A stretch of 64,000 nt of DNA from contig JAFTCA010000004.1 in assembly GCA_017454945.1 (NCBI GenBank), forward strand, positions 1-64,000, read 5' to 3'. The position numbers were made by a program, and so were the translations under genes. This document shows positions 1 through 64,000 of the stretch, piece by piece (the first letter of the stretch is position 1; each line of letters starts with the position of its first letter). This stretch comes from Bacteroidales bacterium. Lineage in GTDB: Bacteria; Bacteroidota; Bacteroidia; Bacteroidales; WCHB1-69. The notes under the pieces are model-generated. The model was not told the origin of the DNA and made no database searches. It saw only the letters and a list, made by a program, of their open reading frames with translations.

Positions 1-70
1 TATATATATATATAGTCGCACGGCGTAAATAAAAAAGAGGTATTTTTATCAAACATTAAAAATTAATATT

Positions 71-472
71 ATGAATCCACAAGTAGCTGAATTTATTGAA
101 AAGCAAAAAGAAAAAGTCATAAAAAGAAAAGAAGCCCATCTTCGGAAATTAGGATTAATTGATTCTGAAAAATCAGAAAAGCAATATGCATCTGCGAATC
201 TTCCAGCTTGGGAGAGAGAACAAAAAGGTTACGTTAATTACGATGAAAACGGATATTATAGGGTTGTAAATCAGGCTTTAAACGTTACCGATGAAGAATA
301 TGCTGAAATATGTAAGTATTGTCCACCAGAAAAGACAATAACAGATGCTTTCGAAAAGAAAATGCTTGAACAGGTTGATATTCTTCGAAAAATGATGAAA
401 TTCTTTGTGATTCTCACAATTATTAGTTTAGTTATTAGTTTTATAGCTGGATTGGTTGTGGCATTAGATTAG
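71..472 (+). CDS. hypothetical small membrane-anchored protein
   Basis: A 133-residue protein that I do not recognise. Residues 1-105 are hydrophilic and charged, with a Lys/Glu-rich helix at 8-30. Residues about 108-130 form one hydrophobic segment ending just before the C-terminus, so a tail-anchored inner-membrane protein facing the cytoplasm is likely. There is no signal peptide. The ATG follows an AT-rich stretch (no Shine-Dalgarno, as usual in Bacteroidota). The gene is clearly more AT-rich than most neighbours and is followed by palindrome-rich non-coding DNA, which fits an accessory or recently acquired gene. The function is unknown. Confidence 0.6.
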   Translation: MNPQVAEFIEKQKEKVIKRKEAHLRKLGLIDSEKSEKQYASANLPAWEREQKGYVNYDENGYYRVVNQALNVTDEEYAEICKYCPPEKTITDAFEKKMLEQVDILRKMMKFFVILTIISLVISFIAGLVVALD

Positions 473-837
473 AAGCCTCTTCGATTGCTGCACAACCGCG
501 AGGTATATCTTAAATCACCTCATTGTCACTTTTGTGTCCTTTCGCGGCGCATTTCCAAATTGCTCCGTTGCACATTCATCGCGGCGCCGCGATGGGATGC
601 GTTGACGCATCCCACCAGGGGTATCGGTCGCTGCGCGCCCTCAACCCCTGGCTACCGAGCGGGAACCCCTAAACGGGGTTCTTGAATATCGAGGTTTGTC
701 CTTTCAATCAGCAACAACAGAAAGCGCATTAGCAATAAGGATGCGTAAAAAAATTAGCAATGGGTGGGCGTTAAGAGGCGGCGTTGTCCGAAGCACGCGT
801 AGCGTGCAAGTATAGCCGCCTTAGCCCGCGGATTGCA
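473..837. other. non-coding, palindrome-rich intergenic stretch
   Basis: No convincing gene: the open frames here have repetitive, low-complexity translations and cross palindromes. The notable content is the palindrome cluster at 579-680 and, at 810-824, a GC-rich hairpin (gcacgc/gcgtgc, loop gta) that leads into the repeat copy beginning at 838. Confidence 0.6.
579..680. repeat. cluster of four perfect palindromes/hairpins
   Basis: Four perfect inverted repeats lie in about 100 bases: a 14-base palindrome at 579-592 (TCGCGGCGCCGCGA); a 9-bp stem at 594-602/605-613; ccagggg at 615-621 with cccctgg at 645-651; and aacccc at 664-669 with ggggtt at 675-680. The GC content is much higher than in the flanking DNA. 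This could be an intergenic repeat element or a structured transcript. There is no T-run after the last stem, so it is not a simple terminator. Confidence 0.6.
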
Positions 838-912
838 ATTTTTAGCATCCGTTTGCGTAGCGCTAGCGCCTTTCTTTTGGTTCTTTTCTTTGGCGCAGCA
901 AAGAAAAAGAAC
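838..912. repeat. intergenic repeat, copy A (inverted relative to copy B at 4145-4284)
   Basis: Two adjacent blocks, 838-874 and 875-912, recur in opposite orientation at 4247-4284 and 4145-4182. The 38-base outer block is identical; the inner block differs by about one inserted base. The inner block holds the palindrome gcgctagcgc. No transposase is near either copy, so this is a non-autonomous or purely intergenic repeat. Confidence 0.75.
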
Positions 913-985
913 ATAAAAACACTTTTTTTGCCTGAAAAAGAAAATTGATAAATCTAACGCAAGCAATGTGCATTCTTGAAAAACA

Positions 986-1017
986 AAAAAATCCGCAGAA
1001 TCTTCTGCGGATTTTTT
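986..1017. terminator. intrinsic terminator of tRNA-Cys (symmetrical)
   Basis: A perfect stem, 986-1000 paired with 1003-1017 (core atccgcagaa/ttctgcggat), is flanked by A-runs and T-runs on both sides. It lies just downstream of the minus-strand tRNA-Cys and should stop transcription in either direction. Confidence 0.85.
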
Positions 1018-1020
1018 CGG

Positions 1021-1091
1021 AGGTCTCTTCCAGACTCGAACTGGAGTACCTGGTTTTGCAGACCAGTGCCTAGCCACTCGGCCAAGAGACC
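1021..1091 (-). tRNA. tRNA-Cys (anticodon GCA)
   Basis: On the minus strand there is a 71-nt cloverleaf with acceptor GGTCTCT/AGAGACC. The anticodon stem ctggt/accag encloses the loop CTGCAAA, which gives anticodon GCA. The T arm carries gttcgag. The discriminator base is U73, the cysteine identity base. The next three bases are CCG, so CCA is not encoded. It is followed by the terminator at 986-1017. Confidence 0.95.
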
Positions 1092-1101
1092 TTTGAGGCT
1101 G

Positions 1102-1130
1102 CAAAAATACAATTTTTTTTCTAAACTCAA
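1102..1130 (-). promoter_or_regulatory. promoter of tRNA-Cys
   Basis: The minus strand reads TTG, 18 nt, TATTTTTG (Bacteroidota -33/-7 form), followed directly by cagcctc. The same -7 box and downstream bases precede tRNA-Gln and tRNA-Pro in this window. Confidence 0.75.
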
Positions 1131-1230
1131 AATTTAGAGCTGACAATTTTTGCCGATAGGAGAATATTTATTTGTAAATATTTGATATATAGTTGAATAG
1201 ATAAGGAACATGGCATTACATAAAATAGTG

Positions 1231-1238
1231 TATCTTTG
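1231..1238 (+). promoter_or_regulatory. -7 element upstream of the T9SS-sorted protein
   Basis: TATCTTTG followed by C matches the Bacteroidota -7 consensus TAnnTTTG and lies 20 bases before the ATG at 1259. No clear TTG is seen at -33. Confidence 0.5.
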
Positions 1239-1258
1239 CACCATTGAACAAAATAGAG

Positions 1259-1741
1259 ATGAAACACTTTGGTTTGATATTGTGCTGTTTGTCGCTGCTG
1301 ATGCTAACACAAGCGCAGTCGCTCGACCAGATGACCGTTGCCACGGGCAGCGTCTCCGATGCGCGCATGAGCGTGACCATCGGCGAGCCCTGCATTTTTG
1401 TGGCCACCCACGAGAATGGCACCCTTTCTGGCGGTGCGCAAGGTGGTGCAACAACCTCCCCTACAGGTGTAAAACCGTTTGCCTTATCCTCTCATTTGCA
1501 GGTTTTTCCTAATCCTGTTGTTGATAAATTGTTTGTGCAAACAGATGATACTGAGTCTGTTGAAGTCTTTTTTGAAGTGTACGACAATGCTGGGAAGTTG
1601 GTACTTGAGTGCCGACAAGCATCTGCCAAAGGATTGTTTCAGATAGATGTATCGTCGTTGCCGTCAGGAAGTTATATTCTTTGTGTCATGCCATCACAGA
1701 GGCTGGCTATGGGTCATGTTGCCTTCGTAAAAGCCAGATAA
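1259..1741 (+). CDS. small secreted protein with type IX secretion C-terminal sorting domain
   Basis: The protein has 160 residues from the ATG at 1259. An in-frame TTG 15 bases upstream lies almost on the promoter and is less likely. Residues 1-19 form a Sec signal peptide (MKHFGLILCCLSLLMLTQAQ). Residues about 20-75 are a short extracellular part of the 'TIGEP...NGTLSGG' kind. Residues about 82-160 are a type A sorting domain: FPNPVVDKLFV, then YDNAGKLVL, then the VSSLPSGSYIL strand and a basic C-terminus. The sorting domain directs export through the T9SS and attachment to the surface. The cargo is so small that the protein is nearly all signal and sorting domain. It implies a working T9SS elsewhere in the genome. 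Confidence 0.85.
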   Translation: MKHFGLILCCLSLLMLTQAQSLDQMTVATGSVSDARMSVTIGEPCIFVATHENGTLSGGAQGGATTSPTGVKPFALSSHLQVFPNPVVDKLFVQTDDTESVEVFFEVYDNAGKLVLECRQASAKGLFQIDVSSLPSGSYILCVMPSQRLAMGHVAFVKAR

Positions 1742-1827
1742 GCAGGTTGGCATACTGAGTGAAAAAATTTTTTTTATCCGCTTAAAGATAATCCATTAAT
1801 TGTTTAATTTTGAGGAAACTCATTACG

Positions 1828-3945
1828 ATGGATTATCGCAAATATCCTATTTTCAGGGTGTTAATATCTCTTATTTTGGGCATTGTGCTGGCCTATTCCG
1901 GTACTTTGTCCTTCGTATCTCCCATTATGGCATTGCTGACTGCTGCATGTTTTTGTCTCTTTTCGGGTGTCATATACCACAAAACGACCTATCAATGGCA
2001 ATGGACGGCGGGTGTGGGAGTGCTGCTGGCTGCGCTGTTTGTCGGCTTTGGATTGACAAAATTCCGATTGATACCCTCTTTTTCTTCTTCCTTGGAGCAT
2101 TATGTCAAGCAAAACCGCCAGTATGTGGTTACCATTTTAGAACCGCCCGAAGTGCGAGCCAAAAGTGTGAAGATGAGGGTGTTACTCGAAAAGTCGTTGG
2201 AGGATACGACCATTTTACAGCCGTGTATGCTCTATGTGGCCCGCGACTCGGCAGCCGCACAGTTACGATATGGAGATAGAATATTGATTAACAGTCAGAT
2301 AAAAGATATCGAGCCGCCTAAAAATCCCGATGCCTTTGACTACAGGGCATTTATGCGCCGCAAGGGGGTGTATTTCACTGGCTATGTGCCTGCATGTCAG
2401 TGGCAGAAAATAGACAGTGGCCACGTGCATTGGCTGAGGGCGAAGTCGTACCAGCTGCAGCAGTACTTCTCGCGACAGTTTGCGCTGGCTGGTGTGGCTG
2501 GCGATGAATATGCAGTCATTACGGCCATTCTGCTTGGCAACGACGAGACTATGGAGCCCGATCTTCGTGCACGCTATGCGTCGGCGGGCGTGAGCCACAT
2601 CTTGTGTGTGTCAGGAATGCATGTCGGTATTATCTATATGATTCTCAATTTCTTACTAAAACCGTTGGATTTGTATCGTCGTTCCCGCTATGCGAAAGCC
2701 CTCTTGTTGGTGGGCTTTATTTGGCTTTATGCGCACATTACGGGCCTTTCGCCTTCGGTGACGCGCGCGGCTACTATGTTCACCTTCGTCGCATTGGGAG
2801 GACTTCTTCGTCGTCCTGCCGACATATTCCACAGTTTGTATGCGTCGCTTTTTATCCTATTGATAATAAATCCGTCACTTTTGTTTGAAACGGGCTTCCA
2901 ATTGAGTTATCTAGCGGTGTTCGGCATTGTCATCTTCCAGCCAAAGATAGCGTCATGGCTAAAACCGCGAACTCGCACGGGCAAGTATTTCAACGAGTTG
3001 GCATCAGTATCGCTGGCGGCGCAGTTGACCACCTTCCCTGTGTCGGTGCACTGTTTCGGACAGTTTCCCAACTATTTTCTGTTGGCCAACCTGTCGGTCA
3101 TTGCCTTGTCGTTTGCGGTGGTGGTGACGGGCGTGGCCTTGTTGGCAGTATCTTTCTGGCCGAAATTGGCAACCTTGGTGGGCTATATTCTCGGATTTGA
3201 GATAAAGAGTATGAACAGCATGATAGGCTGGATCAACGAACTGCCGGGTGCCGTCAGTGACAATCTAAAGCTGGATTTGTCGCAAGTGCTGCTGATTTAT
3301 CTGGTCATCTTGATGCTGGTATTCTTTTTCAAAACGGCGCGCAAACCTGCGTTATGGGTGGGCTTGGCGGCGTTTGCGCTTTTGCCACTAACCATTTTGT
3401 ACGATAAATATCAGCAGTCAAATAAAAAAGAATTGATTGTGTATCAAATAAATAAAAATACAGCTATAGGTTTTCAGGATGGTAGCGATGGCATATTGCT
3501 GGCCGACAGTGCCCTGTGGCCTGGCAGCAGTGATTACAACTTTAATATCAAGAATCATGAGCGTCAGTCACGTTTGAGCAGTCGCCCTGTGGCATTGCAA
3601 GAGACGCTGTTTAAGGATGGAAATTTTGCTAAAGTGGGACAATTTGTTTATTTTCAAAATGTTACGCTCTATTTGTTAGAACGAGGTCAGTGGCTCTATC
3701 CGACAGCTAATCCGCCGCAGGTTGATTATTTGGTTTTGTGTCATAGTCCGCAGGCACCGCCCGAAAAAGTGGCGGCGGCTCTCAATTTTAAGCATGTCGT
3801 TCTTGATGGCAGCAATACGCCCTATTATCGGGACAGGTGGCAGGATTACTGTCGTCAAAATGACATAAGTTTCTATTATACAGTTGATTCAGGATTTTTT
3901 CAAATCCATATCAGAGAAAGGAAAAAAATGATTGAAAAAAAGTGA
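1828..3945 (+). CDS. comEC: ComEC/Rec2-family DNA uptake channel protein
   Basis: The protein is about 705 residues and sits in the inner membrane, where ComEC passes single-stranded DNA into the cell. N-terminal membrane segments are followed by a DUF4131-type soluble domain (about 60-200). The competence core follows, with the hallmark GVSHILCVSGMHVGI and then about eight membrane helices. The C-terminal 150 residues resemble the metallo-beta-lactamase-like domain, but I do not see an HxHxDH metal motif, so that domain looks degenerate, as I recall for other Bacteroidota ComEC proteins. The start is taken at the ATG of MDYRKYPIF; a TTG 18 bases upstream is possible. Transport of DNA is inferred from family membership. 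Confidence 0.9.
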   Translation: MDYRKYPIFRVLISLILGIVLAYSGTLSFVSPIMALLTAACFCLFSGVIYHKTTYQWQWTAGVGVLLAALFVGFGLTKFRLIPSFSSSLEHYVKQNRQYVVTILEPPEVRAKSVKMRVLLEKSLEDTTILQPCMLYVARDSAAAQLRYGDRILINSQIKDIEPPKNPDAFDYRAFMRRKGVYFTGYVPACQWQKIDSGHVHWLRAKSYQLQQYFSRQFALAGVAGDEYAVITAILLGNDETMEPDLRARYASAGVSHILCVSGMHVGIIYMILNFLLKPLDLYRRSRYAKALLLVGFIWLYAHITGLSPSVTRAATMFTFVALGGLLRRPADIFHSLYASLFILLIINPSLLFETGFQLSYLAVFGIVIFQPKIASWLKPRTRTGKYFNELASVSLAAQLTTFPVSVHCFGQFPNYFLLANLSVIALSFAVVVTGVALLAVSFWPKLATLVGYILGFEIKSMNSMIGWINELPGAVSDNLKLDLSQVLLIYLVILMLVFFFKTARKPALWVGLAAFALLPLTILYDKYQQSNKKELIVYQINKNTAIGFQDGSDGILLADSALWPGSSDYNFNIKNHERQSRLSSRPVALQETLFKDGNFAKVGQFVYFQNVTLYLLERGQWLYPTANPPQVDYLVLCHSPQAPPEKVAAALNFKHVVLDGSNTPYYRDRWQDYCRQNDISFYYTVDSGFFQIHIRERKKMIEKK

Positions 3946-3967
3946 AAAATGGAAACATAACAGAAAG

Positions 3968-4043
3968 AAAAAAGCCATTCGAAGGAATCCATTAGGTAGA
4001 CCTAAAGTCACTTGCACCTCTCCTTCAAATGGCGATGCAAGTA
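3968..4043 (-). ncRNA. candidate small RNA ending in an intrinsic terminator, possible pseudoknot
   Basis: Read on the minus strand, a 13-bp stem (4033-4021 with 3986-3974) is followed by six U (3973-3968). The single imperfect pair is U.G on the minus strand but C/A on the plus strand, so the stem is fully paired only if transcribed minus. Its 34-nt loop contains a hairpin (ttaggt/acctaa, 4005-3992). The loop also contains tgcaagt (4014-4008), complementary to acttgca (4042-4036) just upstream of the stem, which would make an H-type pseudoknot. A possible -7 box (TATACTTG) overlaps 4037-4044. If it is used, the upstream pairing segment would not be transcribed and only the hairpin RNA remains. 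The gene is not recognised. Confidence 0.5.
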
Positions 4044-4144
4044 TACAAATAAATTATGGTATAGTCAGACTCCAATTTTAAAAATTCAAAAAAGCATAAT
4101 CGTCATAATTTGTCATGTTGAATAGGTATTCTCTTATTAATTAT

Positions 4145-4284
4145 GTTCTTTTTCTTTGCTGCGCCAAAGAAAAGAACCAAAACAGCGAGTAAGTGAGTGC
4201 AGAGAATGCTTGCATTCTTTGCCGAACGTGAGCTGTTTATTTAAAAGAAAGGCGCTAAGCGCTACGCAAACGGATGCTAAAAAT
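4145..4284. repeat. intergenic repeat, copy B, with 64-base insertion
   Basis: Blocks 4145-4182 and 4247-4284 match copy A (838-912) in inverted orientation. In copy A the blocks touch; here 64 bases (4183-4246) lie between them, holding the palindrome agaatgc-tt-gcattct. Further repeat-like sequence runs to about 4540, ending in a hairpin of actttcttttt/aaaaagaaagt. I see no gene between 3946 and 4670. Confidence 0.7.
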
Positions 4285-4593
4285 AGCGATAACCGTAGTG
4301 AACCCAAGATGCCGCCTCATTTCATTTTGCGTGGAAGACGCGGAGCGGCTTGCAAAATACGAGGCAGCGTTTAGCGGAAAGATAATTCGACTGTTTGAAG
4401 CGCCGTGAGCGTAGCGAAACGGTGCAAGTTTCGAATTATCAGCGGGCGCTGCCCGTTTTTTAGCAAAATGAAATGCTAGCGGCGAAGGCAACTTTTCTTT
4501 GCAACTTTCTTTTTTTGCCCGAAAAAGAAAGTTGAGAAAATTGTTGATATAAGACCAAAAGGGATAATCCAAAAAAAAATTAACATCAAGGTG

Positions 4594-4623
4594 TTGTAAA
4601 TTAAAAATAAAGTTGTAATTTTG
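4594..4623 (+). promoter_or_regulatory. promoter of rpmB
   Basis: TTG (4594-4596), 19 nt, TAATTTTG (4616-4623) is an exact match to the Bacteroidota -33/-7 promoter form. It lies 48 bases before the rpmB start codon. Confidence 0.8.
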
Positions 4624-4670
4624 CAACCCAAATTAGAAACGAGTATTATAACGATTCAAAAAATAGAAAG

Positions 4671-4907
4671 ATGTCAAGAGTTTGCCAAATTACAGGAAAG
4701 AAAGCCATCACCGGAAACAATGTTTCTCACTCGAACATTAAGACAAAACGCAGATTCAATCCCAATTTGCACACCAAAAAGTTCTTTGTTCCCGAGTTGA
4801 ATGAATGGGTAATGTTGAAAGTTTCCGCCAAAGGTATGCGCAACATCAATAAAAAAGGTGTTTGGAACTGCATAGTTGAGGCTAGCGAAAAAGGTTATCT
4901 CAAATAA
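4671..4907 (+). CDS. rpmB: 50S ribosomal protein L28
   Basis: A 78-residue protein with the bL28 signature: MSRVCQITGKK at the N-terminus, NVSHSNIKTKRRF in the middle and KGMRNINKKG near the end. Length is normal for the family. It is a structural protein of the large ribosomal subunit. In many Bacteroidota rpmB is followed by rpmG; here a terminator follows directly, so the gene is a single-gene unit with its own promoter. Confidence 0.97.
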   Translation: MSRVCQITGKKAITGNNVSHSNIKTKRRFNPNLHTKKFFVPELNEWVMLKVSAKGMRNINKKGVWNCIVEASEKGYLK

Positions 4908-4933
4908 CATTTTTCCATCAGATGATAAAAATG

Positions 4934-4961
4934 GCTACACCTATCGTGTAGCTTTTTTTTT
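4934..4961 (+). terminator. intrinsic terminator of rpmB
   Basis: The stem gctacac (4934-4940)/gtgtagc (4946-4952) with a 5-base loop is followed by nine T. Confidence 0.93.
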
Positions 4962-5020
4962 ATTAGTACACAATAATTTCGGTAGTTTTGCGTATTATAT
5001 CTTTAATCTAAGCGTGTATC

Positions 5021-7498
5021 TTGAATAGAATTGGCTTTTTTCTTACCACCATGCTCCTTGTTGTCATGTTCCCCCTCTTCGGGCAACATGAAGGTAGGGT
5101 GAGCGGTTCTGTTCTTGACCAATATAACCAACCTATTGACCAGGTGGTGATTACGGTGCTTGAAAACACTACTACCGCCACTTCTAAGCCCGACGGACAG
5201 TACGACCTGAAGGTGCCCAGTGGAGATACCGTGCATTTGCGTTTCCGACATATTGCCTACCGCGATACGGTGGTGACCTTATGGCTCAAGAAAAACGAAA
5301 AGATGCGCGTCAATGTGGTGCTGGCGGCGGTAGGCGAGATGCTGCCCGAGTTCAGTCTGACCTCGAACTACAACGACAGCTATACGCATATTGACCCCAA
5401 ACTGTCGTTCCAACTGCCATCGCCTACGGGTGGCATCGAGTCGCTCATCAAAATGTTGCCGGGCGCCTCGTCGGTGAATGAGTTGAGTTCGCAATACAAT
5501 GTGCGCGGTGGTAACTACGATGAGAATCTTATCTATGTTAATGATATTCAGATATATCGGCCTTTCTTAGTGCGAAGCGGGCAGCAGGAGGGATTGAGTT
5601 TCGTCAATATGGACCTGACCAACAACGTGAAGTTCTCGGCTGGTGGTTTCGAGGCCAAATATGGCGACAAGATGTCGTCGGTGCTGGATGTGGAGTACAA
5701 GAAGCCCACGCGCTATGGCGGTTCTTTCTCAGCGGGTATGCTGGGTGGTTCGCTGCACGCTGAGGGCAATGTGAAGGACAAGTTCACCTTTTTGGTTGGC
5801 GTGCGTTACAAAGCCAACACTTACCTGCTTAAGTCGATGGAGACGTCGGGCGAGTACAAGCCACGCTTTTTCGATACGCAGATGTTGCTCACATGGAAGC
5901 CTACCGAAAAGTGGGAGCTGAGCCTGTTGGGCAACTTTTCCAAAAACCAATATCGCTTTGTGCCCAGCAGTCGTCTGACCACCTTCGGTAATTTTGAGAT
6001 GGCTCAGCAGTTGGAGGTTTATTTCGACGGACAAGAGGTGGACCAATACGAGAATTATTTGGGAGCGCTGACGGTGGCATTCAAGCCCAATTTCAAAAAC
6101 ATGTATAAGTTGATTGTCTCTTCGTATTATGCGAAAGAGTCTGAAACATACGACATTAGAGGTGAGTATTGGCTCAAGGATGTGGAGATAGACATGGGGG
6201 TGGCTAAGCTTGTCGAAGGAAGTACGCGCGGTGTGGGAGCCTATCACGAACATGCGCGCAACCATATCCAGGCGGTCGTGTCGGCGGCCGACTTGCGTGG
6301 CGAGCACCAATTGTTCCGCAACACGCTTCTGTGGGGTGTCAAGGTGCAGAACGAGATTATCAACGACCGGATTAATGAGTGGACGATGAAGGACTCGGCA
6401 GGCTACACGGTGCCGTTTCACTTCACTACGCCTGGTGAGCCGGTGCCTGCAGGTGACCCGTCGCGTGATTTGAACTTCGGCTATTATCTTCTGTCGGCTA
6501 ACAACTTGAATACCATGCGTCTCACGGGTTTTGTGCAGGACAGCTGGCGTATTGATGGTGACAGTGCCACCCGCTTCGTGCTCAATGGGGGTGTGCGTTT
6601 CCATTACTGGACTTACAACAACGAGGTTGTTGTGTCGCCGCGTTTGCTGTTTACCTACACGCCGCGTTGGAAACATAAGTGGGTGTTCCGATTGAATACG
6701 GGTATGTATTACCAGCCGCCGTTTTATCGCGAGATGCGCTATGTCACGGGCGAGTTGAACCCCAAGATCCGTTCGCAACGCTCGTATCAGGTGGTGGCCA
6801 GTGCTGGTTATGATTTCAAGATGTGGCGCCGTCCGTTCAAGTTTACCACAGAGGTCTATTATAAGTATATGGACCGTCTGATTCCTTACACTGTTAACGA
6901 TATCAAGGTGATTTACAGTGCCGAGAACAATGCTCATGGCTATGCCACGGGTATTGACATGAAACTGAGCGGAGAGTTCATCGAAGGTCTGGAGTCGTGG
7001 ATAACACTTTCGGTGATGAAGACTGCCGAAGATATTGAAGGTGATTATTATATCGATAAAGAAGGCAACACGGTCTATCCGGGCTACATTCCCCGTCCTA
7101 CCGACCAGCGGTTTGCCCTCAATGTTTTCTTCCAGGACCATATCCCGTCGCTGCCGCAGTTGCGCGTGCACCTGAACTTGGTGTTCTCGAGTCCGCTGCC
7201 CTACGGAGCACCCAATGCCGCCAAGTATCTGCACACGCTACGTTCGACCTGGTATCGCCGGGTGGATTTGGGATTCTCGTATATGTTCTTGGATCAGAGC
7301 CGCGACAGGATGAAGCACAAGAGCAAGTTTATCCGTTCTATCAAGAATGCGGGTATCTTTATTGAGGTGTTTAATTTGTTGGATATCAAGAATGTATCTT
7401 CTTTCTTCTGGGTAAGCGATATTTACAATACCTATTTCCCAGTGCCCAATTATCTGACTCCGCGACTACTCAACGTTAAGTTGGCGGTTGAGTTCTAA
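5021..7498 (+). CDS. TonB-dependent receptor with carboxypeptidase-like N-terminal domain
   Basis: An 825-residue outer-membrane active transporter of unknown substrate. A signal peptide (about 1-21, ending LFGQ) is followed by a carboxypeptidase-regulatory-like beta-sandwich (about 25-105, starting GRVSGSVLDQYNQPI). The plug domain (about 110-235) has LPGASSVNELSSQYNVRGGNYDENLIYVND, and a long beta-barrel ends in the terminal phenylalanine of KLAVEF. The start is TTG: it supplies the basic residue (Arg3) needed before the hydrophobic core, while the next ATG at 5051 would lose it. A -7-like box (TAGTTTTG) lies at 4983-4990. It is shorter than SusC proteins and has no SusD partner, so it is not a glycan-locus SusC. 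Confidence 0.9.
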   Translation: MNRIGFFLTTMLLVVMFPLFGQHEGRVSGSVLDQYNQPIDQVVITVLENTTTATSKPDGQYDLKVPSGDTVHLRFRHIAYRDTVVTLWLKKNEKMRVNVVLAAVGEMLPEFSLTSNYNDSYTHIDPKLSFQLPSPTGGIESLIKMLPGASSVNELSSQYNVRGGNYDENLIYVNDIQIYRPFLVRSGQQEGLSFVNMDLTNNVKFSAGGFEAKYGDKMSSVLDVEYKKPTRYGGSFSAGMLGGSLHAEGNVKDKFTFLVGVRYKANTYLLKSMETSGEYKPRFFDTQMLLTWKPTEKWELSLLGNFSKNQYRFVPSSRLTTFGNFEMAQQLEVYFDGQEVDQYENYLGALTVAFKPNFKNMYKLIVSSYYAKESETYDIRGEYWLKDVEIDMGVAKLVEGSTRGVGAYHEHARNHIQAVVSAADLRGEHQLFRNTLLWGVKVQNEIINDRINEWTMKDSAGYTVPFHFTTPGEPVPAGDPSRDLNFGYYLLSANNLNTMRLTGFVQDSWRIDGDSATRFVLNGGVRFHYWTYNNEVVVSPRLLFTYTPRWKHKWVFRLNTGMYYQPPFYREMRYVTGELNPKIRSQRSYQVVASAGYDFKMWRRPFKFTTEVYYKYMDRLIPYTVNDIKVIYSAENNAHGYATGIDMKLSGEFIEGLESWITLSVMKTAEDIEGDYYIDKEGNTVYPGYIPRPTDQRFALNVFFQDHIPSLPQLRVHLNLVFSSPLPYGAPNAAKYLHTLRSTWYRRVDLGFSYMFLDQSRDRMKHKSKFIRSIKNAGIFIEVFNLLDIKNVSSFFWVSDIYNTYFPVPNYLTPRLLNVKLAVEF

Positions 7499-7508
7499 TT
7501 TTGAGGGA

Positions 7509-8078
7509 ATGAAATTAAGCAGTACCTATTTCCAAAATGATGACGTCCTCTTTTTGGCGCGCGATTTGCTGGGCAAGTCGCTGTTTACCTGTATTGACGG
7601 CCAAATTAGCGGTGGCATCATCTCGGAGACGGAGGCTTATAAAGGTACCAACGACCGTGCTTCTCACGCTTTTGGCGGACGGCGCACCCAACGCAACGAG
7701 ATGATGTACGCCGACGGAGGTGTCATCTATGTCTATTTGTGTTATGGGATGCATCATCTGCTCAATTTTGTCACCAACCGCGCCGACATCCCCGATGCCA
7801 TACTGATTCGTTCCATTGTGCCCACTCACGGCGAGGAACTGATGCTCCGTCGCAACGGTCGTGCGCAAAGCTCACCACAAATGACCATCGGTCCGGGTCG
7901 TGTATCTAAAGCGTTGGGCATCACCGTGAACCACAACGGCGCCTCGCTCAACGGCCCTTTGGTATGGGTGGAAGACAGAGGCCTGCAAATTCCTGATTCA
8001 CAAATAAAAATCACCCCCCGCATAGGTGTTGATTACGCAGGGGATGATGCCTTGTTGCCGTACAGATTTAGTTATTAG
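7509..8078 (+). CDS. mpg: 3-methyladenine DNA glycosylase (AAG/MPG family)
   Basis: A 189-residue protein that removes alkylated purines from DNA. Family motifs are present: LARDLLGKSL, then ISETEAYKG with the catalytic Glu region, then NDRASHAFGGRRTQRNEMMY, the DNA-contacting YVYLCYGMHHLLN, and GPGRVSKALGI. I chose the ATG at 7509, preceded by gaggga, over the overlapping TTG at 7488. The gene begins 10 bases after the receptor gene ends, so co-transcription is likely, though no functional link is evident. Confidence 0.93.
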   Translation: MKLSSTYFQNDDVLFLARDLLGKSLFTCIDGQISGGIISETEAYKGTNDRASHAFGGRRTQRNEMMYADGGVIYVYLCYGMHHLLNFVTNRADIPDAILIRSIVPTHGEELMLRRNGRAQSSPQMTIGPGRVSKALGITVNHNGASLNGPLVWVEDRGLQIPDSQIKITPRIGVDYAGDDALLPYRFSY

Positions 8079-8117
8079 TGTTCAGATTTTAGTTGTTAGA
8101 AGTGAGCAGTGAATAGT

Positions 8118-8206
8118 AGTTAAGGAGGTTCCGTGCGGAATGGAGTTAAGGAGTTAAGTTTGTTGAACTTTGAATTTTGAATTCTGAATTTTGAATTCTG
8201 AATTTT
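8118..8206. repeat. short degenerate tandem repeats
   Basis: Two copies of a ttaaggag-type unit flank the palindrome ttccgtgcggaa (8118-8158). They are followed by a 14-base unit (tgaattttgaattc) repeated 2.5 times at 8171-8206. The first kind recurs in reverse complement at 32338-32408. Confidence 0.7.
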
Positions 8207-8224
8207 ATTCTCCGTTCTCAATTT

Positions 8225-9559
8225 TTAGTTCTCCTCTTTCAGCTTGTTTTCCGGTTCGTGTTTGTATTTGAAAACCAGTGCAAACAGCACGGCTACGACA
8301 AATGCGTAGGCGGCGAAGATAAACCATGAGGTTTGCCAGCCGTGCCATACATTCATCGCCAACGCTTCGCGTGCGCTGTCGCTCAGGGTTGCCATACTGC
8401 CTTCGGCCACATTGCGGAAATTGGAGAAGACAAACTTGTTGACTATCAACTGTGCGCTCAGTGTGCCAATGGTGGCACCGATGCCGTTGGTCATCAGGAA
8501 GAACAAGCCTTGTGCTGAGGAGCGGATGTTGGGAGTTGTCTCTTTGTCAACAAACAGAGAACCGCTGATATTGAAGAAGTCGAATGCTACGCCGTACACG
8601 ATGCAGGAGAGCACGAACAGCCATACGCCGGAACCGGGGTTGCCTAAGCCGAAAAAGCCGAAACGGAGCACCCACGCAAACATGGCAATGAGCATCACTT
8701 TCTTGATACCAAAACGTTTGAGGAAGAATGGTATCAACAGAATACACAGTGTTTCAGATATTTGTGAAATGGATATCAGAATGTTGGCGTGTTGTACACC
8801 AAAAGTGTTTGCATATTCGGGAATGTGCTTGAAACTCGACAGGAAGGGATTGGCAAAGCCATTGGTGATTTGCAGGGAAACGCCCAGCAGCATCGAGAAG
8901 ATGAAAAATACAGCCATTTTGGGACTTTTAAACAGTGCAAATGCTTTTAAGCCAAGGGCTTCCACTAACGATTTGCTTTCAACGGCCTGGCTGGTGGGGC
9001 AATGTGGCAGTGTGAATGAGTAGGCTGCCAATACTAAGCCTATGCCGCCACTGGTGACAAACTGTGCTGCTGAAGATTGGAAGCCCAACAGGTCAACAAT
9101 CCACATGGTGGCGATGAAGCCGATGGTGCCGAAGACACGAATAGGCGGGAAGTCTTTTATTGTATCCAATCCGGCTTTGTCTAACGCGTTGTAAGCAACC
9201 GAGTTAGAAAGCGCAAGTGTGGGCATGTAGAAGGCCACACCGATAGTATATAGTGTGAATAGCGGTCCGAACTGAACGGCATCGCCAGCAGAAAGACCAT
9301 AGATGCCGGCGGCAATCATGGCGGCACCAGCCATAGCGTGGCAAAGTCCGAGCGTTTTTTGTGCCGGAATCCATTTGTCGGCCACAATGCCCATCAGGGC
9401 GGGCATGAAAATGGAAACAATGCCCTGGATAGAGTAGAAAATGCCGATATTTTTGCCCAAGCCGTGCTGGAACAGGTAGGTTCCCATGCAGGTCAGGTAG
9501 GCCCCCCAGATGGCGAACTGGAGGAAGTTCATGATGATAAGGCGGAGCTTTATGTTCAT
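8225..9559 (-). CDS. MFS transporter, nucleoside:H+ symporter type (NupG/XapB-like)
   Basis: A 444-residue inner-membrane protein with about 12 hydrophobic segments. The N-terminus (MNIKLRLIIMNFLQFAIWGAYL) and the segment PPIRVFGTIGFI resemble the NupG nucleoside-transporter branch of the major facilitator superfamily. It lies 47 bases downstream of pyrF on the same strand, which fits a pyrimidine or nucleoside role. The exact substrate cannot be read from the sequence; other MFS sugar transporters share this fold. The AT-rich gap before it (about 9560-9593) holds caatttataattta-type short repeats. Confidence 0.8.
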   Translation of the reverse strand: MNIKLRLIIMNFLQFAIWGAYLTCMGTYLFQHGLGKNIGIFYSIQGIVSIFMPALMGIVADKWIPAQKTLGLCHAMAGAAMIAAGIYGLSAGDAVQFGPLFTLYTIGVAFYMPTLALSNSVAYNALDKAGLDTIKDFPPIRVFGTIGFIATMWIVDLLGFQSSAAQFVTSGGIGLVLAAYSFTLPHCPTSQAVESKSLVEALGLKAFALFKSPKMAVFFIFSMLLGVSLQITNGFANPFLSSFKHIPEYANTFGVQHANILISISQISETLCILLIPFFLKRFGIKKVMLIAMFAWVLRFGFFGLGNPGSGVWLFVLSCIVYGVAFDFFNISGSLFVDKETTPNIRSSAQGLFFLMTNGIGATIGTLSAQLIVNKFVFSNFRNVAEGSMATLSDSAREALAMNVWHGWQTSWFIFAAYAFVVAVLFALVFKYKHEPENKLKEEN

Positions 9560-9606
9560 ACAATTTATAATTTACAATTTATAATGTATAATTAAATAGA
9601 AATCAA

Positions 9607-10467
9607 TTATTTGCAGGTAGAGAGGATGTCGTTGCGCATGCGGATGGCTTCGTTGCGCGAGCATTCGGCGAAGTTTTTCTCACCGCCTTCCACTTTGCGG
9701 TAAGCGAGCAGAATGGAGCGCGAAGCGTTGACTACGCCGCCGTTGCCGTTTTTGAGGTAGCAGGCAATGTCGGAAGCCTTGCCGCCTTGGGCGCCGTAGC
9801 CCGGGATGAGGAAGAAGGTGGAGTCGAGGGTCGCTCTCACCTCTGCAGCTTCCGACGAGTGGGTACAGCCCATCACGCCGCCGATGGAGGAGAAGCCGCA
9901 CTGGCCGAGGCATTCCTTGCCGAGCGTGTTCAGCTTTTCGCCCACCACGTTGTACACATGACGCTCGCCCGTAGGCAGATACTCAATGTCTTTAGCGCCT
10001 TCGTTCGAGGTGCGGATGAGTACGAAGAGCCCCTTTTCGTGTTCCTTCACATACGGCAAGTACGGAGCGATGCTATCCATGCCCATGTAGGGGTTGATGG
10101 TCATAAAGTCGCATTCGAAATCGCCGGTGAAGTGGGCTTTGGCGTACATTTCGGCGGTCTTGGCGATGTCGCCGCGCTTTACGTCGGCAATGATGACCGC
10201 TCCGATGGAGCGCAGGTAGGCGAGGGTATTTTTGTAGGCCAGCAGACCTTCTAGGCCGTAGGCTTCGTAGTAGGCAATCTGCACTTTGTAGCAGGAAGCC
10301 ACATCTATTGTTGCATCGATAAGTTGTTTGTTAAACTCGAACAATCCTTCGTGGATGGTAGAAAATTTGGCAGCAAAGTCGGTCGGCAGATAGGTGTAGT
10401 CGGTATCCAAGCCGACGCAAACATGTCCGTTGTCGGCCACTTTCTGAAATAGTTTGTCTATAATCAT
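9607..10467 (-). CDS. pyrF: orotidine 5'-phosphate decarboxylase (type 2)
   Basis: A 286-residue enzyme that makes UMP from OMP, the last step of de novo pyrimidine synthesis. It shows HVCVGLDTD at the N-terminus, the catalytic loop IIADVKRGDIAKTAE and the phosphate-binding end IPGYGAQGGKASD. Length fits the longer type 2 family. The start is the ATG of MIIDKLFQKV at 10467; the open frame extends 78 bases further upstream, but that part is hydrophobic and not family-like. It is followed by the nucleoside-type transporter gene. Confidence 0.95.
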   Translation of the reverse strand: MIIDKLFQKVADNGHVCVGLDTDYTYLPTDFAAKFSTIHEGLFEFNKQLIDATIDVASCYKVQIAYYEAYGLEGLLAYKNTLAYLRSIGAVIIADVKRGDIAKTAEMYAKAHFTGDFECDFMTINPYMGMDSIAPYLPYVKEHEKGLFVLIRTSNEGAKDIEYLPTGERHVYNVVGEKLNTLGKECLGQCGFSSIGGVMGCTHSSEAAEVRATLDSTFFLIPGYGAQGGKASDIACYLKNGNGGVVNASRSILLAYRKVEGGEKNFAECSRNEAIRMRNDILSTCK

Positions 10468-10556
10468 CTTTTTGAAATTTAAAGCACAAAAATAGTGAAA
10501 AATTACCGAAGAAAACAAATAATGAAACATTCCACCGTGCGACACGATGCCTCCAC

Positions 10557-11612
10557 CTAATCCGTCGCGATTTCATTATCGTTTTCAAACTCTGTGATCC
10601 ATTCTTTTACCTTTTCTTTTAAAAGGGATTTTTCAGGCAGGCATAAGGCATACTGCTGTGCATAAATATTAGCGTTTTTAGGAAGTGTAAGTTTCACCAA
10701 TGCTTCGTTTTTTTGTTTGCATAGAAGAATGCCGATTGTAGGCTTCTCGAAATCCTGCTTTACATAACGGTCAAAATAGTTGACATACATTTGCATCTGT
10801 CCCAAATCTTGATGTGCGAGTTTGTCGTTCTTTAAATCAACAAGCACATAACATTGGAGAATGCGATTGTATAAGACTAGATCCACATAGAAATTTTCTT
10901 CATCAAAGGTAAATCGTTTTTGTCTTGCCTCAAAAAGAAAACCCTTCCCCATTTCAAGAAGAAATGTTTGCAGTTTGCTGATAATGGCATTTTCAAGGCT
11001 GGTTTCACTATATGAACTATCTGATTTTAGCCCTAAAAACTCTAACGATATCGGATTCTTAATTATATCAGAAGGTTTTTCGACGATTTGCCCATGTGCT
11101 GCAAGACGCATAATCTCATTTTTGTCACGTCCAAGGGCTATCCGTTCATATAGACTGCTTGCGTATTGACGTTGAAGCCATTTATACCCCCAGTTTTGTT
11201 TTTCTGCTTCTAATTCATAAAATTGCCTTTCATCAGGATTATCGATACGCATTAGGATTTGATAGTGATTCCATGAAAGAGTAAATGCTGGCATAAAATT
11301 TGTCTGCCCCGCAGACAAATTTGCGTAAACATGATAAAACTTTCGGCATTTTGATAAAGTTTCATACGACCAGCCCTTTCCAAATTTGTTCGTCAATTGC
11401 TCTGACAATCGTTGCAGTATCCCTTTACCGTATGCTGCGCGAGCGTTACCTCCTTGTTCATATTCCACTATGTATTGTCCTATACCATAGTATGTGTAAA
11501 CCATGGCGGTGTTGACAGCTTTGGCCACATGCTTCCGACTTTCTTCTATAAGCTCAGTCACTTTATTGAAAAGTTCATTTTCATTATTGACTTCTGTAAT
11601 GACTAACCCCAT
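10557..11612 (-). CDS. DUF1016/YhcG-family protein with PDDEXK nuclease domain
   Basis: A 351-residue protein. The N-terminal part (about 10-150) is the helical DUF1016 domain, with YYGIGQYIVEYEQGGNARAAYGKG and LSWNHYQILMRI. The C-terminal part (about 195-340) is a PDDEXK-like nuclease fold: the FYVDLVLYN strand supplies the Asp and the next strand gives VLVDLKNDK, the D-x-K signature. The family often accompanies restriction-modification or mobile elements, but no methyltransferase or specificity gene is present here. Nuclease activity is inferred from motifs; the biological role is unknown. The gene is more AT-rich than its neighbours. Confidence 0.88.
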   Translation of the reverse strand: MGLVITEVNNENELFNKVTELIEESRKHVAKAVNTAMVYTYYGIGQYIVEYEQGGNARAAYGKGILQRLSEQLTNKFGKGWSYETLSKCRKFYHVYANLSAGQTNFMPAFTLSWNHYQILMRIDNPDERQFYELEAEKQNWGYKWLQRQYASSLYERIALGRDKNEIMRLAAHGQIVEKPSDIIKNPISLEFLGLKSDSSYSETSLENAIISKLQTFLLEMGKGFLFEARQKRFTFDEENFYVDLVLYNRILQCYVLVDLKNDKLAHQDLGQMQMYVNYFDRYVKQDFEKPTIGILLCKQKNEALVKLTLPKNANIYAQQYALCLPEKSLLKEKVKEWITEFENDNEIATD

Positions 11613-11754
11613 ATTCTTTGCTGCTTTAAGTTGTGTTTTAAATGAAAGTTTAAGTGTGCAAATATAAAGATAATTTTAATAATTCATTTATTTTTAAATA
11701 AACTAAAAAGATAAAAAACAGATGGAATAATTTTTCCCCATCCGAAAAATTCCG

Positions 11755-11762
11755 TATCTTTG
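11755..11762 (+). promoter_or_regulatory. -7 element before the acyl-CoA synthetase gene
   Basis: TATCTTTG followed by C lies 43 bases before the start codon. A degenerate TTT stands at the -33 position (19-nt spacing). Confidence 0.55.
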
Positions 11763-11805
11763 CAAGCAATTCATCCGAAAAATTAATAATAAAACATATA
11801 CTATC

Positions 11806-13878
11806 ATGATTAGTCAGAAACTATTAAATCCTAAGAGTATTGTGATTGTGGGAGCATCGAACGATGTGCATAAGCCTGGTGGAAAACTTGTAAAGAACTT
11901 GTTGTCAAGTCCTTTTAAAGGCGATATTTATGCTGTGAACCCGAAAGAGACAGAGGTGCAAGGCATTCGCTGCTATGCCAAAGTGGAGGATTTGCCGGAA
12001 GTGGATTGCGCCATCCTGGCCATTGCCGCCAAGTACTGCCCCGCCACGGTGGATGTGCTGGCAAAAGAGAAGAACACACGCGGCTTTATCATCGTATCTG
12101 CAGGTTTTGGTGAAGAGAGCAAGCAGGGTGCAGAGTTTGAGAAGCACATTACCGATACTATCAACAGTGTGGGCGGCTCTCTCATCGGACCCAACTGCAC
12201 CGGCTTCCTCAATACCAATTACTGCGGTGCGTTCGACACCCCCATTCCGACCCTTGATCCGCACGGTGTGGATTTCGTGACTGGCTCGGGTGCTACCGCC
12301 GTTTTTATTAAGGAATATGGTATTTCCAATGGCCTTACTTTCAATAGTGTATGGGCAGTTGGTAACTCCGCCCAAATGGGTATCGAGGACGTTCTGGAAC
12401 ACCTCGACACCACCTTCGACCCCGAAAAGTCGTCGCGCGTCATTATGCTTTATATGGAGAAAATCGGTGACCCGCAGAAGCTGTTGAAACACTCGCGCTC
12501 GCTCATTAACAAGGGATGCAAGATTGCGGCCATCAAGTCGGGTGGCTCCGCTGCCGGCAGTCGCGCCGCCTCGTCGCATACCGGTGCTTTGGCCACCAAT
12601 GACGCCGCCGTTGATGCTCTCTTCCGCAAGGCAGGTATCGTGCGTTGCCACAACCGTCAGGAACTCACCACCGTCTGCGCCATCTTTATGCACCCTGAGG
12701 TGAAAGGCAAAAATATGGCCGTCATCACCCACGCCGGCGGTCCTGCCGTGATGTTGACGGATGTGCTGTCCGACAATGGTATGGACGTGCCCCATATCGA
12801 AGGTCCCAAGGCCGACGAGCTGCTCTCCAAACTCTTTGGCGGTTCCTCCGTGGGCAACCCCATCGACTTTCTTGCCACTGGTACTGCCGAGCAGCTGGGC
12901 ACCATCATCGACTACTGCGAAAATGAGTTCGACAATATCGACTGTATGTGCGTCATCTTCGGCTCACCAGGACTTTTCGCTAACTGGGAGGTGTATGAAG
13001 TCCTTGACCAGAAGATGAAGACTTGCAAGAAACCTATTTTCCCCATATTGCCATCTATCATCAACGTGAAGGATGAGATCGCTGATTTCATTCAGAATAA
13101 GCATCGTATCAACTTCCCCGAGGAGTGCGTGTTTGGTCAGGCATTATGCAAAGTTTATAACACCCCGAAACCGCAGCCCGAAGTGGTTGAGCAGCCCGCA
13201 ATCGATGTGGCCCGCATCCGACGCACCATCGACAAATGTGGCAACGGCTATATGGAAATCGCTGATTATAACGAACTTTTGGACGCCGCTGGCATCAGCC
13301 GCAAGAAATCAATAGAGGTGTCCAAGAAAGAAGATGCACTTGCCTTTGCCAAGGAGGTTGGTTGCAGTAAGGATGTGCCGTTGGTAATGAAGGTGGTAGG
13401 ACCGTTGCACAAGAGCGATGTGGGCGGTGTTACCCTGAATGTCAAGGATTTGGACACCGTAAGCAAGGAATTCGACCGATTGATGGCCATTAAGGACACC
13501 TACGCAGTGGAGATGTATCCGATGCTGGACGGTACCGACGTCTATATCGGCGCCATCCGCGATGACAAGTTCGGACATCAGGTGTTCTTCGGCTTGGGCG
13601 GCATCTTTATTGAGGTGCTGAAGGATGTGCAGAGCGCGCTGGCACCTATCACGGCTGCTGAGGCCAAGGAGATGCTGACGAAGCTGCGTGGCTACAAGAT
13701 CTTGCAGGGCGTGCGCGGACAGGAACCCGTCAATATTGACCTGTATGCCGACCAGATTGCCCGTGTGAGCGCGTTGGTACAGGCCGCTCCCGAAATTGCG
13801 GAGATGGACCTCAACCCGCTGCTCGGCAATCCTCGCTACGTTACAGCCGTAGATGCCCGTATTAGAATTGAAAAATAA
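11806..13878 (+). CDS. ADP-forming acetate/acyl-CoA ligase, fused alpha-beta
   Basis: A 690-residue cytoplasmic enzyme that converts acyl-CoA, ADP and phosphate to the acid, CoA and ATP (or the reverse). Domain order: CoA-binding Rossmann domain (5-135, VIVGASNDVHKPGGKL), ligase-type CoA domain with the phosphohistidine motif SSHTGALA (His258), then the ATP-grasp beta part (about 480-690, with KVVGPLHKSDVGGV and GLGGIFIEVLKD). The alpha and beta parts that are separate in some archaea are fused here. With the downstream aminopeptidase it suggests energy gain from amino-acid fermentation, an inference from context. Confidence 0.93.
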   Translation: MISQKLLNPKSIVIVGASNDVHKPGGKLVKNLLSSPFKGDIYAVNPKETEVQGIRCYAKVEDLPEVDCAILAIAAKYCPATVDVLAKEKNTRGFIIVSAGFGEESKQGAEFEKHITDTINSVGGSLIGPNCTGFLNTNYCGAFDTPIPTLDPHGVDFVTGSGATAVFIKEYGISNGLTFNSVWAVGNSAQMGIEDVLEHLDTTFDPEKSSRVIMLYMEKIGDPQKLLKHSRSLINKGCKIAAIKSGGSAAGSRAASSHTGALATNDAAVDALFRKAGIVRCHNRQELTTVCAIFMHPEVKGKNMAVITHAGGPAVMLTDVLSDNGMDVPHIEGPKADELLSKLFGGSSVGNPIDFLATGTAEQLGTIIDYCENEFDNIDCMCVIFGSPGLFANWEVYEVLDQKMKTCKKPIFPILPSIINVKDEIADFIQNKHRINFPEECVFGQALCKVYNTPKPQPEVVEQPAIDVARIRRTIDKCGNGYMEIADYNELLDAAGISRKKSIEVSKKEDALAFAKEVGCSKDVPLVMKVVGPLHKSDVGGVTLNVKDLDTVSKEFDRLMAIKDTYAVEMYPMLDGTDVYIGAIRDDKFGHQVFFGLGGIFIEVLKDVQSALAPITAAEAKEMLTKLRGYKILQGVRGQEPVNIDLYADQIARVSALVQAAPEIAEMDLNPLLGNPRYVTAVDARIRIEK

Positions 13879-13896
13879 CCTTTAAAGAGTCAGATT

Positions 13897-15297
13897 ATGA
13901 ATCCAATGTTTGAACCCTCAGTATATAAGGCACGTAGAGATGGCCTTAGACAACAGATTTCTTCCGGTATCGCCGTTTTCTTGGGCAATCAGGAAGCCCC
14001 GATGAACTATCCGTCCAATACGTACAAGTACCGTCAGGACAGCCACTTCATCTATTTCTTCGGCTTGACGGCCGCCAATCTGGCCGCTATCATCGACTTT
14101 GATGAGAACCGTGAGATTTTGGTGGGTGACAACCTTGAAATTGACGACATCATCTGGATGGGCGACCAGCCTACCATGCGCGATTTGGCCGACAAATGCG
14201 CCGTTGCAGAAACGATGCCGATGGGCAAACTGGCCGACTATATCGGCGAGGCGATGGCCAAAGGTCGTAAGGTGCACTTCACGCCTCCTTACCGCGACGA
14301 CAATAAGATCACGCTGTCGGTGATGACAGGTATTCCGATTCCCGAACTGAAGAAGGCCGCTTCGCCTGAGTTGATCAAAGCCATTGTGAAACTGCGTACC
14401 ACTAAGGAAGAACGCGAGTTGGAGCAGATGCGTCTGGCAGGCGAAATTGGCTACAAGATGCACACTACCGTCATGCGCCACTGTGTGGAAGGTGTGTCGG
14501 AGCGCGAACTGGCCGGTATGGCAGAGGGCATTTCGCTCTCGTACGGCAATGGTGTCTCTTTCCCCATCATCTTGTCACAGCACGGTGAGACGATGCACAA
14601 TCACAATCATGATGCGCTTTTGAAGAAGGGCAATATGCTGCTGATGGATGCCGGTGCAGAGGGATTGATGAACTACTGTTCCGACAATACCCGCACCATG
14701 CCTGTGGGCGGTACCTTCACTCCGAAGCAGAAGGATATCTATGAGATTGTGTTAAAGGCTAATATGGATTGTATCGAAGCGGCTCGCCCGGGTGTCTATA
14801 ACCGTGATTTGCATTTCAACGCCTGCCGAATCATCACCAATGGCCTCAAAGCGCTCGGTCTGATGAAGGGCGATACGGAGGAGGCCGTCAGATTAGGAGC
14901 CCATGCTCTGTTCATGCCTCATGGCTTAGGTCACCAACTGGGCTTGGATGTGCACGATATGGAAGATTTGGGCGAGGATTATGTTGGCTATGATGAGACC
15001 GTTAGCAGAAGTCCCTTGTTTGGCACGGCTTACCTGCGTATGGCCCGTGAACTGAAGCCCGGGTATGTGGTTACCATTGAACCGGGAATCTACTTCATTC
15101 CGCAACTGATCGACATCTGGAAGAACGAGAACAAACTGGCCGACTTCATCTGCTACGACAAAGTGGAAACTTACAAGGATTTTGGCGGTATCAGAATTGA
15201 AGACGATGTGCTGATTACAGCTACTGGTCATGAGATTTTGGGTCCTGTCATTCCGAAGACTGTAGATGAATTAAAAGAGATAATCCCTTTAAAATAA
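13897..15297 (+). CDS. pepP: Xaa-Pro aminopeptidase (M24B)
   Basis: A 466-residue metallopeptidase that removes N-terminal residues preceding proline. An N-terminal AMP_N domain (about 5-135, with YRQDSHFIYFFGL) is followed by the pita-bread catalytic domain (about 175-440). Visible metal ligands are Asp251 and Asp263 in MDAGAEGLMNYCSDNTRT, the His of HGLGHQLGLDVHD, and the Glu residues of TIEPGIYF and GIRIEDDVL. There is no signal peptide, so it is cytoplasmic. It starts 18 bases after the acyl-CoA ligase gene and is probably in the same operon. Confidence 0.95.
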   Translation: MNPMFEPSVYKARRDGLRQQISSGIAVFLGNQEAPMNYPSNTYKYRQDSHFIYFFGLTAANLAAIIDFDENREILVGDNLEIDDIIWMGDQPTMRDLADKCAVAETMPMGKLADYIGEAMAKGRKVHFTPPYRDDNKITLSVMTGIPIPELKKAASPELIKAIVKLRTTKEERELEQMRLAGEIGYKMHTTVMRHCVEGVSERELAGMAEGISLSYGNGVSFPIILSQHGETMHNHNHDALLKKGNMLLMDAGAEGLMNYCSDNTRTMPVGGTFTPKQKDIYEIVLKANMDCIEAARPGVYNRDLHFNACRIITNGLKALGLMKGDTEEAVRLGAHALFMPHGLGHQLGLDVHDMEDLGEDYVGYDETVSRSPLFGTAYLRMARELKPGYVVTIEPGIYFIPQLIDIWKNENKLADFICYDKVETYKDFGGIRIEDDVLITATGHEILGPVIPKTVDELKEIIPLK

Positions 15298-15304
15298 GCA
15301 TAAT

Positions 15305-16135
15305 ATGGCATCATTTGAATTCACCTCTTATCCTTATAGCGAGCAAGACCTCCAACGGCGAATAGCCCAATACACATCGCAGCCGTTGCGCTTTTTCACC
15401 AAAGAAAGTGAGGCTTGTCGGTTTTTGCTCGGCTGCATCGACCTGACCACATTGGAAGGCTCTGACACGCCTGCCAAGGTGGAAGAGTTGTGCGGCAAGG
15501 CCGCAGCGTTCCCTACGGCGGCAGTTTGCGTCTATCCGCCGTTTGTGGCGTTGGCGAAGAAATGCCTGGCAGGTACACCAATCCATGTCGCTTCTGTGGC
15601 TGGGGCATTTCCTGCAGGCCAGTCGCCCATCGAGATCAAAGTGGCAGAGGTGCGCTACGCTGTGGAGCAGGGTGCCGATGAAATTGACATGGTCATTTCG
15701 CGTGGCAAGTTCTTGGATGGCCGCTATAATGAGGTGTTTGACGAGATTGTGGCCATCAGGCAGGCGGCAGCCCCGGCTCACCTCAAGGTGATTCTGGAGA
15801 CGGGAGAACTCAAAACGCCCGAAAACATCTACCACGCTTCGCAGTTGGCCATAGCTGCCGGTGCTGATTTCATCAAGACTTCGACGGGAAAAATTGCAGT
15901 CAATGCGACACCCGAGTCGTTCTTGGTGATGTTGGATGCCATCAAAGAGCATTATGACAAGACAGGTCAAATGGTGGGCATGAAGCCTGCCGGTGGCATT
16001 GCTGATGCCGATACGGCTCTCTCCTTCCTTAAGATTTTGGAGAATGTGCTGGGCGAGCCGTGGCTCACTAACCGCTATTTCCGCATTGGCGCCAGTCGCT
16101 TGGCCAACAAGATGGCGGAACGCATCGCTGAGTAA
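15305..16135 (+). CDS. deoC: deoxyribose-phosphate aldolase
   Basis: A 276-residue cytoplasmic enzyme that cleaves 2-deoxyribose 5-phosphate to acetaldehyde and glyceraldehyde 3-phosphate. The Schiff-base lysine is Lys191 in DFIKTSTGK, and the second lysine lies in GMKPAGGI. The DeoC/LacD fold signature EIDMVISRGKFLDG is also present. It starts 7 bases after pepP, so the three genes from 11806 likely form one catabolic operon. Confidence 0.96.
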   Translation: MASFEFTSYPYSEQDLQRRIAQYTSQPLRFFTKESEACRFLLGCIDLTTLEGSDTPAKVEELCGKAAAFPTAAVCVYPPFVALAKKCLAGTPIHVASVAGAFPAGQSPIEIKVAEVRYAVEQGADEIDMVISRGKFLDGRYNEVFDEIVAIRQAAAPAHLKVILETGELKTPENIYHASQLAIAAGADFIKTSTGKIAVNATPESFLVMLDAIKEHYDKTGQMVGMKPAGGIADADTALSFLKILENVLGEPWLTNRYFRIGASRLANKMAERIAE

Positions 16136-16159
16136 TATTGTCCTTGCACAATAATGGAA

Positions 16160-16195
16160 AACAACCCTTCAACCATGGCTGGCTGAAGGGTTGTT
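16160..16195. terminator. bidirectional hairpin between deoC and the radical SAM gene
   Basis: A perfect 12-bp stem, aacaacccttca (16160-16171) with its complement (16184-16195), has a 12-base loop. It lies between two convergent genes. T-runs are short on both sides, so it may terminate weakly. Confidence 0.7.
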
Positions 16196-16198
16196 GGT

Positions 16199-17611
16199 TT
16201 AACAGGAAGAGTGTTCCTTCGCCAGCTCCTTTTTGAAATAGGCAAATGGCTGAAGGGTTTGAGCGTAGTAAAACAATTTCAGGTAAAACGCTATTTGCAG
16301 CCGCTCGAGTTCACATTCGTTCTCTCCCAAGGCTGTGTCGTTGCGTTTCCCTATGTTGATTTTTTGTGCCACACAATGTCCCAGGCACAGGTATTTGGCC
16401 CAGCACTTTTGACATTCCGTAATGGTCTCAATCTCCAAGGCCCTGTATAGTTTGGCTTGTGCGGTAGTGCCGCTGCCGACGCGTCCGATGGCGTGCTTCG
16501 AGTTGTTCATGAAGTGCGCACACGAGAAGATGGTGCCATCGGCCATCATCGTGAAATATGTCCGTGCAGCGCCACAGGCGATTCTTTTGTTTTGTCTGAA
16601 TCTAAGTGCATTGCCAAACTGGTAAAAGCGCTGATTGAAAATGGTTTGCCTATTCTGAATGCGCTCACGATAGTAGTGCTCCAACTGGTTAAACTGCTCC
16701 TTGATATGGACAAGCAGTTCGCTGTCGTAGTGCGAGTAAGTGTGGTCTTTGTTTTCAGAGGCGTATGCAAACGAGATAAAGAAAGGCAACTGTAACTGCT
16801 CGAAGAAAGCGAATGTATCGACAATGTAAGGATTTGTATTGACCATGGTGGCGCGCAGCTCGGTGCGGATGCCGTTGTGTTTCATGGCTTCCACGAATTT
16901 CATGACACGATGGAACGAGGAACGGCCGTGCTCATCCTTGCGGAGGTTGAACTCGTTGTCGGGTCCATCCAAGCTGATCAAAACCGAAAATTTGTTTTCC
17001 TTGAACAATCGGATGATGTCATCATTTAATAGGGTACCATTGGTGGTGACAGAGTAGAAAATCTTTTCGTCGGGATATTTCTCTTTAACATATTGTATGG
17101 TATGACAAATGAGGTCGGAGCGCAGTAGTGGCTCCCCACCGAAAAAGATAAACCACAACGGTTGCTTGTCGCCTTGCACATGGCGGTGTTCCACGACAAA
17201 ATCAACGGTTCTCTCAATGTCCGCGGCTTCGAAATCCCTGAAGTTGAACTTACCGTCGGTTTGTGCAAAGCAGTAGGGACATCGTAGCGTGCAGTGCCCC
17301 GAGATGGGCAGCACGACCTCTTCGAAACGGGTTCCATGGGTGGAGGCAGTGTCGATATCCAGTGACGACATCTGAGGTGAGGAGGCAATTAACTCGCAGA
17401 GAGCATTGTAATATCCTTCATAATCAGCCCTGCCGAAGCAGATTTCAGTGCAAGCTTTGCCCTTATGGTGAAACATGTCCAAAAAACGGACGGTTTCAGG
17501 GTCGCCGATAGGATACAACTGCATGGTTTCTGTATGATATAACAACGTGCAATTCTCGTTCAAGGGGAACAGTTTAATATGCTCGGGCAGCAATTTCATT
17601 TGTTTAGCCAT
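16199..17611 (-). CDS. radical SAM/SPASM peptide maturase (RiPP)
   Basis: A 470-residue protein. A variable N-terminal part (1-95) probably recognises the leader peptide. The radical SAM core binds its cluster by CTLRCPYC (Cys107, 111, 114) and binds SAM through FFGGEPL. The C-terminal SPASM domain has the full seven-cysteine pattern: Cys346, then GxxxxC ending at Cys364, then Cys400-x2-Cys403-x5-Cys409-x3-Cys413, then Cys433, enough for two auxiliary [4Fe-4S] clusters. Such enzymes make thioether or C-C cross-links in ribosomal peptides. The gene directly follows the cysteine-rich precursor on the same strand. It resembles what I recall as the GG-Bacteroidales maturase family; the exact chemistry cannot be read from sequence. 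Confidence 0.92.
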   Translation of the reverse strand: MAKQMKLLPEHIKLFPLNENCTLLYHTETMQLYPIGDPETVRFLDMFHHKGKACTEICFGRADYEGYYNALCELIASSPQMSSLDIDTASTHGTRFEEVVLPISGHCTLRCPYCFAQTDGKFNFRDFEAADIERTVDFVVEHRHVQGDKQPLWFIFFGGEPLLRSDLICHTIQYVKEKYPDEKIFYSVTTNGTLLNDDIIRLFKENKFSVLISLDGPDNEFNLRKDEHGRSSFHRVMKFVEAMKHNGIRTELRATMVNTNPYIVDTFAFFEQLQLPFFISFAYASENKDHTYSHYDSELLVHIKEQFNQLEHYYRERIQNRQTIFNQRFYQFGNALRFRQNKRIACGAARTYFTMMADGTIFSCAHFMNNSKHAIGRVGSGTTAQAKLYRALEIETITECQKCWAKYLCLGHCVAQKINIGKRNDTALGENECELERLQIAFYLKLFYYAQTLQPFAYFKKELAKEHSSC

Positions 17612-17625
17612 AATGTCAAGTTGAA

Positions 17626-17659
17626 AAGGTAATCTGTCCGTTTGCGAACAGATTACCTT
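17626..17659 (-). promoter_or_regulatory. intercistronic hairpin between precursor and maturase
   Basis: A perfect 12-bp stem (17659-17648 with 17637-17626, minus strand) is followed by ttttc. It lies between the precursor stop and the maturase start. A short T-run suggests a leaky terminator or RNA-stabilising element giving more precursor than enzyme. Confidence 0.65.
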
Positions 17660-17665
17660 GGTTAA

Positions 17666-17896
17666 TTATCTGAAAGACACACTGGAACATCCAGTGATAG
17701 AAAACGATCCTTCGTTGCAGGATGAGGAGAATTTGGGCAGGCAAGCCACCTCAAAGGTCAGACAAGCTTTGATTTTCCCAATGCGATTACAGAGAATGGT
17801 ATCTCCAGATTTGTTGCAGCTGTAAGGTTTTCCTGCACCACCTTGTATTTCAGCCAACTCTTCCGAGTTGAGCAATGTCATATTCAATTGTTTCAT
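17666..17896 (-). CDS. RiPP precursor peptide, double-glycine leader, six cysteines
   Basis: A 76-residue peptide. The leader (1-20) reads MKQLNMTLLNSEELAEIQGG, the ELxxIxGG motif cut by C39 peptidase-type exporters. The core (21-76) carries Cys27, 36, 45, 52, 60 and 70, evenly spread (gaps of 8, 8, 6, 7 and 9 residues), and is rich in Ser, Gly and Lys. It lies 54 bases upstream of the radical SAM/SPASM maturase on the same strand, so it is the likely substrate. I infer intramolecular thioether or other cross-links. No C39 transporter is encoded nearby, so export must use a distant gene. Confidence 0.88.
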   Translation of the reverse strand: MKQLNMTLLNSEELAEIQGGAGKPYSCNKSGDTILCNRIGKIKACLTFEVACLPKFSSSCNEGSFSITGCSSVSFR

Positions 17897-18212
17897 AATT
17901 GCAAATTTTATATAAACACATTATTTGTTCTTCCATTGAAACATGCCGATGATCAATAGGGCAGTCTCCTGATATAAAGTGCTTTACAAGAATACACATT
18001 CTTATAAAAACGGTCTTCTCCGTTGCCTGTAGTGCTTGTGGCAAGGGTTCCCGTGCGGTGTATGGCTCCGCACGGGTCCTCGCTGTGCACCTCTTCTACG
18101 CCCCTGTCAACGGCACACTCTTGACAAGGACTCTACACTAAATCCATCCTGTTTGAGGTGTTAAAAATAAACTTGTCTGTATCTGCCTTTGATAGACAGA
18201 AATCAGGTTTGC
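17897..18212 (-). promoter_or_regulatory. long structured 5' leader of the RiPP transcript
   Basis: The promoter at 18219-18249 places the start near 18212, leaving a leader of about 315 nt before the precursor ATG. It contains a strong 9-bp hairpin (18076-18068 with 18058-18050, cccgtgcgg type) without a T-run. I find no convincing short gene in it. It could be a regulatory RNA or attenuator. A TAAAATTTG just before the ATG could be a second start but has the wrong spacing. Confidence 0.5.
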
Positions 18213-18218
18213 TGATGA

Positions 18219-18249
18219 CAAAGTTAGCGTATGGGAAAGAGGTGTGCAA
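18219..18249 (-). promoter_or_regulatory. promoter of the RiPP cassette
   Basis: The minus strand reads TTG (18249-18247), 20 nt, TAACTTTG (18226-18219), a close match to the Bacteroidota promoter form. It points toward the precursor and maturase genes. Confidence 0.75.
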
Positions 18250-18279
18250 GAAAAAAAAGCACCAATTTTTAAAAAATAT

Positions 18280-18327
18280 TAACAAGAATATCGCTTGTTA
18301 GCAAGGATAAAAGTGAAGTTAGCAAGG
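18280..18327. promoter_or_regulatory. inverted and direct repeats upstream of the RiPP promoter
   Basis: There is an inverted repeat, taacaag (18280-18286) and cttgtta (18294-18300). It overlaps a 10-base direct repeat, gttagcaagg, at 18297-18306 and 18318-18327. The direct repeat period is 21 bases, two helical turns, which fits a regulator bound on one DNA face. It lies about 30-80 bases upstream of the -33 element. The regulator is unknown. Confidence 0.45.
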
Positions 18328-18434
18328 CCAAATCAACTATAGCCCGACAAACGTGCTTTTTAGCCTTCCAAAATCTGACACGGCAGACTCTGAAAAATGG
18401 AAGAAAAGGGGAGTCGATGCTGAAAAAGGCAGTT

Positions 18435-18872
18435 CTATTTCACTCCACTATGGCCAAAGCCGCCGGCGCCGCGCTCAGTGTCGGAGATGGTGTCGGTCTC
18501 GGTCAACTGTGCTTGCTCGCAACGGGCAAAGACTATTTGTGCGATGCGGTCGCCGTGGTTAATGGCGAAGGGCACATCCGACAAGTTGATCAGGATGACC
18601 TTTACCTCACCGCGGTAGTCGGCGTCGATGGTGCCAGGCGTGTTCAGCACGGTGATGCCATGTTTGGCAGCCAGTCCGCTGCGGGGGCGCACTTGGCCCT
18701 CGTAACCTTCGGGAATCTCCATGAAAAGTCCTGTGGGCACCATGGCGCGTTGCATGGGATTGAGGGAGATGCTGCCTTCGGGCAGGTTGGCGCGCAAATC
18801 CATGCCCGCCGAATTCTTTGTTTCGTATGCAGGCAGCTGGTTGCCCGACTTGTTGACTACTTTTACAATCAT
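18435..18872 (-). CDS. dut: dUTP diphosphatase
   Basis: A 145-residue trimeric dUTPase that hydrolyses dUTP to dUMP, supplying thymidylate synthesis and keeping uracil out of DNA. All five family motifs are visible in order: [33 protein letters not shown] (with the catalytic Asp), RIAQIVF, and the C-terminal [10 protein letters not shown]. It starts 9 bases downstream of the flippase gene, so the two are co-transcribed. Confidence 0.97.
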
Positions 18873-18881
18873 AGTTTTGTA

Positions 18882-20378
18882 TTACTTTTTGAGGATTTTC
18901 TGTTTGAATGTAGTGGCGATGCCCCTGACAAGTTCTTTCTCTTTCCACGCTACGGCTGCCACAAAGAGCAACAGGATAACTGTATTCAGAACCAGCGTGA
19001 TAATCAAGTTAAATTCGGGTAAGTAGGCAATGGCCATATATAATATTAAGGTAATGACGATATAGAACAGCGCCGACTTGAGGTCGTAGGGAATGGGATT
19101 CTTTTTCCGTCCCACCAAATAAGAGAGAATCATGCAGACGCCATAGCCTGCGAAACCGCCCCAAGCGCAGGCCATGTAGCCAACTTGAGGAACAAAGATG
19201 ATGTTGATGGCTAACAGCACAATACAGCCGATAGCCGAGAAGATGGCGCCCCACCACGTCTGGTCGGTGAGTTTGTACCAGAATGAAAGATTAAAATAGA
19301 TGCCCATGAATATTTCGGCCATCATGACGATGGGAACCACACGCAATCCTTCCCAGTAGTCGGATTTGATGATATATTTCAGAATCGGAAGATAGGCAAC
19401 CACCGCCATAAAGGCAAGCAGGGTGAAGATGATGAAGTAGTTCATCACTTTGGCCTGCATCTCACCGCTGTTGCGGTCTTTGTTGCTGCCGAAAACAAAC
19501 GGCTCGTAGGCGTATCGGAATGCTTGCGTAATCATCGCCATAATCATCGCGATCTTGACACAGGCACCGTAAATGCCCAGCTGTACTTCGCCTTCCGAGC
19601 CAGGCACCAAATAGCGAAAACAGATTTTGTCGGCCACTTGGTTCAAGATGCCCGTCAGTCCCAAAAGTAGCAGCGGCCAGGTATATTTCAGCATCTCTTT
19701 CAACATGGCAAAGTCAATGCCATAGCGTAGTTTGCGAATTTCGGGGATAAAGCCGAAAGTAACGATAGAGGTGCAGATAAGGTTAATGAGGAAGATGTAG
19801 AGAACTTGATTTTCAATATGATACCACGACATTAAGTCGGGATAACGCTCTGCCAAGGCTGGAGCTGCCAAGAAAACGAACAGGTTGAGACCGATATTCA
19901 TGAAGATGAAGAGCAACTTCAGACAAGCGAATTTCAGGGCTTTTTGTTCGTAGCGGAGGCGTGCGAAGAGGATGGCCTGGAAAGCGTCAAGGCCTACCAC
20001 TGTGGCCATGATGGCAATGTATTCGGGATGGCTGTCGTAGGCCATGATTCCTGCAATCGGCTTGAGGAAAGCAAGAACGAGTGCAACGAACACGAGGGAA
20101 ACAAATCCCACCGACAGGCCAGCCGTAGAAAAAGCTTTGTTCGGGTCGGAGTTCTCCTTGGTGGCGAAGCGGAAGAAGGTGGTCTCCATGCCGAAGGTGA
20201 GCAATACCAACAGAAGTCCCGTATAGGCGTAAATATTGGTTACAACGCCGTATCCACCCGATGCGGCTGCGATTTTATAGGTGTAAAGAGGTACTAGCAG
20301 ATAGTTGAGAAAGCGGCCGATGATGCTGCTAAAGCCGTAAATGGCTGTCTGCCCGGCAAGTTTTTTGATTGAAGCCAC
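18882..20378 (-). CDS. lipopolysaccharide/oligosaccharide flippase (MOP superfamily)
   Basis: A 498-residue inner-membrane protein with about 14 hydrophobic helices. The start KKLAGQTAIYGFSSIIGRFLNYLLVPLYT is typical of Wzx/RfbX-like flippases of the polysaccharide-transport branch. It probably moves undecaprenyl-linked sugar units across the inner membrane; the substrate is unknown. The 3' end lies next to dut, an arrangement I recall from other Bacteroidota. Confidence 0.9.
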   Translation of the reverse strand: MASIKKLAGQTAIYGFSSIIGRFLNYLLVPLYTYKIAAASGGYGVVTNIYAYTGLLLVLLTFGMETTFFRFATKENSDPNKAFSTAGLSVGFVSLVFVALVLAFLKPIAGIMAYDSHPEYIAIMATVVGLDAFQAILFARLRYEQKALKFACLKLLFIFMNIGLNLFVFLAAPALAERYPDLMSWYHIENQVLYIFLINLICTSIVTFGFIPEIRKLRYGIDFAMLKEMLKYTWPLLLLGLTGILNQVADKICFRYLVPGSEGEVQLGIYGACVKIAMIMAMITQAFRYAYEPFVFGSNKDRNSGEMQAKVMNYFIIFTLLAFMAVVAYLPILKYIIKSDYWEGLRVVPIVMMAEIFMGIYFNLSFWYKLTDQTWWGAIFSAIGCIVLLAINIIFVPQVGYMACAWGGFAGYGVCMILSYLVGRKKNPIPYDLKSALFYIVITLILYMAIAYLPEFNLIITLVLNTVILLLFVAAVAWKEKELVRGIATTFKQKILKK

Positions 20379-20524
20379 AGTATCAAAAGTTTAATGGTCG
20401 GTAAAAGGTTGTAATGGTGTTGCAAAAATACGCTTTTTTAATTCAAAAAGAACAATGTAATAGCTTCTTTGAACAAAGGCGAAAAAATATTTTGTCAGAT
20501 GGCGGTATTCACCAAAAAAAGTTA

Positions 20525-20532
20525 TATCTTTG
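20525..20532 (+). promoter_or_regulatory. -7 element of the ferredoxin gene
   Basis: TATCTTTG followed by C lies 33 bases before the ferredoxin ATG. No clear TTG is seen at -33. Confidence 0.6.
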
Positions 20533-20565
20533 CCGCATATTAACCAACCAAAATATTTAGTAGCT

Positions 20566-20736
20566 ATGGCTTATAAAATTGATCCCGAATCCTGCGTTTC
20601 TTGCGGAACTTGCATTGGTGAATGCCCGGTAGAAGCTATTTCTGAAGGCACTCCTTACACCATCAATCCTGATCTCTGCGCTGAATGCGGCTCATGCGCC
20701 GATTCTTGCCCGAATGATGCTATTCATCCGGAATAA
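20566..20736 (+). CDS. 2[4Fe-4S] ferredoxin
   Basis: A 56-residue electron carrier. Two CxxCxxCxxxCP clusters are complete: Cys10, 13, 16, 20 and Cys38, 41, 44, 48. Length and spacing match clostridial-type bacterial ferredoxins. I use the ATG at 20566; an in-frame TTG 36 bases upstream lies inside the promoter box. Typical partners are pyruvate or 2-oxoacid:ferredoxin oxidoreductases of anaerobes, none of which lies in the window. Confidence 0.96.
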   Translation: MAYKIDPESCVSCGTCIGECPVEAISEGTPYTINPDLCAECGSCADSCPNDAIHPE

Positions 20737-20759
20737 TCGAAGGATTTAAACAGAAAAAA

Positions 20760-20783
20760 GGCTGCCGATGGCAGCCTTTTTTT
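20760..20783 (+). terminator. intrinsic terminator of the ferredoxin gene
   Basis: The stem ggctgcc (20760-20766)/ggcagcc (20770-20776) with loop gat is followed by seven T. Confidence 0.93.
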
Positions 20784-20846
20784 ATGCCTTCCCCGAAAAA
20801 AATCAAAAAAAAATTTCAGAGAGGGGATAATTATTAAAAAAAGTTG

Positions 20847-20854
20847 TATTTTTG
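20847..20854 (+). promoter_or_regulatory. -7 element of tRNA-Gln
   Basis: TATTTTTG followed by cagcctc is the same box and downstream bases as before tRNA-Cys and tRNA-Pro. Confidence 0.7.
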
Positions 20855-20870
20855 CAGCCTCAAACGACAA

Positions 20871-20944
20871 TGACCAATGGTGTAACGGTAGCACTACAGT
20901 TTTTGGTACTGTCTGTCTAGGTTCGAATCCTGGTTGGTCAACCA
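20871..20944 (+). tRNA. tRNA-Gln (anticodon UUG), CCA encoded
   Basis: The acceptor TGACCAA/TTGGTCA and the anticodon stem acagt/actgt enclose TTTTGGT, giving anticodon TTG. The T arm has gttcgaa. The discriminator A at 20941 is followed by CCA (20942-20944), so the 3' end is encoded, unlike the other three tRNAs here. A terminator follows. Confidence 0.95.
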
Positions 20945-20951
20945 GCAAATG

Positions 20952-20980
20952 AAACTCTCACTACTACAGTGGGAGTTTTT
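20952..20980 (+). terminator. intrinsic terminator after tRNA-Gln
   Basis: A 10-bp stem, 20952-20961 with 20969-20978 (one U.G pair), ends in a T-run. It separates the tRNA from nusA. Confidence 0.8.
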
Positions 20981-21006
20981 GTTTAAAACACATAATAATA
21001 TTAAAA

Positions 21007-22251
21007 ATGGAAGACAGATTAAATTTGATTGAAACCTTTGCCGAGTTCAAGGACATCAAAAGCATTGAAAGAGAAGCCCTGATGCGTATTCTTGAAGAAG
21101 TGTTCCGTTCGGCATTAAGTAAGAAATATGGTGCGGATGCCCAGTTCGAAGTGATCGTGAATGTCGATCGTGGAGACCTTGAAATCCAGCGAAGCCGTGA
21201 GATCGTGGAAGACGGCTGTGTGGAAAATGAAGCCACCCAGATCGCCCTCTCCGAGGCTATCAAGATTGAACCCGACTTTGAAGTGGGTGAAGAGGTTGTT
21301 GAGAATATCAAATTGTCAGACTTCGCTCGCCGCGAGATTTTGGCCCTGCGCCAAAACCTTATTTCTAAGGTGATGGAGTTTGAAAAAGACGTTATCTATA
21401 AGAAATATGAAAAGCGTATCGGCGAACTGGTTACCGGTGAGGTTAGCCAAGTATGGAGAAAAGAGATTCTCGTCCTCGATGAGGAGGGTGTGGAATTGGT
21501 ACTTCCCAAGTCGGAGCAGATTCCTGCCGACCGCTACAAAAAAGGTGATTCGCTGACGGCTGTGGTACTGCGCGTTGAGATGAACACTTCGACGCCCGTG
21601 ATTGTCATTTCACGTACCGCTCCTTCGTTCCTCGAACGCCTGATGGAGACCGAAATTCCCGAAGTGTATGACGGCCTCATCACCATTAAGAATGTGGTTC
21701 GCTCTCCTGGTGAACGTGCCAAAGTGCTGGTTGAATCGTACGACGACAGAATTGACCCCGTGGGCGCTTGCGTTGGTATGAAAGGTAGCCGTATCCACTC
21801 CATCGTTCGTGAACTTCGCAATGAGAATATCGATGTAATCAACTATACGACAGATATTAAGCTGTTGATAAGAAGAGCCTTGAGCCCCGCCAAGATTACC
21901 GATATGGAAATTGATGAAGAGAATAAGACCGCCAATGTTTATATGAAACCCGACCAGGTTTCTCTGGCTATCGGTAAAGGTGGTTATAACATAAAACTGG
22001 CCAGCAAATTGTCTGGTTATGAAATCGATGTCTTCAGAGATGATATTGAAGAAGAGGAAGACGTTGACCTCAACGAATTTGCCGATGAATTCGATCAGTG
22101 GATTATCGATGCCTTCAAGGCTATCGGCTGCGATACCGCCAAGAGCGTACTGAAGTTCTCGCGCGACGAACTGGTTCAACTTACCGACCTGGAAGAGGAA
22201 ACTGTTGACGATGTGATTGCTTCAGTGAAGAAGGAACTCGATATGGAATAG
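21007..22251 (+). CDS. nusA: transcription termination/antitermination factor NusA
   Basis: A 414-residue protein that binds RNA polymerase and nascent RNA and modulates pausing, termination and antitermination. Domains: the N-terminal polymerase-binding domain (1-125), an S1 domain (about 133-200, ELVTGEVSQVWRKEILV), two KH domains (about 205-345, with GACVGMKGSRIHSIVRELRNE and SLAIGKGGYNIKLASKL), and a short acidic C-terminal tail with a helix-hairpin-helix. It lacks the long acidic repeats of E. coli NusA, which is normal outside gamma-proteobacteria. infB follows 80 bases downstream. Confidence 0.97.
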   Translation: MEDRLNLIETFAEFKDIKSIEREALMRILEEVFRSALSKKYGADAQFEVIVNVDRGDLEIQRSREIVEDGCVENEATQIALSEAIKIEPDFEVGEEVVENIKLSDFARREILALRQNLISKVMEFEKDVIYKKYEKRIGELVTGEVSQVWRKEILVLDEEGVELVLPKSEQIPADRYKKGDSLTAVVLRVEMNTSTPVIVISRTAPSFLERLMETEIPEVYDGLITIKNVVRSPGERAKVLVESYDDRIDPVGACVGMKGSRIHSIVRELRNENIDVINYTTDIKLLIRRALSPAKITDMEIDEENKTANVYMKPDQVSLAIGKGGYNIKLASKLSGYEIDVFRDDIEEEEDVDLNEFADEFDQWIIDAFKAIGCDTAKSVLKFSRDELVQLTDLEEETVDDVIASVKKELDME

Positions 22252-22331
22252 TCCATGTCCACTCACCAACTCTGGGCTTAGCCCTATATTAACTCATTAA
22301 CCAAGAAATAATTAAGACAAAACAATAGCTT

Positions 22332-25172
22332 ATGGCAGGAGAAAACAAACCAACAAGATTAGGCAAAGCGGCAAGCGAATTTAATGTCAGCAAGGACGCG
22401 ATTGTGGAGTTGTTGCAAAGCAAGGGCATCACCATCGAAAACAGTCCTAATACCAAGCTGTCTCCCGAAATGTATGAGATTCTCCTTCAAAAGTTTTCAG
22501 GAGAAAAACAGGTGAAGGAGGAGGCCAGTAAGATTAATATGGATTATTCTTACGGGAAACCCAAAGTTGAAGAGTCAGCACCTGCCGCACAGCCTGTTGA
22601 GGAAGAGCCTGCCCGAGAAATCCTCATTAAACAGGTTAATGTTATTGAAAAAGAACCTGTTCAGAATATCGAGATTGAGATTCCCAAGCCCAAGGTGGTA
22701 GGAAAGATTGATCTGGAAGAGCCGAAAAAAACCAAGAAAACGGCTGCTAAAAAGGAGGAAACTCCCGAAGTGACCGAAACCGAGGAAAAACCGGCCAAGA
22801 AGACCACTAAGAAGAAAAGCCCCGAGCATATCGATACTGTGGTAGAGAAGGTGGATGTGAAGATCATCGACAAGATCGACCTGGACGAACTTGAGGGCAA
22901 AACAAAGGCTAAGGGTAAAAAGAAGAGTACTGCTACACAGGAAGAACCTGTACAGGAAGAGCAACTTGTTGAAGAACAAGAGCCTGTTGTGGAGGCTGAA
23001 GAACCTGTGGTTGAAGAGACTCCTGCTGCTCCCGAGCATGTTGTAGAACACATCAAGACCGATGTGCAGAAGTTGGAAGGTCCCAAGATTCTTGGTAAGA
23101 TTGCTTTGGAGGAACTTAAACCTGCTAAGAAGGAACCCGCTCCGGATGCCGCTGGCGAAGATGCGAAGAAAAAGAAGAGAAAACGTATCAAACATCCCGC
23201 CAATACCAAGCCTTTGGATAAAAAAGACGAAGGTCATCGTAAGAAGCCCGAAGTTCAGAAGGCTGAAATTTCGGAAGAGGATATCGAACGCCAACTGAAA
23301 GAGACCTTGCAGCGCATGGGACCTCTTGGTAAGTCGAAGACTTCGAAACACCGTCGTGAGAAACGTCAGCATATCCATGCCGAAATTATGGAGCACGAAC
23401 TCCAAGAACGCGAGGAACAGAAGAAACTCAAAGTGACCGAGTTTATCACGGCTAATGAGTTGGCAACCATGCTCAATGTTCCTGTAACGCAGATTATTTC
23501 CACTTGTATGAGCATCGGCTTGTTCGTTTCCATCAATCAGCGTCTGGATGCGGAAACAATCGCCTTGTTGGCTGAAGAGTATGGCTTCCAGATTGAATTT
23601 GTGGGTGTGGACACCGAAGAGGAACTGAAAGCTCACGATGTCGACGATCCGAAAGACTTGCAGCCGCGTCATCCCATCGTAACGGTGATGGGCCACGTTG
23701 ACCATGGTAAAACCTCCTTGTTGGACTATATCCGTAAGTCGAATGTAATTGCCGGTGAGGCTGGTGGTATTACCCAGCACATTGGTGCATACGAGGTTAC
23801 GTTGCCCGACGGACGTAAGATTACCTTCTTGGATACCCCTGGTCACGAGGCATTTACCGCTATGCGTGCCCGTGGTGCCAAAATCACCGACTTGTGTATT
23901 ATCGTCATCGCTGCCGATGACGCCATCATGCCGCAAACGGTCGAGGCTATCAACCATGCTCAAGCTGCTGGCGTTCCTATGGTGTTCGCTATTAGTAAAA
24001 TAGACAAGCCTAACGCTAATCCTGACAAGATTAGAGAGGGTTTGGCCAATATGAATATTCTGGTTGAAGAGTGGGGTGGTAAGTACCAGTGTCAGGAGAT
24101 TGATGCCAAGCATGGTGTCAATGTGAATGAGTTGCTGGAGAAAGTGCTGTTGGAGGCTGAAATGCTTGACCTGAAAGCCAATCCGAATCGTCCTGGCGTA
24201 GGAACGGTTATCGAGTCATCGCTGGATAAAGGTAAGGGTTATGTGGCTAAGATATTGATTCAGAATGGTACACTGCGTGTTGGCGATCCTATTTTGGCAG
24301 GATGTCATTTCGGCAAGGTGAAAGCCTTGTTCAACGAAAGAAACCAGAATGTAACGTCTGTAGGTCCGGCATCTCCTGTGTTGTTGCTCGGTTTGAACGG
24401 TGCACCGCAGGCTGGTGACACCTTCCGCGTTTGTCCTTCCGAACAAGAAGCACGCGAGGCTGCCACCAAGCGTTCTCAGCTTGTGCGTGAGATGGGCTTG
24501 CGTACACAAAAGCACATCAACTTGGATGAGATTGGCCGCCGTCTGGCTATTGGTGACTTCAAAGAGTTGAACATCATTGTGAAAGGTGACGTTGACGGCT
24601 CTGTGGAAGCGCTCTCCGATTCGTTGTTGAAACTCTCTACCGAGCATGTTCAGGTGAATGTGATTCACAAATCTGTGGGCCAAGTTACCGATACCGACGT
24701 GTTGCTGGCTTCGGCTTCCGACGCCATCATCGTGGCCTTCCAGGTTCGTCCTTCGCCCAGTTCACGTCGCTTGGCCGAGAAAGAGCAAATCGATATCCGT
24801 ACCTATTCTATCATCTATACCGCCATCAACGAAATCAAGGACGCTATCGCTGGTATGCACTCGCCTGAAATTCGTGAGAAGATACTCTGCAATATTGAGA
24901 TTCGCGAAATCTTCAAGATTACCAAGGTGGGTAATGTGGCCGGTTGCTTCGTGCTTGACGGCAAAATCCAACGCAATACCAAAGTGCGCTTGATTCGTGA
25001 CGGTATCGTAATCTACACTGGCAAACTTGGTTCTCTCCGTCGTTTTAAAGATGACGTGAAAGAGGTGGTTGCCGGTCAGGATTGCGGTTTGAATATCGAG
25101 AACTTCAACGATATCAAAGTTGGCGATATCATTGAGGGTTATGAAGAATACGAAGTGAAGGTTTCGTTGTAA
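22332..25172 (+). CDS. infB: translation initiation factor IF-2
   Basis: A 946-residue GTPase that places fMet-tRNA on the 30S subunit. The N-terminal 430 residues are a charged, low-complexity extension with three imperfect copies of a GKIDLEE-like motif (near 120, 180 and 253). A conserved IF-2N segment follows (about 375-425). The G domain has [20 protein letters not shown] and SKIDKP, then the C-terminal beta-barrels run to the end. The long extension is common in Bacteroidota. It is in the usual nusA-infB order. Confidence 0.97.
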
Positions 25173-25192
25173 ATCTCTCTTCCAAGATAGTT

Positions 25193-25222
25193 AAAGGCTG
25201 AATCCGAGAGGGTTCAGCCTTT
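25193..25222. terminator. bidirectional terminator between infB and rfbD
   Basis: aaaggctgaa (25193-25202) pairs with ttcagccttt (25213-25222). The plus side ends in T-rich sequence (ttctctttt). The flanking genes converge. Confidence 0.8.
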
Positions 25223-25227
25223 CTCTT

Positions 25228-26100
25228 TTAGAATCCGTAGTTGTGTACGCATTTTTGCAAACTCTCTTTCCAGTCGGGAATGGAGATACCCAAGTATTTC
25301 TTTATCTTGCTGAGGTCGAACACCGAATAGTCGGGGCGCTCGGCAGGTGACGGGTATTGGTCGGAGGTGATGGGGAAGACCTTGCAGGGAAAATGGGCTA
25401 TTCGCATAATTTCAGTCGCCAGGTCGAACCAGGTGATTTCGCCTTCATTGGCAAAATGGAAGATTTCGAGCCCCTGACCATCGTATTTGTCGGCCAGCAT
25501 CAGTAAAACTTTGGCCAAATCGGGAGCGTAGGTGGGGGCACCTTTCTTATCGTTAACAACTTTTAACTCATTACGTTCTTGTCCCAAGCGAATCATGGTT
25601 TTCACAAAGTTGTGGTTGCCATATTCGGAATAGAGCCAAGCGGTGCGCACAATCACGCTTCGGCATCCGCTCTCCATAATGGCCTTTTCACCTTCTGCTT
25701 TTGTAATGCCATATACCGACACGGGATGGTAGGGATGGTCGGTTTTGTATGGTGTAGTGGACTTTCCGTCAAATACATAGTCGGTGGAGATGTGGATGAG
25801 TAGCAGATTTTTCTCTTTGGCGACGGCTGCCAGATGACCCACCGCAGTGGCGTTTAGTGTGCGGGCGGCAGCTTCATCGCTTTCGGCCTGGTCAACATTG
25901 GTATAGGCCGCCGTGTTGATGATGAGGTCGATATGGTTTTTTTCTACAGCCTTGCGAATTTGCTCTATGTCAGTGATGTCCAGTGTGTCAACATCCGTGT
26001 AGAAGAATTGCCATCCTCGGGCTGTATAGTCGGCAGCTGCATTTTGCAGGCAGTGTCCCAGCTGACCGTTGGCTCCTGTAACTAAAACATTGTGTACCAT
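25228..26100 (-). CDS. rfbD: dTDP-4-dehydrorhamnose reductase
   Basis: A 290-residue NAD(P)H-dependent enzyme making dTDP-L-rhamnose, a sugar donor for O-antigen or capsule. It has the Rossmann motif VTGANGQLG, ISTDYVFDGK with the catalytic Thr/Asp region, the YGITK catalytic Tyr-Lys pair, and the GAPTYAPDLA segment. The rfbA, B and C genes are not in this window. It overlaps the same transcription unit as lpxH (6-base gap). Confidence 0.93.
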   Translation of the reverse strand: MVHNVLVTGANGQLGHCLQNAAADYTARGWQFFYTDVDTLDITDIEQIRKAVEKNHIDLIINTAAYTNVDQAESDEAAARTLNATAVGHLAAVAKEKNLLLIHISTDYVFDGKSTTPYKTDHPYHPVSVYGITKAEGEKAIMESGCRSVIVRTAWLYSEYGNHNFVKTMIRLGQERNELKVVNDKKGAPTYAPDLAKVLLMLADKYDGQGLEIFHFANEGEITWFDLATEIMRIAHFPCKVFPITSDQYPSPAERPDYSVFDLSKIKKYLGISIPDWKESLQKCVHNYGF

Positions 26101-26106
26101 GTGTTT

Positions 26107-26871
26107 CTATTTATAAAGATGTACCTCCTCGGCTGAAATCTTGGCATACGAGTCGTGCATGATCCAGTCGCCAGTGTTGATGTAGGTGCTGTTACCAATT
26201 TTGAGTTCGATGGGCAGATGGCGGTGGCCATAGATGAAATAGTCGATCTCCTCATGGGTGAGCACATCTTGAATGTATTGGACGAGCATTTCGTTGCCGT
26301 TGCCCATAAACTGCTGTTCGGCGGCAGAGGTCATGGCGCGGCTTTTGCGTGAGAAGTAGCGGGCAATGGCAAAAGCCCAACGCGGCGGTAGAGCCGAGTA
26401 GAGCTTGCGGTTAACTGGTTGCGCAAACAGCCACTTGATAAACTTGTAGCCGTGGTCGTCAGGGCCCAGACCGTCACCGTGACCGATGAGGTATCGTTTG
26501 CCGTTGATGATGAAAGCCTGCTGCTGGCGAAAAAGTTGTACGCCTAACTCGGTAACAAAGTAGTCGGTAACCCACATGTCGTGGTTGCCGGTGAAGTAGT
26601 AGAGTTGTATGCCGCGGTCGTGCAATTCAGCCAACTTGGCCAACAGTCGGAAGTAGCCGCGCGGCACCACATCGCGATATTCGAACCAAAAGTCAAATAT
26701 GTCGCCTAAAAGGATGAGGTGATTAGCGTCTTCCTTGATGTTGTCGAGCCAGCCAATGATGCGCTTTTCGCGCTGGTCGCTCTCAACTTTGTTAGGAGCT
26801 CCCAAATGAAAGTCGGAGGCAATGTAAACATTGCCTTCCAGCGTGATGGGATCTTCAAAGAGAGATTTCAT
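26107..26871 (-). CDS. lpxH: UDP-2,3-diacylglucosamine diphosphatase
   Basis: A 254-residue metallophosphoesterase that hydrolyses UDP-2,3-diacylglucosamine to lipid X in lipid A synthesis. All calcineurin-like metal motifs are present: ASDFHLG, GDIFDFWFEY, GNHDMW, GHGDGLG and GHRHLP. Central residues about 140-185 form the family's helical substrate cap. It lies 11 bases downstream of gpsA, in one envelope-precursor operon. Confidence 0.94.
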   Translation of the reverse strand: MKSLFEDPITLEGNVYIASDFHLGAPNKVESDQREKRIIGWLDNIKEDANHLILLGDIFDFWFEYRDVVPRGYFRLLAKLAELHDRGIQLYYFTGNHDMWVTDYFVTELGVQLFRQQQAFIINGKRYLIGHGDGLGPDDHGYKFIKWLFAQPVNRKLYSALPPRWAFAIARYFSRKSRAMTSAAEQQFMGNGNEMLVQYIQDVLTHEEIDYFIYGHRHLPIELKIGNSTYINTGDWIMHDSYAKISAEEVHLYK

Positions 26872-26882
26872 GCAGCGATGGG

Positions 26883-27941
26883 TTAAATGTAATACTCGGC
26901 GATGCGCTTCATCTCTGATGCCGCGTTATTGCCTTCATACAGAATACCATAGATGGTTTCTACTATCGGAATGCTGGCTTGGTAGCGCTTATTGATTTCG
27001 TGCACGCACTTGCAAGAGTAGTATCCTTCGGCAATCATCTTCATCTCCAGTTGGGCAATTTTTACCGATAACCCATGGCCTATCATATTGCCAAACAAGC
27101 GGTTGCGGCTATAGATAGAGTAGGCGGTTACCAATAGGTCGCCCAAATAGACTGAGTCGTCCATGTTGCGTTGTGAGGGGTATAGTTTGTCGACGAAGTA
27201 CTTCATCTCTTTGACACAGTTGGCGATATAGGCTGCAAGGAAGTTGTCGCCATAACCCAGTCCACTGTATATACCGGCGCCCAAGGCGTAGATGTTCTTG
27301 AGGACGATGGCCATTTCAGCTCCGAGAATGTCGTTGGAAACAGACACTCTAACGTAGCGTGTCATGAACATGCGGGCTACGGCTTCAGCCAATTCTCTGT
27401 TTTCGGAGGCGGCTGTCAAGAACGTAAACTTCTCTTGTGCAATCTCTTCTGCGTGTGAAGGACCGCTGATGATGGCTAAGTTCTCAGAGGGTACATTGAA
27501 CTCCGATTTCAGGTAGTCGGTAATGACTTGCATGGTCTCGGGTACGATGCCCTTGACGGCCGTAATGATTTTCTTGCGGCTTAATTTGCTCTTTTTCAGC
27601 GGCGCCAAGGTGTCGTGAAGGAATGCCGATGGCGTTACAATGATAACATAGTCGGCTTTGGCTACTGTTTTACGCAAGTCGTTGCTCACTTTCACATCCT
27701 TGGGGTTGATGAAGACAGAACTCAAGTAGCGAGGATTATGTCCGTATTGGTTTACGCCCTCGGCGATGTCCTGTTCTCGTACCCACCAGTGAAGGTGTTC
27801 CAGATTGACAGATAGAATTTTAATGATGGCTGTGGCCCAACTGCCGCCGCCAATGACTGCTACACGGTAGCGCGAGCGCGTTTTCCGCTGACGGAGCGGT
27901 ATGAATTCTTCAGAATATTGTACTGGATTCACAACTTTCAA
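26883..27941 (-). CDS. gpsA: glycerol-3-phosphate dehydrogenase [NAD(P)+]
   Basis: A 352-residue cytoplasmic enzyme that makes sn-glycerol 3-phosphate for phospholipids. It has the NAD-binding motif VIGGGSWATAI, IVTPSAFLHDTL, ISGPSHAEEIA, and the catalytic lysine in VLKNIYALGAGI. The first codon is uncertain: a TTG at 27941 or a GTG at 27932, both very close to the promoter, with no ATG before the Rossmann motif. It is first gene of gpsA-lpxH-rfbD. Confidence 0.94.
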   Translation of the reverse strand: MKVVNPVQYSEEFIPLRQRKTRSRYRVAVIGGGSWATAIIKILSVNLEHLHWWVREQDIAEGVNQYGHNPRYLSSVFINPKDVKVSNDLRKTVAKADYVIIVTPSAFLHDTLAPLKKSKLSRKKIITAVKGIVPETMQVITDYLKSEFNVPSENLAIISGPSHAEEIAQEKFTFLTAASENRELAEAVARMFMTRYVRVSVSNDILGAEMAIVLKNIYALGAGIYSGLGYGDNFLAAYIANCVKEMKYFVDKLYPSQRNMDDSVYLGDLLVTAYSIYSRNRLFGNMIGHGLSVKIAQLEMKMIAEGYYSCKCVHEINKRYQASIPIVETIYGILYEGNNAASEMKRIAEYYI

Positions 27942-27952
27942 TTTTTATTTTG

Positions 27953-27960
27953 CAAAGGTA
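27953..27960 (-). promoter_or_regulatory. -7 element of gpsA
   Basis: The minus strand reads TACCTTTG followed by C. The transcript would start only a few bases before the first possible start codons, giving a near-leaderless mRNA. Confidence 0.55.
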
Positions 27961-28116
27961 CGTATTATTTTCTATTTTCTATTAAAAAAAGTTAATTTGA
28001 AAGAAAATGTCATGCAACCTTCAATCTTACTAATAGTTAAAATGTGCTGCTTAAAGTTAAATGGAATTTTTTTTCAAAAAAATGATGCACTTGAGATAAT
28101 TGTGTTTTATTTTTAT

Positions 28117-28124
28117 TATCTTTG
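28117..28124 (+). promoter_or_regulatory. -7 element of the outer-membrane barrel gene
   Basis: TATCTTTG followed by C lies 27 bases before the ATG at 28152. The -33 element is not clear. Confidence 0.55.
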
Positions 28125-28151
28125 CATTTTAATTATAAAATAATTTAGAAA

Positions 28152-30602
28152 ATGAAGAGAGTGATATTGGTTGTTTGGTGGATGATGTCTGTGGTTATGG
28201 TGTTGGCGCAGAGCGGTTTCGAGGTAAAAGGAGTGGTGGCTGATAGCTTGAGTGGCGAAAGGTTGTCCTATGTGCGAGTGGGGTTGGTGACGGGTGATTC
28301 TCTTCAACATGTGGTGGCCGTTGAGTTTACCGGAGAGGAGGGTGCTTTTTCCTTCAAAGGTATTTCAGAAGGGGATTATTTCTTGAAATTATTTTTGATG
28401 GGTTATGATATGCCGATAATTCCTGTGAGTGTGCGTGGAGATAAAGTATTGAATGTGGGTACTTTGACTTTGAAAAAGCAGAGTCAGTCGTTGGAAGAAG
28501 TAACAGTGGCGGCGCAAAAGCCCGTCTATATGTTTGATGGGGAAAAAACGTTGTACAATGTGTCGGAAGACCCTATGGTTCAAAATGGAACAGCGTCTGA
28601 TGCTTTGCAAAATGCGCCTGGCGTTGAAGTGGATGTGGAAGGCAATATCACGCTGCGCGGTGTCTCTTCTGTAGAAATCTGGATTAACAACAAGCCTTCG
28701 AATATGAACGAGGCGGCACTGAAGAACTTCATCAAGGAGATGCCTGCAGGAAGCATCGAGAAAATTGAAGTGATTACCAATCCGTCGGCGCGCTATAGTG
28801 CCAAGGGCAAGGGTGGTGTTATAAATATTGTAACGAATACCAAAATCAAGAAGAATAACTTTTTCAGTTTCGGCATGAATGCCACTACGATGCCTAATCT
28901 TTCGCCGTGGCTTTCCTATGTCTGGGCCAACGAAAAATGGTCGATAAGTGTCTATGCGCAATATAGTTATAATCAGAATCGCTACTTTTTGGAGGCGGCA
29001 GATACCAAATTTGCGGAGAACAATGATACGGCCAGTGTGACAAAGCAGAAAACAATCTACAGTTCCCCATTCCATAGTGGTGGCGTTTTTTTCAACAGCT
29101 CCTGCCAGATCGACTCTGCGAATGCCCTGTATATGTGGGCTGGTGGCTATCCGAGTTGGAATAAGTCTTCATCTTCCCGATTTGATTCTCGCCATGAGTA
29201 TCGTGAGATGATTGGTCAGTATGATTATCTAACTTATAATCAGTATGATGCGTTGCATGGCGGTGGCTATGCGGGATTGTGGTACACTCATCAGTTTAAC
29301 AATCAGGGACATGAAATCAGTGCCAACCTTAGTGGCAATGCTTATGGATCTTCTGATCAAGGTGAGCAAATTCGTGTTTCTCCTCAGCACGAGGATTTGG
29401 ATTACAATCGCCAGATTCGTTCCAGTTATCTCTCCTATACGCTCGATGCCGGACTGGACTATACCATCCCGTATCATCCTGATGGAGAAATTAGTATAGG
29501 TACTGAGGCAATGTATAGTTCCAACGACGAGATGTCTCGCCATGACACGCTGGTGCGTTTCTCGGATGGAGTATATAATCTTGATTCTATGCGGTTTAAG
29601 GATTCGCATATAGATGGTGTCGGCTGGGATACCTATATCACTCTTCAGCATCGTTTCGGGCGTTTTACCATGAAAGCAGGACTGCGGTCGGAATATGTGT
29701 TCTATGACCATCGCTATGCCAATTCGCCTAAGGATAATGGCAGAAAGCATTACTGGGGCTTGTATCCTTCTCTGCATCTGACCTATACGACTGAGTCGAT
29801 GGACAATTTTAAGTTGAGTTATACCCGCAGGGTCAGCAATCCCGATGCCGAGGAGTTGACCACATTTATCGAGTATGACGACGACAGTTATTCCGTTGGC
29901 AATCCGGCGTTACGTCCAGCCTACACCAACGCTGTGGAGGCCGGTTGGACGCGCTTCATTCCCAAGTTCGGCAATATTGGCATTACGGCCTATTTTAACA
30001 ATACCAAAGATGAGTATAATTCGCTGATGGATGTGGCGTTCAATCCCTATTTCGGCCGCATTGTTTCCTATTCCATGCCCATCAATGCTGGCAAGAGTCT
30101 CAATACGGGCGCTGAACTCAATGTGACTTACCAGTTGAAAGCCTTTATGAGCATTCGCTTTTATGCCACGCTGCAATATATGAAGTCGCAGTTCGAGTTT
30201 CGCGATGAGATTTATAAAGTGCAGAATTTAAGATATCAGTTCCGTCTCAATTTTTGGGCTAAAGTATGGAAAGTGTTGGAAATCAATCTGTCGGCGAATT
30301 ACAGGTCGAAGAGCAAAACACTTTTCACCACAGAACGGCCGTTCTACACTATTAATGGTGGCTTGCGGGTAGAGTTGTGGAAACGGTTGCTGGCCTTACA
30401 TGTGAATGTGAACAACATTTTCAATTGGAATAAGAACGGAGAGACGTCGGAGAATCCCTATTATCCGGGTTTCAGCACTTATATGTCCAGTTGGTCAGGA
30501 CGTTATATCTCCTTGGGCATTACTTTCCGCTTCGGCAAGATGGAGTTGGAGGCGCAGACGGCGCGCGGTAATGTGCCGACAGGAGAAACGATTTCTAGAT
30601 AG
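28152..30602 (+). CDS. outer-membrane beta-barrel protein with carboxypeptidase-like and plug-like domains
   Basis: An 816-residue outer-membrane protein. A signal peptide (1-19, ending VLAQ) precedes a carboxypeptidase-regulatory-like domain (about 23-110, starting FEVKGVVADSLSGERL). A plug-like domain follows (about 115-225), with NAPGVEVDVEGNITLRGVSSVEIWINNKP and EKIEVITNPSARYSAKGKGGVINIVT. The barrel has many aromatic-ended strands. This is the OMP_b-brl_3 branch related to TonB-dependent receptors. The substrate is unknown, and no lipoprotein partner is next to it. Confidence 0.88.
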   Translation: MKRVILVVWWMMSVVMVLAQSGFEVKGVVADSLSGERLSYVRVGLVTGDSLQHVVAVEFTGEEGAFSFKGISEGDYFLKLFLMGYDMPIIPVSVRGDKVLNVGTLTLKKQSQSLEEVTVAAQKPVYMFDGEKTLYNVSEDPMVQNGTASDALQNAPGVEVDVEGNITLRGVSSVEIWINNKPSNMNEAALKNFIKEMPAGSIEKIEVITNPSARYSAKGKGGVINIVTNTKIKKNNFFSFGMNATTMPNLSPWLSYVWANEKWSISVYAQYSYNQNRYFLEAADTKFAENNDTASVTKQKTIYSSPFHSGGVFFNSSCQIDSANALYMWAGGYPSWNKSSSSRFDSRHEYREMIGQYDYLTYNQYDALHGGGYAGLWYTHQFNNQGHEISANLSGNAYGSSDQGEQIRVSPQHEDLDYNRQIRSSYLSYTLDAGLDYTIPYHPDGEISIGTEAMYSSNDEMSRHDTLVRFSDGVYNLDSMRFKDSHIDGVGWDTYITLQHRFGRFTMKAGLRSEYVFYDHRYANSPKDNGRKHYWGLYPSLHLTYTTESMDNFKLSYTRRVSNPDAEELTTFIEYDDDSYSVGNPALRPAYTNAVEAGWTRFIPKFGNIGITAYFNNTKDEYNSLMDVAFNPYFGRIVSYSMPINAGKSLNTGAELNVTYQLKAFMSIRFYATLQYMKSQFEFRDEIYKVQNLRYQFRLNFWAKVWKVLEINLSANYRSKSKTLFTTERPFYTINGGLRVELWKRLLALHVNVNNIFNWNKNGETSENPYYPGFSTYMSSWSGRYISLGITFRFGKMELEAQTARGNVPTGETISR

Positions 30603-30694
30603 AATAGAAACAACGAGTGTTATTTTTATTTAGTTTTTCTCTTTTTAAAGAGAATAGTTGGAGATATACACCTTTTCATTGTTGGTGTGTTAAC

Positions 30695-31291
30695 ATGTTG
30701 GAGAATAAAATGGAAGGAAAAAACAAAAATCGTCTTCATTTGGGGAGCGGGCCAACTTATTCGGACTCCCCATCAGACAATGTCAATTCTTCTATTACGA
30801 GTAGCCCTACCGATACCCTTCGTACCTCGAAGAATTCAGTTGCAAAATTAATAAAAAATCCATTACCCATTCTGTCTAATTTGCAAAAATTTAAGAATGG
30901 CGATTTTCATATAGATTGCAGCAAGGGATGGAACGGCGTTTTAAGAGGCCTACGAAAGTTATTGCAATTACAATATAGAGGGAACTCAAACTATGCAAGT
31001 TATTATACGTCTGCAGGTGTGTTGTCGTTGAGGTTGTCAGGTCATAACGCTAATGGTAACAATTTCAATTCCAGTCATATAAATATAAGTGTTTTTGTAG
31101 CGCTATTTGAGTATGAACATATCCAAACTAACATACAGTATACAGAATTCAAAATTAAGGAAGAAACGTTTAATAATGATCCTCAAAGAATTGTGTTGGA
31201 AATTGTTGCCGCGGTTGAACGTGCATTAAATGGGGAAGATTTTATTATGAGTGAGGAAGTAGCAGAGAAATATCATTATGAATGCAAATGA
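30695..31291 (+). CDS. hypothetical protein, AT-rich orphan
   Basis: A 198-residue protein that I do not recognise. Residues 1-50 are Ser/Asn/Thr-rich and probably disordered. Residues 60-190 look folded and hydrophilic with a helix-rich end (VLEIVAAVERALNGEDF). There is no signal peptide or membrane segment after the chosen ATG at 30695; the frame is open 78 bases further upstream, but that part is not protein-like. Codon use is more AT-rich than in the flanking genes, suggesting acquisition. Confidence 0.55.
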   Translation: MLENKMEGKNKNRLHLGSGPTYSDSPSDNVNSSITSSPTDTLRTSKNSVAKLIKNPLPILSNLQKFKNGDFHIDCSKGWNGVLRGLRKLLQLQYRGNSNYASYYTSAGVLSLRLSGHNANGNNFNSSHINISVFVALFEYEHIQTNIQYTEFKIKEETFNNDPQRIVLEIVAAVERALNGEDFIMSEEVAEKYHYECK

Positions 31292-31382
31292 ATAATTAGT
31301 ATAAAATATATTCGTTTTTGGCTGCAAATAGATAAAAATGTGTAAGTTTGTTTCCTCATCTAAAACTAGCGAATATACTATT

Positions 31383-32279
31383 ATGAAAAAATGTGCTGCT
31401 ATTCTCCGTTCTATGCGTTTCCGTACGCTGCCCCTCTCCTTGGCAGGGGTCGTTTTAGGTCTGTTGCTGGCTGCCAGCCAATGTGAGGTTTCATGGTCTT
31501 TGGCCGTGACGTTATTGCTGACTACCGTAGGGTTGCAGATTCTTTCCAACCTTTCCAATGAGTTGGGCGACTATTTGCGTGGCACCGACAGTGGCGACCG
31601 CCAAGGACCGGCTTATAGTCTGCAGGAGGGTGCGCTTAGCGAGAAGGATATGCGATGGACTATTGGTGTCATGGTGGTCTTTTGTTGCCTGATGGGTTGT
31701 GCTATGACATGGTGCTCGTTTGGCACCCTCTTTTCTTTGCCAGCCTTGCTCTTGTTGTTATTGGGCGCTTGTGCCATTTGGGCGGCGGTGAACTACACGT
31801 TGGGTAAACATCCCTACGGCTATCGTGGTTTAGGCGACATTTTTGTGTTTATCTTCTTTGGACTGGTCTCGGTGGGCGGTGCCTACTTTGTGGTGGCTCA
31901 CCAGTTGCCGTGGAAGGTGTTGTTGCCAGCCGCTGCCATCGGCTGCTTTAGTGTGGGTGTGCTCAATGTCAATAATATACGCGATATGAAGAGTGATGCA
32001 GGCACACGTGTGACGGTGCCGCTGAAGATTGGCGAGCATAATGCTCGAATATACCAGACCTGCCTGATTGTTGTGGGATGGCTGTTGTTGATTGGCTTTG
32101 CGGCCATGGGAAGCCACGTATGGTACAATTGGCTGTTTATGTTGACATTGCCGCTCTATATCGTGCATCTGCGTGGTGTTTGGCGCCTATCGGGCAAACT
32201 ACTCGACGCCATGTTGCCACTGCTGGTCATGAGCACGTTCGTCTTATCGTTATTGATGGGCATTGGGTTCGTTATGTAA
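31383..32279 (+). CDS. menA: 1,4-dihydroxy-2-naphthoate polyprenyltransferase
   Basis: A 298-residue inner-membrane enzyme that joins the polyprenyl tail to DHNA in menaquinone synthesis. It has about eight membrane helices. The two Asp-rich motifs of UbiA-family prenyltransferases are present: NELGDYLRGTDSGDR (about 60-75) and NNIRDMKSDAGTRV (about 195-208). The start is the ATG at 31383. menG, the next enzyme but one in the pathway, lies 136 bases downstream on the same strand. Confidence 0.94.
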   Translation: MKKCAAILRSMRFRTLPLSLAGVVLGLLLAASQCEVSWSLAVTLLLTTVGLQILSNLSNELGDYLRGTDSGDRQGPAYSLQEGALSEKDMRWTIGVMVVFCCLMGCAMTWCSFGTLFSLPALLLLLLGACAIWAAVNYTLGKHPYGYRGLGDIFVFIFFGLVSVGGAYFVVAHQLPWKVLLPAAAIGCFSVGVLNVNNIRDMKSDAGTRVTVPLKIGEHNARIYQTCLIVVGWLLLIGFAAMGSHVWYNWLFMLTLPLYIVHLRGVWRLSGKLLDAMLPLLVMSTFVLSLLMGIGFVM

Positions 32280-32408
32280 ATTTACAATTTATAATTTACA
32301 ATTTACAATTAATATGGCTTTACAATCCCGTAACTTAATAATACTTAACTCCTTAGTTTCTTAATTCCTTAGTTCCTTAGTTCCTTAACTTCTTAACTTC
32401 TCAACTCT
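32280..32408. repeat. degenerate short tandem repeats between menA and menG
   Basis: First come three or more copies of an acaattta unit (32280-32310). Then several imperfect copies of a ccttagtt/cttaactt-type unit follow (32342-32408). Similar arrays lie at 8118-8206 (reverse complement) and 9560-9593. Confidence 0.75.
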
Positions 32409-32415
32409 CCAAATC

Positions 32416-33120
32416 ATGCCCAAAAAAGAAAGAATCCGTGCTCTGTTCGACCATATTGCTCCAGATTACGACAAGCTTAACCGCCTGATGTCGATGGGTT
32501 TGGATGTGTCGTGGCGCAAGAAGGCCATTCGTGAACTTTGTCGCGATGGTCGCCCACGGCGGGTTTTGGATGTGGCTTCGGGCACGGCCGACTTTGCCAT
32601 GGATGCTGCTCGACAGCTAGCCGATGGCAGCCGAATAGTAGGAGTGGACATTTCGGAGCAGATGCTGGCGGTGGGGCGCAATAAAGTGAAAAAAGCCGGT
32701 TTGCAAGATAAGGTAGAGTTGCAGGTTGCAGATGCTGAGAATCTTCCGTTTGATAATGCCTCGTTCGACAATGTCACCGTAGCATTTGGTGTGCGTAATT
32801 TTGAACATCTGTCGCAGGGCTTGGCCGAGATGTGCCGTGTATTGCGTCCTGGCGGACAGGTAGTTATATTGGAACTATCGTACCCCGACAATCCATTTTT
32901 GTTGTGGTGCTATAAACTCTATGCTGTGCGATTGTTGCCTAAGGTGTGTGGTTGGCTTTCGGGCGACAGAGATGCCTATCACTATTTGCCAGCCTCTATC
33001 ATGAAGTTCCCCAAGCCTGCGCAGTTTGTGCCCATGCTCAAAGAGGCGGGCTTCGCCAAGGTTTCTGTCAGGAGTTTCACCTTTGGCGTCTGTCGGATGT
33101 ATGTGGCGGAAATAGAATAA
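32416..33120 (+). CDS. menG: demethylmenaquinone methyltransferase
   Basis: A 234-residue SAM-dependent methyltransferase, last step of menaquinone synthesis. It has UbiE/MenG family motifs: YDKLNRLMSMGLDVSWRK, the SAM-binding VLDVASGTADFA, NLPFDNASFDNVTVAFGVRNF, and the C-terminal YLPASIMKFPKP. The acidic VGVDISEQML segment binds the ribose. It ends directly at a terminator. Confidence 0.95.
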   Translation: MPKKERIRALFDHIAPDYDKLNRLMSMGLDVSWRKKAIRELCRDGRPRRVLDVASGTADFAMDAARQLADGSRIVGVDISEQMLAVGRNKVKKAGLQDKVELQVADAENLPFDNASFDNVTVAFGVRNFEHLSQGLAEMCRVLRPGGQVVILELSYPDNPFLLWCYKLYAVRLLPKVCGWLSGDRDAYHYLPASIMKFPKPAQFVPMLKEAGFAKVSVRSFTFGVCRMYVAEIE

Positions 33121-33150
33121 AAAAAGAGATGCTTTCAAGCATCTCTTTTT
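33121..33150. terminator. bidirectional terminator between menG and tRNA-Pro
   Basis: aaaaagagatgctt (33121-33134) pairs perfectly with 33137-33150. A- and T-runs on both sides let it serve menG and the opposing tRNA-Pro. Confidence 0.93.
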
Positions 33151-33157
33151 TCGTTTG

Positions 33158-33231
33158 TCGGGGTGAAAAGACTCGAACTTTCGACCCCTTGCACCCCATG
33201 CAAGTGCGCTAGCCAACTGCGCCACACCCCG
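33158..33231 (-). tRNA. tRNA-Pro (anticodon GGG)
   Basis: A 74-nt cloverleaf on the minus strand: acceptor CGGGGTG/CACCCCG, anticodon stem cttgc/gcaag enclosing ATGGGGT (anticodon GGG), T arm gttcgag, discriminator A. CCA is not encoded. A hairpin (cattcc/ggaatg) sits in the short leader upstream. Confidence 0.95.
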
Positions 33232-33259
33232 AACAAACATTCCGTTTGGAATGAGGCTG

Positions 33260-33267
33260 CAAAAATA
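33260..33267 (-). promoter_or_regulatory. -7 element of tRNA-Pro
   Basis: The minus strand reads TATTTTTG followed by cagcctc, identical to the elements before tRNA-Cys and tRNA-Gln. Confidence 0.7.
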
Positions 33268-33361
33268 CAACATTTTTTGATATGTGTACACATGGTTCAA
33301 AAATTTTTTTGTTCCGATAGCTCTCCTTTTTTTCGTAGCTTTGCAATTCGTTTGTAACATT

Positions 33362-34840
33362 ATGATGCGTCGTCTCTTCGTGCTTTTCCTCAATATTTTC
33401 TGGCTGACTACCTTGTCGGCACAGCAAGACCTGCCCTTGCGTATTGAGCTCGAGATGGCCAAAGACGCCTCAGATTACCACTACGCGAATGCCGGCCCTC
33501 ATGGCGTGTTTGTCTTCTATGAAGGCAACTCGCGTGGCACCGATTCAACCTCGATGATTTTTATGCATTATGATACCAATCTGCATAAAACCTACAATTT
33601 TCCTATAACATTGCCAGCACAACTGCAGTTCATCACTTCGACGCGCACCGACTCATGTCTCTACCTGCTTTTCCAACAAGAATTGTCGAAAAAGCATCCC
33701 CGCCGCTCCGTGCTGGTCACCATCGGACTGCCTGCTCACGAGTTCGCTTCCTATATGATAGAGCCGCTCAGCGACCCAGACATCGTTTCGATGAAGGCGG
33801 CCGACGACCATCTTTTCATCCGCTCGGATAACAATAAGACAGAGTCTCTCTACTTTTACAATTGTGGTACGGGACAACTGACGCGTTTCAAGGCCGATAC
33901 TACGGTGACACAGATTGAGTTCTGCGAACCCGACACGTTCAACCGCAAGTTGTGGGTGGGTGCAGTTCTCGTTACGGGTGCCAAAACTGCCGCACTGGTG
34001 CTCTATGAGCTTGATTACGACGGTAATGTGCTCAATGTGCAACCCTTCCCCATCTATGGCGACTATTTCTACAACTCGGCTCGTTTGGCGGTGGTCGATT
34101 CTACCCACGTGCTGGTCATCGGGACCTACAACACCGAGCAGGACCGCTACTCAGGCAACCTGCACACAGGCGTCTATTCGCTACCTGTTATTGAGTCGGA
34201 ATTTGATGTGCCTTCGTTCTACAATTATACACAGTTGCGCAATCGCGACACCACCTTGGCACGCAAGGGCAAGTCGCAGAGCCTCAATATGCAGCTGCTG
34301 ATAGGTAATATCACCAGCAATGGCTCTCAGTTTGCCTTCGTCACCGAAGTGTTCTATCCTGAATATAATTACAACGATTACAACAACTATGATCCCTTTT
34401 ATGGCGGATATTACTCTATGCCCTCTGCCTCCACGTTTGCTGGCTATCGTATGGTGAACGCCTACGTAACCACCTTCGATGCCCAGGGCCAACTTATCTG
34501 GGATCATTATCTGCCGTTTTCCAACATTCTGACTTACAGACTCGCACAACGGGTGTCTGTCTTCTTTACGCCAGAGAATTATGCACTGATCTATTATCCT
34601 TTCAATTTCTCCTTAACATCCACATTGGTAGATGGTTATAATGTTGTGGAAAGGATGAATTCAATGGATTTGGAAACCTTGCAGCGTCACGATGTGGTGG
34701 AATATAGTCGAAGTCCAAGAATGGAAAAATGGTATGGGGAGAGTTTTCTTTTTTCAGGTGCACAATATATCAAAAATACTTCCAAGTCGGCCCGCGCCAA
34801 AAGGTATGTCTTTTTCCTCAACAAACTCGAATATCGATAA
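33362..34840 (+). CDS. secreted protein of unknown function
   Basis: A 492-residue protein. A signal peptide (about 1-22, ending LSAQ) is followed by a beta-rich, aromatic-rich body that reads like repeated short strands, possibly a beta-propeller. There is no sorting domain, lipobox or membrane segment after the signal. A Tyr/Asn-rich stretch near 335-352 (NYNDYNNYDPFYGGYYS) is unusual. The ATG at 33362 gives a good signal peptide; a TAGCTTTG -7 box lies at 33336-33343. It probably resides in the periplasm or at the surface. Function not recognised. Confidence 0.75.
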   Translation: MMRRLFVLFLNIFWLTTLSAQQDLPLRIELEMAKDASDYHYANAGPHGVFVFYEGNSRGTDSTSMIFMHYDTNLHKTYNFPITLPAQLQFITSTRTDSCLYLLFQQELSKKHPRRSVLVTIGLPAHEFASYMIEPLSDPDIVSMKAADDHLFIRSDNNKTESLYFYNCGTGQLTRFKADTTVTQIEFCEPDTFNRKLWVGAVLVTGAKTAALVLYELDYDGNVLNVQPFPIYGDYFYNSARLAVVDSTHVLVIGTYNTEQDRYSGNLHTGVYSLPVIESEFDVPSFYNYTQLRNRDTTLARKGKSQSLNMQLLIGNITSNGSQFAFVTEVFYPEYNYNDYNNYDPFYGGYYSMPSASTFAGYRMVNAYVTTFDAQGQLIWDHYLPFSNILTYRLAQRVSVFFTPENYALIYYPFNFSLTSTLVDGYNVVERMNSMDLETLQRHDVVEYSRSPRMEKWYGESFLFSGAQYIKNTSKSARAKRYVFFLNKLEYR

Positions 34841-35050
34841 ATTGCTCCGAGCAAGCCTTCTTTTTAAATAAATATTAACTATTACAAAGACAGGTAATTA
34901 GTGTTTTGACTAATATTTTACGAAGAATAAAATATTGAAATATTGTTTGTTGTGAAGATTTGGCAACATTTTTTTTTGTACTTTTGCTACCCTTGAAAAG
35001 AGGAATGACCAAAGGCCTCGATAAGGTGAATTATAAAAATCTGAACCGAT

Positions 35051-37420
35051 ATGAAATACAACACAGCAAGTAAGGTGGAAGAGTATTTCCGCCAATTGGA
35101 TCCCACGTATGAGGATAATCTTTTACAATGTAAAACACAGGTGTTGTCGGTTGACAACTATGTGATTTTGGGCCAGCTAACCGCCTTGCGTTTTATTGAA
35201 TGGGTATGTTTGAACCCTGGTGGCGTGGTAGCCCTGCCCACAGGTAAAACCCCTGAGTTTTTCATCAAGTGGTTACAGTATTATATTACCAACTGGGATA
35301 AGGAAGCCAAAGGCGGCATCTTGGAAAAGGTGGGCTTGTCGCAATACAAACCCGACTTTAAGTCGCTGCATTTCTTCCAGTTGGACGAGTTTTTCCCCAT
35401 TAACCCTGAACATGAACGTTCTTTCCGCTATTTTGTAAAGAACTACTACATAGATATTTTGGGCTTTGATCCCGAGAAGACGCATCTTATCAACACCTAT
35501 TTCTTGAATGACAAGGAGAGTGAGTTCTTGGGCAATGCCACCAACCTGAGTGAGGTTTTCGAGGATGGTATCATCGATCTTTCGTTGCGTATCCGTCAGG
35601 CCAAGACGAAGGAAGAGGTTATCAAGCAACGCGCCATCCGTCTGTTTGACGATTTCTGTGCTCGTTACGAAAGCAAAATCAGAGAGTTGGGCGGCATCGG
35701 CTTCTTCCTCGGCGGTATCGGCCCCGATGGCCACATCGCTTTCAACGTGCGCGGTTCCAGCCATTTCTCACATACTCGTCTCACGGGCATCAACTATGAA
35801 ACTCAGGCCGCTGCTGCCACCGACTTGGGAGGTATAGAACTGGTTCGCCAGAAGGCTGTCATCACCATGGGTTTGGAAACCATTACCTACAATCCTGACT
35901 GTGTGGCTATTATCATCGCTGCCGGTGCCGGTAAGGCCAAGATGGTAGCTGGCTCCGTACTGAATGAGCCTACGCAGGAATTTCCTGCAACCTGCTTGCA
36001 GAAACTGCACGCTGCTCGTTTCTTCATTACAGACAGTGCTGCCAACAATCTCCCCAAGTCGAACCGCTATTTGGCCTCCATCTATCCGCATGTGCATTAT
36101 CAGGACGCCTTCGTGGAGAAGATTGTGATTGATGCCGTTTTTGCTACAGGTAAGACTTTCCAGGAACTTATTGACGAGCATTATACTTGCGATGAGCTCC
36201 GCTTCGCCGAGCAGCTGACTGGCCTCAATTCACAAGAGTTGCTGGAGAAAACGTTGGCTTCGGTGGAGAAGAAAATCCAAAAGGGCTTGACGATGGGCGA
36301 GAACGAAGTGATTCTGCACACCGCTCCGCACCATGACGATATCGAGTTGGCATACTTCCCCTACTTGCATCATCTCGTGCGTTCGAAAACTATCCAGAAC
36401 CATTTCGTATATTGTACTAGCGGCTTTACTTCGGTGACTACCAAGTATTTGAGAGAGTGCTATCACCATATTATCGAACGTATCGACCCCGTTGCCGCTT
36501 CGCGTCGTGATGAGCAGATGGACACGCTGTTCACCTCTTCCTATGGCGATGATATTACGCTCTATCTGCGCGGTATCGCCCAGCAGGACAAGTCGTGCCA
36601 AGACTATGCCGTTGCCCGCCGCTTGGCCCGTAAGTGGGTTGAGAAGATGAATATGACCAAGATTTCCGAACTGAAGGAGTTCTTGCAGATTCAACTTAAC
36701 ATTATGAATTCCATTGAGATAGGTCGTAAAGAGCCCGATTCATTCCACTTGGCCAAAGGTTGGCTGCGTGAGTTTGAAGCCGAGTTGGTTTGGGCACATT
36801 TCGGCCTCGGCTGCGAGCGCGTTAACCACCTGCGCCTGCCGTTCTACAGTGACGACATCTTCCCGCACTATCCCGAATTTGACAAGGATGTAAAACCTGT
36901 GCTGGAACTGCTCGAACGTGTGAAACCTACGATTATCAGTTTGGCTATGGATCCCGAAGGTAGCGGTCCTGATACGCACTTCAAGACGCTCATTGCCCTC
37001 AGCCAGGCTATTGACGTGTACAAAGAACGCCATCCTGAAATCAACCTGCGCATCTGGGGTTATCGCAATGTATGGTCCAAGTTCCATATTAGCGAAGCTA
37101 ACACTATGATACCCATTTCGTTGAACTCGTTTGCCGTCATCAAGAATATGTTCAATAGCTGCTATTTGAGTCAGCGTTCGGCCGACTTCCCGAGCCCTGC
37201 CCATGATGGTGCGTTCAGCGAATTAGCCCAGAAGATTTGGGTATCGCAGCATGACGATGTATGCAAACTGCTTGGAGAGGATTACTTCTACAAGTCAGAC
37301 AAGATGATGCTCCGTCGCACCTACGGCTTTATCTACCTGAAAGACATGAACTACGAAGAGTTCAAGAATGAGATGGTTCATGTGAAGAGATTGCTTGAGG
37401 TGAAGATGGCGCTGCAGTAA
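35051..37420 (+). CDS. nagB: glucosamine-6-phosphate deaminase fused to PIG-L/LmbE-type deacetylase domain
   Basis: A 789-residue cytoplasmic protein. The N-terminal part (about 30-360) is NagB-like: QLDEFFP with Asp112, and GGIGPDGHIAFN with Asp226 and His228 match the deaminase active site. The C-terminal part (about 415-760) is PIG-L/LmbE-like, with the zinc motif APHHDDIELAYFP (His427-His428-Asp429-Asp430). Together they could deacetylate an N-acetylglucosamine derivative and deaminate glucosamine 6-phosphate to fructose 6-phosphate. I recall such fusions in other Bacteroidota. A -7 box (TACTTTTG) lies at 34979-34986. The substrate of the second domain is inferred. Confidence 0.9.
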   Translation: MKYNTASKVEEYFRQLDPTYEDNLLQCKTQVLSVDNYVILGQLTALRFIEWVCLNPGGVVALPTGKTPEFFIKWLQYYITNWDKEAKGGILEKVGLSQYKPDFKSLHFFQLDEFFPINPEHERSFRYFVKNYYIDILGFDPEKTHLINTYFLNDKESEFLGNATNLSEVFEDGIIDLSLRIRQAKTKEEVIKQRAIRLFDDFCARYESKIRELGGIGFFLGGIGPDGHIAFNVRGSSHFSHTRLTGINYETQAAAATDLGGIELVRQKAVITMGLETITYNPDCVAIIIAAGAGKAKMVAGSVLNEPTQEFPATCLQKLHAARFFITDSAANNLPKSNRYLASIYPHVHYQDAFVEKIVIDAVFATGKTFQELIDEHYTCDELRFAEQLTGLNSQELLEKTLASVEKKIQKGLTMGENEVILHTAPHHDDIELAYFPYLHHLVRSKTIQNHFVYCTSGFTSVTTKYLRECYHHIIERIDPVAASRRDEQMDTLFTSSYGDDITLYLRGIAQQDKSCQDYAVARRLARKWVEKMNMTKISELKEFLQIQLNIMNSIEIGRKEPDSFHLAKGWLREFEAELVWAHFGLGCERVNHLRLPFYSDDIFPHYPEFDKDVKPVLELLERVKPTIISLAMDPEGSGPDTHFKTLIALSQAIDVYKERHPEINLRIWGYRNVWSKFHISEANTMIPISLNSFAVIKNMFNSCYLSQRSADFPSPAHDGAFSELAQKIWVSQHDDVCKLLGEDYFYKSDKMMLRRTYGFIYLKDMNYEEFKNEMVHVKRLLEVKMALQ

Positions 37421-37455
37421 TCATGAAAATTTGAAAATTCATTCAGCTTGTTCGT

Positions 37456-37491
37456 GGGTGGCTGGAAATGATGTTCTGGTCACCCTTTTTT
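37456..37491 (+). terminator. intrinsic terminator after nagB fusion gene
   Basis: A 10-bp stem with some G.U pairs (37456-37465 with 37476-37485), loop of 10, is followed by six T. Confidence 0.75.
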
Positions 37492-37539
37492 GTTGTATCA
37501 TCGGCGGCTGAGGGCACTGTGCTTGCCGAAGCCGCTAAC

Positions 37540-38547
37540 TTACTGTTTTTTCAGCAACAGGAAAATGAAGTACGGAGCCCCTGCGATGGCGGTGATGCTG
37601 CCCACGGGCAACTCTGCAGGGATGGCTATGGTGCGTGCCAACGTGTCGGCAATCAGCAAAAACAGGGCTCCCAGCAGTAGCGAGTAGCTGAATACAAGAC
37701 GGTTGTCGCTGCCGACCATCAGACGCACGGCATGCGGAATGATGAGCCCAATAAAGCCGATAACACCGCAGATGGCCACCACTACGGCAATGAGCAATGA
37801 TGAGGTGATGAGGGTGATGTAAGTCACCGCTTTCACATTGACGCCTAACGTTTGCGCTGTATCGGTTCCTAATTGCATGATGTTGAGGTCTTTGGCATAA
37901 TAGAGCAGCACGATGGCGATGACAATCAGGAAGGGCAACAGGAAGAGGATGTCGTTCCATGTAGTGCCTGCGCAACTGCCCATGGTCCAGAAGATTATCT
38001 TGTGCATCTCCTTTTGGTTTATTACCATCAGCAGGGTGATGACGGCTGAGATAAGGAAGTTGATTGCAATGCCGGTGAGCAGCAGCGTGTGAGTGGTTTT
38101 TTGCCGACTGAGTCGCGCGATGCCCATAATGACAAGCAGAGTTAGCAATGCGGTGACGAGTGCTGGCAGTGTTATGCCGAACAGGAACGCGTCCCAGCCG
38201 AGGATGAAGGCGGTGGCGGCACCGAGCGAGGCTCCCGAAGAGATGCCTAAGATGTAAGGGTCGCAGATGGGATTGCGGAAGATGGATTGGAATACGGCAC
38301 CGCAGATGGCCAACGCCGCGCCCGCCGTCAGTGACATGAGGATACGTGGCAGCCGCAATTCCCAGATGGTAACCACTTCGGTGTGCGCAAGTCCCGAAGC
38401 ATCAGCTAGTCCGAGTTGACCCAGGATGATTTTGATGATGTTGGGGAACGGAATCTTGACCACTCCGATAGACGCCGCAATAAGAATGCTTGCCACAATG
38501 ACAACTATGGAAAGTAAAGGAAATAGAAGTCGGGTGGCTTTTCTCAT
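37540..38547 (-). CDS. FecCD-family ABC transporter permease (iron/cobalamin type)
   Basis: A 335-residue inner-membrane permease of the BtuC/FecCD family. It has about ten helices, with the family stretches LRLPRILMSLTAGAALAICGAVFQSIFRNPI near the start and GVIGFIGLIIPHAVRLMVGSDNR before the last helices. Substrates in this family are siderophore-iron, haem or cobalamin; which one cannot be read. No ATPase or binding-protein gene lies within the window, which is unusual. A -7 box (TAATTTTG, minus strand, 38568-38575) precedes it. Confidence 0.93.
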   Translation of the reverse strand: MRKATRLLFPLLSIVVIVASILIAASIGVVKIPFPNIIKIILGQLGLADASGLAHTEVVTIWELRLPRILMSLTAGAALAICGAVFQSIFRNPICDPYILGISSGASLGAATAFILGWDAFLFGITLPALVTALLTLLVIMGIARLSRQKTTHTLLLTGIAINFLISAVITLLMVINQKEMHKIIFWTMGSCAGTTWNDILFLLPFLIVIAIVLLYYAKDLNIMQLGTDTAQTLGVNVKAVTYITLITSSLLIAVVVAICGVIGFIGLIIPHAVRLMVGSDNRLVFSYSLLLGALFLLIADTLARTIAIPAELPVGSITAIAGAPYFIFLLLKKQ

Positions 38548-38714
38548 GCTAAGGTGCTTTTTAGTGCTGCAAAATTACATTTTTTTACTCATTTTATTCC
38601 ATCTGTGCACTCGTCTATTTCAAATTTTTGATGTACCTTTGCATTTTGGTAAAGAAAAAAAAGTTTAATAGTTATTTATTATAACTAACTTTAAATAAGT
38701 TATATAGAAGAAGA

Positions 38715-39935
38715 ATGGAAATAGAAGAAGAAAAGGAAAAGAAAAAACAATTCAAGGAAATAGATAAAGACCCAACCCAAATTGAAAACCTCGACCAATA
38801 CCTCGACATGGATATCCGTGCGGGAATGAGTCCCGAGGCTGAAAAGATATCGCAGAATCCGTTCCTTACACGCGGCATGTCAGACCTGCCCGACAAAAAC
38901 GAAGTGAATTGCTCTAATTATCAACAGTCGTGTTGTAAATTAAGTAGTTACGACTGGATTTCACAAATGGATATCTCTATCGAATATTTGGAATTTCCTA
39001 TCGCTGAGGTGCGTTTTAAGAATAATCACAAGGATTTCTACCTCATTCCCGAAGGATTGGTGCTGAAAGTGGGTGATATTGTGGCCGTTGAGTCTTCGCC
39101 AGGACATGATATCGGCATCGTTTCGATGCTGGGATTGTCGGTGAAAAACCAGATGAAGCACAAAAGAGCTAAGATTGAGGATATTACCAAGAAAATCTAC
39201 CGCACCGCCAAGGCTTCCGACATTGAAAAATGGGTGGAGATTGTGAAGAAGGAGCAAAAAACCATGCTCGACTCGCGCTACATTGCCTGGGATTTGAACT
39301 TGAAGATGAAAGTGAATGATGTTGAATATCAGGGCGATGGAACAAAAGCTATCTTCTATTACTCAGCCGAAGACCGTGTCGATTTCCGCGAGTTGATTAA
39401 GATTTTGGCCGAGCAGTTTAAGATTCGTATTGAGATGCGCCAGATTGGTGTGCGTCAAGAGGCAGGGCGGTTAGGCGGCATTGGCACTTGCGGTCGCGAG
39501 TTATGCTGCTCTTCCTGGCTGACTAACTTCCAGTCGGTATCCACATCTGCCGCCCGCACTCAGCAGTTGTCGCTCAACCCCCAGAAACTGGCCGGCCAGT
39601 GCGGCAAGCTGAAATGCTGCCTCAACTTCGAGCAGTCGACCTATGTTGAGTTGATGAAAGACTTCCCGCAACCTAATGTCCATTTGAAAACCAAGCAGGG
39701 CAAGGGTTTCTTCAATAAACTCGACATTTTCAAACGTATCGTGTGGTATTCTTACGCCAACGACAGCTCCACCATCTTTGCCATTCCGCTTGACAAAGTG
39801 AAGGAGATTATTGAGATGAACAATAATGGCAAATATCCCGAAACACTGGAAGAGTTTGCCATCGTTAACCAAAAGAAAGTGGATGAGGGCATCAGCTATA
39901 GTTTGGATGAACTGAAAAATATTGAAGACAAATAA
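38715..39935 (+). CDS. ricT: RicT/YaaT-like PSP1-domain protein
   Basis: A 406-residue cytoplasmic protein. The PSP1 domain occupies about 90-320. Cysteine motifs GTCGRELCCSSWL and GQCGKLKCCLNFE, with an earlier CSNYQQSCC, match RicT, which in Bacillus binds an Fe-S cluster and affects RNase Y and development. The N-terminus is a charged Glu/Lys-rich extension. It begins the ricT-gldH-PBP1A order that I recall from many Bacteroidota. A TACCTTTG box lies near 38635. The role in this phylum is not established. Confidence 0.9.
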   Translation: MEIEEEKEKKKQFKEIDKDPTQIENLDQYLDMDIRAGMSPEAEKISQNPFLTRGMSDLPDKNEVNCSNYQQSCCKLSSYDWISQMDISIEYLEFPIAEVRFKNNHKDFYLIPEGLVLKVGDIVAVESSPGHDIGIVSMLGLSVKNQMKHKRAKIEDITKKIYRTAKASDIEKWVEIVKKEQKTMLDSRYIAWDLNLKMKVNDVEYQGDGTKAIFYYSAEDRVDFRELIKILAEQFKIRIEMRQIGVRQEAGRLGGIGTCGRELCCSSWLTNFQSVSTSAARTQQLSLNPQKLAGQCGKLKCCLNFEQSTYVELMKDFPQPNVHLKTKQGKGFFNKLDIFKRIVWYSYANDSSTIFAIPLDKVKEIIEMNNNGKYPETLEEFAIVNQKKVDEGISYSLDELKNIEDK

Positions 39936-39952
39936 TTGATTGTTAAGATAAT

Positions 39953-40435
39953 ATGAAAAATAAGGTAGTCGTTCCGTTACTTGCTCTCTTTTTGCTGTTG
40001 GTTGTCTCGTGCCAGCGTGATGTGTTCTATGAGAAGATGGACACCTTGAAAGGGGAGGTTTGGAATATGAATACCCAATTGGAGTATGAGTTCGAGATTA
40101 CCGACTCGCTGGCCTATTACGACTTCTATATCAATGTGGGCAACACGGTCGATTTCGAGACGCAGAATTTCTACCTGTTTATGGACACTGAATTTCCCAA
40201 TGGCTACAAGGCCCAGGACACGTTGGGCTGCATCTTGAGCGACCCTTACGGTCATTGGACAGGCAAGGGAGTGGGGCGCGTGAAGGAGAATCGTTTTCTT
40301 TTCAAGCCTAATGTGCGCTTCCCGCAGAAGGGTGTCTATAAGTTTACCGTGGTTCAGGCCATGCGCGCAGAGCAGGTGAAGGGGATTGCCTATTTCGGTA
40401 TTACGCTTCTCAATCATCAGGAAAATAAAAAGTAA
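39953..40435 (+). CDS. gldH: gliding motility lipoprotein GldH
   Basis: A 160-residue lipoprotein with signal MKNKVVVPLLALFLLLVVSC, lipidated at Cys20. The beta-rich body (YEFEITDSLAYYDFYINV, NFYLFMDTEFPNG, FLFKPNVRFPQKGVYKFTV) is typical of GldH, which is needed for gliding and T9SS function in Flavobacterium and is kept in non-gliding Bacteroidales. It starts 17 bases after ricT and ends 32 bases before PBP1A. Confidence 0.93.
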   Translation: MKNKVVVPLLALFLLLVVSCQRDVFYEKMDTLKGEVWNMNTQLEYEFEITDSLAYYDFYINVGNTVDFETQNFYLFMDTEFPNGYKAQDTLGCILSDPYGHWTGKGVGRVKENRFLFKPNVRFPQKGVYKFTVVQAMRAEQVKGIAYFGITLLNHQENKK

Positions 40436-40467
40436 AGAGTATCGTTTGTTAGCAAAATATATCCGCA

Positions 40468-42765
40468 ATGTATAATACGAATGATCCTAAGCCTCAAAAA
40501 AGCAGGAAATCAAAGGCTCCTCGCTCAAAATTGATTAAGCCGTTCTGGATTTTATATACGGTGGGCGTTTTGAGTGTTGTGGCCATCTTCTTTATGATTT
40601 CGCAAGGTTGGTTGGGTTTTATGCCTTCATTTTTGGAATTGGAAAATCCCAAAACCAATCTGGCCTCGGAGGTCTATTCGTATGACGGCGAACTGCTAGG
40701 CAAGTATTATCTTGAAAACCGCTCCAATTGTCATTTTTCCGACTTGCCCGACAATCTAACCCAAGCCTTGGTGGCTACCGAGGATGCTCGTTTTTACAAG
40801 CACTCGGGCGTGGATGTGCGCGCGCTGATGCGTGTGATTACGGGCGTAGTCACTTTCAACAAGAAGGGTGGTGGTAGTACGGTTACTCAACAGCTGGCCA
40901 AAAACCTTTTCCCCCGCGATCCCAATTCCAGCAAGCTGAAGTTGGTGTTGACCAAACTGAAAGAGTGGGTGGTGGCAGCCAAGTTGGAACGCGAGTATTC
41001 GAAGAATGAGATTATTGCCATGTACTTCAATACGGTCGATTTTGGCAGCAACTCAATGGGTATCCGGTCGGCAGCCAATACCTACTTTGCCAAGGAACCT
41101 AAGGATCTGACGGTACAGGAGTCGGCAATGTTGGTAGGTATGCTGAAAGCCTCCACCAAGTATAGTCCGCGTCGCAATCCCGAAGCCGCACTGCAACGAC
41201 GCAATACGGTGCTGAACCAGATGGAGAAGTACAAGTATCTGACTGAAAAAGCGTGTGATTCTATCAAGGCCATTCCGATTGATATTTCCAACTTTAAAAT
41301 GCAAACTCACACGGTAGGTAAAGCTACCTATTTTAGAGAGTATTTGCGCCAGTATTTGAAGGAGTGGTGCCGCCAGAATCCCAAAGATGACGGTACGTTT
41401 TATGATATTTATGTGGATGGGTTGAAGATTTACACCACCATCGACTCTCGGATGCAGCAGTATGCCGAAGATGCTGTAAGAGAGCATGTTTGCCAGTATC
41501 TGCAGCCGCTCTTCTTCGACCATTGGAAAGGCTGGAAGAATGCGCCCTTCTATAAAATCAGTCAAGAAGAGATTGACAGGATTATGAAAGCCGCTGTAAG
41601 GCGCTCTGACCGTTATATGAAGATGAAGTCGAGCGGTGCTACGGAGGCTGAGATTATGAAGGCCTTCAACACGCCGATAAGGATGAAGGTGTTCACCTAC
41701 AACGGCAAGCGCGACACACTGCTTACGCCCATGGATTCTATCCGTTACATGAAGTCTTTCCTGCAGTGTGGTATGATGGCAATGGATGTGAATACAGGCT
41801 TTGTGAAGGCCTACGTGGGCGGTCCCAACTACGAGATGTTCCAGTTCGACCATGTGAAGTTGTCGAGGCGTCAAGTGGGCTCCACTTTCAAGCCATACGT
41901 TTATACTGTGGCAATGCAGCATGGCGAGTTTACGCCCTGCACGATGGTGCCCAATGTGCCGGTGACTTTCCATTTGCCCGAAGGAACCACATGGACACCT
42001 AAGAACTCAAGCCACTACAAAGAAGGGCAGATGCTGCCGTTGCGAGAGGCTTTGGCGCAGTCGCTAAACCATGTGTCGGCTTACCTGATGAAAATCTATG
42101 GCCCAGAGGAAGTTATCCGGCTGGTGCGTGCCATGGGCATGACCTCTGACATCCCCGCCGTTCCATCTATTTGTCTGGGTGCGTGCGAGTTGTCGTTGTA
42201 TGAGCAGGTCGGAGCCATCAACTGCTTCCCCAATCAGGGGGTGTATGTTGAGCCGACGTTCATCACCAAGATTTGCGACAAGCAGGGTAATGTTATTCAT
42301 TCGTTCATACCCAAAACCAACGAAGCTATCGACCAGATTACGGCCTTCAAGACTGTTCGGTTGATGCAGGGCGTAGTGGATTATGGTACTGGCCAACGTC
42401 TGCGTCGTGCACCTTATAATATGGATTTCCCCTTGGCAGGAAAGACGGGAACCACTGACAATCAGTCGGATGCATGGTTTGTGGGTTATACGCCCATGCT
42501 GACCTGCGGTGTGTGGGTTGGTTGCGAGGATCGCGCCGCACACTTCCGGACAATCACCTATGGTCAAGGTGCGCGAGCCGCATTGCCTGTGTTTGCACTC
42601 TTTATGAGCAAGTGCTATGCTGATCCGGAACTTCCTTACTATAAGGCTGTTCATAATCCGGAAAAATATCCAGGTATGGAGTTCCCCATTCCGAAAGCTT
42701 ATACCGGCGATCCGTCAGGCTGTAATGAGGAAAAGAAAACTCGCGAAAGACCCGATTTTGATTAA
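40468..42765 (+). CDS. mrcA: bifunctional penicillin-binding protein 1A
   Basis: A 765-residue class A PBP. A cytoplasmic tail and one membrane helix (about 29-50) are followed by the GT51 glycosyltransferase domain, with Glu105 in ATEDARFYKHSGVD and GGSTVTQQLAKNLF. The transpeptidase domain has STFK (Ser472), SLN (Ser532) and KTG (Lys659). It polymerises and cross-links peptidoglycan in the periplasm. It is the last gene of ricT-gldH-PBP1A. A 16-base palindrome (42775-42790, gcgcgc core with T/A arms) follows the stop and may terminate weakly. Confidence 0.96.
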   Translation: MYNTNDPKPQKSRKSKAPRSKLIKPFWILYTVGVLSVVAIFFMISQGWLGFMPSFLELENPKTNLASEVYSYDGELLGKYYLENRSNCHFSDLPDNLTQALVATEDARFYKHSGVDVRALMRVITGVVTFNKKGGGSTVTQQLAKNLFPRDPNSSKLKLVLTKLKEWVVAAKLEREYSKNEIIAMYFNTVDFGSNSMGIRSAANTYFAKEPKDLTVQESAMLVGMLKASTKYSPRRNPEAALQRRNTVLNQMEKYKYLTEKACDSIKAIPIDISNFKMQTHTVGKATYFREYLRQYLKEWCRQNPKDDGTFYDIYVDGLKIYTTIDSRMQQYAEDAVREHVCQYLQPLFFDHWKGWKNAPFYKISQEEIDRIMKAAVRRSDRYMKMKSSGATEAEIMKAFNTPIRMKVFTYNGKRDTLLTPMDSIRYMKSFLQCGMMAMDVNTGFVKAYVGGPNYEMFQFDHVKLSRRQVGSTFKPYVYTVAMQHGEFTPCTMVPNVPVTFHLPEGTTWTPKNSSHYKEGQMLPLREALAQSLNHVSAYLMKIYGPEEVIRLVRAMGMTSDIPAVPSICLGACELSLYEQVGAINCFPNQGVYVEPTFITKICDKQGNVIHSFIPKTNEAIDQITAFKTVRLMQGVVDYGTGQRLRRAPYNMDFPLAGKTGTTDNQSDAWFVGYTPMLTCGVWVGCEDRAAHFRTITYGQGARAALPVFALFMSKCYADPELPYYKAVHNPEKYPGMEFPIPKAYTGDPSGCNEEKKTRERPDFD

Positions 42766-43092
42766 GTTGTTGCTTTTTTGCGCGCAAAAATTGAGAAAAA
42801 AGTATTTTTTTCTTAGACTATCTCTTTTGTATCGTGTAAACAAAAATGGCTATATGTTCATTTTTGAGGGTTATATGTTTCTTTTTGGCAAATAAATATG
42901 CATTTTATTCATTTATTAGGATTTTTAAGGGTTATTATGCACTTTTTTTAAGATAAAAGAAGATTTTCTTATAGAAAAATATCTTTGTATCAGGTAAATC
43001 GCTATTTGTCACTTTTTTGTTTTTCAGTAGATTAAGTTTTGAATAATCATTTAATTTTGTTTCACTATTGTTAACTAAAAAGTGATTGTTTT
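42766..43092 (+). other. AT-rich intergenic region before the LytTR gene
   Basis: No gene seen. It holds the palindrome at 42775-42790, two similar agggttat segments near 42870 and 42929, and a TATCTTTG -7 box at 42980-42987. That box would give the LytTR mRNA a leader of about 95 nt. Confidence 0.5.
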
Positions 43093-43836
43093 ATGGCGAA
43101 ACTTAATTGTATCCTGTTTGTTCAGGATACGCATGTTGAAGATGTTTTTGTGAACTATATCAATCATTTCTATTCCGTTCATTTGTTAGATACCTATTCC
43201 AGTATCATTGAAATGATAGAGAAACTACAAAAGCAACGTGTTGATGTGTTATTTATGGATATGAGCAGGAGAGATGTGAGCGATAAACTGCTGCGTATGA
43301 TTGATAAACCGCCGTTTATCATCGGTTTGGTGGACAATCCTGCAGAGGTGCCTCCGTTGTTAGAGATGGGCTTCTTTGATTGCCTCGACAGCCATGCCGA
43401 CCTTGAGAGTTTCTGCCGCCTGATGAGTAAAATCATTCGCATAGTTAATCATTACAGTCAGGAGGAGAAACCGAAAGTGAGCGAGGCACAGGAGAGCTAT
43501 AAAGTTGACAAACACTATCAAAGTCTGCGTAATTTCGTGTTTATCAAACATAAACGAACTACTATCAAGGTGAATTTCGATGATATTATGTATGTGAAGA
43601 ATACCGGTAATGTGTTACGGTTGGAATGTACTGACGGCAAGGTTTATTACCATACTTCCACCTTGAAGGATTTTCTGGACAAACTGCCGCCGGAACTTTT
43701 CTTCAGGGTCAACCAATCCATCATTGCCAACTATAATTTCATCGACAAACTGGAGGGTAAGTTTGTTTATATCAGTGGTTTCCGCTTTAAACTGTCGCGT
43801 ATCTATGCCAGTGCGATGAAACTGTTGAGTCTATAG
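43093..43836 (+). CDS. LytTR-domain DNA-binding regulator with degenerate receiver
   Basis: A 247-residue protein. Residues 1-120 resemble a response-regulator receiver. Asp56 (LFMDMS) could be the phosphoacceptor, but the acidic pocket is reduced (VQDTHVED), the switch Ser/Thr is missing (IGLVDN) and the conserved Lys of the KP motif is absent (CLDSHAD), so it may not be phosphorylated. Residues 145-247 are a LytTR domain (HKRTTIKVNFDDIMYVKNTGN, then FFRVNQSIIANYNFI). No histidine kinase is adjacent. Its last 6 bases overlap the end of the convergent FN3 gene. Confidence 0.9.
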   Translation: MAKLNCILFVQDTHVEDVFVNYINHFYSVHLLDTYSSIIEMIEKLQKQRVDVLFMDMSRRDVSDKLLRMIDKPPFIIGLVDNPAEVPPLLEMGFFDCLDSHADLESFCRLMSKIIRIVNHYSQEEKPKVSEAQESYKVDKHYQSLRNFVFIKHKRTTIKVNFDDIMYVKNTGNVLRLECTDGKVYYHTSTLKDFLDKLPPELFFRVNQSIIANYNFIDKLEGKFVYISGFRFKLSRIYASAMKLLSL

Positions 43837-45993
43837 CTTTGCTGACACAGAAGTCGATGGCGTTGACCGTTGGCCATTGCCCAGGTAAAGCACGATATAG
43901 TAGCTGGCGCGATCGCCTACCTTAACGTTGTCATCGGTGAATGAGGTCTCACCACGACGGAAGTTGGCAATATCCACGTACTCGCCGTCGTTGAGGGAGC
44001 GGTAGATGACTCCGTAGTGGTCGCGACGTCCATCGTATTTATATGACCACGAGAGATTTACCTTATGATTGCGTTTGTCAACGTTGGCATTCACCTCAAT
44101 AGGAATGTCCAGTACGGTGGCTTCACGTACAAAGGCGTTGGCCAGTCCTTCGCGGCCCGAAGAGTTGTGGAAGTCGTCGATGGCCTCAATGCAGTATTGG
44201 TACATGGATGACGAGGGCTCGGGATAGTCAATCATGACAATATGGTCGGCTTCGGCAATCTGCCACGGTTCAACCACTTGCAGCAACTGCCACTGTTTCT
44301 GCTTTTTGAATTTGCGGTAGATGTAGTAGTACATTACATCAGTGGAAGCGCTCTTTGTCCAACGGATTACTACGGCATTACCTTCCACGGTGATATCGTC
44401 CAAAACGCAAGGGGTGGGCGCAATTTTATCGGGCACGGGCACTGCAATGGTGTCGGAATGAAGCGACACGTTGTGACTATAGTCTTCTGCCACAATGTAA
44501 TAGAATGCATATTTAGTGATGGTATGCCAATCTATGGTGTCGATAAATTCATTGGTTTCAGCCAAGCCGTTAGAGCACTCAACAAACTCGTGGTCCATCT
44601 GGTTGGCAAAGAAGACACGGTAGCCCAGGATATCTTTCTCAGGATTCTTGTCCCAAGTGAAGACGGCAATACCATTGGTGTCCACCAGCGCTTTCAAGCC
44701 AGTGGGCGCGGTGGGCGGTATCACATCTTCGATGTTGTTGAGGGCTGTTCCTGAGAAGGATACATTCTTCATCTTGTCGAAGGTGAACAGACGGTAGTAG
44801 CCGCGACCGCGTTCGCCTGCCTGTTCGTCGGTGTATTGGGTGGCTTTACGCTCAATGACATCGGAAACATTCTGCCAAGGGCCGTCGGGTGAGTCGGAAA
44901 AGGTGAGTACGTAGCCGTCGAAGTCATCTTCCAGCTCGTCTTTCTGCCAATAGACGGTACAAGTAATGTTGTCTTTGGGGGTGCAACCCAAGATGACCGC
45001 AGGTACGGGAGGTATGGCGTCAATCATCTCAAATTTCTCCGATTCCTTGAACGGCAGATAGTCACCGAAGGCATCGAAGCCGCGTACGCGATATTTGTAA
45101 GAATGTTTTAACAGCAGCGAGTCGAAAAAGACAACATTGTCGTACATCATGTTGGCAATATAGTCGCCATGAACGGCAAAGGCACCCTCATCGGGGTCGT
45201 AACCATACACAGGCATAGTGTTCAATTTTTCCCACTTGTGCCCGTCCATACTGCGTTCCACGTAGTAGCCCGACAGTTTGTTACGTTGCCAGTAGATGAT
45301 GGCCCTGTACTCGTCTATCTGCTTGATATTTACCGCTGGCATCATCTCATCTTCTTGACGCACATAAGGCTTGTTCTCCACGAGGATGCTCGGCTCGTAC
45401 AAGGTGGCGAATCTTTCCGGAATGGGCGAGGAGAGAGTGTATTCGTACCATTGGCCATTCTTCACATCATAATCCACAAAGCGCAAACCGAGGGCAGTGG
45501 CAATGTCGGGGTGCCCTTCGGCTGCCAAGTAGGCCAGGAATTGGCGTTGGTGTTGCTCCTGGTCCTTGCGGAACACATAGTTGGTGAAACCGCTGTTGGG
45601 GTCGGCCTTACCATCACCTTTGCCATACAAAGCTTGTGCGGCGGCTCCGGCAAACAAGTTGGTGCTGTCAAAGGCTGTTTGCATCTCTTCCAATGTATAG
45701 GGCGTGATGGGCTTGCCGTAGTTCAGCGTCTTCTCCACGTCGGGGTTCTCTCCCGTCTGCTGGTTAAATTCGCTTTCCGACAAGGAGCGGTTGATATACC
45801 AGCCGTAGCTGTTTCCCAACATCCAGATGGCGGGGTCTTGAGGCGCCCAGCGCAAAACAACACTATCGCCGTAGGCTCTCGCAATGAGTACTACTTTGTG
45901 AGTCTTGGTAAAGTTCTGAGTCGTATCCTGTGCTTGCATGCCCATAAAAAGCATACTTAACAAAAGGGTCAGGAACAAGGTGCTTCTTTTCAT
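43831..45993 (-). CDS. secreted fibronectin-type-III-rich protein
   Basis: A 720-residue protein with a signal peptide (about 1-21, ending GMQAQ). After an N-terminal region with a predicted-helical insert (about 60-160), at least four FN3-like beta-sandwich repeats run to the end. They are recognised by recurring phrases such as YRAIIYWQRNKLSGYYVERS, IAVFTWDKNPEKDILGYRVFF, VVIRWTKSASTDVMYYYIYR and HKVNLSWSYKYDG. I see no T9SS sorting domain or lipobox. It is the third gene of the operon with the barrel and the giant protein (32-base gap). Likely a partner or anchoring component at the surface. The start is the second ATG, which gives the better signal peptide. Confidence 0.8.
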   Translation of the reverse strand: MKRSTLFLTLLLSMLFMGMQAQDTTQNFTKTHKVVLIARAYGDSVVLRWAPQDPAIWMLGNSYGWYINRSLSESEFNQQTGENPDVEKTLNYGKPITPYTLEEMQTAFDSTNLFAGAAAQALYGKGDGKADPNSGFTNYVFRKDQEQHQRQFLAYLAAEGHPDIATALGLRFVDYDVKNGQWYEYTLSSPIPERFATLYEPSILVENKPYVRQEDEMMPAVNIKQIDEYRAIIYWQRNKLSGYYVERSMDGHKWEKLNTMPVYGYDPDEGAFAVHGDYIANMMYDNVVFFDSLLLKHSYKYRVRGFDAFGDYLPFKESEKFEMIDAIPPVPAVILGCTPKDNITCTVYWQKDELEDDFDGYVLTFSDSPDGPWQNVSDVIERKATQYTDEQAGERGRGYYRLFTFDKMKNVSFSGTALNNIEDVIPPTAPTGLKALVDTNGIAVFTWDKNPEKDILGYRVFFANQMDHEFVECSNGLAETNEFIDTIDWHTITKYAFYYIVAEDYSHNVSLHSDTIAVPVPDKIAPTPCVLDDITVEGNAVVIRWTKSASTDVMYYYIYRKFKKQKQWQLLQVVEPWQIAEADHIVMIDYPEPSSSMYQYCIEAIDDFHNSSGREGLANAFVREATVLDIPIEVNANVDKRNHKVNLSWSYKYDGRRDHYGVIYRSLNDGEYVDIANFRRGETSFTDDNVKVGDRASYYIVLYLGNGQRSTPSTSVSAKL

Positions 45994-46025
45994 ATTAGTA
46001 TGTGTTAAAGCGTTCATTATTAATA

Positions 46026-49000
46026 TTATTCAAACCAGCCGTCAGCATCGTCCACGGTCTTCAGGGCCTTGGTCTGGTCGTTGATGGTCTTGAAAGTGCT
46101 ATAGGTGTTGACATTCTTGTAGTTGAGTGGCCAGTGCGACGAAGTAGTGTTGTTGTAACGGAAGGGTGTGTCTTTGATGCTTTGTCCTTGACCGGCCAGA
46201 TTGCTGTTGATTTGGTCGGCAATGTCATCGGCAGTCCTAAAGAAGTTATGACCATAATCGGTATTGTAATATGAAGTCGGATCGGGACGGGCTTTGTCTA
46301 GATATATAATCTTTACATAGGTTTTATCTCCCTTGCCGAGGTTGTTCAGATTGTCGTACCATGGCGAAACTCGGTTAGCGGTTTTGCCTTGATCTACCGT
46401 CATACCCTTGGTGCCTTGGTAGTTGTTGCAATACTTGTGGTGATACCAGAAGTAGAGGTAGCCAGCGTGATAGTAGTTGTTGTAGTTACCTTCGGTCAGT
46501 TTGAGTTCCTTGCTGGGATTATCGTAGAAGGCCTTCCAGTTGTGGAAATACTGCGTGATGACAGTTGCTTTCGTAATCTGATAGGGGAAGTCATTGTCAA
46601 ACTGGAAGATAGTGTTCTGCTTGGCGTTGGTGTAGAGTTTCTTCAACTGTGCTGTCTTATAGCTGTAGCCTCTGCCGTTCAGATAGACGGCTATGTTGAC
46701 GCACTTCTGGAAGAAGTTGTAGTACATTTTGATATCTTGGTACATAGTAGGTGTTGCGTAGTCGGTGATGGTGACTGTGACAGTGCTGGTGCGTGTTCCG
46801 TTCTTATCTTCATATTTAGATGAATTTTCTTCAAATGAAGCAGTTGTGATAACGGGAGTCTTACTATGTTGGTCGGAGGAAATTTCCAGCATATTAGGAA
46901 TTCTCCAATAACCGCGGAATAGCTCGTCAAATTGGTTGGGGTCACGAGCGTATGAGTCAGAGATGTAGTTGAAATCAATGTAACGCTCGTCAGCATTGAG
47001 CATTAGCAAACGGTAATTAGCATTTTTCCACTTGGCTTGCGGGTCAACGATGATGCCTCCACGGGTGCCATTGAAGAAATCTTTGCCATACTCACAGGTG
47101 ATATCGTCATAGCTGCCTTTGTTGGCACCTTTGCCCATGTTGGAGAACGAGGAGCTACTCTGGTGAGGTATCTTGGTGACAGCGGATGCGGTAGAGTTGG
47201 TGACGGCCTTCATAATGCCGAATTCCCTTGCAAGGAAGAAGTGTTTTGCCATGACATGCGAGCGACTCTCTTTTTCGGTGTCGATGACGAAGGTGGCAAT
47301 AGGAGGCAGCGTTACGCCCTTGTTGTACCGCTTGGGATCATCGGGCGTGTAGCTGGTGAACAGGTAGCTGTACCAGTTGAATTTCTGCTGCAGTGTGCTG
47401 GAAGCAATGGGGAAGATAATCTTAGTTGTGGAAATCTGCTGGTTGTTAGAGCTGATGCCCGAATTAAAGGCACCCATAATGTTTTCAAACAACTCGCCGT
47501 AGTTTGAGAATTGGGCGTCGGTCTTGAAGCATAGATCGTAAATCGTATCACCGATAGAGCAGGCAATGTGGTATTTCTCCAAAGAGGTTCTTTCATAGAG
47601 CATGGAGGTGTCCTTGCCCTGTTCGGTGTAGTCTTCTTTCAGTTTTTCAAATTGATAGTCGCTGACATCCACTACGCTCTGCTGATTGTCTTGGCTGCTG
47701 GATGTCGGTTTTAGAACAGAGCCTGAGAAATGATTTGAGTGAGTTGCAATGGCAACTCCGCTGCCAGAAACGCGAGTGCCAACCAGCCCTTTGGAAGGTC
47801 TCGTTCTTGAACCGGCAGGGGCAATGGCTTTGTTGCCGCTACTACCCGTGCTGACAGTGCCGGCCAACTGTTTGCCACTTCGACCTGTAGCAACAGCAGG
47901 AGTCTTAATAGAGGTGGATGTTTTGCGTATCGCTCTGGAGGTGCCGCCAGTGCCACCTGTAGGTGTAGGACCTGCGCTGCGCACAACTCCTGAACGGGTG
48001 TTGCCCGTAGCGCGCAGGTTGGTATTGGCCATCTGTGTGTTGCGATCTTGGTTGTCCATCATTACGCGATTGTTGTCAACCTCCGGTGCGGGCGGGCCTA
48101 CTGATTTGACAATGGGGCGACCACCGCCGCCGTTGCCTTTAAGGAGTGGCTCGGAGCCTTTCAAAACACCCTCGTTGATTCTGTTGTCAGTCAGAATGGC
48201 GGAAGTGCCACGTCCTCGAATGAGATTGTCAGTGGGGTTGATCAACTTGCCGTTTCTGCCACCGGTTCTGTCGATGGTACCATGGTTTTTGTCATACATA
48301 TCGTCGAGTTTGCCGTTGATATTATGATTTACGCCATCGAGTTTACCGCCAAGCTCTTTGCCAACCATATCGTGCAGGCTACCTACCTCACGACCGTGGT
48401 GAATATCACCTTCGCGTTTTACCTCAACAACATCTTGATGCTTGATTTGTAATCCGCCAGGGCCTGTGCCTGTGCCAGTAACTTTGATATTCAGTTCTCC
48501 ATCGGAGGTTACATTCGTTTTGCCACCACTCGAGGATGTGCTGGAACTAAATGAGTGTGAGGCATATACCTGATCCCAGTTCTGACTGGTGAGTTCGTAG
48601 GTGCTCATGGTGGATACCTGCTGCTGTTGCATAACCACATCAAGGGCCGACTGGTAGTCTTTCTGGTTAACCAGAACCATACGCACCATATAGGGTTTGC
48701 CTTTTTCGATGAAGTTGGCAGGCATTTTTATCTTTACACTGTTGGTTTTGCCAGTAGAATACATGATGTCAGAACATTGCATAATACCGTCTTTACCACC
48801 ATAGCCTTTCAGTGCCCATGCCTGTATCTCTTTGCCGTTTTCGGCCAATGTGTTCTTGTTGAACAGGTCGGGACGCGCTTTGGTCATATAGATGAAGATG
48901 TCGCCGCCTTGTGTCTCGTTGACTTCAATAGCTTTGATGGGAACAGCGGGGTCACCGTTGTAAGGCCAAGTGTAAACAACTTGGTTGTAGAGACTGGCTG

Positions 49001-52000
49001 GCATTGCATCCGTCTTTATATATATGGTAGTATCCTGACGGAAGATATGTACGTTATTATCCTTGTCGTTGTCGTATTTCGGGTCGTACCAGTTGCACTG
49101 GTTGAGGGTACCTGTGCCTTTGGTCTTGCAAGTGGTTACATCATAGTATTTTTCAACGCTACCGTTTTTCTTGAGGGGTTCTCTATACTCGAAAGCGCGG
49201 GCGGTGAAATGCCATTTTTGCAGGGTGCTGGCTTGGAAGCCACCTTCTTTATGTTCGAATTTCTGAATGAGGTTGTCTTTCTTGTAATTGGTAATGTTGA
49301 TGTCGTTGTTGGCTGCAATCCACTTTTTGCCGTCCTCAGAGTAGGAGTAGCCGCATTGGCTTTGTTCCATTACGAAGATGAAACGACGGGCGGAGGTTCC
49401 CTTGGCGTCGGCTTCTTCCGAGCAGAGGATAATTTCCTCATTCCAAGGCATGTTAGATACGATAACACCGCCACCGAAAGGTTCTACGAGGTTCTCTTTC
49501 AGTTTGGCATCTTCAATCTTGTCGTGTCCGGGCGATACGCTTTCAAAGAAGTTGACATTGGCGAGCGGGTCGCCAGCACCGGGCACGCAGACGTGTCCAA
49601 CGCTAAAGTCCACACTGGTGTTGATGCTGAGTAAGCCGTTGAGTACTGAGGCCTTGAGTCGCAACAGACCGAAAGCCCATGAGGGTCGTGGGCCACCACC
49701 TTTCAGCAGGGCACCCATACCCAAACTGCACAGCTCGAGTTTGCCTTTCCAGAAGCCAAGGTTGATGCTGATACCTGCAGAACCTTGCAGCATAGCGTAC
49801 AGTTGGCCCATGGCGTAGAAGCTGTTTTTACCAATCTCATCGTAGCCTTCGCACGATTGCCCCTTGGTGTCCATCAAAGCCACGTCGAAGCCTAAAGCGG
49901 CCATAACTTTTACGTAGAGGAAGAATTCAAATTCAACTTTGGCTTTAAAGGTGGCGCCCATGGCGAAACCACCAGCCTTTTCAAACTTAGGACCGCCAAA
50001 GTCGGCAACGAGTTTCTCGCCCTGGTTGTTCACTTTATCCAAGTCTGAACCCTTGGCCTGCTTTCCTTTCTTTTCGCCATAGAAGAATTCTTGCACTTCA
50101 GGATCCAAGGGCGGTAGCGAGTAGTCGAAGTTGTTACCCGTGATGAAATAGAAGGTAAACTCGGCCGTGGCCTTGCAAACAATCATGTCGGCATTCAGGT
50201 CAAACATGACTCGCTCTTCTTTAGAGGAGGGCTTACCTACGCTGAAATACCAATCAACACCCAGTGCGCTATGGCAAGAGGCGGGTTTGTGTCCTTTTTT
50301 GTAGGATTTGATTTCCAAGTCAATAGGCACTTGGGCAGTGAGCGCTAACTTCAACTGTCTGTCGTCTTTCTTGGCCGTGTCGCTGCCCTGTTTTCCAGCT
50401 GCTTGTCCGGCTTCTTGTCCTTTGCCCTTCTTGTCCACTTCAGTGGGGTCGTAAGCGCAGGCAACATCTTTCATGATGTCCTTACCCATGCAGTTCAGGG
50501 TGTCGGCCAATTTCTTGAATGAGTTGTTGGCACCGGCCTTGTCTTTAATGAAGTTGGCCAGGTCAAGTTCACCCTTCACACACAGCGAGAGGCGGAAGTA
50601 GTGCATGTCGTCGTTCTGTTCGTAGCCCAGAATGGTACGGGCAACAAGCAGAGGATTGCTGTTCTTTGCTTCGGCCGACTGGTCAGAAGCGGTAGAGGTG
50701 ACGTTCGACATAACGTAGGCCGTGGCGTCAATCAGAATGCCGCTAAACTTACCTTTGGAAACGCGCAGGGTAAGGATACCGTCGGCGTTCATAACTTTCT
50801 CGTTAGAGAGTTGCATGCTGATGCCCGCTTTGGCTACCCAGCTGTCCTTTTGGGGTTTATAGGCACACTCGCTGAGGTTGCCTGTAATGAGTTTGGATGA
50901 CAGCGAGCCTGTCGTCTTGTCGGAGATGAGCTCGTGAGCCTTGGCGTTAATCAGTTTGGCATTCTCCTTGACGGTCATATTATAGGCGAAACCGCCGCCG
51001 AGGCCGGTGAAATAGAGCGGTTCAATACCAGCCTTGAATCCGTCGCCGGCACCTTCAAAGAACCACCACTTGGTCTCGTCCTTGGTACCGAAGCCTGCTG
51101 CCATGGAGATGGTCACTTTGTCCATGACGGTTACCTTCAGGGTGCCGAACATGCCTTCACCGTAGGTGGGATCTTTTGATTCCTTGCCAATCCAGGCAAT
51201 CGCTCCGTCTAACTTGAATACCGAGAAGCAGTCGGTCTTGATGCGTATCGAGTCGAGCGAGCCGCCGAGATCGTTTTTGTCAACATCCCAGGTCTTGTAA
51301 TTGACTTTACCCCAGACTTTAAAACCGCAGGTGGCATCCAAAGAGAAGGCGTCTCCAGTTTCGCCACCCGTCTTAAAGCCAACCTTGCATACGGTCTGGA
51401 ATCCTAATTTGACTTTGTCGCCATCTTTGTCAATAATGCCGTCGATAGATTCTACCGAGTAAGTGAAAACATTGCCAATGCTGCCCTTGATAACTTCATC
51501 GTGGGTATCGCTGGCCAGGTAGTGCTGCGGCGAAGCCTTGCTCCAGTTACCCATGTAGAACCACAAGTCGCTGTCGCCGACACGTTTAGCGTTAGTATCT
51601 TTCTGCTCCGCATAGTTTCGCAAAGTCAGCTTTTCAAACTTGACAGCCGCAAAGCTTACAGGGATACCTATCTTTTCGAAGTTGATGTTGATGACACCAT
51701 TCAATTGTAAGTCGATGGAAGTCTTGGGCTTGGGAGGATTCTGTGCCGTATTGTTATTGTCTCCAGCGTTTTGCTGAGATTGTTGTTGCTGCTGCTGTTG
51801 GTGCTGCTGTTGAGCGGTTTGCTGTTCAGTGGCGGGTTTGTCTTTAAGTTGGTGTACTAACTTGAAGTAGGATTGATGGATATCCAATGAAGCGGCCCAA
51901 ATGTCCAATGACAGAGTGTCTTTCTTGTGCGTATTGAGTCCGAATGTGAGCTGGTCGGTGGCCACTACGCAGTTGTAATGCAGTCGCCCGCTCATCAGTG

Positions 52001-55000
52001 GAACTTGCACTGTACCATTGATATAGCCATTTTTGAATTTGTTCTTCTCCACTTTCAAGCCGAGGGTGTCAATCGAGAATGCCCAACCACCCGCTTTGTC
52101 GGTGGCGGCGTTGAGCAGGTCGTGTGTGCGGAAGTCGGCGGTAAAGCCTTCGCTGTCAATAATTATGTTGGCGGCGTGGAAGCCCAGACAACCTTTGGTG
52201 TAAGACACTTCCGACGAGTCCTTTATCTGTCCGTTGGCACCGTAGGTGTAGTAGTACATCGACTTGGTGTTCTTCTCATCTTTGGCGGTGCCGAAGGCGG
52301 TGCTTATTTTGTCCGACAGTACCACGCCCAGGTCTTCCATAAAGAAGCCTTGCCAAGTATTGCCGGCTTTGTCCTTGCTTCCCGTCGGCTTGTAATCCTT
52401 GGGGAATTTGTTGGGATTACTTATGTTGGAGTGGTCATACCAGATGCCCTTGCCGGGAACAAACGAAATCTCAGGTGCGTCTTCCAAAGCGAAAGCGTCC
52501 ATGCTGACACGTGCCAGCCAGTTGCTCCAGCTTTGCAACTGTGCCATGGCTCTGATTTTCACGGGAATATCCTTCTGCGGAACACCGCTCTTGGGGTTGA
52601 TGCCGAGCAGACCATCTTCGTTGATGTCCATTTCGAATTCCAGATTCAGTTGCTGGAAGCCGCCACGTTTGTAACCGTCGCGCTTGCCGAAGGAGATGAC
52701 CGTACCGTCGTCTTTAGAACCCAGTTTGGAGGCGGTTTTCAAACGCATCTTGTAACCGTCTTTCATCGACATTTCGATGCTCTTGGCAAGATAGAGGTCA
52801 AAGCCATCATCGGCGCCGGCGAGGAAATCGTCGGGATCCATACAGATGTTGGTGGCGACCATAGGAATATAAACGTTATCCTCATGGCTGTAGAATAGGG
52901 CAAACAAGTTCATGAGCGCCGTCTTGGGCGTGAAGTACATGTTGTTGACGGTGAGCATGATGTTGCTGCCATCAGAGGGTAGGAAGAAGTCTTGACTGTT
53001 GACGCGCAAAGGCAGGTAGAAGGCGGGACTCTCTCTCTTGTCGCCCATACCTATCAAGCCGCCCATCGAGACATACGACCCCTTCATCTCATTAAAGGCA
53101 TCAAGATATTCTTTGCAGTCCTTGTCGTCTTTAATGTCTTTGTACATGTCGTTGATTTCCTTCTCTGTCTTTTCGCCAATCTTGCCCGAAAAGTCCATGG
53201 GCAGCATCGACTTGTTATCGAAGGCAAGGGTCTTGGCACATCCGCCGAAGATCTCGTAGTCTTTGTTAAAGAGGATGGAATCCAACTGCACCTTGATACG
53301 GGTGTCAAATCCAAATGGATGCCATACCAGATAGCCCGTACCGTAATAACTCTTGCGGATGGTTTTGATTTTCTTGGTCTTCTTGTCCTTGATGGTGTCG
53401 GTTTTGAGTTGGACATCTTCAAAGACAACCTTGAACTTGTTCATCTTAAGTTCTTTACCTTTCAAGGTGCCGATGTCTTTCGGCCTCAAGGTGTCCTTCT
53501 TGTTGATGGACGCGTACATGTCGGCGTAGCAGTTCACGCTCTTGTCCAAGTCGGCCGACAACTCTTCGGTTTCAACAATCTTGAAGGCAGCCCGCCATGA
53601 GCGTCCCTTGTTGGGGATGATGTAGTCGCTGGTGCCCTTGTTCTGCTTTTTGATGACGGTCTCAACGAAGGCGATATACTTTTCTCCCAATTTCAGCGAG
53701 TCGCGAATCTGGTCGTTCATGTATTCGTTGTCGGTGATGTTTTTGAATATGAGCAAGGTGTCCTTTACTTGCGAAGGGATTCTGCCTTTGGGCAATTTGG
53801 CAATGATAAGGTTGTATGTAACAGTATCTTGCACGGCTACATTCCCAGCGCGGCTCCATTTGAACTTGAGCGAGTTGTCGTTATAAACTTCGTCAATGGA
53901 AAGGTCGTCTTTGGCATAGTCGGCCACGGCTGTCGTCATGTCCACAGGGTAGGAGAGCTGTGCCAGTCGCACCGTCTCCAGCAGGCCGCTGTCGATGCCC
54001 CATTGGAAAATCTCGTTGGTGTAATAGAATTCGGTGCCCGACATAACCATATATCGTTTGCTGGTAGAGGTGCTGGGCAGCCCGCCAGCGGGGGTCGTTG
54101 TCGTTGTGTAAGTCGTTGTGCGCAAGTATTTATAGTGAGCGGCGGCTTCCAATACGAGGAAATACTTTTTGCCACTTTCGAACGACGATTTCCATTCCTC
54201 CGGCATCGCAATGTAGTCGGTGTTGCTGATGGCGAAATTGCCAGCCGACTTATCCGTGCGGTAAGTCTTGAGCGGTGCGCGCGTGGTGGAGTAGTTGACA
54301 TCCCCGCCAATGTATTCGTAGAGGTTCAACTTATACTCCACAAAGGTTACCGAGTCGCCACGTAGCGGCATCCAGGCAATGCGAAAGTCCGACTTGGGAT
54401 TTATCTGATAATAGGTGTTGTCAATCAGTTTGAGTGTGTTAGCAGGTCTGTAGCTGCTCTCTTCCGGATAGTTTTTCGTCAGCACATCTGCTGCGTCATC
54501 ATCTACTACGGGCGAGATGAGGTAAGGATTGTAGATGGTCTTCAGCACGGCATCCTTGTTGTCGGAGGTCGAGGAGTCCGTAGTGACAATGGGCCTTGTA
54601 GGACGTTGAATGTTGATGGCCTTGCCCCAGGTGAAGGCGATAATCTGGCTCTTGCCGTCGTTGCCCAAGCGGAGGACAGTGTTCGGGTCCTTGGCGACGG
54701 CTGTCACTTGTGCCGCATAGGTGTGGCCTCGTTGCAATTTGATTTGCAGGTCTGTAAGAGTGTCTATAATGCAGGTAGTTCGAGAGCCGGCGTTGATGGC
54801 AAAGATGACTCGATTCTGCGTAATAGCATCTTGTACAGTCTGTTGCGGTGTAACTTCTACCAACTTGAACATATAGTTGAGGTTGGAGTTGTTGATGCAG
54901 TTGGAGAGAACATCAGTCCATGAGAAAGTAATCTTTTTGGTAGGTGTCAGTGTGGTATAGTTTGAACCGGCACGGCTGTCCGACAGTTCGTCGGCATCGC

Positions 55001-55622
55001 TGAGTGGCGTGCGGAGACTCTCACGGTCGATACGTGGGTTGATTACCAGTGAGTTGCCAGCCGCCTGGCCGATGATTGGCGAAGTGAATTCGGGTGCAGA
55101 GCCACTATAGCAGATGGTGAAGTAGCAACATCCCGGTTCCCCAGCCGGAATAGGTGCAGGCACGCCACCCGAATGATCCCATTTATACGGCTGAACGCAG
55201 ATTTCGTAGTTGCCCTCGGGCAGCATCATCGCATCTTGCCACGAGATGCCCTGCATTCTGACATCACGGCCAGTGATGTGCGCCATCACGGTCTTGAAGT
55301 CCATATAGGTCAGCCGCTTGTTCTCGCCCGCACTGATAGTCAATGGCGTTACAGGTGCCATATTGTTCGGCGTTTCCAGACTGAAGGTCTTTCCCGTGGC
55401 TGAGAATGAGCACGATACAGTGATAGTCACGTAAACATGCTCTGTTTCAGGCCCCGTGTTTTGCATAAAAACATTAAAGTACCTCATTGGGTCGTCAAGG
55501 TAGGTGAGACCGGATGAGGGAAACATCTGAACCTTCGGTGTTACAATGGTGGTGATTTGGGCGCGCAATCCCGTCATCAGAACCATAAATAAGACTAAAA
55601 GTAAGGTGGCTGTGCGTTTCAT
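46026..55622 (-). CDS. giant secreted protein with TANFOR-like N-terminal domain
   Basis: A 3198-residue protein. The signal peptide is 1-22 (ending LRAQ). The first 185 residues (LTYLDDPMRYFNVFMQNTG, LPEGNYEICVQPYKWD, GCCYFTICY) resemble the domain I recall as TANFOR, named from Tannerella. FN3-like sandwiches run to about 730. A large beta-rich body follows (730-2350), broken by a Gln-rich linker at about 1262-1282. Then comes a Gly/Thr/Ser/Arg-rich, probably disordered stretch (about 2380-2650) and a folded C-terminal part (2660-3198). There is no sorting domain, lipobox or catalytic motif that I can recognise. The frame is intact over 9.6 kb. It starts 19 bases after the barrel gene. Likely function: surface display or assembly of an extracellular structure, an inference. 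Confidence 0.8.
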   Translation of the reverse strand: MKRTATLLLVLFMVLMTGLRAQITTIVTPKVQMFPSSGLTYLDDPMRYFNVFMQNTGPETEHVYVTITVSCSFSATGKTFSLETPNNMAPVTPLTISAGENKRLTYMDFKTVMAHITGRDVRMQGISWQDAMMLPEGNYEICVQPYKWDHSGGVPAPIPAGEPGCCYFTICYSGSAPEFTSPIIGQAAGNSLVINPRIDRESLRTPLSDADELSDSRAGSNYTTLTPTKKITFSWTDVLSNCINNSNLNYMFKLVEVTPQQTVQDAITQNRVIFAINAGSRTTCIIDTLTDLQIKLQRGHTYAAQVTAVAKDPNTVLRLGNDGKSQIIAFTWGKAINIQRPTRPIVTTDSSTSDNKDAVLKTIYNPYLISPVVDDDAADVLTKNYPEESSYRPANTLKLIDNTYYQINPKSDFRIAWMPLRGDSVTFVEYKLNLYEYIGGDVNYSTTRAPLKTYRTDKSAGNFAISNTDYIAMPEEWKSSFESGKKYFLVLEAAAHYKYLRTTTYTTTTTPAGGLPSTSTSKRYMVMSGTEFYYTNEIFQWGIDSGLLETVRLAQLSYPVDMTTAVADYAKDDLSIDEVYNDNSLKFKWSRAGNVAVQDTVTYNLIIAKLPKGRIPSQVKDTLLIFKNITDNEYMNDQIRDSLKLGEKYIAFVETVIKKQNKGTSDYIIPNKGRSWRAAFKIVETEELSADLDKSVNCYADMYASINKKDTLRPKDIGTLKGKELKMNKFKVVFEDVQLKTDTIKDKKTKKIKTIRKSYYGTGYLVWHPFGFDTRIKVQLDSILFNKDYEIFGGCAKTLAFDNKSMLPMDFSGKIGEKTEKEINDMYKDIKDDKDCKEYLDAFNEMKGSYVSMGGLIGMGDKRESPAFYLPLRVNSQDFFLPSDGSNIMLTVNNMYFTPKTALMNLFALFYSHEDNVYIPMVATNICMDPDDFLAGADDGFDLYLAKSIEMSMKDGYKMRLKTASKLGSKDDGTVISFGKRDGYKRGGFQQLNLEFEMDINEDGLLGINPKSGVPQKDIPVKIRAMAQLQSWSNWLARVSMDAFALEDAPEISFVPGKGIWYDHSNISNPNKFPKDYKPTGSKDKAGNTWQGFFMEDLGVVLSDKISTAFGTAKDEKNTKSMYYYTYGANGQIKDSSEVSYTKGCLGFHAANIIIDSEGFTADFRTHDLLNAATDKAGGWAFSIDTLGLKVEKNKFKNGYINGTVQVPLMSGRLHYNCVVATDQLTFGLNTHKKDTLSLDIWAASLDIHQSYFKLVHQLKDKPATEQQTAQQQHQQQQQQQSQQNAGDNNNTAQNPPKPKTSIDLQLNGVININFEKIGIPVSFAAVKFEKLTLRNYAEQKDTNAKRVGDSDLWFYMGNWSKASPQHYLASDTHDEVIKGSIGNVFTYSVESIDGIIDKDGDKVKLGFQTVCKVGFKTGGETGDAFSLDATCGFKVWGKVNYKTWDVDKNDLGGSLDSIRIKTDCFSVFKLDGAIAWIGKESKDPTYGEGMFGTLKVTVMDKVTISMAAGFGTKDETKWWFFEGAGDGFKAGIEPLYFTGLGGGFAYNMTVKENAKLINAKAHELISDKTTGSLSSKLITGNLSECAYKPQKDSWVAKAGISMQLSNEKVMNADGILTLRVSKGKFSGILIDATAYVMSNVTSTASDQSAEAKNSNPLLVARTILGYEQNDDMHYFRLSLCVKGELDLANFIKDKAGANNSFKKLADTLNCMGKDIMKDVACAYDPTEVDKKGKGQEAGQAAGKQGSDTAKKDDRQLKLALTAQVPIDLEIKSYKKGHKPASCHSALGVDWYFSVGKPSSKEERVMFDLNADMIVCKATAEFTFYFITGNNFDYSLPPLDPEVQEFFYGEKKGKQAKGSDLDKVNNQGEKLVADFGGPKFEKAGGFAMGATFKAKVEFEFFLYVKVMAALGFDVALMDTKGQSCEGYDEIGKNSFYAMGQLYAMLQGSAGISINLGFWKGKLELCSLGMGALLKGGGPRPSWAFGLLRLKASVLNGLLSINTSVDFSVGHVCVPGAGDPLANVNFFESVSPGHDKIEDAKLKENLVEPFGGGVIVSNMPWNEEIILCSEEADAKGTSARRFIFVMEQSQCGYSYSEDGKKWIAANNDINITNYKKDNLIQKFEHKEGGFQASTLQKWHFTARAFEYREPLKKNGSVEKYYDVTTCKTKGTGTLNQCNWYDPKYDNDKDNNVHIFRQDTTIYIKTDAMPASLYNQVVYTWPYNGDPAVPIKAIEVNETQGGDIFIYMTKARPDLFNKNTLAENGKEIQAWALKGYGGKDGIMQCSDIMYSTGKTNSVKIKMPANFIEKGKPYMVRMVLVNQKDYQSALDVVMQQQQVSTMSTYELTSQNWDQVYASHSFSSSTSSSGGKTNVTSDGELNIKVTGTGTGPGGLQIKHQDVVEVKREGDIHHGREVGSLHDMVGKELGGKLDGVNHNINGKLDDMYDKNHGTIDRTGGRNGKLINPTDNLIRGRGTSAILTDNRINEGVLKGSEPLLKGNGGGGRPIVKSVGPPAPEVDNNRVMMDNQDRNTQMANTNLRATGNTRSGVVRSAGPTPTGGTGGTSRAIRKTSTSIKTPAVATGRSGKQLAGTVSTGSSGNKAIAPAGSRTRPSKGLVGTRVSGSGVAIATHSNHFSGSVLKPTSSSQDNQQSVVDVSDYQFEKLKEDYTEQGKDTSMLYERTSLEKYHIACSIGDTIYDLCFKTDAQFSNYGELFENIMGAFNSGISSNNQQISTTKIIFPIASSTLQQKFNWYSYLFTSYTPDDPKRYNKGVTLPPIATFVIDTEKESRSHVMAKHFFLAREFGIMKAVTNSTASAVTKIPHQSSSSFSNMGKGANKGSYDDITCEYGKDFFNGTRGGIIVDPQAKWKNANYRLLMLNADERYIDFNYISDSYARDPNQFDELFRGYWRIPNMLEISSDQHSKTPVITTASFEENSSKYEDKNGTRTSTVTVTITDYATPTMYQDIKMYYNFFQKCVNIAVYLNGRGYSYKTAQLKKLYTNAKQNTIFQFDNDFPYQITKATVITQYFHNWKAFYDNPSKELKLTEGNYNNYYHAGYLYFWYHHKYCNNYQGTKGMTVDQGKTANRVSPWYDNLNNLGKGDKTYVKIIYLDKARPDPTSYYNTDYGHNFFRTADDIADQINSNLAGQGQSIKDTPFRYNNTTSSHWPLNYKNVNTYSTFKTINDQTKALKTVDDADGWFE

Positions 55623-55641
55623 AGTTATGGGGATTTAGATG

Positions 55642-57597
55642 TTATTCTTGTTGTTTGGCTCTTTTTTTCTGACTTTTTTCAAAAATCTTATCCAACTTCT
55701 TGTTCATGCGTTCTTCCTTCTTCTTGTTGCCTTCGCCTTTTTTGATGACAACCTTGTTGAAGGAATATGTGTAGGCCAGCGTGAAACGGCAATCTAGGGC
55801 GGTGGCAATCTTCTGGCCAATGACAATGTTCTCGCTGAAGTTGCTTAGCGACAGGTACATAGAGGCCGAGTGGGCACTATTGTAATTGAAAGTGCTGCCG
55901 ACGCAGTTGCTGACAGAGATATTGTTGCTGGCACCTTCATCCTTGATAATGTTGTAGCCGCAAGAGCCGTTGTAGAAAGCGTTCCAGTTGAGTTTGTCTT
56001 TCGACATGATGTTGTAGCTCAAGCCGTAATGCAACGTGTGGGAGTCGTAATTGTAGCCTTCGCTTTTCGAGATGGAGTAGTCGTAGCCGACATTCAATGA
56101 CAGGCGGATGGCGCGGAGCATGATGTTATAGCCGGCGCCTGCCGAGATGGTCATCACATCGCCTGAAGCGGAGAAGTAGTTTTTATTCAGGTTTTTATTT
56201 TGGACAAAGTCGAAGTTAACAAAGACGGTGTGGTCGTTGTTTTTGTAGAAAGTGTAGGATGGGGCAAACATGACCGTGTGGGTGATGCGGTTCAAGCGGA
56301 TGGAGTCGGGAACTATGCAGGTGCCATCATACTGGTTCTGCTTGATGCCGTTGTACATGATGCCGAGTTCCAGATTTTCGGTGATGTTGTTGTTCCAGTT
56401 CATGCTGTAAGTGATCACCTGGTTGGTGTACATCTGCTTGTGATTCAGGTTGTCGCGTTGTATGTAGCCCACCAGCGTCAGGTTCGATTTGCCTTTAAAC
56501 ATCCTGAAATTGGTGTTGGCGCCCAAACTGTGCGTGTTCTGGCTGAAATTGCTGGTTCCTAATGAGGCATAGTCGGGCTGGATGAACCGGTAGGTGAGGC
56601 TTCCGTTGAAAATCTTGGTGTGGAAGTTCATGGCTGCGTCGCCGGCAAAACGCACAATGGAGTTGCCGCGCACACCGTAAAGCCAGGCTATGTTCTTCAG
56701 GGTTTTGTGTGATTTCTCGCTGACATTGAGAATGCTGTCTCGGATGTCGTCAGAATAGAAGCTGACGCCCAAGTTGGCGGTGAACGAAAACCAGCGGCGG
56801 ATGGCGAAGCGCCCCGACAGGCCGATGGCCAGGTTCTCCTTGCCCTTGATGGTGTCGCGCCACTCTTCGGGCAGCGTGTTTAGCTGGTCCTTAGCCTTGA
56901 ATACCGACAAGTCGATGTAGTTCTGTGCATTGCCGACACCAATCTTGACACCTCCGCCCCAGCGGCGGTATTGCGGTAGCGACGACTCGGGAATGTTCAG
57001 CCCTAACAGCGAGTCGGAGAGACGCTGGAAGGCGCTGCGGTCGTCGTATTGCCGCAGGTTGGTCTTCCGGTTGATGATGCCGCCGAAGGCCGCTGCACGT
57101 AGCAACTTGCCTTGATATTCGACACCTGCACCCAAGAAGGTGAGGCCCGAATAGGTGTAGTTGGAGAAGTGCAGACTGCTGGTGCCAATATGGAAACGCC
57201 AACGCTTGTAGGTGGGTGTCATACCTAGCGAAATGGCGGGCAGTCGCGGATAGGAGAAGTTGGTGCTGTTGTTGATGAAATAGAACGAGATGGGCAGGTT
57301 GAACCCGTAGATGCTGAAGTTGAAGTTGCCGAACAACGAATACGAAAACGGCGTGGAATAGTAGGTGGGCGAGTTGTTGTGTGCAATGCCCATCGATGCG
57401 CCGACACTACCCGAAATGGTTAGAGGGTCGGCATTTTTGATGGCATTTATACGCTGCCTTATCTGCGCATCGGCTGGCATGATGGCCATCATAAGGAGCA
57501 CAATCAGCAGCCAAATGGATTTTTTAGGGGAAAATAAGGCAATATGAAATCTACTGGCAATAAGTTTCTTATGCCATTCGCGACTGGTAAAAGTCAT
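55642..57597 (-). CDS. outer-membrane beta-barrel protein of the giant-protein operon
   Basis: A 651-residue protein. A basic N-terminus of about 25 residues precedes a signal-like helix (about 27-45, ending ADAQ). From about 55 to 625 it alternates short strands with turns and aromatic ends, as in a porin-like barrel of 20 or more strands. There is no plug or carboxypeptidase-like domain, so it is not TonB-dependent. The last 25 residues are highly Lys-rich (KKEERMNKKLDKIFEKSQKKR), odd for an outer-membrane C-terminus. It is first gene of the three-gene operon and probably the pore or anchor for the giant protein. Confidence 0.75.
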   Translation of the reverse strand: MTFTSREWHKKLIASRFHIALFSPKKSIWLLIVLLMMAIMPADAQIRQRINAIKNADPLTISGSVGASMGIAHNNSPTYYSTPFSYSLFGNFNFSIYGFNLPISFYFINNSTNFSYPRLPAISLGMTPTYKRWRFHIGTSSLHFSNYTYSGLTFLGAGVEYQGKLLRAAAFGGIINRKTNLRQYDDRSAFQRLSDSLLGLNIPESSLPQYRRWGGGVKIGVGNAQNYIDLSVFKAKDQLNTLPEEWRDTIKGKENLAIGLSGRFAIRRWFSFTANLGVSFYSDDIRDSILNVSEKSHKTLKNIAWLYGVRGNSIVRFAGDAAMNFHTKIFNGSLTYRFIQPDYASLGTSNFSQNTHSLGANTNFRMFKGKSNLTLVGYIQRDNLNHKQMYTNQVITYSMNWNNNITENLELGIMYNGIKQNQYDGTCIVPDSIRLNRITHTVMFAPSYTFYKNNDHTVFVNFDFVQNKNLNKNYFSASGDVMTISAGAGYNIMLRAIRLSLNVGYDYSISKSEGYNYDSHTLHYGLSYNIMSKDKLNWNAFYNGSCGYNIIKDEGASNNISVSNCVGSTFNYNSAHSASMYLSLSNFSENIVIGQKIATALDCRFTLAYTYSFNKVVIKKGEGNKKKEERMNKKLDKIFEKSQKKRAKQQE

Positions 57598-57650
57598 ATT
57601 TTGTTCGTTAGAGTGTAGAGGTGTTTCGATAATCGTGAGGTTTTATTCCC

Positions 57651-57682
57651 GCAAACTTACAATATTATTTTAGAGAAGTCAA
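57651..57682 (-). promoter_or_regulatory. promoter of the barrel/giant protein/FN3 operon
   Basis: The minus strand reads TTG (57682-57680), 20 nt, TAAGTTTG (57659-57652) followed by C. The start would be near 57645, about 48 bases before the ATG. The rest of the gap up to the tRNA at 57911 holds no gene that I can support. Confidence 0.75.
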
Positions 57683-57910
57683 GAGGGAAAAGAACAATTT
57701 TTTTTGAAAAAGAGACAGCCAGAAGCCAGTATGGATAAGGAATGGGCGATTTTTGGAAGAAAATGGTACGGCATTTCCGCAAAGCGAAAGAGTGTGATGT
57801 TGACGAGAGAGTGAACTTCAAGGCATCACGCAAAACAACAATGAAGAAAAGTGAGAAAATAAAAAAAAACGACATAATCTCTTTTAATACAGATGATTAT
57901 ATCGTCTCGG

Positions 57911-57995
57911 CGGAGAGTGAGGGATTCGAACCCCCGGAGGTGTTACCCTCAACGGTTTTCAAGACCGCCGCAATCGACCACTCTGCCAACTCTCC
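57911..57995 (-). tRNA. tRNA-Ser (anticodon UGA)
   Basis: An 85-nt class II cloverleaf on the minus strand: acceptor GGAGAGT/ACTCTCC, anticodon stem gcggt/accgt enclosing CTTGAAA (anticodon TGA), a long variable arm (gggtaacacctcc region), T arm gttcgaa, discriminator G. CCA is not encoded. Confidence 0.95.
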
Positions 57996-57999
57996 GCGG

Positions 58000-58028
58000 C
58001 AAAAATAAGAAAATTTTCTTTTGGGCAA
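58000..58028 (-). promoter_or_regulatory. promoter of tRNA-Ser
   Basis: The minus strand reads TTG (58028-58026), 18 nt, TATTTTTG (58007-58000), the same box and spacing as at tRNA-Cys. Confidence 0.7.
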
Positions 58029-58138
58029 AGTGACAATCTTTATTTTTATAGAAAATTCAATAAATTATTGATATACAAATTATTATGATTAGTATTTTAT
58101 GCTGTAAAAAATTTTCTTTCAAAAACCACATTTTTTTG

Positions 58139-58146
58139 TATTTTTG
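58139..58146 (+). promoter_or_regulatory. -7 element of the SRP RNA gene
   Basis: TATTTTTG followed by cagc lies just before the RNA 5' end. A degenerate TTC stands 18 nt upstream. Confidence 0.65.
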
Positions 58147-58149
58147 CAG

Positions 58150-58255
58150 CGGGTAAGTCTTGTACGATCTGCTCCCTTTCAACTCCCCCAGGACAGGAAT
58201 GTAGCAAGGGTACATCGGTTGTAGCGATGCGATATAAGTAGCTTACCCTTTTTTT
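58150..58255 (+). ncRNA. ffs: signal recognition particle RNA, small bacterial (4.5S) type
   Basis: About 105 nt. The conserved domain IV apex is visible (ccccaggacaggaatgtagc, then aaggg), with the asymmetric loop and GNAR-type tip. The 5' gggtaag (58151-58157) pairs with cttaccc (58242-58248) to close the rod. The 3' end runs into seven T, an intrinsic terminator. The RNA binds Ffh and directs membrane and secreted proteins to the translocon. Confidence 0.9.
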
Positions 58256-58268
58256 ATTGTAATAGGTT

Positions 58269-58889
58269 ATGCTGCTCAAAATCTATCCCGAGAATCCTAA
58301 TCCGCGCGAAATAAGTAAAGTGGTGGAATGCCTGAAAGACGGCGGGGTGATCATTTATCCCACCGACACCATCTACGGCATCGGCTGCGATATCTACATG
58401 CAGAAGAGTGTGGAACGCATAACCTCTATCCTCGGCAATGCGAAGAAGAAGTCGAGTATGACCTTCATCTGTCAGGATTTGAGCCACTTGTCCGATTTTA
58501 CCAAGCCTATTCCCAACAATGTGTTCAAGTCTATGAAAAAGGCACTGCCCGGACCGTTCACCTTCATTCTGCCGGCCAACAACAATGTGCCGAAGATCAT
58601 CCAAAGCAATAAGAAAACCGTCGGCATCCGCGTGCCGGACAATAATATCATCCGAGAAATCGTTTCAGTACTCGGTCATCCCATTTTGTCCACCTCGGTC
58701 AAGGATGACGATGAGATTGTGGAATATACTACCGACCCCGAACTGATATACGAACGCTATGGCCATCTGGTTGATATGGTGATTGATGGCGGCTACGGCG
58801 GCAATGTTCCTTCCACAGTGGTGGATTGTACCTCCGACGAGATGGAAGTGGTGCGTGAAGGGCTCGGTGATGTAGATTTGCTTTATTAA
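58269..58889 (+). CDS. tsaC: threonylcarbamoyl-AMP synthase (Sua5/YrdC family)
   Basis: A 206-residue enzyme that makes threonylcarbamoyl-AMP from threonine, bicarbonate and ATP for the t6A37 tRNA modification. It has YPTDTIYGIGCD at the N-terminus, KKKSSMTFICQDL, PGPFTFILP, VGIRVPDN and PSTVVDCTSDEMEVVREG, in the family order. It lacks the extra Sua5 C-terminal domain. It starts 13 bases after the SRP RNA terminator, so read-through may supply part of its transcription. Confidence 0.94.
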   Translation: MLLKIYPENPNPREISKVVECLKDGGVIIYPTDTIYGIGCDIYMQKSVERITSILGNAKKKSSMTFICQDLSHLSDFTKPIPNNVFKSMKKALPGPFTFILPANNNVPKIIQSNKKTVGIRVPDNNIIREIVSVLGHPILSTSVKDDDEIVEYTTDPELIYERYGHLVDMVIDGGYGGNVPSTVVDCTSDEMEVVREGLGDVDLLY

Positions 58890-58904
58890 CCAGAACAGAG
58901 GCTC

Positions 58905-60224
58905 GTGTTTAGAAAAATTGCCAATACATTTGGAACCAGATTGTTAGCTGCCGTTTGCAACTTCTTGATTGCAATCGTCATCTCGCAGTCGGTGGGCGAT
59001 GTGGGCAAAGGTGAGCAGTCGCTGCTGCTGGCGACCATTACCTTCATCCTCATCTTTTCGGATATTGTCAGTGGCAACAGTCTGGTCTATCTCACGCCCA
59101 AACACGCCTTTCACAAGCTGGTCTTTCCCGCCGCCCTCTGGTCGTCGTTGGTTGGCCTTTTCGCCATCGGCTTTATGTTGCTCTTTTACGGGGAGTTATC
59201 ACCCATATTGGCGCTGCATACCGGACTGTTGGCGGTGCTGGCATCGTTGCGGGCCATTCCCGTCGAGGTGCTCATCGGTCGCGAGAAGGTGCGGCAGGCC
59301 AACCTGCTCAACCTGCTGCAGCCGGTGCTGATTCTGCTTACTTTGCTGCTGGGCTACTTTGTGATGGAAAATTACTCCATCTTCAGTTATATCGTTGCAC
59401 TGTATGTTTCTTACGGGCTCACGTGGCTGCTGGGCCTGTGGATGCTGCGCGACGAGTTCCGAGGTTTCCACATCGAGCCGCTGGCAGCTTACCGTCAGGT
59501 GGTGGGCGACCTGTTTAAGTACGGAGCACTGAACCAACTGGGCCACTTTGTGCAGTTCTTCAATCTCCGTATGGGCTACTATCTTTTGGATATGTATATG
59601 GATAAAGGGCGCGTGGGCATCTTCTCCAATGCCGTGTCGCTGTCGGAAGCCATCTGGATTATCAGTAACAGCATCGCCCTTGTGCAGTACGCGCGTATCG
59701 CCAATGCGCAGAATGAGCGATACTCGCAAAAGCTGACACTCAGTTTGGCCAAACTCTGCTTCGTCGTATCGTTGCTGGCGGTACTCTTCTTGTCTGTGCT
59801 GCCGTCTTCGTTTTACCAGCTGCTCTTCGGTCCCGAATTTGGCGAGCTGCCCGGCGTGATTCGCATTCTGGCGCCTGGCGTGCTCATGTACTCGCTGTTC
59901 CTCATCATCGGCCACTACTACTCGGGCATCGGCAAGTACCAGATGAACACCTACGCTGCGCTCTGCGGCCTCTTCTTTACGGTCACCATGGGCTTCCTGC
60001 TCATTCCGCGCTTCGACATCTACGGCGCCGCCGCCACTTCCACGTTAGCCTATTCCGCCAATGCCGTCTTTATCCTCATCTGCTTCTTCAAGTCGTCACA
60101 GTTCACATGGCGCGATATGCTGATAAGTCGTGAGGAGGTGCGCTCGTATTACATTGAATTTAAGGATTATATATGCAACTTCTTTAAGGATAATTCCGAT
60201 ACCGATAAATCATCCATGCCATGA
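58905..60224 (+). CDS. oligosaccharide flippase-family protein
   Basis: A 439-residue inner-membrane protein with about 12 helices. The start (MFRKIANTFGTRLLAAVCNFLIAIVISQSVG) and the helix pattern are of the MOP flippase superfamily (polysaccharide synthesis branch). It begins with GTG 15 bases after tsaC; its stop overlaps the next start as ATGA. It differs clearly from the flippase at 18882-20378. It probably exports a lipid-linked glycan. Confidence 0.85.
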   Translation: MFRKIANTFGTRLLAAVCNFLIAIVISQSVGDVGKGEQSLLLATITFILIFSDIVSGNSLVYLTPKHAFHKLVFPAALWSSLVGLFAIGFMLLFYGELSPILALHTGLLAVLASLRAIPVEVLIGREKVRQANLLNLLQPVLILLTLLLGYFVMENYSIFSYIVALYVSYGLTWLLGLWMLRDEFRGFHIEPLAAYRQVVGDLFKYGALNQLGHFVQFFNLRMGYYLLDMYMDKGRVGIFSNAVSLSEAIWIISNSIALVQYARIANAQNERYSQKLTLSLAKLCFVVSLLAVLFLSVLPSSFYQLLFGPEFGELPGVIRILAPGVLMYSLFLIIGHYYSGIGKYQMNTYAALCGLFFTVTMGFLLIPRFDIYGAAATSTLAYSANAVFILICFFKSSQFTWRDMLISREEVRSYYIEFKDYICNFFKDNSDTDKSSMP

Positions 60225-61027
60225 AAAAAATAGCCAAAGCATTGAAGGCGTTGCGCCTTATTGCCGCCAATCCATACCTGCTGAACGCCGTGCTGAACAA
60301 TGAGACGGTGAAGAAAAAGGAGGTGGCCGACAAGTATGGCTTGCCTGACGGACTGCCTGTGGTGGATCTGGAAACGCTGTTCCCCGACTTCCAACAACAG
60401 GTTTCGCCCTATTCCTATTTGTCGGGCATGACTTTGCCTATTGACCTCGCCTTGCTGAAGGCTGTGGCACAGAAGTATCAGGCACAGAGTTATTTCGAGA
60501 TTGGCACTTGGCGTGGTGAGAGCGTGGCCAATGTGGCAGCTGTGGTGCCGCAATGCACCACTTTCAACCTGTCGAAAGAGGAAATTTTGTCACTGGGCTA
60601 TCCGCAGGAGTATGCTTCCCTGCACGCCTTCTTCTCTGAAAAATTGCCCAATGTGACGCAGTTGTGGGGCAACTCGCTCACGTTCGACTTTTCGGAGCAC
60701 TATGGCCGTTACGACCTCGTGTTTGTGGATGGCGACCATCATTCCGAAGCAGTGAAAAAAGATACGGAAACTGCCTTTAAGTTAGTTCGTAACGACCACT
60801 CTATCATCGTTTGGCACGATTATGGCTCCGATACTGAGACGGTGCGTTGGAGTGTCCTTTCAGGCATCCTCGACGGCACTCCTGCCGACAAGCGCAATCA
60901 CCTCTATCATGTGGCGAACACCATGTGTGCCATTTATTTACCGCAAGAGGTAATGTCGCATCCGCTGGTTCCTTTCGAGAAGCCGCACCGTTATTTTGAT
61001 ATCGACATCAAACTTCAGAAAATATAG
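60221..61027 (+). CDS. class I SAM-dependent methyltransferase
   Basis: A 268-residue protein with FEIGTWRGESVANV (SAM-binding motif I) and YDLVFVDGDHHSEAVKKDTE (motif of the methyltransferase-24 group). The N-terminal 75 residues form a helical cap. It is translationally coupled to the flippase gene by an ATGA overlap, so sugar or small-molecule modification in polysaccharide synthesis is the likely role. The target is unknown. Confidence 0.8.
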   Translation: MKKIAKALKALRLIAANPYLLNAVLNNETVKKKEVADKYGLPDGLPVVDLETLFPDFQQQVSPYSYLSGMTLPIDLALLKAVAQKYQAQSYFEIGTWRGESVANVAAVVPQCTTFNLSKEEILSLGYPQEYASLHAFFSEKLPNVTQLWGNSLTFDFSEHYGRYDLVFVDGDHHSEAVKKDTETAFKLVRNDHSIIVWHDYGSDTETVRWSVLSGILDGTPADKRNHLYHVANTMCAIYLPQEVMSHPLVPFEKPHRYFDIDIKLQKI

Positions 61028-61104
61028 GTAAAGCCGTTGATGTGCGCATTCTTTATCTTCGCTTTTCTGCGTAATCTGCGGAAATTATTAAAGGGGAAAT
61101 CTGA

Positions 61105-62523
61105 TTATTTTCCAGTGCGCTTCAATACAATTAACGCTGTGTAGATGAGAATCTTGAGGTCCATCTGCAGCGACATGTTCTCAATGTAGAGAATATCCCA
61201 GCGCAGTCGTTCAATCATCTCGTCAATGTTTTCGGCATAGCCGAATTTAACTTGTCCCCACGAGGTGATGCCAGGTTTTACATTGAGCAATAGCTTGTAG
61301 TAGGGAGCTTTTTCGATGATTTTGTCGATGTAGTATTGGCGTTCGGGACGCGGACCTACCAGCGACATGTCACCGATAAGTACGTTGAAAAACTGCGGCG
61401 TCTCGTCCAGTCGCGATTTGCGCATGAACTTGCCGAACGAGGTGATACGTTCGTCCGTCTTGCTCGACAGCTGTGGGCCATCCTTCTCTGCATTGACCAC
61501 CATCGAGCGGAACTTGTAAATCATGAAGGGTTTGCCGCGATAGCCGATACGTTCCTGCTTATAGAAAATAGGGCCGGGAGAGGATAGTTTGACACCGATG
61601 GCCAGGAAGATATAGATGGGCAGCAACAGAATCATGGCAATAATCGACAGCAGGATGTCCATGCCTCGTTTGATGTATCTCTGCCAATCGGGTAGATACT
61701 CAGGATTGATGGAGATGAGTGGCACATGCTGTACGGCCGATGTTTTAACAACGCCTAAGAGGAAGTCTTGCGTCTGCGGGATGAGCTTGAGGTTGACATT
61801 CAGGCCGCGCGTCATCGTGATGATGGTCTCCACATATTTGCGCTTGCCGTTATGGATGGCAATGATCAGCTCTTCGATATGTTTCTCATTGATAATGTCT
61901 TGAAGATTATCCAAAGTGCCTAAGCAAGGCAGTTCTTGTGCCAAAGTGTGGTCATCTTCGTCGGGTACAGATACATAGCCGATGATGTAGTTGCCTGCGT
62001 AGCTGTGTTGTGCCACAACCGAGTGGTAGGTGCTCAAGGCCACAGCATCGCTGCCGATAATAAGCGTGTTGAAGCCGATGATGCCTTTCTGTATCTTATT
62101 GATAATGGAGGTGGTGATGATGAGTCGCGGAATGTAGGTAAGCAGGAATTGTGCCGAGAAAAGGAAGGCAAAATACTTGATGTAATCGACATAGCTGTTG
62201 ACAATATCATCCAAAATAAAAATGAAGAAAAACAGCAATACACCAATCGCCGTGATAGTGAGGGTAGTGCCGAGTTCTTTCAGTCGCGACTTGCGGTACA
62301 CATGCTTGTAATAGCCGACGAAAGTGTGCAGTAGCACCCAGTAGATAGGCAGAAAGATGATGCCCATGTAGAATTTCGGGTCATCAAAGATGCTCTCTGC
62401 AAAATGGCTAAACAAAGTGTGGTCAACATTGTATTTTCGGTATATAAAAAACAATACCCATGTCAAGATGGCAGCCAGAATGTCGAAGAGGATGTAGAGA
62501 AATGTCAGTCGGCGTTTGTTCAT
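61105..62523 (-). CDS. polyprenyl glycosylphosphotransferase (exopolysaccharide initiation)
   Basis: A 472-residue inner-membrane enzyme that transfers a sugar 1-phosphate to undecaprenyl phosphate. It has four or five N-terminal helices, a Rossmann-like middle (about 145-255), a helix at about 285-305, and the catalytic bacterial sugar transferase domain with KFRSMVVNAE, SRLDETPQFFNVLIGDMSLVGPRPE and KPGITSWGQV. It belongs to the WcaJ-type family. It starts 9 bases after the lipoprotein gene. The sugar cannot be predicted. Confidence 0.93.
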   Translation of the reverse strand: MNKRRLTFLYILFDILAAILTWVLFFIYRKYNVDHTLFSHFAESIFDDPKFYMGIIFLPIYWVLLHTFVGYYKHVYRKSRLKELGTTLTITAIGVLLFFFIFILDDIVNSYVDYIKYFAFLFSAQFLLTYIPRLIITTSIINKIQKGIIGFNTLIIGSDAVALSTYHSVVAQHSYAGNYIIGYVSVPDEDDHTLAQELPCLGTLDNLQDIINEKHIEELIIAIHNGKRKYVETIITMTRGLNVNLKLIPQTQDFLLGVVKTSAVQHVPLISINPEYLPDWQRYIKRGMDILLSIIAMILLLPIYIFLAIGVKLSSPGPIFYKQERIGYRGKPFMIYKFRSMVVNAEKDGPQLSSKTDERITSFGKFMRKSRLDETPQFFNVLIGDMSLVGPRPERQYYIDKIIEKAPYYKLLLNVKPGITSWGQVKFGYAENIDEMIERLRWDILYIENMSLQMDLKILIYTALIVLKRTGK

Positions 62524-62532
62524 GGATACAGT

Positions 62533-63465
62533 TTAGTAGATATAGACCACTTTGATGTTGTCGAAGTAGAAATGGGCATCGTTGGTGTCGGTTTTGTCCT
62601 TCACACTCGATATGATAATTTGGTAATTCTTGGCGGTGAGGAAGCGGCGGCCAATGCACTGTGTCAGATTTATGTAAATCTTCTTCCATTGGTCGGTGGG
62701 GCGTATGTTCACCAGGGGGTCATGGATAACCACGGCCGAGGTCGTCTGGTGAGTCAGTAGTCCGACATACATCTCTTTGTCGCACTTGTAGTTCATTTCC
62801 AAAAAGACGGGATAGCCCTGGCCTGGCAGTTGCAACTCTTCCGAAATCACTTCAAACGAAGTGATGGTGTCGGGTAAGGTCAGTACACCCGAGGTCATGT
62901 TCAGTGCTCCGGGCTGCGAGGGGTTGCGATAGATCAGGTCGGGGTCGGTGGTTCGGGTGAACTCTACACGGGTAGAGTCGCGCTTTGTGAAGGTGATGCC
63001 AGCGCCCTCAAAGGTTTCGACGAGCGGGAAATAGACGTTGTTGTAATACTGTATGCTGGCCTGTACTTTGGTAACACCCTCTTTTTCAAAGAAAAATCTC
63101 TTTTTGAAAGCTTGCACAAACGGATATTTCGGACGTGTGGTCGATTGGCCGTTCATGAGGATGCCAGGGGTAAGCGACAATAAGACGGAGTCACGGTCCA
63201 GCAGCGGCAACTTGCACGGCATCTCCCAGGTACCCAAGTTGGTGCCGTCGGCGGTAATCCAGATGTCGGAAAAATTCTGGTCGGCAATGGCGGCCAACTC
63301 AAACTCATCGAAGTTGGTGTTGTGTAACGTGTTGAAATTGTACATGTTCATCGTCACATCTTCCTTGGCCACTTCAATATACGAAGGGGTGAGGTCGGGC
63401 TCTTTGCAGGCCGACAGAAGGAGCGCACATACTAAGATGATAAGGGGTAGAGCTCTTTTTCCCAT
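62533..63465 (-). CDS. hypothetical lipoprotein, co-transcribed with glycosylphosphotransferase gene
   Basis: A 310-residue lipoprotein with signal MGKRALPLIILVCALLLSAC, lipidated at Cys20; Lys-Glu follows the cysteine at +1, +2, a pattern like surface-export signals of Bacteroidota lipoproteins. The body is beta-rich, with a C-terminal domain of carbohydrate-binding-like jelly-roll look (about 180-310, ending FYFDNIKVVYIY). I do not recognise the family. It is upstream of a polysaccharide initiation enzyme, so a surface glycan role is possible. The upstream Met at 63486 would weaken the signal. Confidence 0.75.
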   Translation of the reverse strand: MGKRALPLIILVCALLLSACKEPDLTPSYIEVAKEDVTMNMYNFNTLHNTNFDEFELAAIADQNFSDIWITADGTNLGTWEMPCKLPLLDRDSVLLSLTPGILMNGQSTTRPKYPFVQAFKKRFFFEKEGVTKVQASIQYYNNVYFPLVETFEGAGITFTKRDSTRVEFTRTTDPDLIYRNPSQPGALNMTSGVLTLPDTITSFEVISEELQLPGQGYPVFLEMNYKCDKEMYVGLLTHQTTSAVVIHDPLVNIRPTDQWKKIYINLTQCIGRRFLTAKNYQIIISSVKDKTDTNDAHFYFDNIKVVYIY

Positions 63466-63550
63466 AATGACGATTGTAACTTTCAAAAAACGATAAAAAA
63501 CAGAGTTTAGTATATCAAAAACAATCTTTTTAGGATTATTTTTGAGGGTG

Positions 63551-63581
63551 CAAAGATAGTCATTTTAAGGGTTGTATGCAA
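63551..63581 (-). promoter_or_regulatory. promoter of the lipoprotein-glycosylphosphotransferase operon
   Basis: The minus strand reads TTG (63581-63579), 20 nt, TATCTTTG (63558-63551) followed by C. The start would be near 63544, leaving a leader of about 80 nt. Confidence 0.75.
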
Positions 63582-63674
63582 TTCTTCTCTTATACAGCTT
63601 TTTTGTGTAAGTTTGTGGCGTCTTTTGAGGCCTTTTTTGAAAAATGATTGGATGGTTTTGTGAATAATTTTGGT

Positions 63675-64000
63675 ATGAAAAATAGTGTTTTTCTCTTGCT
63701 TCTGATTTTTCTGATGAGCGCTTGTCGCCCTACGGCCGTGCACCATTGCTCGGCTCCGGTGTTTGGCACTTATTATGCCGTGACTTATTGTGGTGATGAG
63801 GACGCCGGCATGCAAGCCTCCCTCGATTCGTTGTTTGCTGCCTTTTCGGCCGAGTTCTCGCTTTTCGATTCGTCGTCGGTGGTTTGTCGCCTCAATCGTG
63901 GTGAAGATCTCTATTTGTCGGAGGATTTTGTCAAATTGTTGCAACTTTCCACGCAAATCAGTCGCAACACCCACGGCGCTTTCGATGTGACCGTGGCCCC
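63675..64000 (+). CDS. apbE: FAD:protein FMN transferase (ApbE), 5' part, cut by the window end
   Basis: The ATG at 63675 opens a frame that runs to the window end (108 full codons). It gives a lipoprotein signal MKNSVFLLLLIFLMSAC (Cys17), then FGTYYAVTY, a helix, SLFDSSSVVCRLNRGE and ISRNTHGAFDVTVAP, all in the order seen at the N-terminus of ApbE proteins. ApbE attaches FMN covalently to proteins such as Rnf and Nqr subunits, on the periplasmic side. The catalytic C-terminal part lies beyond the window. Confidence 0.9.
   Translation, partial: MKNSVFLLLLIFLMSACRPTAVHHCSAPVFGTYYAVTYCGDEDAGMQASLDSLFAAFSAEFSLFDSSSVVCRLNRGEDLYLSEDFVKLLQLSTQISRNTHGAFDVTVA

Follow-up and report, generated by a model that had tools for sequence, protein, structure and literature searches.

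Organization of the locus

The window, a 64,000-nucleotide stretch of DNA from a Bacteroidales bacterium, carries two adjacent genes on the minus strand, which encode a short cysteine-rich peptide and a radical SAM/SPASM enzyme. The features of this cassette, of its surroundings and of two loci used for comparison are as follows:

15305-16135, plus strand: deoC-like gene (assigned by eye), convergent with the cassette
16199-17611, minus strand: radical SAM/SPASM peptide maturase, 470 aa (PF04055, 1.4e-20; 3+7 cluster cysteines)
17626-17659, minus strand: 15-bp hairpin between precursor and maturase (MFE -22.7 kcal/mol, z -5.0)
17666-17896, minus strand: RiPP precursor ORF, 76 aa (MKQLNMTLLNSEELAEIQGG / AGKPYSCNKSGDTILCNRIGKIKACLTFEVACLPKFSSSCNEGSFSITGCSSVSFR), with a homologous core in L011
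Codons 17896-17837, minus strand: precursor leader, 20 aa ending in GG, as given by the ORF sequence
17897 to about 18212-18226, minus strand: candidate structured 5' leader, about 315 nt (MFE -96.9 kcal/mol, z -3.8)
18219-18249, minus strand: candidate promoter TTG-N20-TAACTTTG (sequence match only)
18872-18435, minus strand: dUTPase gene (assigned by eye), flanking the cassette upstream
L011:2929-3282, minus strand: precursor homologue in a related genome, its core homologous to the window core
L042:10599-12791: C39-ABC exporter in the window's genome, 730 residues, with a Peptidase_C39 match

Precursor and maturase are separated by 54 bases. The hairpin within this gap probably acts as a partial terminator or attenuator, which would keep the precursor above the enzyme. 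Comparable intergenic hairpins were found in two relatives (L049, z -4.3; L050, z -4.8) and a weaker one in L051. In L011 only about ten bases lie between the two ORFs, and folding of a 21-base segment at this junction gave no hairpin. The candidate promoter resembles the Bacteroidetes-type consensus; with a promoter at 18249-18219, the transcript would begin with a 5' leader of ∼315 bases. A G+C-rich hairpin of 9 bp lies in the region upstream of the precursor; Rfam gave no family for the cassette or its 5' leader. The G+C content of the cassette (0.40-0.50) is not clearly distinct from that of its surroundings. Elsewhere in the window, between 10500 and 12000, it falls to 0.34-0.38, possibly marking a recent insertion; this stretch contains a 351-aa ORF (10557-11612, minus strand) that by eye looks like a DUF1016/YhcG-type nuclease.

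The precursor and its conservation

The 20-residue leader is followed by a core of 56 residues with six cysteines at positions 27, 36, 45, 52, 60 and 70, leaving 8, 8, 6, 7 and 9 residues between them, exactly as an earlier note on this DNA had counted. The leader hydrophobics I(-4), L(-7) and L(-12) agree with the rule for leaders processed by C39/PCAT proteins (PMC10885120). The SCIFF precursor model TIGR03973 did not match the peptide. Reading the core as "six cysteines in forty-five" (its cysteines span 44 residues) was rejected as a coincidence, as leader, cysteine pattern and model scores differ. The GG-Bacteroidales model TIGR04149 (cut-off 25 bits) gave no match either, which places this GG-leader peptide outside the recognised members of that family. 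The near-TIGR04149 match of the window's genome belongs to a different, second RiPP cassette (L053:1414-1677 and 1709-3010, both plus strand; G000 contig C5 at about 187.9 kb). It encodes a cysteine-rich GG precursor of 87 aa with a weak TIGR04149 match; its SPASM maturase comes closest to the Clo7bot, TIGR04463 and geopeptide models.

Among 99 relative genomes searched, a single one, from another genus of the same family (L011), yielded a close maturase, with 46% identity. The ORF directly upstream of this maturase is 117 residues long, and the window core recurs in its C-terminal part: 29 of 49 residues are identical (59%, E = 3e-19), all six cysteines are kept, and both cores follow the pattern CNxSGDTIxC...GKIxAC...EVxCxPxFSSxC...FxITGCxSVxF. 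Over 48 codons the two genes differ at 15 first, 13 second and 35 third positions (dN 0.34, pS about 1). The protein has been held while silent sites became saturated, and the precursor core is under constraint at the protein level. Core homology and silent-site saturation together indicate that the cassette is more than a chance arrangement. The motif LLNxEEL is common to both leaders. The L011 leader has about 45 extra residues and lacks the GG, although the core is still so similar; a GG leader is not universal in the family.

When 393 genomes of the order were searched with a profile of the two maturases, four more close relatives emerged. In three of them GG-leader, cysteine-rich ORFs of 92, 82 and 76 aa (7, 5 and 7 cysteines) lie directly upstream of the maturase gene; in the fourth the contig begins inside this gene. 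A cysteine-rich precursor is therefore found at all five loci that have upstream sequence. The earlier note had tied its reading to conservation of the precursor beside homologous maturases, and L011 and the three other genomes provide it. A short precursor with leader and core thus adjoins a modifying enzyme and is kept across genomes, as in RiPP systems of the radical SAM/SPASM class. Cysteine spacing is another matter. The earlier note took an evenly spaced ladder as the defining feature; the spacing is approximately even in the window, but is kept no further than the closest homologue. Since the family has 5-7 cysteines with variable gaps (e.g. 10/10/6/13 or 8/6/6/9/4/6), a regular ladder is not its signature.

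The maturase and its relatives

The maturase contains the full radical SAM triad (C107-x3-C111-x2-C114) and all seven SPASM cysteines (C346, C364, C400-x2-C403-x5-C409-x3-C413 and C433) that had been claimed for it. Among its 16 cysteines these ten, and no others, are invariant across the six family members. The best NCBIfam model was PapB (NF047865, 1.3e-52, 179 bits against a cut-off of 340); the SCIFF maturase model TIGR03974 scored 136 bits (cut-off 425) and TIGR04148 78 bits (cut-off 300). Among the models tested, led by PapB, nif11, CcpM, SCIFF and QhpD, none was matched above its cut-off. All six maturases score best with the PapB, QhpD and SCIFF maturase models. Compared with the PDB, the six-member profile matched CteB (5wgg) at 5e-60 with collinear ends. 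By analogy, recognition of the leader through an RRE is expected for CteB-like enzymes. The AlphaFold model, built with eight sequences, was poor (pLDDT 51 overall, under 50 in the N-terminal region concerned). Profile comparison of this region alone gave 2.6% probability, and a further comparison was collinear from residue 58 onwards.

In a tree of 40 sequences, none of them a PapB, QhpD or sactipeptide maturase, the six family members group in a single clade (support 100/97) whose nearest sampled group is the SCIFF maturases (97/94). Within this set the window maturase thus groups with known ranthipeptide maturases, and the clade is separate from other SPASM proteins of Bacteroidales, among them the second maturase encoded in the window's own genome. 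When the window maturase alone served as query against genome contigs, all matches were SCIFF-type maturases from clostridia, with 26-29% identity over the best segment. No further members were found in 104 genomes of the family at E ≤ 1e-40, or at E ≤ 1e-60 in 200 genomes of the family of G314, 395 of the class, and 3 and 6 of two small families. Given overlapping samples and strict thresholds, this marks the family as rare and unevenly distributed across the sampled part of the order, and it may still occur elsewhere. Viral contigs held no close relative of the maturase and no match to the precursor, and plasmids held remote SPASM proteins only. With the six-member profile, 231 remote radical SAM proteins of SPASM type were found on IMG/VR contigs (L064-L143), including one on a contig of 315 kb. 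The family is apparently without a name in the literature. Neither the clade nor the peptidase partner described below appears in the available parts of two surveys (PMC10352776, PMC5410138; subscription papers and supplements lay outside the search).

A metallopeptidase partner in relatives and a distant candidate exporter

Each of the five relatives has, directly after the maturase gene, a further gene of 431-488 codons; the earlier note on the window, where this neighbour is absent, had missed it. The encoded proteins start with a signal-like stretch and carry an HExxH motif with a Glu 18 residues further on (19-20 in L059). One matches Pfam Peptidase_M1 above the cut-off (5.9e-11) and another below it (1.5e-4). 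Against the PDB, a profile of these peptidases matched ERAP2 chains best (1e-4), with aminopeptidase N chains at 0.46 or worse. In the window's genome a profile of the five gave no match at E ≤ 0.1; a diverged copy may still be present, the search having been run without a positive control on a genome that is about 97% complete. M1 and M61 metallopeptidases are known to remove lanthipeptide leaders, and MfuP cuts the core after PCAT action (PMC10885120). These roles make trimming after export plausible for the M1-like partner as well. Beside the relative cassette in L056 we noticed a second cassette (L056:13495-16623), with a 104-aa GG precursor of ∼8 cysteines, a DUF4932 protein with HEFCH and another radical SAM protein; an N-terminal LanB fragment lies upstream at 8802-9266.

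Inspection by eye of the genes predicted in the window revealed no export gene, in line with the earlier note. That note pointed to a C39 transporter elsewhere in the genome, and one is indeed present: the 730-residue C39-ABC protein, on another contig, is the sole Peptidase_C39 match of this genome. The window's genome thus combines a GG leader, hydrophobic residues at -4, -7 and -12 and a C39-ABC transporter, as double-glycine systems do. This supports the distant protein as candidate exporter, which may be the cognate partner of the peptide. In L058 the gene next after the family peptidase encodes a truncated C39 peptidase (12289-12660, 123 aa), a broken exporter; close by, the opposite strand carries what by eye may be a transposase gene.

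Proposed pathway and alternative explanations

The cassette is real and conserved, a new variation on the radical SAM/SPASM RiPP theme. Precursor conservation, a clade next to the SCIFF maturases and scores below every NCBIfam cut-off tested make a divergent ranthipeptide-type RiPP the best reading. The maturase very likely joins the peptide by sulfur bridges; in view of the grouping with SCIFF and the PapB-like models, the predicted cross-links are best taken to be non-alpha thioethers. PapB links Cys to Asp or Glu with 0-6 residues between them (PMC9413430). Such acceptors are available to three of the six window cysteines, C27 (D32), C45 (E49) and C60 (E62); the segments after C36, C52 and C70 contain no acidic residue. 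In the L011 core only the first and third cysteines have an acceptor within this range. With half of the cysteines lacking an Asp/Glu acceptor, either only some are joined or other acceptors are used. A CX3D ladder of PapB type was discarded, as C45-x3-E49 is the one fit among the six.

We favour, with some confidence, a complete pathway for this two-gene cassette. The intergenic hairpin would cause the precursor to be produced in excess over the maturase, which would recognise the leader at LLNxEEL. Radical SAM chemistry would then join several core cysteine sulfurs to nearby non-alpha carbons, to give a thioether peptide with several rings. Cleavage after the GG and export would fall to a C39-ABC exporter encoded elsewhere; the exported core most likely acts extracellularly, for example by antagonising related bacteria. 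In most relatives the secreted M1-like peptidase may trim or open the product after export; in the window's genome this step may have been lost or be performed by an unrelated protease. More tentative is the possibility of a new cross-link pattern, in which at least half of the cysteines use acceptors other than Asp/Glu and a dedicated secreted gluzincin finishes the cross-linked peptide outside the cell.

The same genes could also encode a sactipeptide, in which the sulfurs would be attached to the alpha carbons of the acceptors. Maturases of sactipeptides likewise belong to the SPASM enzymes, the RumMC and GggB models match (2e-25 and 2e-21), and the core offers distributed cysteines and several hydrophobic acceptor candidates. 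We nevertheless regard this as unlikely, as the clade is sister to SCIFF ranthipeptide maturases among the sampled sequences and the PapB, QhpD and SCIFF models match far better. Structural maturation of the QhpD type, which would yield a small cross-linked exported protein (a scaffold or cofactor carrier) without antagonism, appears quite unlikely. The QHNDH maturase model does match all six members (best 9e-71), and a long core so well conserved between genera is unlike the fast-changing bacteriocins. However, no dehydrogenase or partner subunit was seen by eye in any cassette, and the patchy distribution and the peptidase partner resemble a peptide natural product.

Two further explanations involve no cross-linking of this peptide by the maturase. 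The cysteines might form disulfides only, with the maturase working on another substrate; their even number in the window and the oxidising place that an exported product would meet fit this idea. Relatives with 5 or 7 cysteines, and the constant position of the precursor directly upstream of the maturase, make it very unlikely. Least probable, in our judgement, is a decaying cassette that has lost peptidase and exporter and makes no product. The missing M1-like partner and the lack of an exporter nearby would be explained, but both ORFs are intact, the ten cluster cysteines are kept, the core is constrained, and promoter-like and hairpin elements are present.

Comparison with known systems

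Ranthipeptide-type maturation is known mainly from Clostridia, and a survey of the Hungate1000 collection found just two ranthipeptide clusters in Bacteroidota (PMC13289728). If the ranthipeptide reading is true, a Bacteroidales clade with GG leaders, long variable cysteine-rich cores and a secreted metallopeptidase extends this type of maturation to another major group. It would also pose a new problem of acceptor choice for SPASM enzymes and provide an example of a peptidase that acts after export. The five precursor/maturase pairs lend themselves to comparative study.

Clusters of LanB, radical SAM/SPASM and a DUF4932 putative metalloprotease have been described (PMC5410138). As far as the available part of that paper goes, they are similar in that the SPASM enzyme adjoins a putative metalloprotease, and LanB-fragment and DUF4932 genes do occur near the L056 cassette. 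Neither gene was seen beside the window cassette, however, and the family peptidase matches M1 rather than DUF4932. Bacteroidales clusters of radical SAM enzyme, GG precursor and PCAT have also been surveyed (PMC10352776, available part). With these and with the GG-Bacteroidales family (TIGR04148/TIGR04149), the cassette shares gene order, GG leader, radical SAM/SPASM enzyme and the logic of C39 export. It differs in scoring below both GG-Bacteroidales cut-offs and in having no exporter of its own, and the M1-like partner of its relatives was not found in the available part of that survey. The PapA/PapB system of freyrasin, a ranthipeptide, provides the best-scoring model, and in both cases several thioethers are expected along a core of spaced cysteines. 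Unlike PapB, the window maturase stays below the cut-off (179 against 340 bits), and Cys-x3-Asp/Glu occurs at one of six cysteines. From SCIFF with its CteB/Tte1186 maturases (TIGR03973/TIGR03974, ranthipeptide), the window cassette is set apart by 24-27% maturase identity and by its precursor, as the SCIFF precursors compared are about 45 aa long, with clustered cysteines and without such a leader. It shares with SCIFF the six cysteines, the position of the precursor upstream of the maturase and a full-length, collinear SPASM maturase, the two groups of enzymes being sisters in the sampled tree.
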